Shown here: positions 1 to 64,000 of the stretch, piece after piece
How positions within the stretch are numbered: position 1 is the first letter of the stretch
Layout of the letters: each line of letters begins with the position of its first letter
Origin: Alteromonas pelagimontana
GTDB lineage: Bacteria > Pseudomonadota > Gammaproteobacteria > Enterobacterales > Alteromonadaceae
Assembly: GCF_002499975.2 (NCBI RefSeq)
Contig: NZ_CP052766.1
Span: forward strand, 1,116,001-1,180,000
Direction: 5' to 3'
DNA: 64,000 bases
Position numbers and translations under genes: made by a program
The notes under the pieces: generated by a model
The model's database searches: none
The model's input: the letters and a program-made list of their open reading frames with translations, nothing else
Told to the model about the DNA's origin: nothing

Positions 1-125
1 TGCGGCGTACATACCAGATGCGTGACACCAGCATCTACCGTTTGGCGAGCCATGGCGAGCGCCATATCCATGGTACGAGCGCCATCATCGATACCGGGAA
101 TTATGTGACTATGTACATCAATCAC
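1..125 (-). CDS. CpsB/CapC-type tyrosine-protein phosphatase (PHP family), 5' part only
   Basis: The first 41 codons run off the left window edge. The translation opens with a GTG-initiated IDVHSHIIPGIDDGA stretch, the metal-binding N-terminal motif of the PHP-fold CpsB/CapC/Wzb-like manganese-dependent tyrosine phosphatases, and continues into a TMDMALAMARQTVDAGVTH helix and a LVCTP strand. A GAGG Shine-Dalgarno lies 7 bases before the GTG, and the start is 15 bases after the stop of the BY-kinase gene, so the two are surely co-transcribed. Known role of the family: dephosphorylating the tyrosine cluster of the partner BY-kinase to drive cycles of polysaccharide polymerisation and export. 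Only the amino end is visible, so catalytic completeness cannot be judged. Confidence 0.85.
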   Translation of the reverse strand, partial: MIDVHSHIIPGIDDGARTMDMALAMARQTVDAGVTHLVCTP

Positions 126-140
126 TACTTTACCTCAACT

Positions 141-2360
141 TTAGCTATGGGCATTGTAACCATACTGATCGTAGAAACCGCCATACCGCTCAGAAACATC
201 TGATTTGCGTAAATCTACCTGGTTCAGCACCACACCATCGACGCGGTGACCCACCTGAAGAAAACGGCCCAAACCATTCTTAATCATTTTCTCGCTGGTA
301 CTGTCTGCCCGCACAACATAAATTACGGAATCACAGGATTTAGACACCACCATAGCATCACTTACCGCTTGCGTAGGTGCCGTATCAACGACAACATATT
401 TATAATGCTTTTTCAAATAATTGATAAGAGCACGGAAGCCATCACCGGCAAGAAGTTCTTGCGGGTTTGACGGAATGCTTCCGGCGCAAATAAGATCAAT
501 GCCCGATTGCTCATCATGTACCAGACATTCATCCAAAGAATGGGTTTTCATTGTCAGGTTTGACAGCCCTGGCTGATAATTTGGAACATTGAACCGTTTG
601 CCCACAGCAGGGCGACGTAAATCTGCATCAATCAAAATCGTTTTATCTAACTGTCCCAAAGCAAATGCCAGGTTAATGGACACGGTAGTTTTCCCTTCCT
701 TCGGCACACTTGAGGTAACCAGAATCGCTTGGTTCTGCTTTTCAATATTGATAAGCGATAAACTGGTACGCAAGGTACGCACCGCTTCGCTGAACTGATG
801 AAACTTGTTGTCGAAGAAAGCCCGAAGCGGTACATCTTCTTTGCGCTTTTGAACCAAGATGGGAATTAAGCCTAGCATACGCTGCCCCAGCTTCTTCTCA
901 ACATCATCCACGGAACGTACACCACTGTTGAGTGCTTCAAGTACAAAGGCCAGCAGCACGCCGAATCCAAAACTCACTACCAGTGCGGCTCCAATTAACA
1001 AAGATTTATTAGGCGCGGTAGGGTTATTAGGCGGCACAGCAGGGTCAAGAATGCGCGCGTTAACCGATTCAAAGCCACCAATTTCACTGGTTTCTTTTAA
1101 GCGGGTAAACATCGAGTTGTACAGTTGTTGATTTATGTCCACATCGCGTTGCAATGCGCGGCGCTGGTTTTCTAAATTAGATAACTTGCGATACTCCGCT
1201 TTAACGGTAGAAACTTCTTCCTGCAACGTGGCAACCCGCTCCTGCGCGGCGCGAAATTGTGTAGTAATACTGGAAATAAGATCGCGGATTTGCGTTTGTA
1301 GCGTGTCTCGGACTGATGCCAGTTCGGCATTAGCCGCTACCATCTGCGGATGTTTCGCTCCGTACACCTTGCTAAGTTCTGATACCCGGCTCAATGCCGC
1401 CGCTTCTTGCCTGCGGACACTTTGAATATTGGGGTGGTTAAGCACTTCAGGTAATCTCGCCAGCGCACCATAATCTGCACCATTGCGCTGCGTTTGCTCA
1501 TAAATTGTGCGATTCTGCTTGAGTGTAGTTTGCGCGTCAATAAGCTGATCACTGAGTTGCTCCAGTTCTTCAGCAGTTAATCCCACCACACCATTACTCA
1601 AATTGACCAACTGGTTATCTTCGTAAAATTCCGACAGCTTTTTCTCTGCTTCAGCCAGTTTATCACGCAGACCATCCATACTTTCTGTTAAAAATGACGT
1701 CGCCTTGGTGGTCATGTCAACTTTAGCCTGCAGATAATTTTCTATATAAACGTCGCCCATTGTATTGGCAATTTGTGCCGCTAACTGTGGTGAATCGCTA
1801 ATGGCGGTTATTTCAATTACCTGAGTATTGTCTACCAAAGACACTTTAATGGACCGCATCAATTTATTAATTGCTGCCTGACGACGTTTATCGGCACGTT
1901 GCTCTTCCGTGAGTTCGGTTTTTTCCTGCTTTGGTAAGAAAGGAATGGCAGATTTAATCCAGTTTTTAGCTTTATTTAGAATTGCGATTCCACCATCCGA
2001 AGGTGGCATAAAAACGGGATCGTTGGCCAAATCAAGTTCATCTACAGCGCGAGACGCCACTTGGCGCGACTGAATGATTTCGTATTGGGTCTGCATATAA
2101 TCTTTACGGGTGGTGTCAGATTTGTATATCTCTTCAATAGACATCACGTTGGCAGGCTGAGATTCAATTAACAGACTCGCGGTAGCTGAGTAAATAGGCG
2201 TCATCTTCATGACCACCAGGGCTACGAGTAAAGTAAACAAAATCGCCAGTACGATGATACGACCTGCATACCGCTTAAAAACTTGCCAGTAATGTGCAAA
2301 ATCGATGGTTTCATCGTCGAGAATATTAGCCTGAAGCTGATCCCTCATTTTTATAGACAT
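141..2360 (-). CDS. Wzc/VpsO-like polysaccharide co-polymerase with BY-kinase domain
   Basis: A 739-residue inner-membrane protein that controls EPS chain length and export. It has an N-terminal Wzz domain with a membrane helix at about 35-52, a long periplasmic coiled-coil region (about 220-425), a second membrane helix at about 453-475, and a cytoplasmic bacterial tyrosine kinase domain. The kinase has Walker A SSVPKEGKTT (550-559), Walker A' ILIDADLRRP (575-584) and Walker B VVVDTAP (656-662). The tail is a tyrosine cluster with Tyr726, 730, 733 and 735, the usual autophosphorylation sites. AGGA lies 7 bases before the ATG. It sits between the Wza-like gene upstream and the PHP phosphatase downstream in one minus-strand operon. 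All expected catalytic motifs are present. Confidence 0.95.
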   Translation of the reverse strand: MSIKMRDQLQANILDDETIDFAHYWQVFKRYAGRIIVLAILFTLLVALVVMKMTPIYSATASLLIESQPANVMSIEEIYKSDTTRKDYMQTQYEIIQSRQVASRAVDELDLANDPVFMPPSDGGIAILNKAKNWIKSAIPFLPKQEKTELTEEQRADKRRQAAINKLMRSIKVSLVDNTQVIEITAISDSPQLAAQIANTMGDVYIENYLQAKVDMTTKATSFLTESMDGLRDKLAEAEKKLSEFYEDNQLVNLSNGVVGLTAEELEQLSDQLIDAQTTLKQNRTIYEQTQRNGADYGALARLPEVLNHPNIQSVRRQEAAALSRVSELSKVYGAKHPQMVAANAELASVRDTLQTQIRDLISSITTQFRAAQERVATLQEEVSTVKAEYRKLSNLENQRRALQRDVDINQQLYNSMFTRLKETSEIGGFESVNARILDPAVPPNNPTAPNKSLLIGAALVVSFGFGVLLAFVLEALNSGVRSVDDVEKKLGQRMLGLIPILVQKRKEDVPLRAFFDNKFHQFSEAVRTLRTSLSLINIEKQNQAILVTSSVPKEGKTTVSINLAFALGQLDKTILIDADLRRPAVGKRFNVPNYQPGLSNLTMKTHSLDECLVHDEQSGIDLICAGSIPSNPQELLAGDGFRALINYLKKHYKYVVVDTAPTQAVSDAMVVSKSCDSVIYVVRADSTSEKMIKNGLGRFLQVGHRVDGVVLNQVDLRKSDVSERYGGFYDQYGYNAHS

Positions 2361-2404
2361 AGCTATTCCTTCGTCCTCTTGCTATACAAGCGCTGGCTGT
2401 TCAA

Positions 2405-2950
2405 TTAGAAAAAGCGCTGTGGAATGGTAATAATGTCACCGGGTTGGATCTGGTGACTAACGCTGACTTCCATTGAAATCTGCTTGCCGTCTTTTTCCCG
2501 CACAATCTGAATATCAGAACGAGAGGCGCGTTCTGTATAACCACCAGCCAGTGCTGCGGCTTTATTCACTGATAAACCTGGCTGATAGGGATATCCGCCA
2601 GGTTGCTTCACTTCACCATCGATAAAGAAAGGGCGATATTCAATTATCGAAACGGCCACTGATGGATTGACAAGGTAGTCGCCTTTCAAGCCATTGTATA
2701 TAAGGCTTTCCACCTCAGAAAGGGTTAACCCCACCAGTTTCAAATCCCCTAAAAAAGGATAATTGATTTTACCCACGTCTGGTAAACGCGTCTCCATGGA
2801 TAAATCGCTTTGACCAAATACGTTAATCAGAATCTTATCGCCCACACCCAATCGGTAGTGGGACATACTTAAATTGCCTTCCTGTGCAAACGCGTTAAGA
2901 AAGCAAAACGTCAGAGTGATCGCGACGATAAGCTTTACTACTATTTTCAT
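2405..2950 (-). CDS. Short Wza-like polysaccharide export protein (Poly_export/SLBB)
   Basis: A 181-residue secreted protein with a signal peptide (about 1-22, ending NAFAQ). A polysaccharide-export domain follows, recognised by YRLGVGDKILINVFGQ and NYPFLGDLKLVGLTLSEVE, then an SLBB-like region (about 110-170). It is about half the length of E. coli Wza (379 residues): it lacks the extra SLBB repeats and the C-terminal outer-membrane helix. No lipobox cysteine follows the signal peptide. Its ATG shares a base with the stop of the upstream outer-membrane barrel gene (TAATG), implying translational coupling. Inference: it forms the periplasmic part of the exporter and the coupled barrel supplies the outer-membrane channel. 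Confidence 0.88.
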   Translation of the reverse strand: MKIVVKLIVAITLTFCFLNAFAQEGNLSMSHYRLGVGDKILINVFGQSDLSMETRLPDVGKINYPFLGDLKLVGLTLSEVESLIYNGLKGDYLVNPSVAVSIIEYRPFFIDGEVKQPGGYPYQPGLSVNKAAALAGGYTERASRSDIQIVREKDGKQISMEVSVSHQIQPGDIITIPQRFF

Positions 2951-4152
2951 TACAACGTTACCTTTGCAGTGATACCTACGACATCCCGGTCGTAGTCGAT
3001 AATGTCACGGTTGCTGTCTCGCTCATTCATTTGATAGAACAAACCAAAATTTAGCCAGCGGCGAAATTCGTAATCTGCTGACAATGTCAGTCGGGTAGTG
3101 TCATCTTCACGCAAATCCTCGACATCTCCAATATAATCATCAGTCATGTAGGCAACTTGTGCCGTGGTAGAGAACCGATCGATCCAGAAGTGCTCCCAGC
3201 TCAAGCTATAATCACGGCTACGAATATAGTCGGCTTCGCTGTTGGTTTCGCGGGTATCTGCTTTAGTATTCACCTTAAACTGAGAGTAAGTCATAGGCTC
3301 CCAAGTCATGCCTACTTCCCACGCCACCCCAGAAAAATCTTCCCGATCCACTGCTTCGAATTTTTTCTGCTTATATCCCACTTTAACGAAGCTACGGGTA
3401 TATTCGTTGGTATCCCAGGTCAAGCCAGCAAGAACTTTATTCTCTTTACTGTCTAAGGTCGCTTCCGGTCTGGCAGCCTCATCATATTCAATTTCCTGAT
3501 GATTAGCATCTAGTACCAAATTAGTGCTAGGAGCAACCCGGTAGAACAACTGCGCGCCGTACTTAAAGTATTCTCTGTCTCGGAAAAGATACACACCGTC
3601 GTCCATGTCATAGTTCATATCTTCGTAGCCAGCGGTTATATCAATACGGCCAAACGCTGACATGGCACCATAAGAATAGGTTGCATCAACCTCGGAGTTT
3701 TTATAGGTATCGGGTGAAGTTAATTCGTTACCAAACCCGTTTGAATAGCGGCGGCCCCGCTCGTCATGACCATCTTCATAGCGCGCACTGGCGCGTAAAC
3801 GGTTGCGGTCATTAATTTCATACTTACCCGCCAAGTGGCCAAAGTGGTCAGTATAGTTGTCAGCTTCACTGGAAAAGTATTCGCCACGTTCGATTCGGTA
3901 GCCGAATTCTACTTCATTTCCACGAAACTCGGTAACAGCATTAATTTGTGGCGAAATGATACCAACCCAGCTACTGATATTTTCCTGGCTGTCGTTAGCG
4001 TAAGTTACATTATCTATATGCAGAAGTTCAGTGGTAAGATCGGGGACAAAATCTACGTTGCCCATCTGAATTCTGCCTTCTTCCTGAGCGTTGGTAACGC
4101 CGGAGGCTCCAAAAAGTGAAAGTGCTACTACACAGGAAGTCCTTTTAAACAT
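2950..4152 (-). CDS. Outer-membrane beta-barrel protein of EPS locus (BBP2-like)
   Basis: A 400-residue protein with a cleavable signal peptide (about 1-22, ending TNAQ). The rest is built of alternating amphipathic strands rich in Tyr, Arg, Asp and Phe, with no long hydrophobic helix, and ends in a strand, VVGITAKVTL. This matches the putative outer-membrane beta-barrel proteins (BBP2 type) found next to wza/wzc genes in EPS clusters of Alteromonadales and Vibrionales. It is the first gene of the minus-strand operon, translationally coupled to the Wza-like gene by a TAATG overlap. A sigma-54-type promoter lies about 130 bp upstream. The role as export channel or assembly scaffold is inferred from context. 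Confidence 0.8.
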   Translation of the reverse strand: MFKRTSCVVALSLFGASGVTNAQEEGRIQMGNVDFVPDLTTELLHIDNVTYANDSQENISSWVGIISPQINAVTEFRGNEVEFGYRIERGEYFSSEADNYTDHFGHLAGKYEINDRNRLRASARYEDGHDERGRRYSNGFGNELTSPDTYKNSEVDATYSYGAMSAFGRIDITAGYEDMNYDMDDGVYLFRDREYFKYGAQLFYRVAPSTNLVLDANHQEIEYDEAARPEATLDSKENKVLAGLTWDTNEYTRSFVKVGYKQKKFEAVDREDFSGVAWEVGMTWEPMTYSQFKVNTKADTRETNSEADYIRSRDYSLSWEHFWIDRFSTTAQVAYMTDDYIGDVEDLREDDTTRLTLSADYEFRRWLNFGLFYQMNERDSNRDIIDYDRDVVGITAKVTL

Positions 4153-4283
4153 GGTATCTCCGCATTTTTAATGGAATAAACAGAAGCTTGAAGTCGCCTA
4201 ACATAATGTAGGGGAGATTCTCCCTTACCAAAAAGGCCACTGTTTAGATTGTTCTTACCCGCTCCTGGCTTCGGTGAACGCCA

Positions 4284-4299
4284 TGCTATTTACATGCCA
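4284..4299 (-). promoter_or_regulatory. Predicted sigma-54 promoter for the barrel-wza-kinase operon
   Basis: Read on the minus strand the site is TGGCATGTAAATAGCA. Against the RpoN consensus TGGCACG-N4-TTGCW it has the essential GG and GC elements with exactly 10 bases between them and mismatches only at two of the less conserved positions. The predicted transcript start is near 4273, leaving a leader of about 120 nt before the ATG at 4152. It faces away from a second sigma-54-like site at 4499. Confidence 0.5.
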
Positions 4300-4353
4300 A
4301 GAGTCTACTGCTCGCACGACGACTTCCTTAGTTAAACGTAGGATCGTGAAAAA

Positions 4354-4422
4354 ATGATTACTATAATTAGCACTTTATTTGTAGCTTCCCTTATATCGGC
4401 TGCCATCTGGACAGCAAAATAA
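4354..4422 (+). CDS. Possible 22-residue hydrophobic peptide in the EPS divergent region
   Basis: An ATG-initiated reading frame encodes a 22-residue peptide, beginning MITIISTLFVASLISAA and ending IWTAK, with one continuous hydrophobic segment and a basic end, the look of a single-pass small membrane protein. An AGGA sequence lies 10 bases before the ATG. It lies between two divergent predicted sigma-54 promoters in otherwise non-coding DNA, where activator sites would be expected. No homologue is recognised and a chance frame of this size is entirely possible. Confidence 0.25.
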   Translation: MITIISTLFVASLISAAIWTAK

Positions 4423-4468
4423 TTCTTTCACAATAGCTTGTTATGATCTTCTCTCACCCTCTCCTGTA

Positions 4469-4481
4469 AATCAACATTCTG
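4469..4481 (+). promoter_or_regulatory. IHF-like site upstream of the second EPS sigma-54 promoter
   Basis: AATCAACATTCTG matches the IHF core WATCAANNNNTTR with one mismatch. It is centred about 50 bp before the predicted start of the promoter at 4499-4514, the usual place for DNA bending between an activator site and a sigma-54 promoter. The motif is degenerate, so this is supportive rather than independent evidence. Confidence 0.3.
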
Positions 4482-4498
4482 TACAAACCAAGAACAAC

Positions 4499-4514
4499 TG
4501 GAACAGTTATTGCT
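4499..4514 (+). promoter_or_regulatory. Predicted sigma-54 promoter for the sugar transferase gene
   Basis: TGGAACAGTTATTGCT matches TGGCACG-N4-TTGCW with mismatches only at positions 4 and 7. The GG and GC elements are exactly 10 bases apart and the whole TTGCW element is intact. The predicted transcript start is near 4525, about 100 nt before the ATG at 4627. No sigma-70 promoter of similar quality was noticed here. Confidence 0.55.
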
Positions 4515-4626
4515 TTATATCCACTCAGAAGCCTTTTTCAGTTTTCCAGAAGTTTTGAACTTATATGTGTGTGGTGTCTACAGTCCTTGTGTTTCCTGGT
4601 TTACCACTTGATGGAGCGAACGTGTT

Positions 4627-6084
4627 ATGAAATTTAATTTACTGCAAAGTCAGACGCTAAATAGCAACACGACTTCAGGTAATGAGAAGAAAAGTGGTAT
4701 CACAGGCTATTACCAAAGCAGTTTTTCGACGGTATATCGCTTGATTGATTTATCGATCATTACTGTGTGTTTTTATGCCGCTGTTTTTTATTACGGCCTG
4801 ACGCTTACAACCACAGGCCTGGTGCTACTGTTTATTAATGTAGTCTCTTTTCAGTTGTCAGCTGAAGCTATGGATCTATACCGTTCATGGAGAAGTAGTC
4901 ACACCAGCGCAATGTTAAAAAACGCCGCAATAACCTGGATAATCAGTTTTGCGGTGACGTTAACTATCGGCTACTTCTTCTCCCATAGCATGACCCTCGC
5001 CCCTGGCACAGTGTTGTTGTGGTTCATGTTATCTGCACTGTTGCTGATGAGCTGGAGAATGATAATGCGTCAATTCCTTTTCACGGTTCGTCGCAGCGGT
5101 TTAAATAGTCGTTCTGCAATTATAATCGGTGCCACTCAAATCGGCTACGACATGGCGTTGCAGATGATGGAAAACGACCAGTTAGGTATTCATTTTAAAG
5201 GCATTTACGAAGATCGCGGCGAAGACCGTTTATCCGAAAATTTTCACAGCCAAATCCAGGGTAATATTGATGAAGCAATCGAATTAGCGAAAAATCATAA
5301 AGTAGATTATATCTATATTGCGTTACCCACTGCAGCAGAAGAGCGCATTAAAGCGATTCTTGAAAAGTGTAGTGATACTACCGCTAACGTTTATCTTATT
5401 CCTAACTTCTTTATGTATAGTCTGTTGAATTCTCGCTGGCAGAGCGTGGGTAACGTGCAGGCACTAAGCGTCTACGATACTCCGTTTCAAGGTGCGAATG
5501 ATGTACTGAAACGCATTGAAGACGTGGTGGTGAGCAGTTTGATTTTACTATTGCTGGCCATTCCTATGTTAGCCATCGCTGCCGCCGTTAAGCTGACTTC
5601 AAAAGGTCCTGCTATCTTTAAGCAAAAGCGCTATGGTTTGGATGGGAAAGAGATCACTGTATACAAATTCCGGTCTATGACTACGCAGGATAATGGGTCT
5701 GTGGTCAAACAAGCGACAAAAGGGGACCCTCGCATTACCCGGTTAGGTGCGTTTTTACGTAAAACCTCGCTCGATGAACTACCGCAATTTATCAACGTGT
5801 TGCAGGGCAGAATGTCCATAGTCGGCCCTCGCCCTCACGCAGTTGCACATAACGAACAGTATCGTAAACTTATCACCGGATACATGCTGCGTCATAAGGT
5901 TCGTCCAGGTATTACAGGATGGGCACAAGTTAACGGCTTACGTGGCGAAACTGAGACAGTCGATAAGATGGCGAAACGGGTGGAGTTTGATCTGGACTAC
6001 ATGCATCGTTGGTCAGTGCTGTTTGATATCAAGATTATCCTGAAAACAGTAGTCGGCGGATTTTCAGATAAAAACGCTTATTAA
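4627..6084 (+). CDS. Undecaprenyl-phosphate sugar (glucose) phosphotransferase, WcaJ/VpsL type
   Basis: A 485-residue polyisoprenyl-phosphate hexose-1-phosphate transferase that starts EPS repeat-unit assembly by moving a sugar-1-phosphate from a UDP-sugar to undecaprenyl phosphate. The N-terminal half has four or five membrane helices (about 35-150) and a CoA-binding-like Rossmann segment ([15 protein letters not shown]). A further membrane helix (about 300-320) precedes the catalytic domain with [33 protein letters not shown] and [18 protein letters not shown]. Full length for the family. GGAG lies 11 bases before the ATG. It is monocistronic, with a strong terminator after it, and divergent from the kinase/export operon. 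The sugar cannot be fixed from sequence; glucose is the commonest for this subfamily. Confidence 0.93.
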
Positions 6085-6101
6085 GCTTAAATATTCTATG
6101 G

Positions 6102-6127
6102 AAAAGCGCTGATACCAGCGCTTTTTT
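6102..6127 (+). terminator. Rho-independent terminator of the sugar transferase gene
   Basis: A perfect 10-bp stem (AAAAGCGCTG / CAGCGCTTTT) with a four-base loop ATAC, running into seven T residues. It begins 18 bases after the stop codon. Confidence 0.9.
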
Positions 6128-6636
6128 TATTTGGATGAGAAGATGCCTGCTCAGTAAGGCTTTTTTTGGTTTCGCGTTCCACTGACTCCTCTGATCTTTA
6201 ATCAAGCATCTAAACCTCAGGGGAAGATCGCGAATACTTTTTTTAAAAAAAGGGTTGATTAACCAGGCTTTCGAGCAATGCTACTTCGGCAGCGCCATCA
6301 GGAATGACTTTGGGTCATTCCGATAAAAAATTTTATTTACCCAAGGCTGCTTATTTCAGTTCCATTCACGCCATTGATGGCATTCACTTCCAGGCAGTGC
6401 GTCGGTGGAAGCTAAATACACTTACTAAAAAAAATTTAACTGTAGTAAAATTACAACACTTCGGCAGCAGATGCGGCTATATGTAACCTTATGTAATAAA
6501 ACTACGTTGTGTAATATTTTCCTGTCAAACTGACGTTTCGAAAAATATACAAAATACCTCTGACCGTAGATGCCAACTATTGCTAACGATATGTTAATTC
6601 TTGTGATCCGAAAGAGATTATGGCGTAACATGAATG
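6128..6636. other. AT-rich intergenic region without a convincing gene
   Basis: About 510 bp between the EPS terminator and the coiled-coil gene. It holds a 16-bp perfect palindrome of A/T tracts (C-T7-A7-G) at 6237-6252 and an 8-bp inverted repeat GGAATGAC / GTCATTCC at 6301-6321 with a 5-base loop. Frames of 60-70 codons here (for example 6304-6486, plus) have no recognisable domain, no good ribosome site and a biased composition, so I treat them as chance. Confidence 0.6.
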
Positions 6637-6663
6637 AAAAGAACCACTGACCGTGGCTCTTTT
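6637..6663 (-). terminator. Terminator of the ECF sigma operon
   Basis: AAAAGAACCAC / GTGGCTCTTTT pair over 11 positions with one A-C mismatch around a TGACC loop. T-rich ends lie in both directions. On the minus strand it follows the stop of the coiled-coil gene by about 30 bases. Confidence 0.6.
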
Positions 6664-6694
6664 CTCAACGTAGCTGTGGTTTATGACTTGGCAC

Positions 6695-7597
6695 CTAAAA
6701 CTGGTATACAGACGCGGTCGACAGTAAATCTGATGAAGAAATTTTCTCCTGCACACATTTGTGTATGTTAGCTTTCGTAAAAACATATATTCGGTCGGAA
6801 TATTCACGGTTGTCTCCACGAAAAAAATTCTTCAGAACAAAATTAATGTTTTCATTATCTTTAAGCTCGCGCATGCCGCCGCCAAAGCGACAAAGCGCAT
6901 TTCCTACACTGCTTTCAAAGTTGGCAAGAAATTGCTTCACCATTTTTTCTTGCGCTTCTTTTTGTTTATCTACGCGATTCTGCTGCTCTTTTTCCATTTG
7001 CTCTGCATACGTCGCCAACTTCTTCTCGCGGGTGGCCAGGGTTTGCATTTCTGTATTTAGCTCTTTTAATTCGCGCTCCAGATCTTTAACGCGTTTACCG
7101 TTTACCTGGCGCATCTCAAATTCCAAATCCCTTTTTCGCCGCTCCAGATCCCTTTTCTCCCACGCGATTTCCCGTTCCTGCTCACGTAAGTCGCGAATCT
7201 CTTCATTGGTTTCTCTAAACGCTTCTTCAACCCGACGAACAGCGTCTTCGGCAATGTCTTCCCATTCGCTATCCACTTCAAATTCCATATTCCCGCTATT
7301 AAAAGCTGGGATGGGTGGCATAGGCGCAGCTGAAATGTTTCCCAGAATATCGGAGAGGTTGAAATTCACTCCCATTCCACCTGAATGGGTATTAACGGTA
7401 AATACGACCCCTTGGCCTGCCAAATAAAGTGATTCCAGCGAACGGTAGCCAATGCTTTGTTTTTCGACACTTTGTTTTAAAGCAGTGTCAATAACACCAG
7501 TCATAATTTCGAGTTCTTTATTTAACTCCGGGTATCTACCGGCGGCGTGTGCCACGGTAGAAAGACCCATCAAGGTTACTAATATCAGAGGTTTCAT
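6695..7597 (-). CDS. Periplasmic coiled-coil protein in an ECF sigma operon, function unknown
   Basis: A 300-residue protein with a clear signal peptide (MKPLILVTLMGLSTVAHA), then a mixed region (about 20-115), then a long charged coiled coil (about 120-220) of Glu/Arg/Lys heptads such as RDLREQEREIAWEKRDLERR, and a C-terminal part of about 80 residues. No catalytic motif or known domain is recognised. ATG at 7597 is chosen over a GTG one codon earlier because AGGA lies 7 bases before it. It starts 15 bases after the anti-sigma gene and is the last gene of the operon. Context suggests a target or periplasmic sensor of the ECF system, but that is inference. Confidence 0.8.
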   Translation of the reverse strand: MKPLILVTLMGLSTVAHAAGRYPELNKELEIMTGVIDTALKQSVEKQSIGYRSLESLYLAGQGVVFTVNTHSGGMGVNFNLSDILGNISAAPMPPIPAFNSGNMEFEVDSEWEDIAEDAVRRVEEAFRETNEEIRDLREQEREIAWEKRDLERRKRDLEFEMRQVNGKRVKDLERELKELNTEMQTLATREKKLATYAEQMEKEQQNRVDKQKEAQEKMVKQFLANFESSVGNALCRFGGGMRELKDNENINFVLKNFFRGDNREYSDRIYVFTKANIHKCVQEKISSSDLLSTASVYQF

Positions 7598-7612
7598 CAC
7601 TGTTTCCTGCCT

Positions 7613-8284
7613 TTACTCAATATTCATTTGTCGGGAAATATCCTGTTGCGAATATTCCGTTGCAATTACATCAATTTCTTGCTGCATTTTGTTTATTTGA
7701 CGGGCGTAAAAACGTTGATCGTCGCTACGCTGCTCATTAATAAACTTCACCAGTTCGGAGAAATCCTCACGCCTTTCCTGCCGACTTGAGCTCAGCAGGT
7801 ATTGGGTAAGTTGCGTACTGGCTTCTTTCTGCTGAGCCACTATTGCATCAACATACTTTCCAAAAAGTGCCTGATTGGCTTGTTGATAGGTGTGGAGTTT
7901 CTCGTCGACCAGTTGCGCTACAGCCTGTTCATCGGGCGCTGAATTAAATCCCATAGATATTTTTGAGCCTTCTACTTCTACATGAAAGCCGGTAATTACT
8001 AAGACCAGCGCAAAAGCAGAGATTGCCATCGACGCTACAGGGAGTCCCTGCCACTGCCACCATTTAGGCTTATCTGCTACCAGAAAAGTGTTTTCTCGCT
8101 GCCAGTGAGGCACAGGAACTGACTCAAACTGCTCTGCGGTCATATTCAGTTGATTTGCCGTTTCCACTTGCGAAGCAAAGCCAGGATCTTCCAGACAAAG
8201 ACGCTCAAACTCCTGTTGCTCGTCATCCGAAAGCGGCCCATTCAACCATTTTGCAAATAGTGCTTCGTACTTCAAATTATGCAT
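7613..8284 (-). CDS. Putative transmembrane anti-sigma factor
   Basis: A 223-residue protein with a short cytoplasmic N-terminus. The segment ALFAKWLNGPLSDDEQQEFE resembles the N-terminal helix of anti-sigma proteins that grips the sigma factor. One membrane helix (about 82-100, LPVASMAISAFALVLVITGF) is followed by a helical Gln/Glu-rich periplasmic domain (about 120-220). The ATG overlaps the end of the ECF sigma gene by 8 bases, the usual coupled arrangement for a sigma/anti-sigma pair. No zinc-binding HxxxCxxC motif is present, so it is not a ZAS-type factor. The assignment rests on topology and gene order rather than strong family motifs. Confidence 0.7.
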   Translation of the reverse strand: MHNLKYEALFAKWLNGPLSDDEQQEFERLCLEDPGFASQVETANQLNMTAEQFESVPVPHWQRENTFLVADKPKWWQWQGLPVASMAISAFALVLVITGFHVEVEGSKISMGFNSAPDEQAVAQLVDEKLHTYQQANQALFGKYVDAIVAQQKEASTQLTQYLLSSSRQERREDFSELVKFINEQRSDDQRFYARQINKMQQEIDVIATEYSQQDISRQMNIE

Positions 8285-8819
8285 TTTCCACCTCCAAATC
8301 CAGCTTCAACTTTGATAATGCACTATAGAGTCGCGATTTTACCGTATTGGCAGAAAGCCCTAGCTGCTGGGCAATCTCATCAAAAGTAAATTGTCCAAAG
8401 AATTTCAACTCCACAATGGCTTTTTGCGTCAGCGGTAGTTTCTGCATCGCCCTGATTAATGACGCGCTGGCGCGATCGCTGAGTACATCTGCCTCGGGGC
8501 CATTATTTTCACATACAGGTTCAGGAACATCGTCCATCCCCTGTTCCGGGCGTTTGCGCCGATAAAACTCTATACAGCGATAGTGGGCGACGCGGAAAAG
8601 CCAGCTTTTAAAGCTGCCTTCTTTGCGATAATTTCCCAGACTACGAAAGACCGAAATAAAAATGTCCTGCATCAAGTCTGCAGCATCATGAGAATTTCCA
8701 GTCATGCGAATTCCATAATGATAAATGGATTTTTCGTAGCGTTTTATCAGCGCAAGCCAAGCCTTCTTGTTTCCACTCAGGGCTTGTTCAATGAGTTTTT
8801 CATCGCGCTTTTCAAACAC
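8277..8819 (-). CDS. RNA polymerase ECF-family sigma factor (sigma-70 family)
   Basis: A 180-residue sigma factor with the ECF two-domain layout. Sigma2 (about 20-90) includes DAADLMQDIFISVFRSLGNY and the region 2.4 stretch FKSWLFRVAHYRCIEFYRRK. A linker follows, then sigma4 (about 120-175), ending in the helix-turn-helix LGLSANTVKSRLYSALSKLK. It begins at a GTG with AGGA 8 bases upstream; no in-frame ATG precedes the conserved core. It is the first gene of a three-gene minus-strand operon with an anti-sigma factor and a secreted coiled-coil protein. Such sigma factors usually activate their own operon; I could not identify the matching promoter by eye. Confidence 0.92.
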   Translation of the reverse strand: MFEKRDEKLIEQALSGNKKAWLALIKRYEKSIYHYGIRMTGNSHDAADLMQDIFISVFRSLGNYRKEGSFKSWLFRVAHYRCIEFYRRKRPEQGMDDVPEPVCENNGPEADVLSDRASASLIRAMQKLPLTQKAIVELKFFGQFTFDEIAQQLGLSANTVKSRLYSALSKLKLDLEVENA

Positions 8820-9154
8820 GTGTTGTTCCTGTGAGTGATGTTGTTATTACATTTGTAGAGAAAGTCGAGAGGGCGGCCGAAAAAGTTTTAACTTTTTTAT
8901 ATTTTTTCCACCGCAACATTAAGTTCACGCAGATTACGAGAGTATTTTTTTGTTGAGCGGATAGTGACTATTACGTCAGCGATCTGGGCAAGAGCATGAA
9001 TGAATAAAAATTCAGCAGTCTTGAAACTAAGCAACAATTTCTTCGCCGAAATGCCGTAAAATCATCACTGATGGCTCTGCTGGAGCATCCCTGCTCCAGA
9101 AGTTCGGCTAAGAAATCCTCACTTATTGTTTAAAAATTACTCGCTCTCTCTGCG
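8820..9154. other. Intergenic region upstream of the ECF sigma gene
   Basis: About 335 bp between the ECF sigma gene and the end of the LytTR gene. It is AT-rich near 8880-8910, where the sigma promoter is expected on the minus strand. It contains the first copy of a 44-bp repeat (9072-9115). No coding frame is supported. Confidence 0.6.
9072..9115 (+). repeat. 44-bp dispersed repeat, copy 1
   Basis: It starts TGGCTCTGCTGGAGCATCCC and ends in GTTCGGCTAAGAAA. It matches the segment at 11602-11645 at 42 of 44 positions in the same orientation. This copy contains a perfect 8-bp hairpin (CTGGAGCA / TGCTCCAG, TCCC loop). Flanking sequence outside the 44 bp is unrelated between copies. Confidence 0.85.
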
Positions 9155-9700
9155 TCAGCAAAAAGCTTGTTTAAAGTCATCTTTATAACGACGAGACAAG
9201 CTAAGAATCTTACCGCTTCTTAACGTAACTTCTCCATCTCCACTGGAATAATAACGGATATTGTCGATGGCTTGATTATTAATTATGTGGCTGCGATGGA
9301 TGCGGCTAAAGCCTTTCGAGGAGAATCGATCAGTGAAGGAGGACAATGTTGAACGAAGCGCGTAAATCAACTCACGTAACCACACCATCAGGACCACGTG
9401 ACAGATGGAAAAGATCAGCGAGCCGATTAGGTGCAATACAATTTGTCGGCTGATATCACCTAATCGTGGAGGATTACTGGCAAACCAGTAGGCAAGTGCT
9501 GGCAGTAGCAGAAGCACTGAAATCGCACTGGAATACTCCCAGGTCACAGGCTCCCATACCTCAACGGTGGGGCTGCCATTTCGGCTGTATTCCATCCATA
9601 CAGAAGAAGCGTTGATACCATTATTGACAATAAAATATAGCGCCGCTAATAAGTAACAGTAACCTGTCTTATGTTTATCAAAACGCTCAAAAATGCTCAT
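9155..9700 (-). pseudogene. LytTR-type membrane regulator with apparent internal deletion
   Basis: A 181-residue open frame (ATG at 9700, GGTGGA upstream). The N-terminal part has membrane helices typical of integral-membrane LytTR proteins (YLLAALYFIV, SAISVLLLLPALAYWFA, LIGSLIFSICHVVLMVWL). It then joins directly, near residues 115-117 (about 9350-9357), to the second half of a LytTR DNA-binding domain: LSSFTDRF, FSRIHRSHIINNQ, GEVTLRSGKILSLSRRYKDD. Intact relatives have about 100 more residues here: the last membrane helix, a linker and the first strands of the LytTR domain. The frame is kept, so a short protein could be made, but half the DNA-binding domain is missing. It diverges from the acyltransferase gene, its likely former target or partner. 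Confidence 0.65.
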
Positions 9701-9808
9701 CCCACTATTCCACCGCTTATCACAAAAACCCCGCAACTCAATAATAGGGCTCTACTTTTAGGTAACTACATCGCGCAGTATGTTCTAAAAATCACTTGGA
9801 GCGCAATG

Positions 9809-11008
9809 ATGAAAAATTCTGTAAATGAGCGTCGCTACGACGTAGACTGGTTGAGAACTCTGGCCTTTGGCATCCTCATTTTGTATCACGTGGGAATGTA
9901 CTATGTTGCTGATTGGGAATGGCATATCAAAAGCGACGAAACGTCGGAATTTTTACAGAACCTAATGATATTGACCAACCCATGGCGGATGTCATTACTG
10001 TTTTTTATCAGTGCCATGGCTTTAGCATTAGTAGAACATAAGTACTCTGGCTGGCGCCTGATCAGTAACCGCACTTTACGCTTAATGATCCCCTTGCTAT
10101 TTGGTATGTTTGTCATCGTTGCACCGCAAGTTTATATTGAAGCACGCAATCAATCCGCAATTGCGCCAGGTTTTCTGGCATTCTGGGCTGAGTATATTAA
10201 CCCCCGCACTTCACTACTCGCGCAACATCACACTTCCATTGGGCTACTCACATGGAACCATCTATGGTTTTTGCCTTATTTGTGGGTATACAGCCTCTTG
10301 CTGTCAGGAATGAGCGTGCCTTTGAAGAAGCTGGCTCAATCGACTGCGCTTAGCAATGCATCGCCGCGGCTCGCATTTATTGTTATTGTTGTTGCGCTGG
10401 CAGGCGTGTGGGTAGCGTTACGTGAACATTTTCCAGTCACACACGCATTGGTTGATGACGGGTACAATCACGGTAAATATTTTCTAATTTTTGTTGCCGG
10501 ATATCTGTTCGTGTTACAGGGCAACTGGTGGCAAGCCGTTATCACCAACCGCAGGACATTTGGAGTTTTGGCGGTTGCCGGATACAGTTGGCTCTTAGTT
10601 GACAGACAAGGCCTGCTGAATGTCGGGGAACAGCTGGACAACCTGCTGATAATTAAATTCATTCACGGATGCCTGCTATCACTGAATCACTGGGCGTGGA
10701 TCTTCGCCGTGACAGGATATGCCGGCTACTGGCTCAACCGCCCCTCCTCGGTTATCCGTTACGCAAATCAAGCCATTTTGCCTTGGTATATTTTGCATCA
10801 AACTCTGATTGTATTGGCTGCCTGGTGGCTAAAGCCCTTTGACATCGCTCCCGGTGTGGAAAGCGTTATTATTATCGCGCTGACCTGCCTGGGTTGCTTA
10901 TTCGGCTACGCGCTGGCTAAACGCGTTTCTGTACTGCGGATACTGGTGGGGCTGAAAAGGGAAACGCGGCGGCCTTTACGTAAGTCTATGTTGGCAAAAA
11001 ACCTGTAA
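9809..11008 (+). CDS. Membrane acyltransferase (acyltransferase-3 / OpgC-like family)
   Basis: About 399 residues with ten or so membrane helices through the whole length. It opens with RRYDVDWLRTLAFGILILYH, which carries the conserved R/D-x-D-x-L-R-x-x-A signature of acyltransferase-3 proteins, and includes the later helix-rich NHLWFLPYLW and ILPWYILHQTLIVL segments. These proteins usually transfer acyl (often acetyl or succinyl) groups to extracytoplasmic glycans; the substrate here is unknown. I chose ATG 9809 because GGAG lies 7 bases upstream; ATG 9806 is next to it, and upstream extension would overlap the divergent LytTR gene. The sequence ends in a basic cytoplasmic tail. Confidence 0.85.
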   Translation: MKNSVNERRYDVDWLRTLAFGILILYHVGMYYVADWEWHIKSDETSEFLQNLMILTNPWRMSLLFFISAMALALVEHKYSGWRLISNRTLRLMIPLLFGMFVIVAPQVYIEARNQSAIAPGFLAFWAEYINPRTSLLAQHHTSIGLLTWNHLWFLPYLWVYSLLLSGMSVPLKKLAQSTALSNASPRLAFIVIVVALAGVWVALREHFPVTHALVDDGYNHGKYFLIFVAGYLFVLQGNWWQAVITNRRTFGVLAVAGYSWLLVDRQGLLNVGEQLDNLLIIKFIHGCLLSLNHWAWIFAVTGYAGYWLNRPSSVIRYANQAILPWYILHQTLIVLAAWWLKPFDIAPGVESVIIIALTCLGCLFGYALAKRVSVLRILVGLKRETRRPLRKSMLAKNL

Positions 11009-11145
11009 TGCGAATCCGCATCGATATGTGCTCACTCAGCGCGAGAATTTTTCAACTTTTGACAAGCCAATTTCGTGAAGGTTTAGTGGGGCTAAATCGA
11101 ACGCAATTGGCGCACTCGAAAGCTGAAAGCCGCGCTCTTTTGGCC

Positions 11146-11499
11146 TTAGGCAAACTTGCTCCTAAACGCAAAATACACAGCGCCAACCAGACAAAGGCCA
11201 GCCCACAGGTAATCCAGCTTTAGCGGTTCCCGAAGGTAAAAGACTGAAAAAGGCACAAATACCATCAAGGTGATAACTTCTTGCAGAATTTTCAGCTGGC
11301 CAACATTCAGCGCTGTATAGCCAATTCGATTAGCCGGTACCTGCAGCAGGTATTCGAACAGCGCGATTCCCCAACTTATCAACGCAGCAATAATCCACGG
11401 CTTGTGGTTTAACTCCTTCAGATGCGCGTACCAGGCAAACGTCATAAAAATATTACTTACAACAAGTAGTGAAACACTGATAATTATGGGATTCATCAT
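11146..11499 (-). CDS. DUF486 (DMT-like) small membrane protein
   Basis: A 117-residue protein with four predicted membrane helices: IIISVSLLVVSNIFMTFAWY, IIAALISWGIALFEYLL, LKILQEVITLMVFVPFSVFYL and YLWAGLCLVGAVYFAF. The pattern, including the central LLQVPANRIGY and REPLKLDYLWAGLCLVGAVY segments, is that of the DUF486 family, related to small drug/metabolite transporters. Its substrate is unknown. Two adjacent ATGs (11499, 11496) are both possible starts. It stands alone, convergent with the acyltransferase gene, inside the interval bracketed by the 44-bp repeats. Confidence 0.85.
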   Translation of the reverse strand: MMNPIIISVSLLVVSNIFMTFAWYAHLKELNHKPWIIAALISWGIALFEYLLQVPANRIGYTALNVGQLKILQEVITLMVFVPFSVFYLREPLKLDYLWAGLCLVGAVYFAFRSKFA

Positions 11500-11601
11500 T
11501 GAACCGACACTGCATTTTGTGCGCTAACTTTAGCGTCAAATAAGTAGAAAGTCATGATGTGTTTGCTGCTGGAAACAGGATTTGTAGTTGCGTTATTAAG
11601 T

Positions 11602-11645
11602 TGGCTCTGCTGGCGCTTCCCTGCTCCAGAAGTTCGGCTAAGAAA
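11602..11645 (+). repeat. 44-bp dispersed repeat, copy 2
   Basis: Same orientation as the copy at 9072-9115, with two substitutions out of 44. Both substitutions fall in the hairpin's left arm (CTGGCGCT instead of CTGGAGCA), so the stem is weakened in this copy. A plus-strand frame from 11554 to 11745 reads through it but has no domain support. Confidence 0.85.
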
Positions 11646-11655
11646 CGTAAGATTC

Positions 11656-11695
11656 TGCTGCTATCGATTTCGGATAGCAGCAATCCCACTATCCG
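11656..11695. other. Two overlapping, mutually exclusive hairpins
   Basis: A perfect 10-bp stem (TGCTGCTATC / GATAGCAGCA, 11656-11682, 7-base loop) overlaps a second inverted repeat CGGATAG / CTATCCG (11671-11695). The GGATAG segment can pair with only one partner at a time. It lies directly after the second 44-bp repeat. No T-run follows on the plus strand, so it is not a plain terminator. Confidence 0.5.
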
Positions 11696-11768
11696 ATGCC
11701 GTTCTTTCGGGGCGAATACTCTACCGCCACCTCATTAAGAGATAAGTCGGCTTACGGATTGTTCCTGA

Positions 11769-12677
11769 TCATTTCAAAGTGGGAATGGGAAGTAGTGGAG
11801 AGAAAATTTCGCCGATGCGGCGGAATAATCGCATACGAGTAGTTCCCCCACGCCATACCAGGCCTATCTCGCGATACGCTTCTTCTTCAGCGGGAAGCGC
11901 CTTCAACGCTGTATTGCTTAGAATATTCTGATTTAATGCTAGTTCGGGTAAGAACGTATAGCCCAGTTTGCTGTTAGCAAGTTGTACCAGGGTGTAAAGG
12001 CTGGAGGCAGCGAGACTACTTACCTGCTCACGGTGTTGCAGCCCACATGCACTAACAGCATGCCCCGTCATGCAATGTTCCTGTTGCAGTAAAAAAATGC
12101 TGTTTTTGGGAAGCGAAGTAATATCCATAGGATCGGGTAATTTGCACGCAAGATCTTGATGCGCAACTAAATGGAAGGGATCATGCCCCAGCACCATTTG
12201 TTTACAACCCGGCGTTTGCATAGGCAACGCCAGAATAAGCAGATCCAGCCTGCCATCGGCCAATTGTTGCAACAAGTTGTCGGTGGTATCTTCCTGAAGT
12301 TCTAACGATATATCGGGTAGAAAGGTGCTAAACGCCCCTATCATTCCCTCAAAAAGAAACGGCGCTATAGTGGGGATCACGCCTAGCTTCAATTTGCCTC
12401 GTTGCCAATTGCCCGCATTTTGCGCGTACTCAACCAGTTCACTTGCTTCCTGAAGTAGTATTTTGCTGCGTTCCACCACATCAAGTCCGAGCGAGGTAAA
12501 TACGAAGGTTTTATGTTCCCGCTCTAGTAGCTGACTACCAAAATGATCTTCAAGATTTTGAATTGCCGTACTTAATGTAGATTGACTGACATTGCAACGT
12601 TGTGCTGCGCGGTGGAAATGCTGCTCCTGGTGTAGTGTCACCAGGTAGTGCAGGTGCTTGAGATTCGGCCATTTCAT
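11769..12677 (-). CDS. oxyR: LysR-family hydrogen peroxide sensor OxyR
   Basis: A 302-residue LysR regulator. The N-terminal winged helix-turn-helix (1-60) includes FHRAAQRCNVSQSTLSTAIQ and the C-terminal part is a periplasmic-binding-like effector domain (about 92-295). In the segment QEHCMTGHAVSAC the two cysteines, Cys202 and Cys211, have the same nine-residue spacing as the redox pair Cys199/Cys208 of E. coli OxyR. This supports a working peroxide switch that induces catalase, Ahp and related genes. No katG, ahpC or recG lies next to it. A 9-9-9 palindrome upstream of the start is a candidate site for autoregulation. Confidence 0.9.
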   Translation of the reverse strand: MKWPNLKHLHYLVTLHQEQHFHRAAQRCNVSQSTLSTAIQNLEDHFGSQLLEREHKTFVFTSLGLDVVERSKILLQEASELVEYAQNAGNWQRGKLKLGVIPTIAPFLFEGMIGAFSTFLPDISLELQEDTTDNLLQQLADGRLDLLILALPMQTPGCKQMVLGHDPFHLVAHQDLACKLPDPMDITSLPKNSIFLLQQEHCMTGHAVSACGLQHREQVSSLAASSLYTLVQLANSKLGYTFLPELALNQNILSNTALKALPAEEEAYREIGLVWRGGTTRMRLFRRIGEIFSPLLPIPTLK

Positions 12678-12705
12678 ATCTCAACCTTTTAGATTAAAAG
12701 TTTGA

Positions 12706-12732
12706 TTTGTAATCTATCATAAGGATTACAAA
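12706..12732. promoter_or_regulatory. Palindromic operator candidate upstream of oxyR
   Basis: Perfect 9-bp arms TTTGTAATC / GATTACAAA are separated by 9 bases and end about 30 bp before the oxyR start. Dyads of this size in the promoter of a LysR gene are usually binding sites for the regulator itself. The arms are not a close match to the E. coli OxyR ATAG/CTAT quartet. Confidence 0.45.
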
Positions 12733-12992
12733 AGCACCAATTCGTATTAAACTAGTCATTGCTGCATCAATGGTATTAATTCTGCAGGACAGCTGTTAGC
12801 GATAAAGAAATGCTCATTTATTGTCATAAACTGTTCATCAACGAATGGCAGCAGTAGCGCTTATAAAAACTATAATGTAGTAACATGGTACAGCTCCTGA
12901 TGACCGCCCCCGTATGCCGCCTTAAGTCGGTTTATGGGTACGAAAAATCTTTAGGAAGCGAAGACTATAATTAAAATAAGCTAGGAGATGCG

Positions 12993-13988
12993 ATGATGAA
13001 AGGACATTTCAAGAATATTCTTTGCGTATTAAATGATACTCACAAACAAGACGAGGTTGTCGCTCAGGCTATTCATATTGCCAAAAATCACCAGGCTGAA
13101 CTTACTATCATGTTAGCGCTTGAAGCATTGCCGCCTAACGCTAACATGATTATGCAATCTTTTTCGTATTTAGAATCCAGTAATACAATGGGCGCGGCAG
13201 CTAATGACTGGCTGCAAGATCAAATAGCCGGATGGTCTCGCCAGTATCCGATGAGCGGTGTCGTCTGCGTGGGTCATTCATTTGTCGATATTATTAGCAA
13301 AGTAGTAAACGATGAGCACGATTTGGTCATTAAACTGTCGGAGTCTGCGTTTGTCGAACGGCTGTTTAACAGTGACGACATGCATCTATTTCGCAAGTGC
13401 CCCTGCCCGGTATGGGTGATTCACCGTGGACAAACCGATCAGTACAAAAATGTCGTTGCCGCAATAGATTTAAATTATCACTATCCTGCTCATGAAGTGT
13501 CTGTACGCAAAAAGCTTAACCTCGATATCTTGCGTTATTCCGCCCAAATTGCCTTACTGGAATTCGCTCAGCTACACATTGTTCACGTGTTTGATGCCGT
13601 TCCGGAAAATATTTTGCGAGACGGATTTATCAGTGTCGATGAAGATGCCATGGAGCGGGATTTGGCAAAAATCCATTTAGAACGTGAAAATGAACTTGAA
13701 AGACTGTTATTCGAGCTACAAAAAGAGTTGAAACCTGGCGTGCTGGAATACCTCCAACCGCATGCGCATCTTGTTCACGGTTATCCACGCAGAGAAATAT
13801 CAGCTACCGCAAAATCGCTGGGCGCGGATGCCATTGTAATGGGTACAATTTCGCGTCTAGGTGTTCCCGGGTTCATTATGGGTGGAACCGCAGAGGAAAC
13901 CATTCAGCATCTTAAATGTGCCGTTATTGGTATTAAACCAGAAGGATTTATTACACCCGTCAACACCAAAAAGAAAGCGGTGAAATAG
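12993..13988 (+). CDS. Tandem-domain universal stress protein (UspE-like)
   Basis: A 331-residue cytoplasmic protein made of two Usp domains. The first (about 6-145) begins FKNILCVLNDTHKQDEVVAQ and ends VWVIHRG. The second (about 150-315) begins KNVVAAIDLN and carries the G-x2-G-x9-G(S/T)-type nucleotide loop as MGTISRLGVPGFIMGGTAEE. This is the UspE architecture, linked in other bacteria to stress survival, motility and adhesion. ATG codons at 12993 and 12996 are both close to the GGAG at 12984; 12996 has the better spacing. A TATAAT-like hexamer lies near 12870. The gene stands alone and shares a bidirectional terminator with the convergent PiT gene. Confidence 0.88.
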   Translation: MMKGHFKNILCVLNDTHKQDEVVAQAIHIAKNHQAELTIMLALEALPPNANMIMQSFSYLESSNTMGAAANDWLQDQIAGWSRQYPMSGVVCVGHSFVDIISKVVNDEHDLVIKLSESAFVERLFNSDDMHLFRKCPCPVWVIHRGQTDQYKNVVAAIDLNYHYPAHEVSVRKKLNLDILRYSAQIALLEFAQLHIVHVFDAVPENILRDGFISVDEDAMERDLAKIHLERENELERLLFELQKELKPGVLEYLQPHAHLVHGYPRREISATAKSLGADAIVMGTISRLGVPGFIMGGTAEETIQHLKCAVIGIKPEGFITPVNTKKKAVK

Positions 13989-13990
13989 AA

Positions 13991-14014
13991 AAGCCAGGCC
14001 TGAAAGCCTGGCTT
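13991..14014. terminator. Terminator between the usp and PiT genes
   Basis: A perfect 9-bp stem AAGCCAGGC / GCCTGGCTT with a six-base loop lies three bases after the usp stop and 20 bases from the PiT stop. A moderate T-rich stretch follows on plus. It probably serves both convergent genes. Confidence 0.7.
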
Positions 14015-14035
14015 CAACTTTATTTCTGAAGCTTC

Positions 14036-15307
14036 TTACGCTACGCCAAACACACCTTTTAGCATAAAGAAGAAAATAATCGAGAGAATAGCACCTGCCG
14101 GCAAAGTAATAACCCACGACACCACGATATTGCGCACTATGCCCAGATTCAGCGCCGAAACACCCCGCGCCATTCCCACTCCTAACACTGCACCCACAAG
14201 CGTTTGCGTAGTAGAAATAGGTAATCCGGTGCCTGATGCGATAACAACCGTACATGCCGCAGCCAGTTCAGCAGCAAAACCGCGACTAGGAGTTAAATGG
14301 GTAATCCCCTGACCGATGGTTTTAATGACTCGATGACCAAATAGTGCAAGGCCGGCGACAATCCCCAAGCCTCCCAGAGGAAGAATCCAAGGTGCCAGCG
14401 TAGAACTGGCGTTAATTTGTCCACCTGAACTTACGACACTGACAACTGCGGCCAGAGGACCGATAGCGTTCGCGACATCGTTAGAACCATGCGCAAATGC
14501 CATACAACAAGCTGTGACTACCATTAATATAGCAAAAACTTTTTCCACATTGGCAGTTTGCAAGTCGGCGTCATGAGACTGTGTATAAGACATTCTGCCG
14601 ATAAGCCATTTACCCATGATACCCAGCAAAACAGCAATACCAATCGCCAATAGGTAACCGCCAACTGGCGATAATGTTAAGCCAATGTGGGTTAACCCTT
14701 TTTTGATTGTGACCAATGACATGACAAAACCAGCCAGACCCATGTAGAAAGGCACGTACCGTTTAGCGTTTGCCAGAGGCGTAGGTGTGCTAAATATGAG
14801 CTTTTGCGCACTCATAAAAATCAGGTAAGCGATAACCCCGGAGATAGCGGGCGTAACAATCCAGCTACCCACAATGCCGCCGACTTTGTCCCACGACACA
14901 GCGTCCATGCTGACACCGGTAGCGGTAAACCCGATAATTGCACCTATGATGGAATGTGTAGTCGACACCGGCCATCCTAACCATGATGCCAGTCCTAACC
15001 AAATACCGGCAGCAAGGAGTGATGCAATCATTCCAAGTACCAGTAAATCTGGTCGCTCAGTAAAATAAAGGGGATCAATTATGCCTTTACGAATCGTAGA
15101 GGTAACTTCACCGCCGGCTAGATAAGCGCCAGCGAATTCAAAAATCATTGCTATAAAAATAGCTTGTTTGATAGTCAACGCTTTGGAACCCACCGAGGTT
15201 CCCATAGCGTTTGCAACATCGTTAGCCCCAATACCCCAGGCCATAATGAAGCCTACGACAGCGGCCATGATGATGAGGATCATGCCATAGTTTTGCAGTA
15301 ATTCCAC
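14036..15307 (-). CDS. PiT-family low-affinity inorganic phosphate transporter
   Basis: A 423-residue inner-membrane permease with about ten helices. It carries the two duplicated PiT signatures: GANDVANAMGTSVGSKALT near the N-terminus and GSNDVANAIGPLAAVV in the second half. These proteins import phosphate, probably as neutral metal-phosphate, using the proton gradient. The length fits the bacterial PitA group. The DUF47 (PhoU-like) partner that often precedes pit genes is absent; instead the high-affinity pstCAB-phoU operon lies just upstream on the same strand, separated by about 290 bp. Phosphate uptake genes of both affinities are thus side by side. Confidence 0.93.
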   Translation of the reverse strand: MELLQNYGMILIIMAAVVGFIMAWGIGANDVANAMGTSVGSKALTIKQAIFIAMIFEFAGAYLAGGEVTSTIRKGIIDPLYFTERPDLLVLGMIASLLAAGIWLGLASWLGWPVSTTHSIIGAIIGFTATGVSMDAVSWDKVGGIVGSWIVTPAISGVIAYLIFMSAQKLIFSTPTPLANAKRYVPFYMGLAGFVMSLVTIKKGLTHIGLTLSPVGGYLLAIGIAVLLGIMGKWLIGRMSYTQSHDADLQTANVEKVFAILMVVTACCMAFAHGSNDVANAIGPLAAVVSVVSSGGQINASSTLAPWILPLGGLGIVAGLALFGHRVIKTIGQGITHLTPSRGFAAELAAACTVVIASGTGLPISTTQTLVGAVLGVGMARGVSALNLGIVRNIVVSWVITLPAGAILSIIFFFMLKGVFGVA

Positions 15308-15595
15308 AGATAATCGCTCCTGAGTTACGTGCGATCAGGGTTGATGAACACCCGTTGGCGTCGAAGTGAAGTGTGCCAATAAAGGCAGTGATTAATAGTC
15401 ATTGACAATAAATATCCGAGCTTTTGCATAGGTCAATTATTATACTTTTCTCGTCTTGGCTGCGGCGCATAATAACGTAATCAACGCAGTTGCCATAGAG
15501 GAAATTGGTTCAAAATGACGAAATAAAACAATTTATTCGTCGAACGTACATTAAAACGCCAGATGTTTCATATTTATGACAATAACAAAAGTTGT

Positions 15596-16312
15596 TTAAA
15601 ATAAACCCTCTAATTTTTGCTGAATGTTCTCCAGAGGAACATGTCTTACATCTCTCCCTCTGCTTAAGTAAACGACATATTCGCAAATATTCTTACACCG
15701 ATCGCCAATCCGCTCCAGTGAGCGCAAGGCCCAAAGCACCTCAAGCCAATCTTCCATTCCAGCAGAACTCTTTTCCATTTCGGAACTCGTAAATGTCAGT
15801 AGCTTTTTATATTCGCTGTCGATACGGTTGTCTTGATCATATACCTCCAGCGCTGCCTGTTCATCCTGTCTGGCAAGAGCGTCAAATGTACCACGCATCA
15901 TCGCAACGACTCTGTCTCCGATCAACAACATGCTGCTTTTGATGGTCTCTGACGCTGGCAACTTGTTGTTGGTTACCAGTCGCGCAATGCGCTCTATTTC
16001 ATCGCCAATTCTCTCAATGTCGGTAATTGCTTTTGCTACGGTCATGATGAGACGCAGATCACTGGCCGTTGGGTGACGCTTGGCGATAATACGCAAACAT
16101 TCTTCATCTATCTGCACTTCCATCGAATTGATTTTCAGATCGTTTAAAATAATCCGTTCTGCTAATCCGGCATTATTTGTTTTAATCGCACTGAGGGTAT
16201 CAATGAGCTGTTGCTCAACTTCCCCGCCCATGGTCAACACGGAATTACGTAAATTTTCCAGCTCAATATTAAAATTGCCAGAAATATGGGTGTTTAGTGC
16301 AACCTGTCTCAT
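15596..16312 (-). CDS. phoU: Phosphate-uptake regulator PhoU
   Basis: A 238-residue cytoplasmic helical protein with two PhoU repeats of three-helix bundles (about 15-105 and 120-215). Each has an acidic metal-binding motif: ITDIERIGDEIERIARL in the first and LRSLERIGDRCKNICEYVVY in the second. PhoU links the Pst transporter to the PhoR kinase and shuts off Pho signalling when phosphate is plentiful. It is the last gene of the pstCAB-phoU operon, starting 23 bases after pstB. phoB and phoR are not in the window. Confidence 0.95.
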   Translation of the reverse strand: MRQVALNTHISGNFNIELENLRNSVLTMGGEVEQQLIDTLSAIKTNNAGLAERIILNDLKINSMEVQIDEECLRIIAKRHPTASDLRLIMTVAKAITDIERIGDEIERIARLVTNNKLPASETIKSSMLLIGDRVVAMMRGTFDALARQDEQAALEVYDQDNRIDSEYKKLLTFTSSEMEKSSAGMEDWLEVLWALRSLERIGDRCKNICEYVVYLSRGRDVRHVPLENIQQKLEGLF

Positions 16313-16335
16313 CGTCTTTTCCTCAAAACCGCAGA

Positions 16336-17142
16336 TTAACCATAACGCCCTGTAATATAGTCTTCAGTCTGCTTTTTCTCGGGCATGGTAAAAAGCGTGT
16401 CGCTGTCTGTATATTCAATCAGTCTGCCTTGGTGTAAAAATGCTGTGTAATCTGAAACGCGAGCGGCTTGCTGCATATTGTGGGTAACGATTACAATCGT
16501 GCAGCGCTTCTTCAAACCGGCCATAAGCTCTTCAATAAATAAGGTGGTAAGTGGATCCAACGCAGACGTCGGTTCATCAAGCAGCAGAATATCCGGTTTG
16601 AGTGCCAGTGCACGTGCAATCACCAGCCGTTGTTGCTGCCCGCCTGATAACGTATTGGCAGATTCAAAAAGCCGATCTTTAACCTCATCCCATAGTGCCG
16701 CTTCTTTTAATGCTTGTTCTGCGGCATCATCTAACTGCCTTCGGACTTTAATTCCCTGTAAGCGCAAGCCATAGCAAACGTTCTCATAAATACTCATCGG
16801 GAACGGGTTTGGCCGCTGAAATACCATGCCCACCTGAGTACGTAACTGCGACACATTCTCCTTTTTATAATTGATATTGCGCCCTTTAATGATGATTTCA
16901 CCATCATAATGACAGGAAGGATAAAGATCGTTCATACGATTAAAACTTCCCAGCAGCGTAGATTTACCGCACCCGCTTTGTCCGATAAGGGCGGTAATCC
17001 GATTCTTTGGAATACGCATGTTGATATTCTGCAAAACATGTTTAGTACCGAACCGCAAATTGAGCTGGTTGACGGCAATCGCTGTCTCATCGTCACTCAG
17101 ATTAGCAACATCCTGCCTGTCATAGTCGAATAGTTTCAGCAT
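16336..17142 (-). CDS. pstB: Phosphate ABC transporter ATP-binding protein PstB
   Basis: A 268-residue ABC ATPase that powers high-affinity phosphate import. Walker A is GQSGCGKST (54-62), with a Q-loop in [19 protein letters not shown], the signature [16 protein letters not shown], and Walker [13 protein letters not shown] followed by the switch histidine in [13 protein letters not shown]. The [10 protein letters not shown] segment is characteristic of PstB rather than other ABC ATPases. The N-terminus is about ten residues longer than in E. coli. It starts 10 bases after pstA and is followed by phoU. Confidence 0.96.
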
Positions 17143-17152
17143 AATTAAACCT

Positions 17153-18724
17153 TCAGCCTTGTAAGTACCGTCTTCGTAAGCGAGTCCGTAAGAGTACGGC
17201 GAGAATGTTCAGCACAAATACCACTACCAATAACAGCAAACAGGCAGCAAACATCATAGAGGCTCCCTTTGCATCAGTCTGGCTATGAAACGCGCCATCG
17301 TAAATTAATACGCCAAGGTGCATAAACTGGCGGTCGAGGTGCAGATAGGGAAATTCTCCGTCAACGGGCAGATTGGGCGCAAATTTCACCGCTCCCACCA
17401 GCATCAGTGGCGCCACTTCACCAGACGCCCTTGCAATAGCCAGAATAACGCCTGTCATAATGCCCGGCGAGGCGATGGGTAGCACGGTGTGAAGAATGGT
17501 TTCCGCTTTTGTCGCACCTAAGGCATAACTACCTGACTTCAATCCTTCCGGTACTCGCCTCAGTCCTTCTTCGGTGGCAACAATAACCACCGGCAGCGTC
17601 AGTATCGCCATCGTTAACGCCGCCCAAAAAACACCGGGCGTGCCCATGGTCGGTGCCGGTAAATGATCGGCAAAGAAAATAGCGTCGATATTACCGCCTA
17701 CTGCGTAAACGAAAAAGCCCAGCCCAAACACGCCGTAAACAATGGAAGGCACTCCGGCCATATTACTCACGCTGATGCGAATAATAGCAGTAAGCGCATT
17801 ATTCGGAGCGTATTCATTCAGATACACCGCCGCCAGCACACCAAAAGGGGTAACTATGATTGTCATCAGAAACACCATCAATACCGTACCAAAAAGTGCA
17901 GGAAATACGCCGCCCGCAGTATTCGCCTGCTTCGGCGACTGGGTGAGAAATTCCCAAATCTGCCCCAGTACTACCTGCCACTTTTCCAGATAGTTTAATT
18001 TACCGGAATAGGTGACATCGGCAATGTCAGAAAGGGATAACTGCACCTCGCTGGCGTCCGCCAGCCTCACCCTCATCTGATACCCTGCACGCTCCCGCTC
18101 CAATACTTCAATTTTTGCCTGCCACTTACGAAAGGCATCATTTAACCGCTGGCGAGCAGGCGCATCATAAGCCACTTTTCGTGTATCTAAATCTGCCAGT
18201 TGCTGATGAATACCAGCTAATTGCTGCGCTCGTATGAGTTCTATTTTCTCACTGAGCTCCCCAACCTGCTGCTGTAACTGCTGATATTCTGCCAGCGGCA
18301 GGGTGGATTGCTGTGCCTGCAGGAAGACAGGCTGTCCTAGCACTGTGCGCCCGTCTTTTACCGTAATCTGCGCGGCGTTTGCAGCTTCTTCAATGAACTG
18401 CACATCCTTTCTTTCCACCCGCGCCTGAGAACCATACGGGCTGCTTTTATGGGAGTAATGTAACCACCATACCTCCCCGCCTTTTTCCTGATAGCGACTG
18501 TGCACCTGGGCATAGCCTTTCGTTAACTTACCGGTTGCCTGATGAGTAAAAACGACTTCATAAACCGGCGTCGGCCAAAAATATGCGCCGCCGCGTACAA
18601 ATATTAGTAGGAGCACACTAAACAACGCCATTAACAACAAAGTGGCGAGAAACGCTGTGAAGCTGATCACAAACGATTGCCGCTGTACCGGCGAAATTGA
18701 ACGCTCCAACCATTCTCTAACCAT
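17153..18724 (-). CDS. pstA: Phosphate ABC transporter permease PstA (extended form)
   Basis: About 523 residues, far longer than E. coli PstA (296). An N-terminal membrane helix (about 20-45) leads to a periplasmic/coiled-coil insertion with a Gln-rich segment (about 120-190). The C-terminal permease core (about 275-520) has six helices and the ABC coupling loop [21 protein letters not shown] chose the ATG at 18724, which overlaps the pstC stop by 8 bases, over an upstream start at 18766 that would overlap pstC by 50 bases. Extended PstA proteins are known in Pseudomonas and marine gammaproteobacteria, so the length is not an artefact. It pairs with PstC to form the membrane channel. Confidence 0.92.
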
Positions 18725-20876
18725 AATGAGCGTTTTTCCGTAAGCGATGCCGCAACAATTCAGCAAAGGTATTCACTATGAATGTGAAGGCGAACAGAAT
18801 ACAGGCTGTGAAAAAAAGAATTTGATAATGAATACTTCCTACGTCAGCTTCTGGCAATTCTATCGCCAAATTAGCCGTCAGCGCCCGTAAGCCTTCCAAC
18901 AAACTCCAACTGGAAACTGGCGTATTTCCCGTCACCATCAGCAAAATCATGGTTTCCCCAAAAGCGCGGCCAAACCCCAGCATAATGGCTGCTAAAATTC
19001 CCGGTAACGCCACTTGTAACACCACGCGATGTAACGTTTGTAAACGCGTGGCTCCCAACGCAAAAGAGGCATGTTTCAAGTGCTCTGGCACGCCGCTAAT
19101 GGCATCTTCCGTCAACGAATAAATACTCGGTGAAATTGCAATTCCTAAGGCAATTGCCACGACGACAGTGGTTTTACTTAATGGACTGTCAGAATCCGCG
19201 GTAAGCGACGACACGCCAATAAAATCCGCCAAAACTTGTATCCATTGCGGCGCGAATTTCATGCTGATAAACCCGAGCAGCAGTACACCAAAGAAAACAA
19301 ACAGCAACTCGGTGCCGCTCTTCATAAGTTTGGGGAAATAGTGCGACAGCCGGTGCTGTAGCAGCGCGAAGAAAAACAGAATCAGCGGCAGAATCACAAG
19401 AAAGAAACCTAATGAAAATAGTAATTGCTCTGCCATCGGTGCTAACCAGATAGCAGCAATGAAGCCTATCAACACCGAAGGAATGGCCTCAAGCATTTCA
19501 ATAGTAGGTTTTATCCACTGGCGCAATTTAGCGTGAGCGAAATAAGCCGAATAGACCGCCGCACCCAGCGCCACCGGGATCGCGATGAATAAAGCGAGAA
19601 GCGATGCTTTTAAGCTTCCGACCAGCAATGGAATCAAGCTATATTTTTCTTCCTGATAATCCGAGGCGCTGGAGGTTTGCCACACCGTTTGTTGACTATC
19701 ATACCCTTCATAAATTTGCGGTTCAAAAAGTGAGGCCCAAGTGGTAATTCCCGATAAATAGTTTACCTTCCACACTGACACCGCAGCCGAATTATACGAA
19801 TAGATTTTTCTACCAAACCAGGCTAAGCCAGTGTCGGCCTGCGGCAAGGGAGTCGATGACACAATCTCCCCGGTTACACGATTTAATATAAGCAAACGCT
19901 GGTTGTTTGTCAGCAAAGCCAAAGCATTGGAACTGGCATGCGCTCGCACAGCCAGCGGCACTTCCTTATCGGCCAAATGAATTCGGTAAGTGGGGCTGTA
20001 CACCAGCTTGCCACCTTCATTTCGTAAGATCCAACGCGTGATCTCGCCAGTGCCTGAAGCCGTCAGAAGTGTTCGGTCTTTGGGCAGGCTTTGCCACCAG
20101 ACAATGGGCTCCTTTAAGCTTTGGGAAGTTTGTAGTCCTCGTTGAATATCAACAAAAGATAGCCGCTCAGGAGTGAGCACAGCGGTTTGCCGCGTGCCCG
20201 GCAGAGGCAACACCGTTAAATCAACAGGAAAATTTTGTTCAATTATCTTGGTGGGATTCTGGCGGTTAATCCAGCGCACATGATGGTTATCCGGGGTCGT
20301 AATACTAATAACCGCCCATTCATCGGAGAGGAAAACAGACCATGACTGTTGATCCTTCCAAATAGCTTCAGGCACAGCAAAGGACACTACCGGTGCTTCG
20401 GCTGACATCCTGACCAATGAGGATAGGTTGTCAGGGATGTTATTCTGTAACCGCAATGTTCTTACCGCCACCACGCGCACTAAACCTGCAGGAGAAATGT
20501 CCACAATGTAATTTTGCCCGGCAGCACTGATTACTTTTAGCGCATATTGGCAGGGACGTATATAATCGTGAAAAGGCGTAAGCGTATTTTTCACCAAGGT
20601 TTTTAAAGAAATGCGGCAATCACTACTGCGAATAATTAATGGTTCGCCTTCTGCCACATCAGCAGTGGCCAGAATTGTCTCTTTTGCTGGCACGTAGAGG
20701 TGGTGGTTTAAGGTAAGCGTCGGTCGCAGAGCTAGTGGTGTCGCCTGGCTCACCAAATGCGCAATCAGAATCAATAGAGTCAGCAACACCAGTGCACCAA
20801 AGGCAGTCACCACAATCCGTAGCCGGGTATCCCTCTGCTGGCGTTGTTTATGTCTTTGGGTCGTCGGAGACTTCAT
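18717..20876 (-). CDS. pstC: Phosphate ABC transporter permease PstC (extended form)
   Basis: About 719 residues. A membrane helix (about 20-45) is followed by a large periplasmic domain of about 370 residues with repeated beta-strand character, and then the permease core (about 425-715) with AIPVALGAAVYSAYFAH, EAIPSVLIGFIAAIWLAP and the coupling loop of PstC. E. coli PstC is only 319 residues; large forms occur in Pseudomonas and Alteromonadales. The ATG at 20876 is preferred over a TTG at 20921 that has no ribosome site, but its own Shine-Dalgarno is weak. It is the first gene of the operon; a pstS gene, usual in this position, is absent. Confidence 0.9.
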   Translation of the reverse strand: MKSPTTQRHKQRQQRDTRLRIVVTAFGALVLLTLLILIAHLVSQATPLALRPTLTLNHHLYVPAKETILATADVAEGEPLIIRSSDCRISLKTLVKNTLTPFHDYIRPCQYALKVISAAGQNYIVDISPAGLVRVVAVRTLRLQNNIPDNLSSLVRMSAEAPVVSFAVPEAIWKDQQSWSVFLSDEWAVISITTPDNHHVRWINRQNPTKIIEQNFPVDLTVLPLPGTRQTAVLTPERLSFVDIQRGLQTSQSLKEPIVWWQSLPKDRTLLTASGTGEITRWILRNEGGKLVYSPTYRIHLADKEVPLAVRAHASSNALALLTNNQRLLILNRVTGEIVSSTPLPQADTGLAWFGRKIYSYNSAAVSVWKVNYLSGITTWASLFEPQIYEGYDSQQTVWQTSSASDYQEEKYSLIPLLVGSLKASLLALFIAIPVALGAAVYSAYFAHAKLRQWIKPTIEMLEAIPSVLIGFIAAIWLAPMAEQLLFSLGFFLVILPLILFFFALLQHRLSHYFPKLMKSGTELLFVFFGVLLLGFISMKFAPQWIQVLADFIGVSSLTADSDSPLSKTTVVVAIALGIAISPSIYSLTEDAISGVPEHLKHASFALGATRLQTLHRVVLQVALPGILAAIMLGFGRAFGETMILLMVTGNTPVSSWSLLEGLRALTANLAIELPEADVGSIHYQILFFTACILFAFTFIVNTFAELLRHRLRKNAHYG

Positions 20877-21096
20877 TGGTTCATCACAACAATTGCGCAA
20901 TTTGCACTGGTTAGCCGCCAATGATGTGGTATTTTAATAGTTATTATCAAGTGAAAGTTTGACGCTGGTCTATTGGTGTTTGCCGCTGGTGAGGCAAATT
21001 CCCGTGAGTACCAGCTACTGGTATCGGTTAAGTAGCCATGAACCATAGCAGTTTGTGGCGGTACTTGCGATTATTCTCAATGGGGAAGGAGGATTC

Positions 21097-21603
21097 ATGC
21101 AGTCATTAGTTATCACAATTATGGGCAAGGACAAGCCCGGGCTGGTCGACACTGTCGCCAAGTGCGTGTATCAACACAGCGGCAACTGGCAAGGCAGCAG
21201 CTTCGCGCATATGGCGGGCTTGTTTACAGGGTTTGTTGAAGTCCATGTGCCAGAGGACCAACATGATAAACTTGTTAAAGCCCTAAACGCGCTACCTGAC
21301 CTGACGGTGCAATCGGTTTCTGCCACTACCCAAAGTTCTCCGTTTAGTGACACCCTTATCGTCGAAGTGATGGGCAATGATAAACCTGGTATTGTTCAGG
21401 AACTTACCAGCATTCTGAACCAGTTCAACCTGAATATCGTTTCTTTTGATTCCCATTGTGAAAGTGCGCCAAACTGGGGCAGCTTGATGTTCAAAGCCAA
21501 AACTGTCATTGCGGTTCCCGATTCCTTTGATAATTCAGCATTAAAAACATCGCTGGAAGGCATTGCCAACGATTTGGTTGTCGATATCACTCCACGGCTT
21601 TAA
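21097..21603 (+). CDS. gcvR: ACT-domain regulator, GcvR family
   Basis: A 168-residue protein of two ACT domains (about 5-80 and 90-165), each opening with the same type of strand-loop: VITIMGKDKPGLVDTVAK and VEVMGNDKPGIVQELTSI. This is the GcvR layout; GcvR represses the glycine cleavage system by binding the activator GcvA. The ATG at 21097 is chosen because a strong GGAGG lies just upstream (AAGGAGGATTC); an earlier in-frame start at 21055 is unsupported. It diverges from pstC and precedes ppk with about 80 bp between. Other GcvR-like ACT proteins have uncertain targets, so the exact regulon is inferred. Confidence 0.8.
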   Translation: MQSLVITIMGKDKPGLVDTVAKCVYQHSGNWQGSSFAHMAGLFTGFVEVHVPEDQHDKLVKALNALPDLTVQSVSATTQSSPFSDTLIVEVMGNDKPGIVQELTSILNQFNLNIVSFDSHCESAPNWGSLMFKAKTVIAVPDSFDNSALKTSLEGIANDLVVDITPRL

Positions 21604-21618
21604 GATTAGCTTTTTTCT

Positions 21619-21636
21619 CTGTCACCTTTATGTCAC
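21619..21636 (+). promoter_or_regulatory. Pho box upstream of ppk
   Basis: CTGTCACCTTTATGTCAC holds two TGTCAC heptamer cores 11 bp apart, the spacing of the PhoB box, and matches about 14 of 18 consensus positions. A further TGTCA lies 13 bp downstream of the second. The site ends about 47 bp before the ppk ATG. PhoB control of ppk is known in E. coli. Confidence 0.65.
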
Positions 21637-21683
21637 AAGTAAGTGTCAGGCTTTCTCCATTTTAAGTTGAAGTAGCAATAAGT

Positions 21684-23753
21684 ATGGAAAACATAGAGTT
21701 GTATTATCCGAAAGAACTTAGCTGGCTTGCTTTCAATGAGCGCGTCTTACAGGAAGCTGCTGATAAAAATAATCCGGCAGTTGAGCGCATTCGATTTTTA
21801 GGTATTTACTCAAATAATCTGGATGAATTTTACCGGGTCCGCGCCGCCGATGTAAAACGCCAGATTACTATTGCCCAGAACGAAGAGCAGGATGCAGAAG
21901 CCGCCAACCTGATGGCGCTAATGGAGCAAATCCAAAAGAAAGTGGTGGAGTTATCGGTTAAGTTCGATGAAATACACAAAGAAGTGCTGCGGACGCTGGC
22001 GCGATATCACATCTACATTTTGCGTAAAAACCATCTCAACGACTATCAAAAGACCTGGGCAAAAAACTTCTTTGTCAACAAAATACTACGGCACATCGCC
22101 CCTATCCTCATTGATAAAAAAACAGACCTACTTACGCGGATAAATGGCACGGCGGTTTATCTCTATGTTGCCATTCGCCGCAAAGACAGAACCACACGCT
22201 ACGCCGCAGTACAGGTACCGGCGGCGGAAATGTCGCGTTTTGTGCAAATTCCGCCGGAAAAAAGCCGCAAGAAAAAACATATCGTGCTGCTAGACGACAT
22301 TATACAGCTTTGCCTGGAGGAAATTTTTCGCGGTTTCATTAAGTATGATTCTCTGGAAGCTTTTTCTTTTAAAGTTACCCGGGATTCTGAATATTCCATT
22401 AATAATGAAATTGATGAAAGTTACGTAGAAAAGATGTCGGAAAGCATGAAGCAGCGCTTAATTGCTGAACCCGTGCGGGTAATTTATGACAACCACATGC
22501 CAGAAGACATGGTTCAGGATCTGCGCAAGCGCTTGAAGGTAACGCGTCTTGATACTATGCATGCTGCTGGGCATTATCGCAATTTTAAAGACTTTATCAG
22601 TTTTCCGAATGTGGGCAGAGATTATCTCGAACACAGCAAACTTCCCGCTATCGATACGCGGGAGTTTTCGCAATACAATACGGTGTTTGATGCAATTACT
22701 GCTCACGATATCCTGCTGTACTACCCTTATCACCGTTTTTTGCATTTTACCGAATTCGTGCGTCAGGCAGCCTTCGATCCAAGCGTAAAAACTATTCGCA
22801 TCAATATTTACCGGGTTGCCAGTAATTCTCGTATTGTTAATTCGTTAATAGACGCCGTAGACAACGGCAAAAAAGTTACCGTTGTGGTGGAACTGCGTGC
22901 CCGCTTTGATGAAGAAGCCAACATTGAATGGTCAAAACGTATGACCGATGCTGGCATTCGCGTGGTGCTGGGAGTACCGACCTTAAAAATTCACAGTAAG
23001 CTATGTATTGTGACGCGGGAGGAGCGTGGGGCGCTGGTTAATTATGCGCACTTTGGTACCGGTAACTTCAATGAAAAAACCGCGAAAATTTACACCGATT
23101 TTAGTTTGTTCACACGCAATCAGGAACTGGCAGAAGAAGCAGTAGGCGTATTTGACCTTATCCAGTACCCTTACCGGCGGTATAAATTCCATCATCTGCA
23201 GATCTCTCCGCTGAACGCGCGCACCCGTATACAATCACTCATTCGTCAGGAAATTCAGTTTCTTAAAGAAGGTCATGAAGCACAAATTACCTTTAAAATT
23301 AACAACCTGGTGGATAAAGAACTGATTGATGATTTGTACCGCGCCAGTCAGGCTGGCGTAAGAATTCGTGGAATTGTCCGTGGCATGTGCTCATTAGTCA
23401 CCGGACTAGCGGGTATAAGTGAAAACATTGAGATAATTTCTATTGTAGATCGCTTTTTAGAACACCCGCGTGCTATGGTGTTTGAAGGGGGAGGCGATAG
23501 AAAAGTCTATATTTCATCAGCCGATTGGATGACGCGAAATATGGATAACCGCATAGAAGTGGGGTGCCCTATTTATGACAGGCGATTGCAACAACGTATC
23601 GTGGATATTCTGGAAATGCAATTTCAAGACACCCTTAAAGCCCGTGTCATCGATAAAGATCAAACAAACCGCTACGTTCGGCGCGGGAACCGTAAAAAAT
23701 TGCGCTCGCAGATCGAAACCTACGTCTATCTACAACAGCTTGAAAAAGAGTAA
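21684..23753 (+). CDS. ppk: Polyphosphate kinase PPK1
   Basis: A 689-residue enzyme that reversibly polymerises the gamma-phosphate of ATP into polyphosphate at the inner membrane. It has the four-domain PPK1 layout: an N-terminal helical domain starting YYPKELSWLAFNERVLQEA, a head domain, and two phospholipase-D-like catalytic domains. The autophosphorylated histidine is His437 in TLKIHSKLCIV, and the second conserved stretch YAHFGTGNFNEKTAKIYTDF is intact. The length matches E. coli Ppk (688). ppx follows after 8 bases, forming a ppk-ppx operon. A Pho box upstream suggests induction in phosphate limitation. Confidence 0.97.
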   Translation: MENIELYYPKELSWLAFNERVLQEAADKNNPAVERIRFLGIYSNNLDEFYRVRAADVKRQITIAQNEEQDAEAANLMALMEQIQKKVVELSVKFDEIHKEVLRTLARYHIYILRKNHLNDYQKTWAKNFFVNKILRHIAPILIDKKTDLLTRINGTAVYLYVAIRRKDRTTRYAAVQVPAAEMSRFVQIPPEKSRKKKHIVLLDDIIQLCLEEIFRGFIKYDSLEAFSFKVTRDSEYSINNEIDESYVEKMSESMKQRLIAEPVRVIYDNHMPEDMVQDLRKRLKVTRLDTMHAAGHYRNFKDFISFPNVGRDYLEHSKLPAIDTREFSQYNTVFDAITAHDILLYYPYHRFLHFTEFVRQAAFDPSVKTIRINIYRVASNSRIVNSLIDAVDNGKKVTVVVELRARFDEEANIEWSKRMTDAGIRVVLGVPTLKIHSKLCIVTREERGALVNYAHFGTGNFNEKTAKIYTDFSLFTRNQELAEEAVGVFDLIQYPYRRYKFHHLQISPLNARTRIQSLIRQEIQFLKEGHEAQITFKINNLVDKELIDDLYRASQAGVRIRGIVRGMCSLVTGLAGISENIEIISIVDRFLEHPRAMVFEGGGDRKVYISSADWMTRNMDNRIEVGCPIYDRRLQQRIVDILEMQFQDTLKARVIDKDQTNRYVRRGNRKKLRSQIETYVYLQQLEKE

Positions 23754-23761
23754 CTCTATTA

Positions 23762-25291
23762 ATGACACAGCACGAATCTGCTTTTGACAGTGTAGAAAGC
23801 CGTGAAATCAGTAAAATTGCGGCGTTAGACATAGGTTCGAACAGCTTCCATTTAGTGGTTGCAAGAGTGGTTGCCGGATCCGTGCAAATACTTCATCGTG
23901 TAAAGCAGAAAGTTCGTTTAGCGGCAGGTCTTGATGATAATGACATTCTGTCACAGGATGCCATTGATCGCGGCCTGCAAACCTTACGGATTGTCGCTGA
24001 AAGTCTACAGGGCTTTGAGCCTGATTCAGTACGTATCGTCGCCACCCATACCCTTCGTCGTGCGCGAAACGCCCGTGACTTCATTAATGCGGCGAGGCGA
24101 ATTTTGCCCTACCCTGTTGATGTCATCTCAGGGACGGAAGAAGCCCGGCTAATTTATTCTGGCGTTGCGCATACCAATCACAGTGATGGTCAGCGCCTGG
24201 TTGTGGATATCGGCGGCGGCTCTACAGAGCTGGTTATTGGCGAAGGTTTTGATCCCATAGTTTGTCGTAGCCTGCAAATGGGATGTGTCAGCTATACCAA
24301 ACGTTTTTTTGCCGATGGCCAACTCGACGAGACATCTTTTGCTAAGGCTATTACGGCGGCAGAGCAAGAGCTTGAGCATATTGAAGCTAAGTTCAAACGC
24401 CTGGGCTGGATTCACTGCATTGGCACCTCAGGCACCATTAAGACTCTCTTTAATTTGGTGCAAACAGATAGGACCAATAGTCACGATGTGCCAGTCACCC
24501 TGAAAAGCTTAAAATCGCTTATGAGCGAATTTATTAGAGTCGGACATATCAATCATTTATCCATGCCTGAAATCAGCGAAGATCGACGCACGGTGATTGC
24601 TGCAGGCCTGGCAATTCTGATAGCCATTTTTGAACTGCTTGATATTGAAGGGATGGTGTATTCGCCAGCGGCGTTGCGTGAAGGTGTGCTATACCAGATG
24701 GAGGACGAACTGCATAACGCAGATATTCGTAGTCGCACCGCCTCCAGCCTGGCTACCCGCTATGATGTCGATACCAAACAGGCGAATATGGTATTAAATA
24801 CCACATTAGATTTACTGAACCGCTGCGCCAAGAACTGGAAGTTAGACAGAACTGACTATAAAAGCATGCTGGGATGGGCGGCATTGCTGCATGAAATCGG
24901 GTTGCAAATCAATTCCCGCGGCGTACAAAGACATTCTGCTTACATTCTGGCAAATGTAGACATGCCTGGATTTACGCAGGAACAACAGGAACTGTTGGCC
25001 ACGTTACTGCGCTTCCATCGCAAGAAAATCAAAATTAATGAGTTACCTGCGTTTTATCAATATGAGGAAAACGTAGTAAAAAAGCTAATCGCCATATTGC
25101 GGCTGGGTGTGTTGCTGAACATCAAGCGTCAGGAAACCTTTGTCCCTGACTTTGTCGCAGATATTACTAAAAATTCTCTCACCATTACCTTTCCTGAAGA
25201 CTGGCTGGCGCAACGTCCCATTATCTCTGCTGATCTAGAACGAGAAAGCGCCTATTGGAGAGCTTTGGATTTAAAATTACAGGTAATGTAA
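23762..25291 (+). CDS. ppx: Exopolyphosphatase Ppx
   Basis: A 509-residue Ppx/GppA-family phosphatase that removes terminal phosphates from polyphosphate. The actin-like fold is marked by AALDIGSNSFHLVVARV near residue 20 and VVDIGGGSTELVIGEG near residue 145, both phosphate-binding loops. The C-terminal half is an HD-like helical domain (about 310-505) with LGWAALLHEIG. The length is close to E. coli Ppx (513). It lies 8 bases after ppk and must be co-transcribed. GppA is the main alternative, but the ppk linkage and length favour Ppx. Confidence 0.95.
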   Translation: MTQHESAFDSVESREISKIAALDIGSNSFHLVVARVVAGSVQILHRVKQKVRLAAGLDDNDILSQDAIDRGLQTLRIVAESLQGFEPDSVRIVATHTLRRARNARDFINAARRILPYPVDVISGTEEARLIYSGVAHTNHSDGQRLVVDIGGGSTELVIGEGFDPIVCRSLQMGCVSYTKRFFADGQLDETSFAKAITAAEQELEHIEAKFKRLGWIHCIGTSGTIKTLFNLVQTDRTNSHDVPVTLKSLKSLMSEFIRVGHINHLSMPEISEDRRTVIAAGLAILIAIFELLDIEGMVYSPAALREGVLYQMEDELHNADIRSRTASSLATRYDVDTKQANMVLNTTLDLLNRCAKNWKLDRTDYKSMLGWAALLHEIGLQINSRGVQRHSAYILANVDMPGFTQEQQELLATLLRFHRKKIKINELPAFYQYEENVVKKLIAILRLGVLLNIKRQETFVPDFVADITKNSLTITFPEDWLAQRPIISADLERESAYWRALDLKLQVM

Positions 25292-25298
25292 AGCCGCT

Positions 25299-26462
25299 TT
25301 AGATTCCCACTGCTATTACCTGGTTACGCCCCTGAGATTTCGCTTCGTATAACGCACCATCGGCCTCGCTTATACCTTTAAAAATATCGCTTTTGGGAGC
25401 AATTGCTCCTACGCCAAAAGACGCGGTAAGCGTAAAAGAGGCTTCTTTAAAGCGCATGGGTTGCTCACACACCAGTTCTCTGAGGCGTTCTGCCATGGCG
25501 TAAGCCTGATTTAAACTGCAATTGGGTGAAAGAATAAGAAATTCTTCACCACCTAATCGAATGAGTGAATCTTCTTTACGCAATCCTGCGCCTACGATTT
25601 TGGCGAACTGCTTTAATGCTTTATCACCGACGACATGCCCGTGTTTGTCATTGATTGCTTTAAAATGATCGATATCACAAACCACCACCGACAAATCGTG
25701 TCCTGCACGTGCAGCATGTGCACCAAACTTAGGTGCCATATCATAAAAATAATGGCGATTTTTACAACCGGTTAACGGGTCGATGTAGACCTGGGAACGC
25801 AGTCGCCGCACCAGAGAGTGCAACACACTTACCACAAACCCCAGCATAAATAAGATCATCATTACCAATATAAGGCCGAATTGAATGAAGGTTTGGCGAA
25901 GCTCAGATCCGGCTCCATTAAATAAGTATAAGGGAGAGCCCAAAAACAAAATTCCCTGTGCGCACAGCATCCCTACAAATATTACTCTGTCTCCGCTGCT
26001 GTCATTTCCAATATAGTGACGAATACGCAGCGTAGTCATGATCAATGGGATGGAACAACTGACCAGCAAAATCATTTCTCTTGCCGCTACAATATCGTAA
26101 ACAAGGTAGAAAAACAGCGTGGCAAATTGGTTTACTGCCATATGTGCCAGTATCAAATGAAAGCTACGGCGGCGTATAACATGCCCATAGCGCTTAATCA
26201 CTGTCATGAACAGTAGGTAGGCGCTTGCGAGGGTAAAGAAGTTGTATCCGACTACGTATATCATCATTTGATCGAGATGACGCGCAGATAAGCAACAATG
26301 GCCTAGCCACATACATAGAAGAAATAGCCTGGCAAAGTGGACAGAACGTCCTTTTTCAAAATGAGAAGATGGAGGTAACGCAAAGGTGAAGAGCATACCA
26401 ATGCATGCTACTACGCCGAGTATTACAGCCTGAAATAGAATAAACTCGTATGCGCTTAACAA
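25299..26462 (-). CDS. Membrane diguanylate cyclase (GGDEF domain)
   Basis: A 387-residue protein with seven or so membrane helices in the first 215 residues, then a GGDEF domain (about 222-385). The active site is GGEEF (304-308). An inhibitory I-site RKED (295-298) lies five residues before it, so an active cyclase with product inhibition is expected. There is no EAL domain. The start is TTG with an AGG seven bases upstream. It converges with ppx, only 7 bases between stops, and is transcribed alone. c-di-GMP commonly controls EPS genes such as those at the two ends of this region, but no direct link is visible. Confidence 0.93.
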   Translation of the reverse strand: MLSAYEFILFQAVILGVVACIGMLFTFALPPSSHFEKGRSVHFARLFLLCMWLGHCCLSARHLDQMMIYVVGYNFFTLASAYLLFMTVIKRYGHVIRRRSFHLILAHMAVNQFATLFFYLVYDIVAAREMILLVSCSIPLIMTTLRIRHYIGNDSSGDRVIFVGMLCAQGILFLGSPLYLFNGAGSELRQTFIQFGLILVMMILFMLGFVVSVLHSLVRRLRSQVYIDPLTGCKNRHYFYDMAPKFGAHAARAGHDLSVVVCDIDHFKAINDKHGHVVGDKALKQFAKIVGAGLRKEDSLIRLGGEEFLILSPNCSLNQAYAMAERLRELVCEQPMRFKEASFTLTASFGVGAIAPKSDIFKGISEADGALYEAKSQGRNQVIAVGI

Positions 26463-26621
26463 CTTTTTACCTACTTAAGGCAAGGCCCGAATTTCTTCGC
26501 CTCGCCGTGAGTTTAAACAACTGTCAGGACACGCGCACTTCCGCTTCCTGCAGAATTAGGTGATCGTCTTTGATCGTAAGGCGATTATAGAAGGTTTACT
26601 AAAAAGAATTCAATGGAATAA

Positions 26622-26655
26622 GGCGTGGATGAGGACAAATGTCTTCAACCACGCC
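26622..26655 (-). terminator. Probable terminator of the tkt-epd-pgk-fda operon
   Basis: GGCGTGG / CCACGCC arms of 7 bp lie just past the aldolase stop on the minus strand, with an inner GACA / TGTC pairing, followed by TTATTCC. The T-run is imperfect. Confidence 0.5.
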
Positions 26656-26660
26656 AATGA

Positions 26661-27560
26661 CTATGACTTTGACGCCTCATAAATAGACGCGATCGCCTTG
26701 TCCAAGGTGCTTTCGAATTCCGCTTGAGATTGTGTAGCAGAGACTCCCTCAGTTAAAGCACGGGAAAAGCTCGCAATCACGCCCTTGTTTTCCTTTAGTT
26801 TGGCATTAGCATCTTCACGGGAATAACCGCCAGATAACGCCACTACTTTTAATACTTTCGGATGATCCACTAATTCTTTATAAAAATTAGGTTTGGCAGG
26901 AAGAGTAAGTTTAAGCATCACCTGCTGGTCTTCGTTCAGCAAGTTAAGCTGCGTCAAAATCTCCAGTTTGAGTAAGGCTTCTGCTTCGGCCTTTTGCGGA
27001 CTTTTGATATCCACCTCAGGTTCAATAATGGGAACCAGTCCAGCTGCAAGAATCTGCTTACCTATTTCAAACTGCTGCTCAACAACGGCCTTAATGCCTT
27101 CGTGATTAGCCAGCTTTACTACCGAACGCATTTTTGTGCCAAAGACATTTTGTGCGGTGGCTTTTGCTAACAGCGCTTCAAGAGCGGGCATGGGTTTCAT
27201 TGTTTGCACGCCGTTAACTTCATCAGTTAAACCTTTATCTACTTTAAGAAAAGGCACAATGCGCTTTTTCTCCCAGAGATACTTCGCTACGGGTATGCCT
27301 TCAATATCTCTTTCAAGCGTATTTTCAAACAAAATAGCGCCTAATATACGATCGCCGTTAAACGCCTCGCTGGCAATGATACGGGTACGCATTTGATGCA
27401 CGGTTGTGAACATTTCTTCATCATTACGATAAGCTGATTCTTCAATGCCGTAAAGACGTAGCGCTTTTGGTGTGCTTCCGCCACTTTGATCCAAGGCCGC
27501 AATAAAACCTTTTTGAACTTTGATTTTATTAAGCATGGCTTGTTGAGCTTGTGATGCCAT
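26661..27560 (-). CDS. Class I fructose-bisphosphate aldolase
   Basis: A 299-residue aldolase that splits fructose-1,6-bisphosphate into dihydroxyacetone phosphate and glyceraldehyde-3-phosphate. It is of the Schiff-base (class I) type: [20 protein letters not shown] near the start, VPFLKVDKG, and a strand with the candidate Schiff-base lysine in [13 protein letters not shown]. There are no zinc ligands of class II enzymes. The ATG at 27560 has a good AAGGAG; the GTG at 27569 is too close to it. In E. coli the epd-pgk operon ends with class II fbaA; here a class I enzyme takes the same place, about 125 bp after pgk. Confidence 0.92.
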
Positions 27561-27684
27561 TTGCAACACTCCTTTTTGTTATACTGCCTAAAGGCAGGTG
27601 TAGGGTTTATGATTATTATTGCCGATGTACGTCACTGTAGCACCGGCGAATTCGGTAACAGGTTACCTAAGACAGTTGCGTGCT

Positions 27685-28863
27685 TTATTTATTTTTTTCT
27701 TCTAGCACGGCAACTGCGGGTAATGTTTTCCCTTCTAAAAATTCCAGAAAAGCACCACCACCGGTCGAGATATAAGATATTTTATCTGCAATTTCGTATT
27801 TATCTACCGCTGCCAGCGTATCGCCGCCCCCCGCAATCGAAAACGCTTCACTTTCTGCAATGGCCTGCGCGATTGCTTTTGTACCTGCGCTGAACTGCTC
27901 AAATTCAAATACACCGACGGGGCCGTTCCATACAATCGTGCCGGCATTTTTCAAGATATCCACTAACACAGCAACGGAATCCGGACCAATATCAAATACC
28001 ATGTCATCGGCATCAATACTGTCGACAGCTTTTAAAGTTGCTGGCGTCGACTCTGAAAAGGCTTTTCCCACCACAACATCAGTAGGTACAGGAATATCTC
28101 CACCATTAGCCTTGGCATCAGCAACAAGACGCTTGGCTTCCTCAATCAGATCGGTTTCAACCAATGATTTACCCACTTCATACCCTTGGGCAGCAATGAA
28201 AGTGTTAGCTATACCGCCGCCGACGATCAACTGATCGACTTTTTCTGCCAGCGATTTCAGTACGGTTAATTTTGAGGACACTTTCGAGCCCCCGACAATC
28301 GCTACCATCGGACGTGCAGGTTTATCTAATGCTTTGCCTAAAGCATCCAACTCTGCTGCAAGTAAAGGACCCGCGCAGGCTTTAGGAGCAAATTTGGCCA
28401 CACCGTGGGTAGAAGCCTGAGCTCTGTGAGCAGTACCAAAAGCATCCATTACGAAGATGTCGCAAAGGGCTGCATATTGCTTTGCCAACGCTTCATCATC
28501 TTCTTTTTCGCCTTTGTTAAAGCGCACATTCTCCAGAATAACGACTTCGCCCGGCGACACATCTTTTACGCCATCAAGATAATTTTTTACCAGTTTTACC
28601 GGTACATCCAGCGCATCGTTGAGATAGTCAACGACGGGTTGTAAAGAAAATTCTTCTTCCGGCTTCCCTTCAGTCGGGCGCCCCAGGTGAGACATAACCA
28701 TGACGGCTGCGCCTGCATCCAAAGCGGCTTGAAGAGTAGGAATCGACGCTTTGATCCTTGCATCAGAGGTGACTTTGCCTTCTTTTATCGGCACATTCAG
28801 ATCCTGACGGATCAGGACTCGCTGGCCGTCCAGCGAGAAATCTTGCATAGTTGGAATCGTCAT
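27685..28863 (-). CDS. pgk: Phosphoglycerate kinase
   Basis: A 392-residue glycolytic kinase that makes ATP and 3-phosphoglycerate from 1,3-bisphosphoglycerate. Visible motifs are RQDLNVP and [10 protein letters not shown] in the substrate-binding N-terminal lobe, [15 protein letters not shown] loop ([17 protein letters not shown]), and the nucleotide-binding [12 protein letters not shown] and [14 protein letters not shown] at the C-terminus. Length is standard. It starts 24 bases after epd, consistent with one operon tkt-epd-pgk-aldolase. Confidence 0.97.
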
Positions 28864-28887
28864 ACTATTTCCCTTTAATGAGGTTTA

Positions 28888-29910
28888 CTACGAATTCGTT
28901 ACGCCAGCACGATACATTGCCAAAGTCGTATCGATCATGCGATTGGCGAATCCCCATTCGTTGTCACACCAAACCAGTGTTTTTACCAGTTGACGGTGGC
29001 TGACCCGGGTTTGGGTGCCGTCAACAATGCTTGAATGAGGATCATGATTAAAATCTACAGAGACCAGAGGTTCTTCGGTGTATTCCAAAATACCCTCGAG
29101 CCGCCCTTCGCGTGCCTGCTTAAGCGCATTATTCACATCAGCAATGGTGACTTCGGTATTAAGTGTGACACTAAGGTCCATTGCCGTCACGTTGATAGTC
29201 GGTACGCGCACCGCAATGGCTTCAAACTTCCCTGCGAACTTAGGTAAAATCCGCTCAATCCCTCGTGCCAAGCGTGTATCAACAGGAATGATGGATTGAC
29301 TGGCCGCCCGGGTGCGTCTTAAATCATCATGGTACGCGTCAATCACCTGTTGATCATGCATGGAGGCATGAATCGTGGTGATAGTCCCGCTTAGCACCCC
29401 AAAAGCGTTATCCAGCACCTGAATTACGGGCACTATACAGTTAGTGGTACAAGAACCGTTGGAAACCAGCCGATGATCAGCAGTTAACGTATCCTCGTTA
29501 CTACCAAAAATAATCGTGTTATCCAGATCGGCACTCCCGGGCTGAGAAAATAGCACCGCTCTAGCTCCGGCATCCAAGTGTGCCTGGCCGGCGCGGCGAT
29601 CATCATTAACCCCCGTGCATTCAAGCACAATATCTACGCCCAAATCCCGCCACGGCAACATATCTATAGCGGGTTGAGCAAGTAGACGAATGGGGTTTCC
29701 ATCAACATGCAGCTCGTTTTGTCTCAGCTCTACAGGAAAGCCAAAACGCCCATGAGCGGTATCGTATTTTAAAAGATGGGCAATGCCCTCAGGTTTGGCG
29801 ATATCATTTATTGCCACCACCTGTATCAGATTTGTGCGTTGAGTTTCATACAGCGCACGCAACAGGTTACGGCCAACCCGGCCAAACCCGTTGATGGCAA
29901 CTCTTACCAT
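28888..29910 (-). CDS. epd: D-erythrose-4-phosphate dehydrogenase
   Basis: A 340-residue GAPDH-like enzyme. It has the NAD-binding [17 protein letters not shown] and the catalytic cysteine Cys154 in SNGSCTTNC. The features of Epd rather than GapA are [20 protein letters not shown] and the [20 protein letters not shown] segment. Epd oxidises erythrose-4-phosphate to 4-phosphoerythronate for pyridoxal-phosphate synthesis. It lies between tkt, which makes erythrose-4-phosphate, and pgk, as in many gammaproteobacteria; gaps are 22 and 24 bases. Confidence 0.94.
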
Positions 29911-29932
29911 ATATCCCGCCTGTTGCCGGTGA

Positions 29933-31927
29933 TTACTTCAGTGCAAGTGCAGCCTCAACCACAGCATCGGTTGTAATGTTAAAGTGCTTAAACAAGTCTT
30001 CAGCGCGGCCAGATTCTCCGAAAGTATCCATACCGACAACTGCGCCCTTAAAGCCCACGTATTTATGCCAGGATTCTTTTGCCAATGCTTCAACTGCCAC
30101 CCGGCGTTCAACATTGGAAGGCAGAACCGACTCCCGATAGGCTTCGTCCTGGCGATCGAAGACATCCGTACACGGCATAGAGATAACTCTTGCAGCCTTG
30201 CCCTTTTCTTTTAATTTGTCAGCAGCTTCAACGGCAAGTTGAACTTCTGAACCTGTTGCAATTAATAGTACATCAGGAGTACCGTCACAGTCTTTAAGAA
30301 TGTACCCGCCCTTTTCAATCGACGCCACCTGTTCTTTAGACCGTTCCTGTTGAGGAACACTCTGGCGGGTGAAGATCAGCGTATTCGGTCCATCCTTGCG
30401 TAACAGCGCAGCTTTCCACGCCACAGCGGATTCAACCGGATCACATGGCCGCCAATTATCTAAATTCGGCGTTGCGCGAAGCGCTACAAGCTGCTCGATA
30501 GGCTGGTGAGTGGGTCCATCTTCGCCCAATCCAATGGAATCGTGGGTGTAAACGAAGTTTACAGGCGCTTTTGCTAATGCTGCAAGACGAACTGCGTTAC
30601 ACGCGTATTCCATAAAAGTCAGAAAGGTCGCACCGTACGGTTTAAAGCCGCCGTGCAGCGCGATTCCGTTCATCATTGCCGACATGCCAAATTCCCGTAC
30701 TCCGTAGTAGATATAATTACCAGCGGCGTTGTTGGCGCTTACTCCTTCGCTGTCATCCCATAGGGTAAGGTTGGAGCCTGCGAGGTCAGCCGAACCGCCC
30801 AGCAGTTCGGGTAGCAACGGCCCGTAAGCATTTAAACAGTTTTGCGATGCTTTTCTCGTGGCTATTTTTTCCGGATTTGCTTGTAGCCTGGCAATATATT
30901 CGTCGGCTTTTCCGATAAAATCAGCAGGCATGGTACCAGCTATGCGGCGTTTAAATTCCTTGGCCAGATCAGGGTGTGCTTTTTCATATTCATCAAAGCG
31001 CGCATTCCAGTCACTTTCAGCTTTAGCGCCGCTGTCTTTGGCGTTCCATTCGGCATAAATGTCTTCAGGAATTTCAAATGGCGCGGCAGTCCATCCCAAC
31101 TCTTCCCGTGCGGCTTTAATTTCATCATCGCCGAGAGGCGAACCATGAGTGGCTTCAGTCCCTTGTTTGTTAGGAGAGCCAAAACCGATAATGGTTTTAC
31201 AGCAAATCAGGGTCGGCTGCCCGGTATTTTTGCGGGCTTCTTCAATCGCTTTGCGAACTTGCTCTGCATCATGACCATCTACATTTGCTATTACGTGCCA
31301 GCCGTAGGCGCGAAACCGTCCAACCGTGTCATCGGTAAACCAGCCTTCAACTTCACCATCTATGGAAATCCCGTTATCATCATAAAACGCAATCAGCTTT
31401 CCAAGCCCTAGAGTTCCAGCCAGCGAACAACTTTCGTGGGATATTCCTTCCATCAAACAGCCGTCGCCTAAAAACACATAGGTGTAGTGGTCGACAATAT
31501 TGTGGCTACCTTTATTAAATTGTGCGGCCAGAACCTTTTCTGACAATGCCATGCCCACAGCGTTGGCAAGACCTTGTCCTAAAGGACCTGTGGTGGTTTC
31601 TACACCGGGAGTATAACCATATTCGGGATGTCCGGGAGTTTTTGAATGCAACTGGCGGAACTGTTTTAGTTCTTCGATAGGAAGATCGTAACCGGTTAAA
31701 TGCAGTACCGAATATTGCAACATGGAACCGTGACCATTGGACATCACGAAGCGGTCTCGGTTGGGCCAGGCAGGATTACCCGGGTTGTGAGACAAATAAT
31801 CGCACCAGAGAACCTGAGCAATATCAGCCATTCCCATGGGTGCTCCAGGGTGACCGGCTTTAGCTTTTTGTACTGCGTCCATACTTAACGCCCGAATGGC
31901 GTTGGCGAGTTCACGACGAGTTGGCAT
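29933..31927 (-). CDS. tkt: Transketolase
   Basis: A 664-residue thiamine-diphosphate enzyme of the pentose phosphate pathway, moving two-carbon units between sugar phosphates. It has the N-terminal [18 protein letters not shown], the ThDP/metal motif [18 protein letters not shown], and the pyrimidine-binding domain with [18 protein letters not shown]. The ATG at 31927 has a good AAGGAGA, so it is preferred over the longer frame starting at 31963. First gene of the operon tkt-epd-pgk-aldolase, which joins pentose phosphate and glycolytic steps. Confidence 0.97.
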
Positions 31928-32190
31928 GATGTCTCCTTGTATTTTACACATTAGAAATGTCATACGTGATCACCAGCGTTTAGCTCAACTAAATTTCCCA
32001 GGAGTAAGCATCACTGTGGTTTGATTTAGCTGGCCTCTCTGCCGTTACAACGACCTCGGCTTATTCTTACCCAGGCGCACAACCAGTTCAATAAATTTTG
32101 CGGAATTTATTGTTTCGAATACAGACGTAACGGACAGACAGCACTGCGGGAAAGAAAGTAAACCAAAAACGTCAACAATTCGTAACAGAT

Positions 32191-32222
32191 AGACTTGTAG
32201 ACGTCCAGAAGTAAAGACTGGT
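32191..32222. promoter_or_regulatory. MetJ operator: four tandem met boxes before metK
   Basis: Four head-to-tail octamers AGACTTGT, AGACGTCC, AGAAGTAA and AGACTGGT match the met box AGACGTCT at 5-7 of 8 positions each, without gaps. They lie 65-96 bp before the metK ATG. A TACAAT -10-like hexamer follows at 32241-32246, so bound MetJ would cover the -35 region. Confidence 0.8.
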
Positions 32223-32286
32223 AATTTAAAGCAATATTGATACAATACTGCGCTTATTTTTGGTGATTAACCATTACGGAGAGTTT

Positions 32287-33429
32287 ATGGCAACGCATTT
32301 ATTTACTTCGGAATCCGTGTCTGAGGGACATCCGGATAAAATTGCCGATCAGATTTCTGACGCCGTGCTTGATGCCATTTTAGAGCAAGATCCGCGCGCA
32401 CGTGTAGCTTGCGAGACCTATGTTAAGACGGGCATGGTATTGGTTGGGGGAGAAATTACCACCTCAGCATGGGTTGATATTGAAGAACTTACCCGCCAAA
32501 CGGTAAAAGATATCGGTTATACCCACTCCGACATGGGTTTTGATGCAGATTCCTGCGCGGTGCTTAACGCTATTGGAAAACAGTCACCGGACATTAATCA
32601 GGGTGTCGACCGTCAAAGACCAGAAGATCAAGGCGCTGGCGACCAGGGGCTCATGTTTGGCTATGCCAGCGATGAAACCGATGTATTAATGCCCGCCCCT
32701 ATCACCTATGCTCATCGTTTAGTTCAGCGTCAGGCTGAGGTAAGAAAGTCAGGTAAGCTGGGCTGGTTACGTCCGGATGCGAAAAGCCAGGTTACTTTTA
32801 GGTATGAAAATGACAAGCCTGTCGGTATTGATGCCATTGTGCTTTCAACGCAACACAGTGATGCAGTATCTACTGAGCAAGTGCGTGAAGCGGTGATGGA
32901 AGAAATCATTAAACCGGTAGTACCTGCTGAGTGGCTAAAGAAAACCCGCTTTCATATTAATCCTACAGGGCGTTTTGTCATCGGGGGGCCAATGGGAGAC
33001 TGCGGATTAACGGGCCGCAAAATCATAGTTGATACTTACGGTGGCATGGCGCGTCATGGAGGCGGAGCGTTTTCCGGCAAAGATCCTTCTAAAGTAGATC
33101 GCTCTGCCGCCTATGCAGGCCGATACGTCGCTAAAAATATCGTAGCTGCAGGATTAGCAAAGCGTTGCGAGATCCAGATTTCCTACGCCATAGGTGTGGC
33201 TGAACCAACTTCCATCAGCGTAGAAACGTTTGGTACAGGTACAGTGGATGAGAAAACGTTGGTCGCACTGGTGCGGGAACATTTTGATTTGCGTCCTTTC
33301 GGACTGCTGAAAATGCTCGACCTGGAGCGCCCGATATATCGAGCCACCGCCGCGTATGGACACTTCGGCCGCGAGAGCTTTCCATGGGAAGCCACCAATA
33401 AAGCCGAGGCATTAAGAGCTTCCGTATAG
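32287..33429 (+). CDS. metK: S-adenosylmethionine synthetase
   Basis: A 380-residue enzyme making S-adenosylmethionine from methionine and ATP. Motifs are [20 protein letters not shown] at the start, the hexapeptide GAGDQG (in [15 protein letters not shown]), the P-loop-like [19 protein letters not shown], and ATP-binding GDCGLTGRK. The ATG at 32287 follows GGAGAG by a few bases; a frame extension to 32260 adds nine unconserved residues. The gene is monocistronic and preceded by a MetJ operator. A weak hairpin (AAGGGC / GCCCTT) follows the stop at 33432-33447 without a T-run. Confidence 0.97.
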
Positions 33430-33905
33430 TTAAGGGCGTATGCCCTTGGCTGTCCAAAAATTTCTGATTGATAGATCTGTATCAATTACGCTATGGGCGT
33501 TCTATTCACTGTTGCGAACCTTCGCTGCTCTATGGGCGAAGGCTCTGCAAATCCCGTCAGCGTACTTTCTCACCTCCTTACTCATAACGCGACAAAACAC
33601 GAGCCCGCCTCATCAGGTAGTCGCGTCAATTTTTCTTCTTTCCCGACATCAACAGCCGAAAATTTAGAGCCAGTAAATTATACTAATACGCGCTGAGTGA
33701 GCACACATAAAGGTGGGTTAGTACTGAATACAACCCCTACAGAACGAAATTTTAAATAAGGCGATCAAATTTTTAAAACTCCCGTACACATATAAAATCA
33801 GCGGGAGATTAAAAAACAAACAATTCTTACTGCGAAATTTACTTATGCCTTCTACACTAAAAATAAACAAATCGATAAACGCTCAACTGTTATGGAAACG
33901 TGCAA
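33430..33905. other. Intergenic region between metK and the small barrel gene
   Basis: About 475 bp. It contains the weak metK hairpin and a CCTTCGC / GCGAAGG inverted repeat (33519-33542, 10-base loop). The 3' part (33700-33900) is AT-rich and probably holds the promoter of the next gene. Frames of 60-75 codons here lack domain support. Confidence 0.55.
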
Positions 33906-34397
33906 ATGAAAAGCACATGGAGTTTTGTCACTATTGCGATGATGGTAGTTGCCAATGCGACCGCGGGTGAGGCTGAGGGTATCAGCTCAATTACCAGCCT
34001 GTATGCATCGCCCTATCAAACGGAAATTTCTTATCGCAGCAAACGTCTGCCTAAATGGTCGTTTGGCGTTAAATATAATCGAAAGGTAAACTTCCATCCG
34101 CTTTGGGTCGACAGCATTAGTGAAAATCCCAGCATTGACTCTATTCGCTTATCGGCCGCGCGAATGATACCAATGACGAAATCTCAGCGAATTTTCGCAT
34201 CTGTACAAACCAGTAACGATCATAACTTTGATGTACATGATTGGGTATATTTACCTGCCAATGCCGGTACTGCTGCCAGCCTGGGATGGCAATTAGGAGC
34301 GTCCCAGGATTTAAATCTTGCCGTTGAATATGAATATCGGGAAGTAGGAGAAGTGGATATAAGCTCCCTGTTATTGGGCGTGCAATATTACTTTTAG
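33906..34397 (+). CDS. Small outer-membrane beta-barrel-like protein, unknown function
   Basis: A 163-residue secreted protein: signal peptide about 1-21 (KSTWSFVTIAMMVVANATAG), then alternating strands such as YQTEISYRSKRLPKWSFGVKY, IFASVQTSN, LNLAVEYEYREV, ending in SSLLLGVQYYF. The final aromatic residue is the usual outer-membrane assembly signal. About eight strands are possible, fitting a small OmpA/OmpW-sized barrel. ATG 33906 is preferred over GTG 33900. It stands alone; the neighbour downstream is convergent. No family is recognised. Confidence 0.7.
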   Translation: MKSTWSFVTIAMMVVANATAGEAEGISSITSLYASPYQTEISYRSKRLPKWSFGVKYNRKVNFHPLWVDSISENPSIDSIRLSAARMIPMTKSQRIFASVQTSNDHNFDVHDWVYLPANAGTAASLGWQLGASQDLNLAVEYEYREVGEVDISSLLLGVQYYF

Positions 34398-34418
34398 GTC
34401 ATCGCTTCAAGAGTAAAA

Positions 34419-35123
34419 CTAAGATTCAGCAAGCATAAAATCCACGATAGCGGCTGCATGAATTTGCGCTGTATCCAATACCGGAATACTCACATCCTGC
34501 TGCCCAATCAACAATCCGATTTCGGTACAACCCAGAACCGCCGCCTGAGCGCCATCCACTCCCATCTGCTCAATAATCTGCTGGAATATCTGGCGGGAGC
34601 TATCACGAATTTCGCCCCGGCAAAGCTCCTGATAAATAATATCGTGTATTGCCTGTCTGCCGGCCACATCTGGGGTGATCACATCAATACCCTGCTGCTT
34701 CAGGCGCGAAATATAGAAAGGTTGCTCCATGGTAAACCGGGTTCCTAACAGCGCGACCTTGCGCATTCCGGTAAGCTGACACTGCATAGCGGTCGCATCA
34801 GCAATATGTATTAATGGAACGGAAATTTGTGCTTCAATTTCAGGCGCGACTTTATGCATGGTATTGGTCGCTATCACCATTCCTTGCGCCCCGGCCTTTT
34901 CCAGATTAACGGCGATTTTTACCAGATGGTCTGTAAGTGATGTCCAGTCGTTATTATGCTGCCACTGGCTCACCGGCTGAAAGTCGACGCTGTGAAGCAG
35001 CAAACTGGCACTATGCAAATCGCCCATTCGCGCATTAATCCCACGGTTGATTGCCTGATAATAACTAACCGTAGATTCCCAACTCATGCCACCAATAATG
35101 CCGACAGTACGTTGTTTTGCCAT
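34419..35123 (-). CDS. Aspartate/glutamate racemase-family protein (YgeA-like)
   Basis: A 234-residue racemase with the two-domain Asp/Glu racemase fold. It starts VGIIGGMSWESTVSYYQ. The two catalytic sites are Thr88 in ATNTMHK and Cys199 in VLGCTEIGLL. Thr in the first and Cys in the second position is the arrangement of E. coli YgeA, a broad-specificity amino-acid racemase, and differs from the two-cysteine aspartate racemases. GGAG lies close before the ATG. The exonuclease gene is 16 bases upstream on the same strand, so the two may be co-transcribed. The substrate is not clear. Confidence 0.85.
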   Translation of the reverse strand: MAKQRTVGIIGGMSWESTVSYYQAINRGINARMGDLHSASLLLHSVDFQPVSQWQHNNDWTSLTDHLVKIAVNLEKAGAQGMVIATNTMHKVAPEIEAQISVPLIHIADATAMQCQLTGMRKVALLGTRFTMEQPFYISRLKQQGIDVITPDVAGRQAIHDIIYQELCRGEIRDSSRQIFQQIIEQMGVDGAQAAVLGCTEIGLLIGQQDVSIPVLDTAQIHAAAIVDFMLAES

Positions 35124-35139
35124 TTCAACTCCTGCTTAA

Positions 35140-35643
35140 TTACGATGATGCCAAAGACGTCTGAAGGAATGTTTGCTGAATCAACTCAGCATCAACACTG
35201 GCTCTATGACGAGAGCGGGACTGACGGGAGTACAAGTCCGATTTTACCTTATGCCATGACTTCATCTGAGCTTCGCTAAGTACATGCTCTAACGCAGACA
35301 ACCTGAAGGTCATCATACGTCCAGCGCGCGCAAATAGTTGAATGAGCCACGGATTATCTACTACCCAGCCATCCGAATATGCTGTCTGCGCATTCAAGAA
35401 TCCGTTGAGGCGATCGCACACCACGCCGCCATCAGAGCCAAAGCGCAACAGATGTTCCCGTGATATACCGTGTAACGCTTCTGCGCTGTTATCCCAGTGC
35501 TTCCAGTCGTCGTAAGGCTTTATCAACATGCAAAATCGTTCGCCATCACTTCGCTTTACCCCAATTTCGATGGGGTAGCTGCTGGCGCCAAAACCGCTGG
35601 CTTCCATATCTAAGATACTTGGGGGATATTGTCGAGAACGCAC
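35140..35643 (-). CDS. DEDDh-type 3'-5' exonuclease-like protein
   Basis: A 167-residue RNase-T/DnaQ-fold protein. The DEDDh acidic set is visible: Asp12 and Glu14 in ILDMEASGFG, Asp96 in VVDNPWL, and His146 with Asp151 in HRASVD. It is smaller than DnaQ or ExoI and has no extra domain. Starts at GTG with only a weak ribosome site, upstream of the racemase gene. Single-domain DEDDh nucleases process DNA or RNA ends, but the substrate cannot be told from sequence. Confidence 0.75.
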   Translation of the reverse strand: MRSRQYPPSILDMEASGFGASSYPIEIGVKRSDGERFCMLIKPYDDWKHWDNSAEALHGISREHLLRFGSDGGVVCDRLNGFLNAQTAYSDGWVVDNPWLIQLFARAGRMMTFRLSALEHVLSEAQMKSWHKVKSDLYSRQSRSRHRASVDAELIQQTFLQTSLASS

Positions 35644-35829
35644 AGCCTGATGTTTGTTTAAAGGAATATAAATGATACGCTACGTGCAGACGGCCGCTTG
35701 TGCAAGTTTACTTTGCCATTAGCGTTCCCAAAGTCACATTTTAGGTCCTGGGAAAGAGGATATCAGTGTTGCGCCTAAGTAACTTTTCCTTCCGCACACA
35801 GCCGACACCAATGCAATAATCTGGTGTTT

Positions 35830-35845
35830 TGGCACGGTAATCGCT
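35830..35845 (+). promoter_or_regulatory. Predicted sigma-54 promoter for the VpsP-like/O-antigen ligase pair
   Basis: TGGCACGGTAATCGCT matches the RpoN consensus TGGCACG-N4-TTGCW at every conserved position but one (C for the second T of TTGC). GG and GC are exactly 10 bases apart. The predicted start is near 35856, about 38 nt before the ATG at 35894. It is the best of the three sigma-54-like sites found. Confidence 0.6.
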
Positions 35846-35893
35846 TAAAATTGAAGATATCACAGAATTTTACTCACGCTGCCAGGTAGTAAC

Positions 35894-36658
35894 ATGACCC
35901 AATCCCCGTTCCAGTCTGACCTGTCGGTTAATACCGATAAGGCAAGACAGCAGGCGAGCGCGCTAACGCAATTGTTACGCGTAGCGGTAGCTTGCGTGGC
36001 ATTAGGTTTATCTGTGCTTTGTCTGCAATTTGGTACAGCATACCTCACCGCCCAACATTCCGAAGCCACGGTGAGTCGTTGGTTTAAAGGTCTGGAAATT
36101 CCGGCTGCAACAGATATCGAACTAATGCAAAAAAACCTGGAAAGCGTTAGCGAAATTTTACCCAGCGATGCTGGTGTGGAGTTAGCTCTTGCCCGTTTAT
36201 ATTTGCTACGGGGACAAGCGGAAAATTCTGAAGTATTTTACGAGGCAGCCCGTACCACGCTGAATGATATCCGCCTGGCTCAACCCACTCACTTCCAGCC
36301 CCTAGCCCTGCTTGTGCTATTGGATGACATGCAAAATATTCCCATTGCAGATGCAATGCCGAATATTGAAAAGGCATTAAGTGCCGGAGCATTCGAGAAA
36401 GAAACACAGCTAACTATCGGCCCGCTGATTGTGAAAAAATGGCAGCATCTATCCGCCCATGCGCAAGAGTTAGCTGGCCCCTTTGTGAAAAGCGCCTTGC
36501 GGGAAGAAGACACCAAACAACGTATGTACTCCGCTATGCGTGAATATGCTCTGGTAACGCCTTTTCTTAGCTATTCTTCAAATAAGAAAACATCTGCGGA
36601 GCTTAGGGAGATGGCAAGCTCGTTGATGAAGCACACAGAAAATGCCACTTATCGATAA
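35894..36658 (+). CDS. VpsP-like polysaccharide biosynthesis protein
   Basis: A 254-residue protein with one membrane helix (about 28-52, LRVAVACVALGLSVLCLQF) and a helical, TPR-like periplasmic part containing ALARLYLLRGQAENSEVFYE and LNDIRLAQPTHFQPLALLVLL. This layout, next to an O-antigen ligase/polymerase gene, fits the VpsP family of EPS loci. Its 3' end overlaps the ligase gene by 17 bases, so translation is coupled. A strong sigma-54-like promoter precedes it. Identity with VpsP is judged from architecture and neighbour only. Confidence 0.6.
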   Translation: MTQSPFQSDLSVNTDKARQQASALTQLLRVAVACVALGLSVLCLQFGTAYLTAQHSEATVSRWFKGLEIPAATDIELMQKNLESVSEILPSDAGVELALARLYLLRGQAENSEVFYEAARTTLNDIRLAQPTHFQPLALLVLLDDMQNIPIADAMPNIEKALSAGAFEKETQLTIGPLIVKKWQHLSAHAQELAGPFVKSALREEDTKQRMYSAMREYALVTPFLSYSSNKKTSAELREMASSLMKHTENATYR

Positions 36659-38102
36659 CTCTCTCAGCACATGTTCCCGAATTGTTATCGCTATAGCGAT
36701 TCTACTGTATCCCTGGTTACACGGTGCTGAGCTACCTTGGGAACAGGTAAGCATGGCCGGATTTATTTTTGTAGCACTACTGTTAGCAATTACCCAACGC
36801 AATCTTCTGGTTGACTTACCTGCCGCGTCCAAAACGTTTTTCATGCTTTTTATCCTTTGGCTGGCCTACTGTTGCCTGTATATCATTCCCTTACCTTTTG
36901 CCGTTGTAGAAGTGTTAAGTCCCAATATCGCCGCCTGGTATAACAGCGGGCAGCCGCCGGAAGAAATTTACCTTTCGGTATATAAGCAAGCCTCGCTTAT
37001 TGAATTGTTCAAATATATTGCCCTGGCAGCGCTGTTTTTGCTGGTAACCGCCTTATTTCGGGAGGAAAAAAACGTTCATCGTTTAGCCTGGATATTGGTG
37101 GCGGGCTGTCTTTTAACTGCATTGTACTCGCTGTTAAATTTTGGTACTAAAGGACAGTTTGAATGGGTAGCCGCCATTCCTCCCTGGGGTTTTGAATGGG
37201 AAAACGGTATCCGCGGGACCTTTAGCTATAAAAACCAGTACGCTATTTATCTTGCAATGACCATTGCAGTGGCAACAGGCTTACTTGCTGATCGGCTACA
37301 GGCATTCCACTTCTCCGGGCACTCATCGTTTACAGCGAAAGTAAAAATGGTGATGCAGTCCAGCGCCTGTATCTTGTTAATCAGCATTGTTGTTCTTTAC
37401 ATCACTTTGCTTAACACCAGCTCACGCGGAGCGGTGGTATCACTGATTGTTGCAGCAATTATAGCGCTGGGGTTGTATCTACTGACAAACCGCGTCTTTC
37501 GGAAGCTGATCTTTAATAGGAAAATACTCGGGCTTGGCGCTGTAGCCCTTATTATTGCTGCAGCCTTGTTTACGCAATCGTCTATTTTCAAGCGCTTTGG
37601 TAGTGATAAGTTAGAAGATAACGGAAGAACCTTACTTCGTAATACAGTAGTGCAGGTTATTGAGCACAGCCCTGTATTTGGCACGGGGCCAGGCACTTAT
37701 CCCTATATTCAGCATTATTTTAAGCCGTTGCAACTGGGCAATTCGCAAATGTCAAAACGTGCGCATAATGATTATTTAGAAACTTTTGCTACCCAGGGAA
37801 TAATCGGGTTTTCACTACTGGGGTTAAGTATCGGTTATCTGCTGGTGCATCTATTTAAAAATGTGGATACCAGGTTTAACGGTCTGCTGCTGGGATGCCG
37901 GTGTGCAATTGTGGCGTATATGATTCAGGCTGTTTATGATGTTAATGCTGCAGTTTATTACCTGCCGTTTTGCTTCATATTGATCCTCGCTTTAGGCAAT
38001 GTAATCTTGCTGTTTCATCGCCGCACCAGTGACGCGTTAGTGGCAGACTCGAACGAAAAAGCTGCAGTTCCCCAAGCCATCTTAAAGCGAAGCCATTCTT
38101 AA
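36642..38102 (+). CDS. O-antigen ligase / polymerase family membrane protein (Wzy/WaaL-like)
   Basis: A 486-residue integral-membrane protein with about ten helices and a large periplasmic loop. The loop near the end holds GTGPGTYPYIQHYF and RAHNDYLETFATQGIIGFSLLGL; the HNDYLE-T-x-GI-G segment is the hallmark of O-antigen ligase (Wzy_C) family proteins. Its likely role is polymerising EPS repeat units on the periplasmic face. It overlaps the VpsP-like gene and is about 30 kb from the kinase, export and initiating transferase genes, so the EPS machinery is split. The region after the stop has a 7-bp hairpin (38202-38217) followed by CCTTTT, a weak terminator. Confidence 0.85.
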   Translation: MPLIDNSLSTCSRIVIAIAILLYPWLHGAELPWEQVSMAGFIFVALLLAITQRNLLVDLPAASKTFFMLFILWLAYCCLYIIPLPFAVVEVLSPNIAAWYNSGQPPEEIYLSVYKQASLIELFKYIALAALFLLVTALFREEKNVHRLAWILVAGCLLTALYSLLNFGTKGQFEWVAAIPPWGFEWENGIRGTFSYKNQYAIYLAMTIAVATGLLADRLQAFHFSGHSSFTAKVKMVMQSSACILLISIVVLYITLLNTSSRGAVVSLIVAAIIALGLYLLTNRVFRKLIFNRKILGLGAVALIIAAALFTQSSIFKRFGSDKLEDNGRTLLRNTVVQVIEHSPVFGTGPGTYPYIQHYFKPLQLGNSQMSKRAHNDYLETFATQGIIGFSLLGLSIGYLLVHLFKNVDTRFNGLLLGCRCAIVAYMIQAVYDVNAAVYYLPFCFILILALGNVILLFHRRTSDALVADSNEKAAVPQAILKRSHS

Positions 38103-38271
38103 CAATATCAACGAAGCATTTGAACTTATATCAGAGAGAAAATACCCGCTCAGTAATTCATATGGAAAGAACCACAATGAAGAAAGCAGCATTTGCGGCC
38201 GTAGCGCAAGTGCGCTAACGCTGCGGTCCTTTTCCACATATCAGCACATATGTCTAGGAACCGAAAAAAAA

Positions 38272-38626
<355 letters not shown>

Positions 38627-38632
38627 CCGCGC

Positions 38633-38638
38633 ATTCTA
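38633..38638 (-). promoter_or_regulatory. -10 element of rnpB
   Basis: TAGAAT on the minus strand lies 6-7 bp before the expected RNase P RNA 5' end. No clear -35 at the standard distance; a TTGTCG lies a little further off. Confidence 0.5.
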
Positions 38639-38928
38639 CCGGAGTTTACTCCATCATGCGACAACCTTCCGCAGCCCCGATTCAATTCCTTTCATATAAC
38701 CTTGTTTTAAACATCCAGTTGAGTATACGCAGACGGTTTCTGTGTACCTGTTGGCTCGGCACGTTTCTGATCTTCCCCTTTGTAAAACTGGTATTGAGAC
38801 TGATGAGAAAAATTAGTGATGTAGCACCCGCGTGTAAACGGTTAACTGGCTATGCCAACTGCCCCCGGGGCTGATGAAAAGATAAGTAATGCCGAGTTAC
38901 ATCGGCTCAAAAAATGAGAGGTAACACA

Positions 38929-39666
38929 ATGACAAATATGGTGGCATTACACTATCCTAAGCACGCAAACATAAAAGTCCAGCAAGCCCAGGTGGAAGCT
39001 GTCGGTGCCAAGCAACATATTATTCCGGTAGTGGTGTCTGAATTTGCCAAATTGATTGTGCACTACCCCATTGTTTTCACCCAAAATGACGAAACAGGTG
39101 AGTTCAAGTCTTTTGCGCTAACAGGTTTTGAAGAAGGGGAAAACCTCTTCTGGCAAGGGGGGCGCTGGAACGGTATCTATATCCCCATCCAAATAGAACG
39201 CCATCCTTTTTTTGTGGCTCAGGAAAAAACAGGGGAAGGGAAGGCTAAGCATACAATTTGTGTTGATAGCAGCAGCAATGCCATCAGTGAAGAAGAGGGC
39301 GATGCAATATTCGATAACCAAGGTAAAGCAACAACATTATTAAAAGAGAAAAAGCAAATGCTGGCGCAGTGGGTCGATGGTCAAAGTCATACCAAAGCAT
39401 TTATTACCGCCATGCAAAAGTATGATCTTATTACTCCACTTTCGTTAGACATTGTTTTTTTGGATAAAAGCAAAACCATTGTAAATGGGCTATATACTGT
39501 TGATGAAGATAAATTGGCAGCGCTGGATGCCCAGGCTCTAAAGGAATTACAACAAGAAAAGTGGCTGGCTCCTGCTTACACGGTTGTTGCCTCTAATGCT
39601 CAAATTTACAATTTAATTGATCGTAAAAATAAGGCCATGGAACATGGCAAGGCTTGGTTTAATTAA
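38929..39666 (+). CDS. SapC-family protein
   Basis: A 245-residue cytoplasmic-looking protein with no signal peptide or membrane helix. It has the SapC features: early VVVSEFAKLIVHYPIVFTQN, then FALTGFEEGENLF and WNGIYIPIQIERHPFF, and a C-terminal acidic helical region ending LAPAYTVVASNAQIYNLIDRKN. SapC proteins were named from a Campylobacter S-layer locus; function is unknown. ATG 38929 has GAGG 7 bases upstream, better than the ATG at 38914. It stands alone and converges with the YebC-family gene. Confidence 0.85.
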   Translation: MTNMVALHYPKHANIKVQQAQVEAVGAKQHIIPVVVSEFAKLIVHYPIVFTQNDETGEFKSFALTGFEEGENLFWQGGRWNGIYIPIQIERHPFFVAQEKTGEGKAKHTICVDSSSNAISEEEGDAIFDNQGKATTLLKEKKQMLAQWVDGQSHTKAFITAMQKYDLITPLSLDIVFLDKSKTIVNGLYTVDEDKLAALDAQALKELQQEKWLAPAYTVVASNAQIYNLIDRKNKAMEHGKAWFN

Positions 39667-39752
39667 CTGGAGGTTTTATCATTTAGCGCCAGTTCCAGCT
39701 GTTAAGCCTGAACTTCAGAAGCGGTGCCGCTAAACCGACACCGCCAAATATA

Positions 39753-40478
39753 TTATGCTTCTGGCAAAATAGCGTTATGGTAAACGTCCTGTACATCGTC
39801 ACAATCGTTTAGCATATCCATGAACTTCTCGAACATCGGTAAATCTTCATCGCTGATTGGCGTTTCAACCTGAGGAATAAAGCTTATTTCTTCGGCATCA
39901 AAATTAATGTCAGGATACGCTTCAGTCAATGCAGTTTTAACTTTATAAAATTCGGTCTGAGGCGCATAAACAGTAATCTTGCCTTCTTCGCACTCGACTT
40001 CACTGACATCCACATCTGCTTCCATCAGTACTTCTAAAACAGCGTCCTCATCATCTCCGGCAAAAACAAAAATTGCCTGATGATCAAACATATGTGCCAC
40101 TGCACCGGGAGCGCCTATTTTCGTACCTGTTTTTGTAAAACAATTACGAACGTCGGTAATTGTGCGATTGTTATTGTCTGTCAAACAATCGACAATGACC
40201 ATGCAGTTTCCTGGTCCGAAACCTTCATAGCGAGCTGGCACAAAATCCTCACCTGCACCACCGGCAGCCTTGTCTATTGCCTTCTCTATGACATGGCTTG
40301 GCACCTGATCTTTCTTGGCTTTGTCCATTAACCGTCGTAAGGACAAATTCGTGTCAGGGTCCGCACCGCCATTTTTGGCACTTACGTAAATCTCTTTCCC
40401 ATATTTAGAATATACTTTCGTTTTCACCCCAGCCGTTTTAGCCATGGCGTTCTTTCTTACTTCAAATGCTCTACCCAT
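39753..40478 (-). CDS. YebC/PmpR-family protein (YeeN-like)
   Basis: A 241-residue protein of the YebC/PmpR family (transcriptional or translational regulators; some members relieve ribosome stalling at proline runs). Core motifs: [53 protein letters not shown] stretch and HNAILPEA end. The N-terminus ([16 protein letters not shown]) and lengths of loops resemble E. coli YeeN more than YebC. GAGAAAG lies before the ATG. It is monocistronic here; a ruvC neighbour typical of yebC is absent, which also favours the YeeN branch. Confidence 0.88.
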
Positions 40479-40582
40479 CTTACTTTCTCTTGATTTGCGT
40501 TAGGCAATTCCCCACCTGAGGATATCGCTGGCGGGATCTGAATTATACGGATTCTACCGAGTTTAACACTGTTATAACAGGG

Positions 40583-41680
40583 CTATGGCAAATGCTGAGT
40601 CGACAGATAATCATGAGACTGCATTTCTTTCAGCCGACTTAAACAACGTTTAAACTCGAAACTCAGGCGGCCTTCACTATAAAGCGATTCCATTGCCACC
40701 TCAGCAGACATGATGAGCTTCACATGACGCTCATAAAATTCGTCCACCATGGCAATAAAACGCCGCGCAACATCGTCATTTTGCTGGCCCATCGCTTTAA
40801 CATTGGCAATCAGTACCGAATGATAGCACCGACTGAGTTCAATATAATCGCTCTGACTACGAGGCCCTTCACAAAGTTCTTTAAACTCCGCCATTAATAC
40901 TCCGTCGGCATTGCGACAGGTTTTTATTTTCCGATTATTGACTTCAATAGTCTCCCCTTCTGTACCACACTCTGGCGCAAGTTGGGCAAAATATGCATGC
41001 AGATTTTCGGTCGCCGCGTCATCAAGGGGATGATGAAAAATTTCCGCTTGTTCTAATGTGCGTAAACGATAATCAACACCACTATCTACATTAATGACTT
41101 CAGTATGGGTATTTATCAATGTAATTGCAGGTAAAAAACGTGCCCGCTGTAAGCCATTTTTATATAAGTCATTCGGTACTATATTAGAAGTCGCCACCAA
41201 CACAATGCCATGCTCAAATAGCTCTTCCATCAGGGTGCCGAGAATCATGGCGTCAGTGATATCAGAAACAAAAAATTCGTCGAAACAGATTACTCTGGCT
41301 TCTTTTGCCAATTTTGTGGCGATGGTCTTTAAAGGATCTTGCGCATTTTTTAACTGACGAAGCTCATCGTGAATTCGATGCATGAACCGATGAAAGTGCA
41401 CGCGCATTTTATCATCAAACGGCAGACAGTCGTAAAACGTATCGACAAGATACGTTTTACCTCTTCCTACACCACCATAAAAATAGATGCCTTTAATAGT
41501 TGCTCGTTCAGGTTCACTGCCAAAAAACGCCTTAATTTTGGCTCCCCATCCACCGGTGGCGACAGGTTTGGTGAGATCATCGTATAAGCGCTGCAATGCT
41601 CGTACTGCATTTTCCTGAGCAGCATCGTAATGAAAATCCGGTTGCTCCAGATCCTGTTGATACTTTTCCCATGGCGTCAT
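40583..41680 (-). CDS. zapE: AFG1-like cell-division ATPase ZapE
   Basis: A 365-residue AAA-type ATPase that acts on the FtsZ ring in E. coli. Walker A is YGGVGRGKT (68-76), Walker B ICFDEFFVSDI (131-141) and the sensor-like ATSNIVPNDLYKNGLQRARF. The whole AFG1 domain is present and length is usual (E. coli 375). It diverges from zapG-degQ-degS with about 400 bp between, the common gammaproteobacterial arrangement apart from the missing rplM-rpsI genes. Confidence 0.93.
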   Translation of the reverse strand: MTPWEKYQQDLEQPDFHYDAAQENAVRALQRLYDDLTKPVATGGWGAKIKAFFGSEPERATIKGIYFYGGVGRGKTYLVDTFYDCLPFDDKMRVHFHRFMHRIHDELRQLKNAQDPLKTIATKLAKEARVICFDEFFVSDITDAMILGTLMEELFEHGIVLVATSNIVPNDLYKNGLQRARFLPAITLINTHTEVINVDSGVDYRLRTLEQAEIFHHPLDDAATENLHAYFAQLAPECGTEGETIEVNNRKIKTCRNADGVLMAEFKELCEGPRSQSDYIELSRCYHSVLIANVKAMGQQNDDVARRFIAMVDEFYERHVKLIMSAEVAMESLYSEGRLSFEFKRCLSRLKEMQSHDYLSTQHLP

Positions 41681-42078
41681 CGCCGATACTACTCCTGGTT
41701 TGTCACAGATGAATACAAAATAAGGCTCGGGTCTTATTGAATTTTACAATTATGGCCTTAATTTCTGGCTAAATCACGGTAGAATTGCAGCGTGCACGAG
41801 CAAGACAATTATCGCCAGTTGTTTGTTTAAATGGCTTAACACTTACTTCTAACGCTGTGATAACGCTATTATACCGCATTCAACGACAAAGTATGAAGGG
41901 CAGCAGACGGTGAAAATTTTCTGTTTGATAGGATTCATACGCAGTTTTTACGTAGATTGCGATACAATGCGAAGCGTAAAAGGAAAGTGAACTTGCTATA
42001 GTCAAAGATGTATTAGTAAGTAAATCGCAGGTTTAACAGCTTCGCTGTTGTGATTAGTTGGATTATTTGGAGACCCCA
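41681..42078. other. Divergent intergenic region zapE/zapG
   Basis: About 400 bp without a supported gene. A TACAAT hexamer near 41962 could be a -10 for the plus-strand operon. A small hairpin ACAGC-TTC-GCTGT lies near 42037. Nothing else is recognised. Confidence 0.5.
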
Positions 42079-42525
42079 ATGGATGTGTTAATTCCTTTAG
42101 CCTTGTTAGTCGTAGGCTTAATTATAGGATTTTTTGTCGCACGCTATCAATATACCCGCGACGGTGTGGCGGGCAAAGCCAATAAAACGGCAGAGCAAAA
42201 TATTAAAGAAATTATGGCGCAACAAGCTGAGCATCATGTGCATCAGACCCGCCAAACCATTGAATCAATAGAAAAGCAGTGTCAGTCATTGAAACAACAG
42301 GTTGATGAATACGAAACTCTGCTGGTGCAAAATACCGATGAAGATGCGCCGCGGGTGCCCTTTTATGGAGAGCAGGCGAGCACGTACCTGCGCAACAACC
42401 TAAAAGGAAAAGAAAAAGTGCAGATTCAGTCCGTTTCGGCTACGCAACCGAAAGATTTTGCGAATACTGGCTCAGGGCTATTTGTCGGCTCTGCTGGACA
42501 GTCTACCGCAGAGAAAGATCGGTAG
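42079..42525 (+). CDS. zapG: ZapG / YhcB (DUF1043) inner-membrane protein
   Basis: A 148-residue protein with one N-terminal helix (LIPLALLVVGLIIGFFVARYQ) and a cytoplasmic coiled coil (about 30-90). A central PRVPFYGEQASTYLR-type segment is conserved in YhcB, which links cell division, peptidoglycan and envelope synthesis. The ATG at 42079 has GGAG just upstream; a seven-residue extension to 42058 is unsupported. It precedes degQ and degS as in E. coli and Vibrio. Confidence 0.9.
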   Translation: MDVLIPLALLVVGLIIGFFVARYQYTRDGVAGKANKTAEQNIKEIMAQQAEHHVHQTRQTIESIEKQCQSLKQQVDEYETLLVQNTDEDAPRVPFYGEQASTYLRNNLKGKEKVQIQSVSATQPKDFANTGSGLFVGSAGQSTAEKDR

Positions 42526-42602
42526 CGGAACTTTGTTGTTTGGTCTGAGTCTGTTTGTTGAACTAGCACATATCGCAATGAACATGAGGAGTGTAAGCGA
42601 TT

Positions 42603-43979
42603 ATGAATAAGTCTTTTCGCCAGATGTTATTGGTGTCGGGTATTGTAGTCAGCACATTAGGCATGCCGCTTTCGGCAAATGCGGCCCTTCCTTTTTTTGG
42701 TAATGACAAGAAGGATGACATGCCTTCACTTGCTCCGATGCTTGAAGAAGCTACACCAGCCGTAGTCAGTATAGCGGTTGAAGGAACGCAAACAGCCAAA
42801 CAACAAGTGCCTGAGATGTTCCGCTACTTCTTCGGCGGGCCACAAGAGCAGGTACAAGAACGGCCATTTCGTGGTTTAGGTTCCGGCGTTATTATCGACG
42901 CAGACAAAGGTTATGTGGTAACCAATAATCATGTGGTTGAAAACGCCGATGAGATTACTGTCAAACTAACCGATGGCCGCGAGTTTAAAGCGAAAAAGCT
43001 GGGCGCCGATGAACAAAGCGATATCGCGTTGTTAAAAATTGATCCTGATAATTTGAAAGCTCTTCCTGTTGCTGACTCTGATGCCATGCGTGTAGGTGAT
43101 TATGTGGTGGCGATTGGAAACCCGTTTGGGCTGTCTCAAACAGTTACTTCGGGCATCATTAGTGCGATGGGACGCTCAGGACTAAACATCGGCGGATATG
43201 AAGATTTCATTCAAACCGATGCTGCTATAAACCGCGGTAACTCCGGCGGCGCGCTGGTAAATCTACGCGGTGAATTGGTAGGAATTAACACCGCCATATT
43301 TGGTCCTAACGGCGGCAACGTGGGTATTGGTTTTGCCATCCCCAGCAATATGATGAAAAACCTCGTCAAACAGATTGCGGAATTTGGTGAAGTGCGCCGC
43401 GGCCTGCTTGGCATTATGGGCAGCGACGTAGACTCCAGCCTTGCGAAAGCCATGGACACGTCCGTAAATAAAGGGGCGTTCGTTAGTGAAGTGCAACCAG
43501 ACACGGCCGCAGAAAAGGCCGGCATAAAAGCCGGAGATATTATTACCGGGATCAATGGTAATAAGCTGCACAGCTTCCTGGAGCTTCGTGCAAAAATCGC
43601 CAGCATGGGGCCAGGCACCGAAGTTACGCTTTCGCTTTTACGCAAAGGCGAGAAGATGGATATCGATGTCGTCCTTGATGATGCTACTACAACTGAAGTT
43701 ACCGCAGCACAAATTCATCCGGCGCTGGAAGGTGCTACATTAGCGAATAGTAAAGATGAAGCGGGTAACGCGGTAGTTGAGGTAACTGAGCTGGCCAATG
43801 GTAGTCCGGCGGCCCGAATCGGTTTACAGTCAAAAGACCTTATCGTGGGCGTAAATCGCAGTAGAGTGACTTCCGTAGCTGAATTCAGAAACGCGCTGGA
43901 AGAAGCCAATGGCACAATTGCGCTCAATATTGAACGCGGCAACTCGACGTTATATCTGTTGATTCGTTCCATTGAATAA
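42603..43979 (+). CDS. degQ: Periplasmic serine protease/chaperone DegQ (HtrA family)
   Basis: A 458-residue HtrA protease. Signal peptide about 1-27 (ending LSANA). Catalytic triad: His110 in TNNHVVENADE, Asp140 in SDIALLKID, Ser214 in GNSGGALVN. Two PDZ domains follow (about 260-350 and 365-455), with the carboxylate-binding loop RGLLGIMG before the first. A short Q-linker in place of the DegP LA loop, plus the degS gene next door, favours DegQ. It degrades misfolded envelope proteins. It is followed by a strong terminator, so degS has its own promoter. Confidence 0.95.
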   Translation: MNKSFRQMLLVSGIVVSTLGMPLSANAALPFFGNDKKDDMPSLAPMLEEATPAVVSIAVEGTQTAKQQVPEMFRYFFGGPQEQVQERPFRGLGSGVIIDADKGYVVTNNHVVENADEITVKLTDGREFKAKKLGADEQSDIALLKIDPDNLKALPVADSDAMRVGDYVVAIGNPFGLSQTVTSGIISAMGRSGLNIGGYEDFIQTDAAINRGNSGGALVNLRGELVGINTAIFGPNGGNVGIGFAIPSNMMKNLVKQIAEFGEVRRGLLGIMGSDVDSSLAKAMDTSVNKGAFVSEVQPDTAAEKAGIKAGDIITGINGNKLHSFLELRAKIASMGPGTEVTLSLLRKGEKMDIDVVLDDATTTEVTAAQIHPALEGATLANSKDEAGNAVVEVTELANGSPAARIGLQSKDLIVGVNRSRVTSVAEFRNALEEANGTIALNIERGNSTLYLLIRSIE

Positions 43980-44008
43980 GCGTTAATATAATAATAGTAA
44001 TTAACATG

Positions 44009-44035
44009 AAAACAGCGCCTGCGGGCGCTGTTTTT
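44009..44035 (+). terminator. Rho-independent terminator of degQ
   Basis: An 11-bp stem AAAACAGCGCC / GGCGCTGTTTT with a TGCG loop and a T-run, about 30 bases after the degQ stop. Confidence 0.9.
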
Positions 44036-44173
44036 CTATCACCCTTTTCCTAAATAATCACCCGGCTCATTTTTGCAATTGGTATTACCTGACAAGAATG
44101 TTATTCTTTGTTTATCTTAGATTTTCTGCCTCCCTCCTCTTTGATGCCGGAGGCGCGTTAATAAGAACATAAA

Positions 44174-45241
44174 GTGGCAGGCAGGCAATTTTTATTATTC
44201 CTCACAAAATCTGTGGGCCTGGGGCTGGTAGTAGCCGCCCTGGTGTTATTTCTTATCCCAAATTTACGTGGCAGCTCTGGCGTAGGCCTCGGCTGGTTCA
44301 GTGCCTCAGCTGATCATATCAATCGCGAATCTTACTATAATGCTTTAAGTCGGGCAGCGCCTGCGGTAGTGAATATTTATAGTGTGAGTATTGAAACCGA
44401 CACCGGGCTTTTCCGCAATCAGCCCCGGGAGCGTACCAGCCTGGGTTCGGGTGTCATTATGACTGCAAATGGATATATTCTTACCTGCAATCATGTGGTG
44501 CAAAATGCTGATAGCATTTTTGTAGCCATTCAGGATGGCCGTATACTGGAAGCAGAAATTGTAGGCACCGATCAGCTTACCGACTTAGCCGTGCTAAAAG
44601 TAAATGATGACAATCTGCACGTCATTCCCCAGACCAGCGAATATGATTTACATGTTGGTGATATTGTTATGGCGATTGGTAATCCGTTTGATCTTGGCCA
44701 AACCACCACCCACGGTATTGTCAGTCGAGCAGGAAGAAACGGGCTGTCTAACTATGTCGATTTCATACAGACGGATGCAGTACTGAATCAAGGGAATTCG
44801 GGCGGTGCGCTGGTCGACAGCAATGGCATATTAGTTGGTATTACCAACGCTAATTTTCAGGTCCGCGATGCTGGAAATCGTGTCAGAAATGTTGACGGCA
44901 TCAACTTTGCTGTTCCTTATGAATTAGCCCACCGGGTAATGAACGAAATTATCACCAACGGTAAAGTAACTCGCGGGCAGTTAGGATTTATCGGAAGTGA
45001 AGTCAGAGATCGTCCCGGTATCGAAGTTACCGCTGTAGCCAATAACAGCCCGGTGGATCAAGCAGGTTTACGCGCAGGTGATGTTATCATGGCGATTGAT
45101 GGAATTAGTTTGGAAAGCGCTTCAAAAACTTTGGATATGATCGCTGAAACCGAACCGGGAACCGAACTGGAATTAAAGGTCAGCCGAAGTGGCAATTTAG
45201 TTACAATGAAAGTGATTGTAGCTGAGCTTGGAGCTCAATAA
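44174..45241 (+). CDS. degS: Membrane-anchored site-1 protease DegS
   Basis: A 355-residue HtrA-family protease with an uncleaved N-terminal membrane anchor (about 10-30) and a single PDZ domain (about 255-350). The triad is His107 (TCNHVVQ), Asp137 (LTDLAVLKV), Ser209 (QGNSGGALVD). In other gammaproteobacteria DegS senses the C-termini of unfolded porins and cuts the anti-sigma RseA to release sigma-E. Translation starts at GTG 44174 with a poor Shine-Dalgarno. rseA/rpoE are not in the window, and the ECF operon at 6.7-8.8 kb is not the rpoE locus. Confidence 0.95.
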   Translation: MAGRQFLLFLTKSVGLGLVVAALVLFLIPNLRGSSGVGLGWFSASADHINRESYYNALSRAAPAVVNIYSVSIETDTGLFRNQPRERTSLGSGVIMTANGYILTCNHVVQNADSIFVAIQDGRILEAEIVGTDQLTDLAVLKVNDDNLHVIPQTSEYDLHVGDIVMAIGNPFDLGQTTTHGIVSRAGRNGLSNYVDFIQTDAVLNQGNSGGALVDSNGILVGITNANFQVRDAGNRVRNVDGINFAVPYELAHRVMNEIITNGKVTRGQLGFIGSEVRDRPGIEVTAVANNSPVDQAGLRAGDVIMAIDGISLESASKTLDMIAETEPGTELELKVSRSGNLVTMKVIVAELGAQ

Positions 45242-45254
45242 GCTATATATTCAA

Positions 45255-45527
45255 CTAACTATCTGCAGAGCTCTCTTGCAGATTTTTGCCGTTTATGTAA
45301 CTGCCTTTTTTGTTTACTTTCAGCACTTTTGCAGAAGAGGAAACTTGTTTATCACCCTTCGCTTTCGCCATAGCGTATTTCGGCTCGCCTAACAGCACCA
45401 TTGTCAGTACCATCATCGCAAATAAGATTGATGGTATGGCACTTCGGGGATCAACTCGAAAACGGTTACACCAGCCATTCACGCAAAACCTCCGTTTTTG
45501 TTCTTTTCGAATATTCATAATTTGTGA
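45255..45527 (-). CDS. Small membrane protein of unknown function
   Basis: A 90-residue frame with a basic N-terminus (MSQIMNIRKEQKRRF), one membrane helix (about 34-52, IPSILFAMMVLTMVLL) and a charged tail rich in Lys and Ser (AKAKGDKQVSSSAKV). ATG 45527 has GAGG six bases upstream; the frame extends to 45548. The competing plus-strand frame is hydrophobic and less protein-like. It is convergent with degS (13 bases between stops). No family is recognised, and it could be a short-lived local gene. Confidence 0.5.
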   Translation of the reverse strand, partial: SQIMNIRKEQKRRFCVNGWCNRFRVDPRSAIPSILFAMMVLTMVLLGEPKYAMAKAKGDKQVSSSAKVLKVNKKGSYINGKNLQESSADS

Positions 45528-45727
45528 CATTACCCGCCTCATACACATACACTTGTAAACTCCCTTGCCTCAGCAACTCCGTTTTGCCAATTTCAAAGTG
45601 AAATGTTCAGAGGAAAATCCTTTATAAGAGAGTAAATTCCCGCGGTTTGGATGTCAGCCACAAATCGTTGTAATTTGTGAATAATTGTAATCGCTAGCTG
45701 TCCTTCTAACTGCGGTTTGGTAATCTA

Positions 45728-46612
45728 GTGACAGATTACGTTTGCGGGATCTCTCTATTGTTAAAGCACGGCTTACTTTTATTGCTATTGGCTTTTACGA
45801 ACTTCGCTCGTGGCGAGTGCGTCAACAACAACTGCATTTTTTCCGACTCCTGGCAAATAGGTTTAGCGGGCGGCTTAGGTGAACGCAGTAATCCGCTGCG
45901 TGGCGGTGATGATCAACCGCTGGTTGTGGTGGCGGATGTTGCGTGGTACGGCGATGTCTTTTATTTTGATAATCTGGAAGCCGGATATCAATGGCAAAGC
46001 GATGAGAATTTTGCATTCGATACATATTTTGTTCTCAATCGGGAAGCGCGGGCTTTCAAAGACTGGCATTCTTTTGATGTACTCAGTACCGAGGCTTTTC
46101 TAAGCAGTGACAATGATACACAGCAGAGCCCCTCGTTTGGTCAGCCGGTAAGCCGCATCAGCTTACGCCAAATTCAATCTCGCGATTGGGCTGTTCATGC
46201 TGGTATTCGCGCCCACTGGCGTAATCCCGCCAGCGAATGGCAATTAGCGATACAAACCGATGCTAGTGGTGTGCATCAGGGTCAATTGGTGAACCTGCAA
46301 TATCAGCAGAATATTCAAATGGGGCAATGGCAAATAGGTATTACCCCAAATTTGGCTTGGAACAGCGCTGCGTTTAACGACTACTACTACGGCGTAGGTG
46401 CTGAAGATACGCTGGATGAACGGCTACACTACCACGCTGGCAGCGGCTTCCGTCCGGGCGTCAATCTTTCTGCAGCCCGGCCGATAAATGAAAACTGGGG
46501 CGTGTTGCTGTTCTTTCGCTACCAGCACTTGCCATCATCGTTAACTCACAGTCCGTTAGTGAAAAGCAACCATATAAGTAGTATATTCGCCGGAGTTACT
46601 TACCATTTTTAA
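45728..46612 (+). CDS. MipA/OmpV-family outer-membrane protein
   Basis: About 294 residues with a signal peptide (cleaved near FARGEC) and a barrel of alternating strands ending in SSIFAGVTYHF, a terminal Phe typical for outer-membrane insertion. Segments WQIGLAGGLGERSNPLRGGD and NLEAGYQWQSDENF are typical of MipA/OmpV, scaffolding proteins for murein enzymes or outer-membrane channels. The start codon is uncertain: GTG at 45728, or a downstream TTG just before the signal peptide. It is the first gene of a four-gene operon with a DUF3019 protein and a two-component system. Confidence 0.88.
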   Translation: MTDYVCGISLLLKHGLLLLLLAFTNFARGECVNNNCIFSDSWQIGLAGGLGERSNPLRGGDDQPLVVVADVAWYGDVFYFDNLEAGYQWQSDENFAFDTYFVLNREARAFKDWHSFDVLSTEAFLSSDNDTQQSPSFGQPVSRISLRQIQSRDWAVHAGIRAHWRNPASEWQLAIQTDASGVHQGQLVNLQYQQNIQMGQWQIGITPNLAWNSAAFNDYYYGVGAEDTLDERLHYHAGSGFRPGVNLSAARPINENWGVLLFFRYQHLPSSLTHSPLVKSNHISSIFAGVTYHF

Positions 46613-46624
46613 CGGGGCGTATCG

Positions 46625-47002
46625 TTGCTAAGGATAGTCTTCACGCTTGTTATTTTGCTTTTCACACAATCGTCACAGGCTTCCACAGCTCCCTGGGAAG
46701 TAGCGCCACAGGTTTGTATTGTGGATCACGCAGGATCAGTTTGCCAGATGCAGATAACGATTTCTGAGACTTCCCCTCCGTCGCTACCAGCCGGCAGGCT
46801 ATGTTTATTCTTGGATACAAGGAAGCAAAAATGCTGGGATAGCATGCCCAAACATAGCACCTTCAAGATCTCGCTTAAGCAAGACACCTGGCTTTATATT
46901 AAAACGGGCCGAGACGATGTACTTTTTTCTCAGCAACTATTTGTAAAATCAGAGAAGTCCCGTGTTAGACAACGGGTTAGAAGCCCCTGGAGCCTATTTT
47001 AA
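46625..47002 (+). CDS. DUF3019-domain secreted protein
   Basis: A 125-residue protein with a signal peptide (LRIVFTLVILLFTQSSQAS) and a small domain with four cysteines (VCIV, SVCQMQ, RLCLFLD, QKCWDS) that could form two disulfides. The pattern APQVCIVDHAGSVCQMQ is that of DUF3019, often next to MipA/OmpV and RstAB-like genes in Alteromonadales and Shewanella. Function unknown. Starts at TTG, 12 bases after the MipA gene, and its stop overlaps the response-regulator ATG (TAATG). Confidence 0.82.
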   Translation: MLRIVFTLVILLFTQSSQASTAPWEVAPQVCIVDHAGSVCQMQITISETSPPSLPAGRLCLFLDTRKQKCWDSMPKHSTFKISLKQDTWLYIKTGRDDVLFSQQLFVKSEKSRVRQRVRSPWSLF

Positions 47003-47709
47003 TGGACAAAATCATTCTCGTAGAAGACGATGACCGACTTCGTAAGCTGGTCAGTGATTTCCTGATTGTCAGCCAGTTTACGGTGCTGGAGTATCCTGAT
47101 GGTAGTAATTTGGTAAATGCAGTTCGAGAGCACCGTCCCGCACTTGTAATTTTGGATGTGATGCTGCCTGGCGAAGACGGTTTTACGTTATGTAAGGCGC
47201 TGCGCAAAGAATATAGTGGGCCACTGTTGTTTATGACCGCCAAAGACGATGATTTTGACCAGGTGTTAGGGCTTGAAATTGGCGCTGATGATTATGTCAC
47301 TAAACCTATCGAGCCACGGGTTCTGCTGGCGAGGGTTCACGCGCTCCTGCGCCGGGTGAACGCGAAACCTGCGACGACTGCTAGCAATACTCCACAAAAG
47401 CTGGTTTACGGCGGACTCGTTATTGACAAAACGGCCCGTTCAGTAAAGTTGGGCGGGCAGTTAATTACTCTTACCAGCCACGAATTTGACATGCTCTGGT
47501 TACTTGCCTGTCGTCCGTCGCAAGTCGTGGATCGCAATACCATTTATGAGGAAATCATTGGCCGAGAATACGACGGCCTCGATCGTTCTGCCGATGTCCG
47601 CATTTCCCGCCTGCGTAAAAAGCTGTTCGACAACCCCAGTAACCCCTTTCGCATCAAAACCATTTGGGGAAAAGGGTTTTTCTTTGTAGCAGACGCTTGG
47701 GAAGCCTGA
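47002..47709 (+). CDS. OmpR-family response regulator (RstA-like)
   Basis: A 235-residue regulator. The receiver domain (1-118) has the acidic pair in VEDDDRLR, phospho-acceptor Asp52 in LDVMLPGEDG, the Thr in FMTAKDDD and Lys101 in YVTKPI. The C-terminal winged helix (about 130-232) includes LTSHEFDMLWLLACRPSQVV and RSADVRISRLRKKL. Closest in character to RstA. It is coupled to the DUF3019 gene before it and to the kinase after it (TGATG), and likely controls its own operon including the MipA porin. Confidence 0.93.
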   Translation: MDKIILVEDDDRLRKLVSDFLIVSQFTVLEYPDGSNLVNAVREHRPALVILDVMLPGEDGFTLCKALRKEYSGPLLFMTAKDDDFDQVLGLEIGADDYVTKPIEPRVLLARVHALLRRVNAKPATTASNTPQKLVYGGLVIDKTARSVKLGGQLITLTSHEFDMLWLLACRPSQVVDRNTIYEEIIGREYDGLDRSADVRISRLRKKLFDNPSNPFRIKTIWGKGFFFVADAWEA

Positions 47710-48977
47710 TGGCGAAACTGTTCATCAGCCTGTATATTTTTATCGCACTGACGCTAGTTTCTCTCAGCGCCATTCTTGATAAGGTTTTTGAACAGCAAGC
47801 AGCAGAACCCTCGCCAGAACTACAGCAACTGGTTAAAATACTTAAACAAGTTAAATATCAGAAAATAGATTTAGAGCATTTTCTGCAGCAGGCAGACATA
47901 GACTTTGCACAGGTGCCACTCGCAATGTTTGCATGGCCTTCTGACGCCTTAACTGCGCTACAAGCTGGCGAAATAGTACCGTTACATTCTCAGGATTCTA
48001 CTCAACTCTACACGCTGGCTTCTGCCGATACTCTGTATGAAATTTCGATTCATAAACCGGCTCCGTTACACCGCAACGTGAGCCTGTATAGTGGCGTGTT
48101 TTTTCTTCTCTTGGGCTTGCTGATAGCGCTGTGGCTGTGGCCGTTATGGCGCGATCTTACGGCAATAGCGTCTTCACTGAAGAACCTTAATGCCGACGGT
48201 AAACTTGATACTATCAAGCTGCCTAAGCGTTCGCTGGTTAGCAATATTGCCGAAGCACTTAACCAGATGAGCAATCAGGTAGTAGAATTGCTCGCCCGGC
48301 ACAAAGAAATGACCGGCGCTGTCGCTCACGAACTTCGTACCCCGCTGGCGCGTTTAAAATTTGCTCTGGCATCGGATTCTCCTCCTAGGTCTGACGCTTG
48401 GATAGCAATGCGCGACGACGTAAACGATCTTGAACGATTAGTGCAGGAAATGCTGGATTATCTGCGAACAGAAAATTCAGTGCCTGAACTCAATTTCAGT
48501 AGTATTCCTTTTTTGGCGCTTGTAGAGCAGATATTACAACGTATCGCGGCGCATAATCTTCGCAAGATCCCCGTTACCATAATTGAAAGCGATGTAGAAA
48601 TTTTAGGTGATGGACACTTCATTGAAAGGGCCCTTGAGAACCTGTTGTTGAATGCCTTTCGTTATGCCCATAGCCACATTCTAATTCGTACCGAAGTTGT
48701 AAATTCATCATTACTTTTGCATGTAGAAGATGACGGAGAGGGCGTGACCGACGAAAATAAAGAGAAAATATTTGCCCCCTTCTACCGTCCGGATTCAGGG
48801 CGCTCACGTGAGCGCGGTGGGGCGGGTTTAGGGCTTGCTATTGTAAAGCGCATTCAACACTGGCATTCGGGAGACTGCTGGGTAACGGACAGTTCTTTGG
48901 GCGGAGCAGATTTTATCTTACTGTTTGCTCCTGATCCCAAACAAAGCCTTAAGACCAATCCGCATAGATACAGCTAA
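47709..48977 (+). CDS. Sensor histidine kinase (RstB-like)
   Basis: About 422 residues: two membrane helices (about 4-22 and 126-146) around a periplasmic sensor of about 100 residues, HAMP (about 148-198), phospho-acceptor domain with His207 in GAVAHELRTPLARL, and a HATPase domain with ALENLLLNAFRYAHS, VEDDGEGV and GAGLGLAIVKRI. The ATG at 47709 overlaps the regulator's stop; the longer frame from 47664 would overlap the regulator by 45 bases. The stimulus is unknown; linked MipA and DUF3019 proteins suggest an envelope signal. Confidence 0.92.
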   Translation: MAKLFISLYIFIALTLVSLSAILDKVFEQQAAEPSPELQQLVKILKQVKYQKIDLEHFLQQADIDFAQVPLAMFAWPSDALTALQAGEIVPLHSQDSTQLYTLASADTLYEISIHKPAPLHRNVSLYSGVFFLLLGLLIALWLWPLWRDLTAIASSLKNLNADGKLDTIKLPKRSLVSNIAEALNQMSNQVVELLARHKEMTGAVAHELRTPLARLKFALASDSPPRSDAWIAMRDDVNDLERLVQEMLDYLRTENSVPELNFSSIPFLALVEQILQRIAAHNLRKIPVTIIESDVEILGDGHFIERALENLLLNAFRYAHSHILIRTEVVNSSLLLHVEDDGEGVTDENKEKIFAPFYRPDSGRSRERGGAGLGLAIVKRIQHWHSGDCWVTDSSLGGADFILLFAPDPKQSLKTNPHRYS

Positions 48978-48994
48978 CCGGCTACGCAAGGTAT

Positions 48995-49018
48995 AAAAAA
49001 GGCAGAATATTCTGCCTT
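48995..49018 (-). terminator. Terminator of the mla-ibaG-murA operon
   Basis: A perfect 20-bp palindrome (AAGGCAGAAT / ATTCTGCCTT) whose minus-strand side continues into TTTTTT. It lies 28 bases after the murA stop and 22 bases after the kinase stop on the other strand. Confidence 0.8.
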
Positions 49019-49045
49019 AGAATTCGCTATTCTGTGCCGAAATGT

Positions 49046-50323
<1,278 letters not shown>

Positions 50324-50581
50324 TTATTGGGGAAGATTGAACTGACGCTCGCGCTTCCAGTCTTTTTCAGAAAAAGTCTTAATCGAAATGGCATGCATAG
50401 AACCGTCAGCAATTTTATCAGCCAAGGGCGCATAAATGATCTGCTGACGTTTGACGCGGCTCATATCATTAAACTGGTCGCTTACCGCGATTATATTAAA
50501 ATGAGAACCTTCGCCGCGAACATAGACTTCAGCCAGTCCCAGTTCTTTTTTCAGCAATGCTTCAATTTCAGTTACATCCAT
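50324..50581 (-). CDS. ibaG: BolA-family protein IbaG
   Basis: An 85-residue BolA-fold protein with the loop VYVRGEGSHFNIIAVSDQF and a conserved helix SRVKRQQIIYAPLADKI. The histidine in GSHF is an Fe-S ligand in BolA/Grx complexes. The H-cysteine arrangement of BolA itself differs, and the place between mlaB and murA identifies IbaG (YrbA), implicated in acid stress and Fe-S trafficking. Confidence 0.92.
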   Translation of the reverse strand: MDVTEIEALLKKELGLAEVYVRGEGSHFNIIAVSDQFNDMSRVKRQQIIYAPLADKIADGSMHAISIKTFSEKDWKRERQFNLPQ

Positions 50582-50612
50582 AGATTTTACACTCGATATT
50601 TTTGCCAGGAAT

Positions 50613-50921
50613 CTATTCTAACGGTAAAAGCGTATCGACATCGCTGATTTTTGCTAACTTCATCAGTTTTTCAGGCACATCGTTTAATATGACCTGTACA
50701 CCCTGTTTCTTACCGTCCCGGACTGCATTAATCAGCCAAGCCAGACCAGCACTATCAATGCGCTCAACGCTGCTTAAATCAAGTACACAGCGTTTTAGTT
50801 GTTGTAGTGCGCTCTTCTCGTCTGAGCTTAACATGTTCCACCAGTTTTTGGCGAGAGTGTCACGGTCAAGATGACCGTGAATACTTACTTTGCCGTTACT
50901 GTTTAACTGGAATAGGCTCAC
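50613..50921 (-). CDS. mlaB: Lipid transport STAS-domain protein MlaB
   Basis: A 102-residue STAS domain protein, the cytoplasmic regulatory subunit that stabilises the MlaFE transporter. The conserved loop DLSSVERIDSAGLAWLINAV holds the Ser/Thr-containing STAS signature (DSAGL). Its ATG overlaps the end of mlaC by 4 bases (ATGA). Confidence 0.9.
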   Translation of the reverse strand: MSLFQLNSNGKVSIHGHLDRDTLAKNWWNMLSSDEKSALQQLKRCVLDLSSVERIDSAGLAWLINAVRDGKKQGVQVILNDVPEKLMKLAKISDVDTLLPLE

Positions 50922-51571
50922 GCGTTATCCTTCTCCAGTTCTTTTTTTATTTCCATTGGATTTTCGATCTTCTCGCGCATCAGCGAAATTACCGCATCAA
51001 TTCCCTGCTGGCGCAGTATAGATTCAAACTCACTTCTTTTACTGTTTAACATGCTGATACCTTCGGCCACCATGTCATAGGCTTTCCATTCATTGGTGCG
51101 GCTATCTTTGCGCACTTTAAAAGCCACATTAATTTCTGGACGGGAAGGATCTTTGACCACTGCTCGCACAGTTACTGACTTTTTATCATCATACGCTACT
51201 TCCGGCTCGAACAAGACTTCCTGATTATCGTAGTATCCCATTGCTACTGCATAAGTAGTGATTAGATACTCTCTGAAAACCTGAACATACTCAGAAAGTT
51301 TGTCTTTAGGAACAGATTTAAAATGTTTACCCAACACCATAAACGCAGCAAACTGATAATCTATATGCGGAAGTAGCTCTTCCTTCATAATGGTGCGCAT
51401 GATTTCCGGATTTTTCTTAATTTCTGCCTGATTGGCTTTAATACGGTCAAAGGTTTTCATCGCTACGCCGTGAACTAAACTATAGGGATTGTCCTCATTT
51501 ATTTCTTGCGCGCTTGCAATGCCAACTATGCTAAATAACCACAATCCAGCTATCACTAATATCTTTTTCAA
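50918..51571 (-). CDS. mlaC: Periplasmic phospholipid-binding protein MlaC
   Basis: A 217-residue periplasmic shuttle with a signal peptide (about 1-21, ending IASAQ). Core motifs: IMKEELLPHIDYQFAAFMVL, FREYLITTYAVAMGYYDN and SLMREKIENP. MlaC carries phospholipids between the outer-membrane MlaA complex and the inner-membrane MlaFEDB transporter. It lies 66 bases after mlaD and overlaps mlaB; mlaA is not in the window. Confidence 0.95.
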   Translation of the reverse strand: MKKILVIAGLWLFSIVGIASAQEINEDNPYSLVHGVAMKTFDRIKANQAEIKKNPEIMRTIMKEELLPHIDYQFAAFMVLGKHFKSVPKDKLSEYVQVFREYLITTYAVAMGYYDNQEVLFEPEVAYDDKKSVTVRAVVKDPSRPEINVAFKVRKDSRTNEWKAYDMVAEGISMLNSKRSEFESILRQQGIDAVISLMREKIENPMEIKKELEKDNA

Positions 51572-51637
51572 CGGACTTCTCCTAAATTTCCTAAAATTCT
51601 CTAATCCAGCTTATGAGCGTAAGCGGCTGAATTGCTT

Positions 51638-52108
51638 TTAATCGTTTTTCCCACGATTGAACAGGAACTGTCCAATCAGGTCTTCTAAAACCAATGCGGA
51701 TTTTGTATCTTGCAGATAATCGCCTTCTTCCAGATTAGCCACGCCTTCAAAAGAAAAACCTGGCTGGAAACCAATATATTGTTCGCCAAGTAATCCTGAA
51801 GTAAGAATGGAGACAGAACTTGTATCCGGGAATTCATTATATTGTTTGGAAATACTTAGCGTTACCACAGGGGTGTAATCATCTTCATCAAGAGCAATAG
51901 ACGTTACCCGCCCTATTGTTACGCCCCCTACTTTTACTGCTGAACGGCTTTTTAAACCACCAATGTTGTCGAATTTCGCATACAACGTATAAGTGTCGCC
52001 GTCACTGGTCATGGTAGTATTAGCAACTTTTAGTGCCAGCAACAAAACGGCACCGATAGTCAGTACGACAAATACTCCCACCATCAGTTCCACACGGTAT
52101 TTGTTCAT
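51638..52108 (-). CDS. mlaD: MCE-domain protein MlaD
   Basis: A 156-residue protein with an N-terminal membrane helix (about 8-28, LMVGVFVVLTIGAVLLLALKV) and one MCE domain (about 38-115) with AKFDNIGGLKSRSAVKVGGVTIG and SILTSGLLGEQYIGFQPG. It forms the hexameric periplasmic ring of the Mla transporter. It is 9 bases after mlaE. Confidence 0.96.
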   Translation of the reverse strand: MNKYRVELMVGVFVVLTIGAVLLLALKVANTTMTSDGDTYTLYAKFDNIGGLKSRSAVKVGGVTIGRVTSIALDEDDYTPVVTLSISKQYNEFPDTSSVSILTSGLLGEQYIGFQPGFSFEGVANLEEGDYLQDTKSALVLEDLIGQFLFNRGKND

Positions 52109-52117
52109 ATTATCCCC

Positions 52118-52894
52118 TTACTCGATTCCAAACATCAGGGCAGTCAGCACGAAGTCCAGCCCCAGAACAGCTAATGACGAAAAGACCACAGTTTCTGTTG
52201 TGGCTTTACTAATTCCTTCAGAGGTTGGAATGGAATCATATCCTTTAAATATGGCTATCCAAGTCACAACCAAGGCAAAAACAAGGCTTTTTATGACACC
52301 ATTAATGACATCCTTATCCCATTCTACCGTCGACTGCATTAACGACCAGTAGCTGCCGCCGTCAACGCCTAACCAATCAACACCTACCAGATGTCCACCT
52401 AAAATACCTACAGCGCTAAAAATAAGGGCTAATGCAGGCATAGATATCATGCCTGCCCAAAACCGCGGCGCAACGACTCGACGAAGAGGATCCACAGCCA
52501 TCATTTCAAGGCTGCTTAATTGTTCGGTGGCTTTCATTAAACCAATTTCCGCAGTAAGTGCAGAACCGGCCCGCCCCGCGAATAACAGTGCGGTTACAAC
52601 CGGCCCGAGTTCTCGCAGCAAAGACAGCGCCACCATTGGCCCTAAGCTTCCTTCGGCACCATATCCCACCAGGATGGTATAGCCCTGAAGAGCCATAACC
52701 ATGCCGATAAACAGCCCCGACACCACAATAATCAGCAGTGACTGAACGCCCACTACATACAACTGATGAATGGTCAGCGAAATATTTTTTGCCTTGGGAA
52801 GCGCAAACAGCGCGCCAAAAAGCATTACTCCTGCCCGTCCCACGCTGACAATTTTTTCAATGGTGCTTGCGCCGATGGTTTGAAAAATGTTCAT
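52118..52894 (-). CDS. mlaE: Lipid ABC transporter permease MlaE
   Basis: A 258-residue permease of the MlaE family with about five to six membrane helices. It has the family core [20 protein letters not shown] and the coupling motif [23 protein letters not shown]. It overlaps the end of mlaF by 4 bases. Standard length. Confidence 0.96.
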
Positions 52895-53691
52895 AAACCA
52901 TCTCCAAACAAGCGGCTTTTTAAATCATCGGCGGGATAGTGAAACGGCACGGGACCATCTGCTTTTCCTTGCAGAAATTGCTGCACCAGCTCCGAATCGC
53001 TATTACGGATTTCATCGGCAGTACCTTCCCCAATAATCCGTTTATCGGCAAGAATATAAATATAGTCCGCAATCGTAAGGACTTCGGTGACATCATGAGT
53101 TACTACGATACTGGTAACATCGAGCGCATCGTTTAACTGGCGAATAAGTTTTACCAGCACACCCATTGAGATTGGATCCTGTCCGGCAAAAGGCTCGTCA
53201 TACATTATCAAATCAGGGTCTAGCGCTATGGCACGAGCCAGAGCAGCCCGTCGGGCCATGCCTCCGGAAAGCTCGCTGGGCATCAGCTTGGCAGCACCAC
53301 GAAGGCCTACTGCCTGAAGCTTAAGCGCAACGATGGTATCAATTATGTCGCTTGCCAGTTTAGTATGTTCGCGCAGCGGAAATGCGACGTTGTCATGCAC
53401 GCTCATATCGGTAAAAAGCGCACCGCTTTGAAACAACATACTCATGCGCCGGCGGATTTGGTACAGTTCGCTACGACGCATGTTAACGATGGACCTGCCG
53501 TCAAAACGGATATCGCCTTCGTCCGGTTCCAGTTGTCCCCCAATTAGGCGTAAAAGCGTGGTTTTACCTATTCCACTAGGGCCCATCACGGCTGTAATTT
53601 TGCCTTTCGGCACTTTGATAGACACATCGTCGTAGATCATGCGGTCCGCGCGACGAAATGTCATATTGTCTATTTCGACTAAATTATCCAT
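52891..53691 (-). CDS. mlaF: Lipid ABC transporter ATPase MlaF
   Basis: A 266-residue ABC ATPase driving phospholipid transport. Walker [10 protein letters not shown], signature [16 protein letters not shown], Walker [14 protein letters not shown] and switch His in VVTHDVTEV. The SGGMARR signature and PFAGQDPIS are typical of MlaF. ATG 53691 is preferred to a TTG two codons earlier. First gene of the minus-strand mlaFEDCB-ibaG-murA operon, divergent from yrbG. Confidence 0.96.
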
Positions 53692-54166
53692 ACCCAAAGA
53701 GAATTGTGTCCTTGCCGGTTACGAATGGGATGTCACTGCCAGAGCGACTTTACTGCGGCAATAATGCCACCTCGGCCTCAAAAGTTCACTGACCAGTGTA
53801 GTTTAGCGTATTGTACGCTTTTTTGATGCGCGGTCCAAAAGTAAAAAGTTACAAGTTATGTTCTAATTTAACGAATACTCGTCCCGCTCCAGCAAGTTAA
53901 ACCTGAAGACTTGGCTGCTGTTACTGGTAATCGGAAAGCGTTATTCAACGCTTTGCAGCTATTCCCCTGAATAACGCAAGACGAGACTGGACGCAGTACC
54001 AGCCACAATTGTAGCCAATATAACAATGAATGACGTCCGGTTATTGGGTTAATTTCCTTATCACGTCAGCTTCTTGGCAAACTGTGGGGGGATTATACGC
54101 ATTACCCATAGGCAAAAGCCTTTGTTTTTGCGACAATCTTCAGAAATTCACATAAAATGAGCGCCT
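53692..54166. other. Divergent intergenic region mlaF/yrbG
   Basis: About 475 bp that should hold promoters for both the mla and yrbG-kds-lpt operons. The only structure recognised is the overlapping inverted-repeat pair at 53935-53977. No supported gene. Confidence 0.55.
53935..53977. other. Alternative hairpins between mlaF and yrbG
   Basis: A compact 8-bp hairpin AAAGCGTT / AACGCTTT (53935-53954, loop ATTC) overlaps a longer inverted repeat GCGTTATTCA / TGAATAACGC (53938-53977, 20-base spacer). The left arms overlap, so both cannot form at once. It lies about 190 bp before the yrbG start. Confidence 0.5.
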
Positions 54167-55123
54167 GTGCTTTTACAAGTCTTTATTTTTCTGGTTGGAT
54201 TAGCCACTTTAAGCTGGAGCGCTGACCGGTTTGTCTATGGCGCTTCCGCTTTGGCAAAAAATATTGGCATGTCGCCCATGATGATTGGCTTGACTATTGT
54301 TGCCATGGGATCTTCAGCGCCAGAAATTGGGGTCTCAGCCCTTGCTTCTATTAACGGCAATATAAATACAGCGGTGGGAAATGCGCTGGGGTCCAACATT
54401 ACAAATATTGGCCTCGTATTGGGCGTGACCGCACTTATCAAGCCGCTATTGGTATCTTCTACCACCTTAAAAAGAGAACTTCCCTTATTGCTGGGAGTAA
54501 CGATATTAGCGATGTTTTTCGTTTCAGGCGGTCATCTTTCTCATTTTGAAGGTATCGTTCTGTTTGGTCTCTTTATTGTTGTTTTAGCTGGTGTAGCCTG
54601 GATATCTTTAAAAGTTGATAAAGAAGATCCCATTATGGCTGAGACCGCTGACGAAATTCCTTCAGGCGTTAGCATGGGCGCTGCAGTATCCTGGATTGGC
54701 GTAGGGCTTGTTTTATTACTGTTAAGCGCCCATTTTATGGTTCAGGCCGCGGTGAGTATTGCGCATTACTTTGGCGTGAGCGATTTAGTTATCGGCTTAA
54801 CAGTTATTGCGCTTGGCACCAGCCTTCCTGAACTTGCAGCCAGCATAGCGGGTGTGCTGAAAGGTGAAGATGATCTGGCGCTAGGTAACATTATCGGGTC
54901 TAACATCTTTAACTTATTGGCAGTTTTGGGTATGCCGGGACTTATAGCGCCAGGAATTTTGGACGCTGATGTCTACGGACGGGATATATATATTGTTTTT
55001 GGCATGACCCTGCTGCTGTTTATATTTAGTTTTAATTTCTTCGGTAAGCGACATATCGGACGGACAGAAGGCACCATACTCGTGCTGTGTTTCTTGCTGT
55101 ATCAATATTGGTTGTTTAAATAA
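54167..55123 (+). CDS. yrbG: Calcium/sodium antiporter family protein YrbG
   Basis: A 318-residue inner-membrane exchanger with ten helices and the two inverted alpha repeats of the CaCA family: GLTIVAMGSSAPEIGVSALA plus GNALGSNITNIG in the first half and GLTVIALGTSLPELAASIAG plus GNIIGSNIFNLL in the second. Start is GTG 54167; the nearby ATG at 54158 is out of frame. The next gene, kdsD, begins right after the stop (TAA then ATG), so they form one operon, as in E. coli. Confidence 0.93.
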   Translation: MLLQVFIFLVGLATLSWSADRFVYGASALAKNIGMSPMMIGLTIVAMGSSAPEIGVSALASINGNINTAVGNALGSNITNIGLVLGVTALIKPLLVSSTTLKRELPLLLGVTILAMFFVSGGHLSHFEGIVLFGLFIVVLAGVAWISLKVDKEDPIMAETADEIPSGVSMGAAVSWIGVGLVLLLLSAHFMVQAAVSIAHYFGVSDLVIGLTVIALGTSLPELAASIAGVLKGEDDLALGNIIGSNIFNLLAVLGMPGLIAPGILDADVYGRDIYIVFGMTLLLFIFSFNFFGKRHIGRTEGTILVLCFLLYQYWLFK

Positions 55124-56101
55124 ATGACAGAAATGCATTCTTCATTTGTGGCATCAGCACAGCGGGTTATCGCGATAGAAACCAAAGCGATACAAGCCAT
55201 GCAAGCCAGGCTAGATAGTGCTTTTGAGAAAGCCTGCGATATTTTGTTTAATTGTAAAGGGAAAGTAGTTGTCAGTGGCATGGGTAAATCCGGTCACGTC
55301 GGCCACAAAATTGCCGCCACTTTAGCTAGCACAGGGACACCATCGTTTTTTATGCATCCCGGTGAAGCCAATCACGGTGATTTGGGAATGCTCAGCGAAA
55401 ATGATGTGCTGCTGGCGATTTCCAATTCCGGTGAAACTGTCGAACTTATTAATCTGTTGCCAGTACTGAAGCGACTGAATGTGCCCGTTATTGCGATGAC
55501 GAACAGCAAAACCAGCACGCTTGGCCGATATGCCGATGTTGTTCTGGATATTAGTGTGGCAGAAGAAGCCTGCTCTCTCGGGCTGGCTCCTACTTCCAGT
55601 ACTACCGTCACACTGGTGTTAGGCGATGCATTGGCTATTGCCCTGCTTGATGCCAGAGGCTTCACGTCTGATGATTTTGCGTTATCCCACCCAGGGGGCA
55701 GCTTGGGCCGCAAGTTGCTGTTAAAAGTCAGCGATATCATGTTGACTGGTCCGGAACTGCCAATTGTGAAAACCACGGCCACAGTGTCTGATGCGCTGCT
55801 TGAGATTTCCCGCAAAGGATTAGGTATGACGGCGATAGTCGACGACCATCAAGTCATGCAAGGAATTTTTACAGATGGTGATTTACGCCGTATTCTGGAT
55901 GCCAAGGTGGATATTCATGCGACTTGTGTGGCGCAAATAATGACTCGGGGCGGAAAAACCATCGGCGAGGAAGAACTGGCTGTCGAAGCGTTAAATTTAA
56001 TGGAAATGTATAAAATCAGTGCGTTAATGGTAGTCGACGATAATCACATCCCCATTGGGGCTTTCAATATGCACATGTTGCTTAAAGCAGGAGTGTTATA
56101 A
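55124..56101 (+). CDS. kdsD: Arabinose-5-phosphate isomerase KdsD
   Basis: A 325-residue isomerase converting ribulose-5-phosphate to arabinose-5-phosphate for Kdo/LPS synthesis. The SIS domain (about 35-190) has GMGKSGHVGHKIAATLASTG and the metal/substrate HPGEANHGDLGML. A CBS pair follows (about 205-325). Length matches E. coli KdsD (328). Directly adjacent to yrbG and kdsC without spacing. Confidence 0.96.
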   Translation: MTEMHSSFVASAQRVIAIETKAIQAMQARLDSAFEKACDILFNCKGKVVVSGMGKSGHVGHKIAATLASTGTPSFFMHPGEANHGDLGMLSENDVLLAISNSGETVELINLLPVLKRLNVPVIAMTNSKTSTLGRYADVVLDISVAEEACSLGLAPTSSTTVTLVLGDALAIALLDARGFTSDDFALSHPGGSLGRKLLLKVSDIMLTGPELPIVKTTATVSDALLEISRKGLGMTAIVDDHQVMQGIFTDGDLRRILDAKVDIHATCVAQIMTRGGKTIGEEELAVEALNLMEMYKISALMVVDDNHIPIGAFNMHMLLKAGVL

Positions 56102-56656
56102 ATGGCACCGGAAGTCACCTTTTATGGTGTAATTTCAGATGAACGTTTCGAAAAGCTCAAGGCGCTTAAACTTTTGGTCTGCGACATAGACGGCGTTTTT
56201 TCAGACGGCAGAATTTATTTAGGCAATGACGGCGAGGAACTTAAAGCTTTTCATACTCGCGACGGATACGGTATTAAGGCACTGGTAAAAAGCGGCGTAG
56301 AGGTTGCCGTTATCACCGGCCGTGAGTCGGCAATTGTCGAACGCCGTATGCGAACATTGTCAGTAAAATATGTTATTCAGGGACAAGAAGATAAAGCCAC
56401 TGCAATGGCAAAACTGTGTAAAGATTTAGCCTTAGTTCCTACGCAAGTAGCTGCAATGGGTGATGACATGCCAGATTTAGGTCTTTACGAATTTGCCGAC
56501 ACCAAAATTGCCGTTAAAGACGCTCATCCAGCAATTACAAGAGAAGCAAACTGGATAACCACAAAGCCCGGCGGCTATGGTGCTGTGCGCGAAGTGTGTG
56601 ACGTAATTCTGCAGGCTCATGGAAAGCTAAATAGCATCCACGGAGCGAGTATATGA
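56102..56656 (+). CDS. kdsC: Kdo-8-phosphate phosphatase KdsC
   Basis: A 184-residue HAD phosphatase. The catalytic motif is CDIDGVFSDGR (Asp nucleophile and Asp acid/base), motif II is AVITGRES, and motif III/IV MGDDMPDLG. No cap domain, as expected for KdsC. It makes Kdo from Kdo-8-phosphate. Its last bases overlap the lptC start (ATGA). Confidence 0.95.
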   Translation: MAPEVTFYGVISDERFEKLKALKLLVCDIDGVFSDGRIYLGNDGEELKAFHTRDGYGIKALVKSGVEVAVITGRESAIVERRMRTLSVKYVIQGQEDKATAMAKLCKDLALVPTQVAAMGDDMPDLGLYEFADTKIAVKDAHPAITREANWITTKPGGYGAVREVCDVILQAHGKLNSIHGASI

Positions 56657-57216
56657 GCCGACTCGGCATCAGCATTGCCGCGCTATTTGTAATGGCATTG
56701 CTTATGTACCTGCCCGTGTGGCTGGCTGAACCCGATGAGACGCAACGAAGTAAAGGTCTAGATGCCTTACGCCCTGCTTATCTGGCTAAAAATCTCACCA
56801 CCACCTTATATGATGAAAACGGTAAGCTTAACCATCAGGTGTTCGCAAAATCCATGGAGCACTACGATCTATTGGGATTTGTGCTCTTTGAGGAGCCCGA
56901 ATATACCGTGTATGTCGAAGAAAACGCTCCACCCTGGCAGGTCACGGCCAATGAAGGCACTTTGTATAACAACAATTTAATTCAGTTGGAATCTGATGTA
57001 ATTATTAAAAGCTTAAGTCAGGAAGACTTTGTACAAACCATTACGACCGACTTTATTAAAATAAATCTTGAAGCAAAAACCATGGCTTCCGATCAACCGG
57101 TGGAAATTCATGGTGTAGAATACGTTATTAACAGCAATGGGTTTAAAGCCAATCTCCAAACCCGCAAATATGAGTTAATCGATCATGTACAAACTATTTA
57201 CTCTCCTGACCGCTAG
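56653..57216 (+). CDS. lptC: LPS export protein LptC
   Basis: A 187-residue bitopic protein: N-terminal helix (about 4-23, ISIAALFVMALLMYLPVWL) and a periplasmic beta-jellyroll (about 50-185) with LYDENGKLNHQVFAKSMEHY and WQVTANEGTLY. It passes LPS from the LptB2FG complex to LptA. It overlaps kdsC by 4 and lptA by 32 bases. Confidence 0.94.
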   Translation: MSRLGISIAALFVMALLMYLPVWLAEPDETQRSKGLDALRPAYLAKNLTTTLYDENGKLNHQVFAKSMEHYDLLGFVLFEEPEYTVYVEENAPPWQVTANEGTLYNNNLIQLESDVIIKSLSQEDFVQTITTDFIKINLEAKTMASDQPVEIHGVEYVINSNGFKANLQTRKYELIDHVQTIYSPDR

Positions 57217-57769
57217 TATTTTTGCTTCGCTTCTGGTGGCGACTTCAGCCTTAGCGGATGTTAAGGATTTCGGCAAACCCATCAAAGTCGATTCCAAATC
57301 ACAATTTATTGACGGGAAAAATAAAACCTCAGTGTTTAAGGACAACGTACGTATTTCTCAGGGAACCTTGGTTATTAATGCGGACGAGGTAGAGGTAATT
57401 GCTTCTGAAGGTGAAGGGCGAGAGGTTTTTATTGCACGCGGTACACCTGCACGTTACCAGCAAATTATGGATGATGGCACGAAGGTGAAAGCCAGCGGCA
57501 ATGAAATCCGTTATGAGGTAGCGAAACGTACTATATCTTTGACTGGAAATGCTGAGATCCAACAAAACGATAGCGTAGTAAAAGGCGATACCATTACCTA
57601 CGATATGGCGAAAGAGCAGTTGTCTGCCACCGGTGGAAATGAATCAAGCCCTGGTCGTGTTACCACGGTTTTTCGGCCAGACGCAGTGAACAGCCCGAAA
57701 AAAAGTGAAGGTGAAAACCAATCGGAAAAACCACAAGAGAACCCAGAATCAGAGGAATCACAGAAGTAA
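57185..57769 (+). CDS. lptA: LPS transport periplasmic protein LptA
   Basis: A 194-residue periplasmic bridge protein: signal peptide (about 1-24, ending TSALAD), OstA/LptA jellyroll (about 35-145) with [21 protein letters not shown] and [20 protein letters not shown]. The C-terminal tail (about 160-194) is a long Glu/Ser/Lys-rich extension not needed for the fold. The start within lptC is supported by the signal peptide. It overlaps lptB by one base (TAATG). Confidence 0.95.
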
Positions 57770-58494
57770 TGGCCACCTTGTCCGTCAGTCATCTGGCGAA
57801 ATCCTATAAATCCCGTCAGGTAGTACGAGATGTCAGCCTTTCTGTATCCACCGGGCAGATTGTCGGATTATTGGGCCCTAACGGTGCCGGAAAAACCACC
57901 ACCTTTTACATGATAGTAGGGCTCGTATCATTAGATAAAGGTAAAATCTTTATCGATGATAACGAGTTAACCCATCAACCCATGCACGAACGGGCCAGAA
58001 AAGGCATAGGATATTTGCCGCAGGAAGCCTCTATTTTCCGAAAACTGACAGTGCATGAAAATATTATGGCTATCCTGCAGACGCGGAAAGGCTTATCCTC
58101 TGTACAACAGGAAGAAGAAGCCGACGCGCTACTTGATGAATTTAATATCAACCATATACGTAATAGTACGGGTATGAGTTTGTCAGGCGGTGAACGGCGC
58201 CGAGTCGAAATTGCACGCGCGCTGGCTGCCAACCCTCAATTTATTTTACTCGATGAGCCCTTCGCCGGAGTTGACCCGATTTCGGTTAATGATATAAAGA
58301 AGATCATCCAACATTTGCGTGACCGTGGAATAGGGATCCTAATCACAGACCATAACGTACGTGAAACCCTGGACGTCTGTGAAGAAGCCTACATTGTAAG
58401 TCACGGCGAGTTGATCGCTCAAGGTAGTGCTGAACAGGTATTAAGTAATCAAAAAGTACGGGATGTATACCTTGGTGAACAATTCAGGCTATAG
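57769..58494 (+). CDS. lptB: LPS export ABC ATPase LptB
   Basis: A 241-residue ABC ATPase that drives LPS extraction. Walker [11 protein letters not shown]-loop [20 protein letters not shown], signature [16 protein letters not shown], Walker [14 protein letters not shown] and switch His in [13 protein letters not shown]. The [10 protein letters not shown] segment is specific to LptB. E. coli length and place before rpoN. Confidence 0.97.
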
Positions 58495-58572
58495 TAAAGA
58501 TATGAAGAACCTGCATATCTTATTGTTTATTAACGGATGCAAGCGTACACGAGCATTGAAATTAAGACGTAG

Positions 58573-60060
58573 ATGAAACCATCTTTACAGCTAAAATTTA
58601 GTCAACAGTTAACTATGACGCCCCAATTGCAGCAGGCAATTAAACTGCTGCAATTGTCGACGCTGGATCTTCAACAGGAAATTCAGGAAGCTCTGGATTC
58701 CAATCCCCTATTGGAGGTGGATGAAGGGAACGATGATGTCGGTGAGAAAAACAATCTCGACAATGACGACTTTAATGAAACGGCAAGTACGCCGTCGGAC
58801 AATATGGATACCGGCGAAGCGTTAGAGAAAAACGACCTGCCTGACGAGCTTCCTATTGATAGTACCTGGGATGAATATTATTCCGCGTCTTCTGCCCCCG
58901 CAGCGTCTTCCTCTTCTGGTGGTAGTGGTGGCGACGATGAACAGGTTTTTCAGGGTGAGACCACAGATAACATTCAGGATCATCTCTTGTGGCAGATGCG
59001 TCTGACACATTTTTCTGATACCGATCGTGCAATTGCTATGGCCATTATTGATTCCATAGACGAATCGGGATATTTAACTGTCACCGTTGAAGACATTCTA
59101 CAAAGTGTAAACGACGAAGATATGGAAGATCCTATCGAAGAAGACGAAGTTGAATGTGTACTTAAGCGGATTCAAATGTTCGACCCTCTTGGTTCTGGGT
59201 CCCGTAATCCGCGGGAATGCCTGATGGTGCAGTTAAAGCAGTTCTCCCCTGATACGCCCTGGCTGGAAGAAGCCAAAATGATCATCGATGAATATGCTGA
59301 TTTGTTGAGCAGCAAAGATTATCGTACGTTGATGCGCAAATCGAAGCTTAAAGAAGATCAGTTGCGCGAGGCCATGCGCTTGTTGCAAACGCTGAATCCT
59401 CGCCCCGGCAGCGCCTTAATAACCAAAGAACCGGAATACGTAATACCGGATGTGTCGGTTACCAAGAAAAACGGCCGTTGGGCAGTTGAGCTTAATCCTG
59501 ACAGCCTGCCAAAGCTAAGTGTGAATCAGCAGTATGCCGCTATGAGTCGTCGTTCGAGAAACAGCAGTGACTCACAGTTCATTCGCTCTCATATGCAAGA
59601 GGCGAAATGGTTCATAAAAAGCTTAGAATCCCGCAATGATACATTGCTGAAAGTGGCTAACTGTATTGTTCAGCAGCAAATGGGCTTTTTTGAACATGGC
59701 CCTGAAATGATGAAACCTATGGTGCTAAATGATGTCGCAGAGATGGTAGACATGCATGAATCTACTATTTCGCGGGTAACCACCCAGAAATACATGCACA
59801 CGCCCCGTGGGATTTTTGAGCTGAAGTACTTCTTCTCCAGCCATGTGGCGACAGATTCTGGCGGCGAGTGCTCATCTACCGCTATTCGCGCATTAATTAA
59901 AAAGCTGGTGGCAGCAGAAAAACCGAGTAAGCCGCTAAGCGACAGCAAGATTGCTCAATTGTTGGCCGAACAGGGTATAAAAGTTGCTCGGCGAACAATA
60001 GCAAAATATCGGGAGTCGTTATCGATCCCACCGTCTAACCAACGTAAAAGCCTTATCTGA
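58573..60060 (+). CDS. rpoN: RNA polymerase sigma-54 factor
   Basis: A 495-residue sigma-54. N-terminal Gln-rich activator-interaction region I ([20 protein letters not shown]), an acidic and Ser-rich region II (about 50-125), the core-binding domain, and the C-terminal RpoN box ARRTIAKYR (in [18 protein letters not shown]). All domains are intact. It recognises -24/-12 promoters and needs AAA+ activators. A small stem GCCTTA / TAAGGC overlaps the stop codon. It forms one block with hpf, ptsN, rapZ and npr, standard in gammaproteobacteria. Candidate target promoters occur in this window at 4284, 4499 and 35830. Confidence 0.97.
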
Positions 60061-60090
60061 TAAGGCGGCTCAAAATAAGGAAGACGAAAT

Positions 60091-60378
60091 ATGCAAATCA
60101 ACCTTACTGGTCATCATGTCGAGATCACTGATTCTTTGCGTAATTATGTCGAAACAAAGTTCAGCAAGTTAGAGCGTCATTTCGATCACATATCTAATGT
60201 TCATGTAATACTTAACGTAGAAAAACTTAACCAAAAAGCTGAAGCCTCCATGCATCTCAGCGGTGCTGAGGTGTTTGCATCTGCGGAAAACTTAGATATG
60301 TATGCGGCAATTGACGGTATGGTAGATAAGCTTGACAGGCAAGTTATCAAGCACAAGGAAAAGTTGAAAAAGCACTAA
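60091..60378 (+). CDS. hpf: Short ribosome hibernation promoting factor HPF
   Basis: A 95-residue protein of the short HPF/YfiA group (E. coli HPF is 95). It opens INLTGHHVEITDSLRNYVETK and has the conserved VILNVEKLNQKAEASMHLSG and basic C-terminus VIKHKEKLKKH. It dimerises 70S ribosomes in stationary phase together with RMF. Stop overlaps the ptsN ATG (TAATG). Confidence 0.94.
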   Translation: MQINLTGHHVEITDSLRNYVETKFSKLERHFDHISNVHVILNVEKLNQKAEASMHLSGAEVFASAENLDMYAAIDGMVDKLDRQVIKHKEKLKKH

Positions 60379-60830
60379 TGCCCGTCATGGATATTCAAAC
60401 TCTAATCAGCATGGACCGCACTGAATGTGCGGTCCATTGCAATAGCAAAAAACGCATCCTGGAAATCATCAGTGGTATAGCGGCCAAAAATAATCCTCAG
60501 GTAGAAGAGGCTGCGGTTCTCACTGGGTTGCTTTCTCGAGAGCGTATGGGAAGTACTGGAATCGGAAACGGTATTGCGTTACCGCATGCCAGGTTGCCGG
60601 GCCTGGATCGCGTGGTTGCCATTGTCGTTACCACTGAACCCGCTATCGATTTTGATGCTATTGATAATAAACCGGTAGATATTTTCTTTGCATTACTGGT
60701 ACCAGAAGAACAAACTGAAGGACACCTACAAACATTAGCTACGGTTGCCTCTAAACTTAGTGACAGAGACACAGTTAAAGCAATTCGGAAAGCCACCACA
60801 AGCGATGATATAGTGACGGCCTTGAAATAA
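60378..60830 (+). CDS. ptsN: Nitrogen PTS enzyme IIA (PtsN, EIIA-Ntr)
   Basis: A 150-residue EIIA protein of the fructose/mannitol class. The phospho-acceptor His70 lies in GIGNGIALPHARLPGL. Phosphorylated by NPr, it regulates potassium transport, KdpD and other targets. The ATG at 60378 overlaps the hpf stop; the second Met at codon 4 is also possible. A perfect 10-bp hairpin wraps its stop codon. Confidence 0.95.
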   Translation: MPVMDIQTLISMDRTECAVHCNSKKRILEIISGIAAKNNPQVEEAAVLTGLLSRERMGSTGIGNGIALPHARLPGLDRVVAIVVTTEPAIDFDAIDNKPVDIFFALLVPEEQTEGHLQTLATVASKLSDRDTVKAIRKATTSDDIVTALK

Positions 60831-60840
60831 GCCGTCACTA
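60811..60840 (+). other. Perfect 10-bp hairpin over the ptsN stop codon
   Basis: TAGTGACGGC / GCCGTCACTA pair perfectly with a 10-base loop that contains the TAA stop of ptsN. No T-run follows, so it is not a terminator. It ends 20 bases before the rapZ start codon, next to its ribosome site. Confidence 0.6.
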
Positions 60841-60860
60841 CGTTTACAGGGAGATGGGCA

Positions 60861-61706
60861 TTGAAGCTTATTATTATCAGTGGGCGTTCCGGGTCAGGAA
60901 AATCTGTCGCCCTGCGCGCGCTGGAAGATTTAGGGTACTACTGCGTCGATAATATTCCGGTTAATCTGCTTCCCGCCCTTACCCATACTGTTGCAGAAGA
61001 ATACGATCAGGTTGCAGTTAGCATTGATGTTCGAAATCTGCCCAAAGATCCCGCTGAACTGGTAGAAATTCTTGATTATCTGCCGGCGTCTTGGAATATG
61101 ACCATAGTTTATATCGACGCCAGCGATGATATTCTGGTTAAGCGGTTCAGCGAAACTCGTCGTTTACACCCGTTGGCAAAGCTAAACAAATCCTTGTCTG
61201 AAGCGATTAAAACCGAAGCGGGTTTACTTGCTCCCATTGCGGAGCGAGCGGATTTATATATTGATACAGATTCCTTATCTATTCATCAATTAGCAGAACT
61301 CATTCGAGAACGCATCCTGGGGAAGAAAAGCTCCAGATTGGTATTGGTATTTGAATCTTTTGGGTTTAAGCACGGTATACCTAAAGATGCCGATTATGTA
61401 TTTGACGCGCGATTCCTGCCCAATCCACATTGGGAGCCTGATTTAAAGCATCTGAATGGATTGGATTCGCCAGTTGAAGTGTTCCTTGGCTCACTGCCCA
61501 TTGTTACCAAGTTTATCTGGCAAATACAGAATCTACTCACCACCTGGCTGCCTCATTTAGAGCGCAATAATCGTAGCTATGTCACTATTGCTATTGGTTG
61601 CACTGGTGGTCAACATCGTTCTGTTTTCGTAGCGCAAACGCTTGCCAAGAATTTCAGTGATATTCATCCTGATGTTCAGATCCGTCATCGTGAGTTAAAC
61701 AAATAA
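60861..61706 (+). CDS. rapZ: RNase adapter protein RapZ
   Basis: A 281-residue P-loop RNA-binding protein. Walker A GRSGSGKS (8-15), DVRNLPKDPAELVEI, and the C-terminal domain with DARFLPNPHW and CTGGQHRSV. In E. coli RapZ directs RNase E to GlmZ and so controls amino-sugar synthesis. The start is TTG with GGGAG upstream. Its end overlaps npr by one base (TAATG). glmS and small RNAs are not visible here. Confidence 0.95.
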   Translation: MKLIIISGRSGSGKSVALRALEDLGYYCVDNIPVNLLPALTHTVAEEYDQVAVSIDVRNLPKDPAELVEILDYLPASWNMTIVYIDASDDILVKRFSETRRLHPLAKLNKSLSEAIKTEAGLLAPIAERADLYIDTDSLSIHQLAELIRERILGKKSSRLVLVFESFGFKHGIPKDADYVFDARFLPNPHWEPDLKHLNGLDSPVEVFLGSLPIVTKFIWQIQNLLTTWLPHLERNNRSYVTIAIGCTGGQHRSVFVAQTLAKNFSDIHPDVQIRHRELNK

Positions 61707-61978
61707 TGCGAATAGAAAAATCTCTTACTATAGTGAATAAGCTTGGACTTCATGCAAGAGCAGCGACTCAGTTAGTTCAACTGGCAAACCAATTTGATGC
61801 TGAAGTCACCCTGATAAAGGGCGATAAAGAGGCCAATGCGAATAGCGTACTGGGGCTGATGATGATGGAAAGTCATCAAGGCGAACTAGTTACCGTTATC
61901 AGCAATGGGCCGGATGCTGAGGCTGCGATGCAGGCGATTGAAGCGCTTATCGCTGGTAAATTCAATGAAGCAGAATAG
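61706..61978 (+). CDS. ptsO: Nitrogen phosphotransfer HPr-like protein NPr
   Basis: A 90-residue HPr-fold protein. The active histidine is His16 in NKLGLHARAATQLVQLAN. A Ser46-type site is not regulatory in this group. Gene position after rapZ identifies it as NPr (PtsO), which passes phosphate from PtsP to PtsN. Last of the lpt-rpoN-ptsNO block. Confidence 0.94.
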   Translation: MRIEKSLTIVNKLGLHARAATQLVQLANQFDAEVTLIKGDKEANANSVLGLMMMESHQGELVTVISNGPDAEAAMQAIEALIAGKFNEAE

Positions 61979-62073
61979 CGCTTGTTTTGCTAAAGCAGTA
62001 TTACGCCCGTAAAGTCTTCTTCTCTATTCCTTACTGAAAAACTTCTCCTGCTAATTTCGTAGAGAGGTCTTGA

Positions 62074-62853
62074 TTGCGCATCATAATGGAAGTTATAAAC
62101 GCCTACAAAGGCTTCGCGAATCATCGTATTGTGTGGCTATTCATTTTATCCGTCTTTTCCCCTTCCCTGCTGGCGGCGCAGGACAAGGTGATAGAGCTGA
62201 CAGCGACGAATAACTGGTATCCCTATGTTTACTATGACAGTGAGCGCAAAGTAAGAGGCTCCGATTATACCATCCTTAAAAATTTGCTGAACGAGATGGG
62301 GTATCAACTTCGCGCCTCCACCTTTCCTGAGCGGCGAATGGGAAGGAAAATTGAGCAGGGCGATATTGAAGTCGTTCTCGGCGCAGCGAAAAATTCAGTT
62401 AGAAGCAGAAACAATACTTTTTCGCTGCCTTATCGCAAAGAAACAATTACTTTTGCTTACCTGAAAAAACACCAATCCGCCTATGCAGACAAGAGCCTGC
62501 TTATGTTGCTTGACGAAGGGCATATGGTCGCGATAAATAAAAGCGGCTGGTATGGCGAATGGTTTGCCGACAATGTCATTAAAGCCTATCCAAAACAGAT
62601 TGTGCACGTTGAAAGTGTTAACAGACGTCTGAACCTGGTGAATCAAAATCGCGTAGAACTGATCGTGGATGACCGGCAGGTGCTGAAAGCAAATGCTAAG
62701 TTACTTAATGTTAAAAACCTTATAATAAGCGAGACCCCAATTAATGTTCAAGATGTGCATTTTATGTTCAGCAAGCGCGCAGTCACCAAAGATTTCATGC
62801 GTGAATTCAATGCTAAGTTAGCCGAGTTTCTTCTTCACAACACGCCATTGTAG
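62074..62853 (+). CDS. Periplasmic solute-binding-like protein (SBP_bac_3 type)
   Basis: A 259-residue protein: signal peptide ending SLLAAQ, then an amino-acid-type binding fold with LTATNNWYPYVYYDSERKVRGSDYTI, EMGYQLRASTFPERRMGRKIEQGDIEVVLGAA and YRKETITFAYLKKH. A TTG at 62074 (AGAGAGG six bases upstream) or ATG at 62086 may be the start. No ABC permease or ATPase is linked, common in Alteromonadales where such orphan proteins are numerous. Ligand unknown. Confidence 0.85.
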   Translation: MRIIMEVINAYKGFANHRIVWLFILSVFSPSLLAAQDKVIELTATNNWYPYVYYDSERKVRGSDYTILKNLLNEMGYQLRASTFPERRMGRKIEQGDIEVVLGAAKNSVRSRNNTFSLPYRKETITFAYLKKHQSAYADKSLLMLLDEGHMVAINKSGWYGEWFADNVIKAYPKQIVHVESVNRRLNLVNQNRVELIVDDRQVLKANAKLLNVKNLIISETPINVQDVHFMFSKRAVTKDFMREFNAKLAEFLLHNTPL

Positions 62854-63024
62854 CCCGACTTTTACTCGCTAAATGCTAACCTGATCTGCCTCGCTTTACT
62901 GCACCGTTAGCGCTCGAGCGTTTCACTCGTTGCCATTGGATAAATCGCACAAATTTCATGACACTTGGTGGGTGCTGATGTAACCTATAAGTCGTTAATT
63001 TTTCCCGTTTTTTGAAGGTCTGCT

Positions 63025-64000
63025 ATGGCCGAAGCCCTTGAAACAAAATACGCCCAAAGTCAGCTAAGACAACTGAATGCCGCCTTGGCAGACGGTCGTT
63101 TTGTGTCTGTGCGTAAATTGCTTCATGAGCTGGCTTCCAGTGACGTAGCGCTTATTCTTGAGTCCAGCCCCACCCGCACCCGTGATGAGCTCTGGGAACT
63201 GCTAGATGCCGATTTTCACGGGGATGTACTGGAAGAGCTTTCAGAAGATGTGAGGAACGGCATTATCACTAAGATGATGCCAGAAAAAGTGGTCGATGCC
63301 CTGGAAGAAATGGACACCGATGATCTTGCTGAAACTCTCAGCAGTCTTCCCGATGAAGTGTTGCAGGGCATACTGCAAACAATGGGTACGCAAGACAGAG
63401 CGCGGGCCGAACAAGCGCTTTCCTACGGCGAAGAAACCGCCGGTTTTGTTATGAACACCGATACCATTACGTTGCGCCCCGATGTGACGGTAGATGTGGT
63501 GTTACGTTATGTTCGCTTGAAAGGCAATCTGCCGGAAAATACCGATACTTTTTATGTGGTAAATCGCACTGATAATCTTATTGGTATTGTTCCAGTCACG
63601 CGAATGTTAACGGCTGATCCTGAAGATAAAATTTCGGAAATCATGGATGATGACGCTGAAGCCATTCCTGTCAATATGCCAGATGGTGAGGTTGCCAGTC
63701 TGTTTGAACGGTACAATTGGCTGTCTGCGCCCGTAGTCGATGAAAAAAATCGCTTAGTTGGGCGCATCACCATTGATGATGTGGTAGATATTATTCGTGA
63801 GGATGCTGAGCATTCCATGATGAGTATGGCCGGTCTGGATGATGAAGAGGATACCTTTGCTCCAGTGTGGCAAAGTACCAAACGCCGGTCGGTGTGGTTA
63901 GCAGTAAACCTGGTTACCGCGCTGCTCGCTGCTGCGGTAAGTGACTTATTTGAGGCAACATTAAGTCAACTGGCGGTATTGGCAATATTGAACACCATTG
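63025..64000 (+). CDS. mgtE: Magnesium transporter MgtE, 5' part
   Basis: The frame opens at ATG 63025 (GAAGGT upstream) and runs off the right edge after 325 codons. It shows the MgtE N domain (about 30-135, with LEELSEDVRNGIITKM and EEMDTDDLAETLSSLPDEV), the two CBS motifs (about 140-265, with YGEETAGFVMN, VVNRTDNLIGIVPVTRML and VVDEKNRLVGRITIDDVVDII), the connecting plug helix (EHSMMSMAGL), and the first membrane helix. The cytoplasmic domains sense Mg2+ and gate the dimeric channel. The rest lies outside the window. Confidence 0.95.
   Translation, partial: MAEALETKYAQSQLRQLNAALADGRFVSVRKLLHELASSDVALILESSPTRTRDELWELLDADFHGDVLEELSEDVRNGIITKMMPEKVVDALEEMDTDDLAETLSSLPDEVLQGILQTMGTQDRARAEQALSYGEETAGFVMNTDTITLRPDVTVDVVLRYVRLKGNLPENTDTFYVVNRTDNLIGIVPVTRMLTADPEDKISEIMDDDAEAIPVNMPDGEVASLFERYNWLSAPVVDEKNRLVGRITIDDVVDIIREDAEHSMMSMAGLDDEEDTFAPVWQSTKRRSVWLAVNLVTALLAAAVSDLFEATLSQLAVLAILNTI

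Follow-up and report, generated by a model that had tools for sequence, protein, structure and literature searches.

An exopolysaccharide (EPS) locus in the window, by which we mean the whole 64-kb stretch of Alteromonas pelagimontana DNA that was analysed, is headed by two outward-facing sigma-54-type sites that are very probably working promoters, judging by their sequence and by their conservation in related bacteria. Both lie in the divergent intergenic region at 4153..4626 (474 bp, from the ORF calls and the sequence). The minus-strand site, TGGCATGTAAATAGCA at 4284..4299, faces the barrel/wza/wzc operon, and the plus-strand site, TGGAACAGTTATTGCT at 4499..4514, faces wcaJ; each has its -24 and -12 elements in the GG-N10-GC arrangement. 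Counting 12 nt on from the GC, the predicted transcription start of the minus site is near 4273; that of the plus site is near 4525. An earlier sequence-only reading had described the same gap length, positions, outward strands and spacing, with about 200 bp between the sites, and each of these was found in the sequence (199 bp measured between them). Its count of two mismatches in each site holds for the minus site and fails for the plus site, which has one, when both are scored against the sigma-54 consensus TGGCACN5TTGCW.

Alteromonas species are common EPS-making marine bacteria, and the genes flanking the gap serve EPS export and initiation. The minus operon begins with an EPS-associated outer-membrane beta-barrel protein (BBP2_2) at 2950..4152, minus strand, which matches its Pfam model at 96.5 bits and the EpsL model under the cut-off. 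It continues on the same strand with a Wza-type polysaccharide export protein at 2405..2950 (Poly_export and SLBB) and a Wzc-type chain-length protein with a tyrosine autokinase domain at 141..2360 (Wzz, GNVR and AAA_31, with TIGR01007 above its cut-off); a CpsB/CapC gene comes next after the operon, just beyond the window edge. On the plus strand, 4627..6084 encodes a WcaJ-type undecaprenyl-phosphate glucose phosphotransferase (TIGR03023, 545 bits against a cut-off of 411). An ECF-type sigma factor gene also lies near the EPS locus (8277-8819, minus strand), with two ORFs downstream that have no Pfam match.

Across the window, sigma-54-like matches with two or fewer mismatches number 38, against 42.6 expected by chance; when the GG/GC core is required, 13 are left in the 64 kb, two of them in the EPS gap. 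Of 5000 dinucleotide-shuffled versions of the window's gap, 0.06% contained an outward pair at two or fewer mismatches, a figure limited by the post hoc choice of that gap. Sites in the window are about as frequent as chance predicts. Conservation is the independent test, and it is what sets this pair apart.

Orthologous loci were sought with the barrel as anchor, which was matched in 64 of 98 genomes; 14 of the 59 Alteromonas-group genomes, with a barrel match that was absent or weak only, are outside the locus set. We read the gaps of the best 30 loci, of 15 more Alteromonas-group loci and of five order-level loci. The 43 Alteromonas-group loci counted are those, from 45, with a divergent wcaJ in reach; the other two are L142, where the contig ends and the minus site is present, and L143, which has both sites and no wcaJ match. 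The order-level loci (L148-L152) have no divergent wcaJ and fall outside the count.

The outward GG-N10-GC pair occurs in 37 of the 43 loci at three or fewer mismatches and in 29 at two or fewer, counts that are not independent, the loci being related by descent. In 100 dinucleotide-shuffled sets of the same 43 gaps, the corresponding means were 0.55 (maximum 4) and 0.08 (maximum 1), and inward pairs, which act as an internal control, numbered two and zero in the real gaps. As a check, the sequence-only reading had proposed looking for the -24/-12 elements at orthologous loci, and its divergent sigma-54 pair for two EPS transcripts survives that check. The six loci lacking a full pair (L136, L141, L144, L145, L146 and L147) have barrels 38-45% identical to that of the window; in two of the six, L141 and L146, the minus site alone is still present. 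Among named relatives, in a survey that shares many genomes with the best-30 set, the pair is found in three of three Paraglaciecola loci, one Thalassotalea MAG and one of six Glaciecola loci; none of four Motilimonas loci has it, and wcaJ is not divergent there.

A motif-free test agrees with these counts. When 14 nearer gaps are aligned, 20 interior columns (those at least 25 nt from either start codon) are invariant, and 15 of these fall within the two 16-bp sites; most of the rest of the gap has diverged while both sites stay, and they stand out as its most conserved blocks. In 13 more distant gaps the sites are out of register in the alignment, yet scanning finds both in each gap. The grouping into nearer and distant gaps was made by the analyst, and L019, L024 and L035 belong to neither. 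Over the 30 best loci the sites lie 90-148 bp from wcaJ and 80-215 bp from the barrel, which are promoter-like distances. Sequence likeness by itself would also be compatible with the conserved words being sites for another DNA-binding protein that resemble -24/-12 elements by accident. We consider this very improbable: the two sites are on opposite outward strands, share the GG-N10-GC spacing, flank a variable middle and stand where promoters would be expected.

The distant gaps hold a second conserved element, the central palindrome TTGTAATAAAATTACAA, which accounts for 15 of the 23 invariant interior columns in their alignment and matches the HexR consensus TGTAATTAAATTACA (PMC11906056). 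A HexR-type palindrome, TTGTAATNNNATTACAA with two or fewer mismatches, lies between the sites in 23 of the 43 gaps (at 502-518 of the L029 gap, for example), and a shorter HexR pattern is present in 20 of the 37 gaps left after near-duplicate removal, against 3.3 in the null. Of 24 boxes, 12 have a -10-like hexamer (at least five of six positions) 16-18 nt after the first six bases, where the background rate is 4%. With such hexamers beside HexR boxes, wcaJ seems in part of the genus to be served also by a sigma-70 promoter under HexR control. The palindrome TTGTAATAAAATTACAA was at one point a candidate sigma-54 enhancer and was dropped because it fits the HexR consensus.

The same palindromes and hexamers would suit a reading in which sigma-70 promoters carry the main transcription, in some relatives under HexR, and the sigma-54 sites are minor or conditional. 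We find that reading rather unlikely. The window's own gap has no HexR-type palindrome (the best candidate has four mismatches), a sigma-70 scan there returned only weak 9-of-12 sites, and in the nearer gaps conservation is strongest at the sigma-54 sites. At 6440-6456 of the window, in the convergent gap 3' of wcaJ, there is a sequence close to the HexR palindrome, CTGTAGTAAAATTACAA; genome-wide, this pattern is found 23 times against 25 for its control, that is, at chance frequency.

Taking the two sites as sigma-54 promoters, RpoN-RNA polymerase would be held as a closed complex at both until an activated AAA+ enhancer-binding protein opened both complexes. The export machine (barrel, Wza and Wzc) and the chain-starting WcaJ would then be switched on together, with little leak when off. 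Promoter activity, RpoN-dependence and joint firing are what we infer from this arrangement, and on balance we lean toward a single activator shared by both promoters. The sites co-occur in 37 of the 43 loci and serve a single pathway, which tells against their being real promoters under separate control, each with its own activator or enhancer and divergent merely as a matter of gene layout. Separate control is the less likely option. In its favour, a shared enhancer motif was not found in the gaps searched, the interval between the sites ranges from 43 to 446 bp across 30 loci, and two loci, as noted above, keep only the minus site.

The sequence-only reading had suggested that the stretch between the promoters could hold shared enhancer sites for one activator. 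The searches turned up no conserved enhancer for an activator in the window's gap, and no activator box among those tried accounts for the whole set of gaps; loose enhancers can evade such searches. Spaced palindromes were sought in 28 representative gaps with the sigma-54 sites and HexR boxes masked, and the top words were at or just over the shuffled range and mostly of low complexity. Word enrichment was assessed in 37 of the 43 gaps, six near-identical loci having been dropped. Consensus words for GlrR, NorR, FleQ, TyrR, LuxO, SypG, CRP, IHF and VpsT showed no clear enrichment in these 37 gaps. NtrC-like words occur in 10 of the 37 gaps against 2.9 expected, mostly as one clade's common word, and the window's own gap has none.

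Geometry also bears on where an enhancer could lie. The most closely set sites are 54 bp (L019), 43 bp (L024) and 53 bp (L035) apart, leaving scant room between them in these three relatives for the usual enhancer, which would need to sit within that stretch or outside it. One place to look is the wcaJ leader and gene start (4579..4670, plus strand), which sequence comparison shows to be conserved at the DNA level in the nearer relatives. The leader word CTGGTTTACCAC, with three or fewer mismatches and no more than 60 nt from the start codon, is present in 13 of the 43 gaps against 0.8 in the null. The leader is a possible, if speculative, location of a downstream enhancer. By three tests the leader is not a folded RNA element: Rfam gave three matches with E up to 1, every one under the gathering score; no consistent fold was seen beyond shuffles; and a compensatory change occurred in only one of 21 pairs.

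The machinery for sigma-54 transcription is encoded in the same genome, a single contig of 4.3 Mb. The rpoN gene lies inside the window at 58573..60060 on the plus strand (PF04552 at 237 bits, PF04963 and PF00309), was absent from the sequence-only reading and is the sole PF04552 match in the genome. It is 54 kb from the promoter pair and is followed by genes for a PTS EIIA-2 protein and RapZ. A genome-wide survey of activators with PF00158 gave 12 matches, nine of them strong and three weak; all lie outside the window, in agreement with the sequence-only reading, which had seen no activator gene there. NtrC, NorR, PspF, TyrR and PrsR score above an NCBIfam cut-off, one further protein resembles GlrR (600 bits on a shortened frame, where the cut-off is 763), and another of the nine is an orphan response regulator. 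Two more are presumably FlrA and FlrC, from their sequence and close mutual position. The GAFTGA motif is kept in eight of these nine proteins and is lacking in TyrR.

The activator list can be shortened by comparison with one relative, G006 (locus L040), which has both sites. Eight proteins match there: orthologs of FlrA, FlrC, GlrR, PrsR, NtrC, PspF and TyrR, at 79-95% identity, plus one additional protein of 828 aa. Neither the orphan regulator nor NorR has a close ortholog among the eight. If one activator serves the genus, it should therefore be FlrA, FlrC, NtrC, GlrR, PrsR or PspF. The orphan response regulator was set aside on these grounds, conserved in the genus though it is (80-92% in nearly all searched members); its cluster (L131:2592-10905) also holds ExoD, a CHASE3 kinase, a receiver protein, a hybrid kinase and a GGDEF-EAL protein. 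An activator of the FlrA/FleQ type and NtrC are the leading guesses, drawn from precedents, and either one taken singly is still improbable.

PrsR deserved separate scrutiny, as PrsK and PrsR are encoded about 195 kb off and the genome also has an exosortase and 12 PEP-CTERM matches. The neighbourhood of prsK/prsR (L101:4353-9468) also holds an IS1182 transposase and a protein whose short PtuA-like match is under the cut-off. A pattern search for the PrsR box gave 27 matches (L153-L179) in 16 of 60 genomes, against one for the reversed control. The matches share TGTC-N7-TTTACAC and, apart from L163 and L168, lie 48-50 or 60-62 nt upstream of a sigma-54 site, two spacings that differ by about one helix turn. 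In Haft et al. (2006, PMC1569441), motif 1 of PEP-CTERM promoters is 17 nt long, ends 3' in TTTACA and has a mean spacer of 62.8 nt, and the form and spacing observed here agree with it. A matrix was built from 25 distinct boxes, with L163 and L168 dropped as likely false. On the 43 EPS gaps it reached at best 8.3, whereas its members score at least 18.4 and one shuffled gap reached 19.3. The canonical box, clear at PEP-CTERM genes, is thus missing from the 43 gaps, which excludes PrsR acting through TGTC-N7-TTTACAC as the activator.

A third sigma-54-like site, TGGCACGGTAATCGCT at 35830-35845 on the plus strand, has one mismatch and stands 48 bp upstream of an ORF whose VpsP match is weak (under the cut-off) and which is followed by a Wzy_C gene (genes 35894-38102). 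A second polysaccharide operon, at 35.8 kb, may be under sigma-54. A search for words that the EPS gap has in common with the sequence leading up to the 35830 site stayed near the shuffled level (4 against 3.6). One could combine all of this into a wider scenario, which we offer tentatively and regard as doubtful when taken whole: a divergent EPS sigma-54 switch in most of the group, an activator working without a conserved inter-promoter enhancer (through the wcaJ leader or very loose sites), HexR-sigma-70 rewiring in part of the genus, and the third site before the Wzy-type operon. If it were true, the HexR layer would tie slime production to central carbon status, and the 35.8-kb site would bring polymerisation under that switch as well.

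At the start of an EPS locus, a promoter pair that is conserved and tightly gated would mark a control point and come with a short list of activators, and the HexR boxes in part of the genus hint at a route by which a lineage could put metabolic control on the same switch. In other bacteria, EPS is already known to come under sigma-54 control (PMC5552954, PMC3162934), and one PEP-CTERM gene has been mapped as RpoN-dependent (PMC9850573). In the titles and opening abstract lines of the open-licence literature on Alteromonas sigma-54/RpoN and EPS, on EPS clusters and on divergent sigma-54 promoters, this promoter pair was not found.

Four known systems invite comparison. The PrsK/PrsR promoters of PEP-CTERM genes are likewise sigma-54 sites linked to EPS systems (PMC1569441); unlike them, the EPS gap has no PrsR box, and its genes serve EPS export and initiation rather than PEP-CTERM. 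In Vibrio fischeri, SypG is likewise an enhancer-binding protein that controls polysaccharide genes, syp (named in PMC5552954), whereas the EPS gaps show no enrichment of SypG-like words. NtrC-linked control ties a sigma-54 activator to EPS in Burkholderia cenocepacia (PMC5491218) and also in Vibrio vulnificus, and NtrC is a candidate here; unlike those systems, the window's gap has no NtrC-like word. The Bep exopolysaccharide of B. cenocepacia is likewise produced under RpoN and an enhancer-binding protein, BerB (PMC5552954). There, RpoN acts at the regulator gene berA, whereas the sites described here face the export genes and wcaJ directly.
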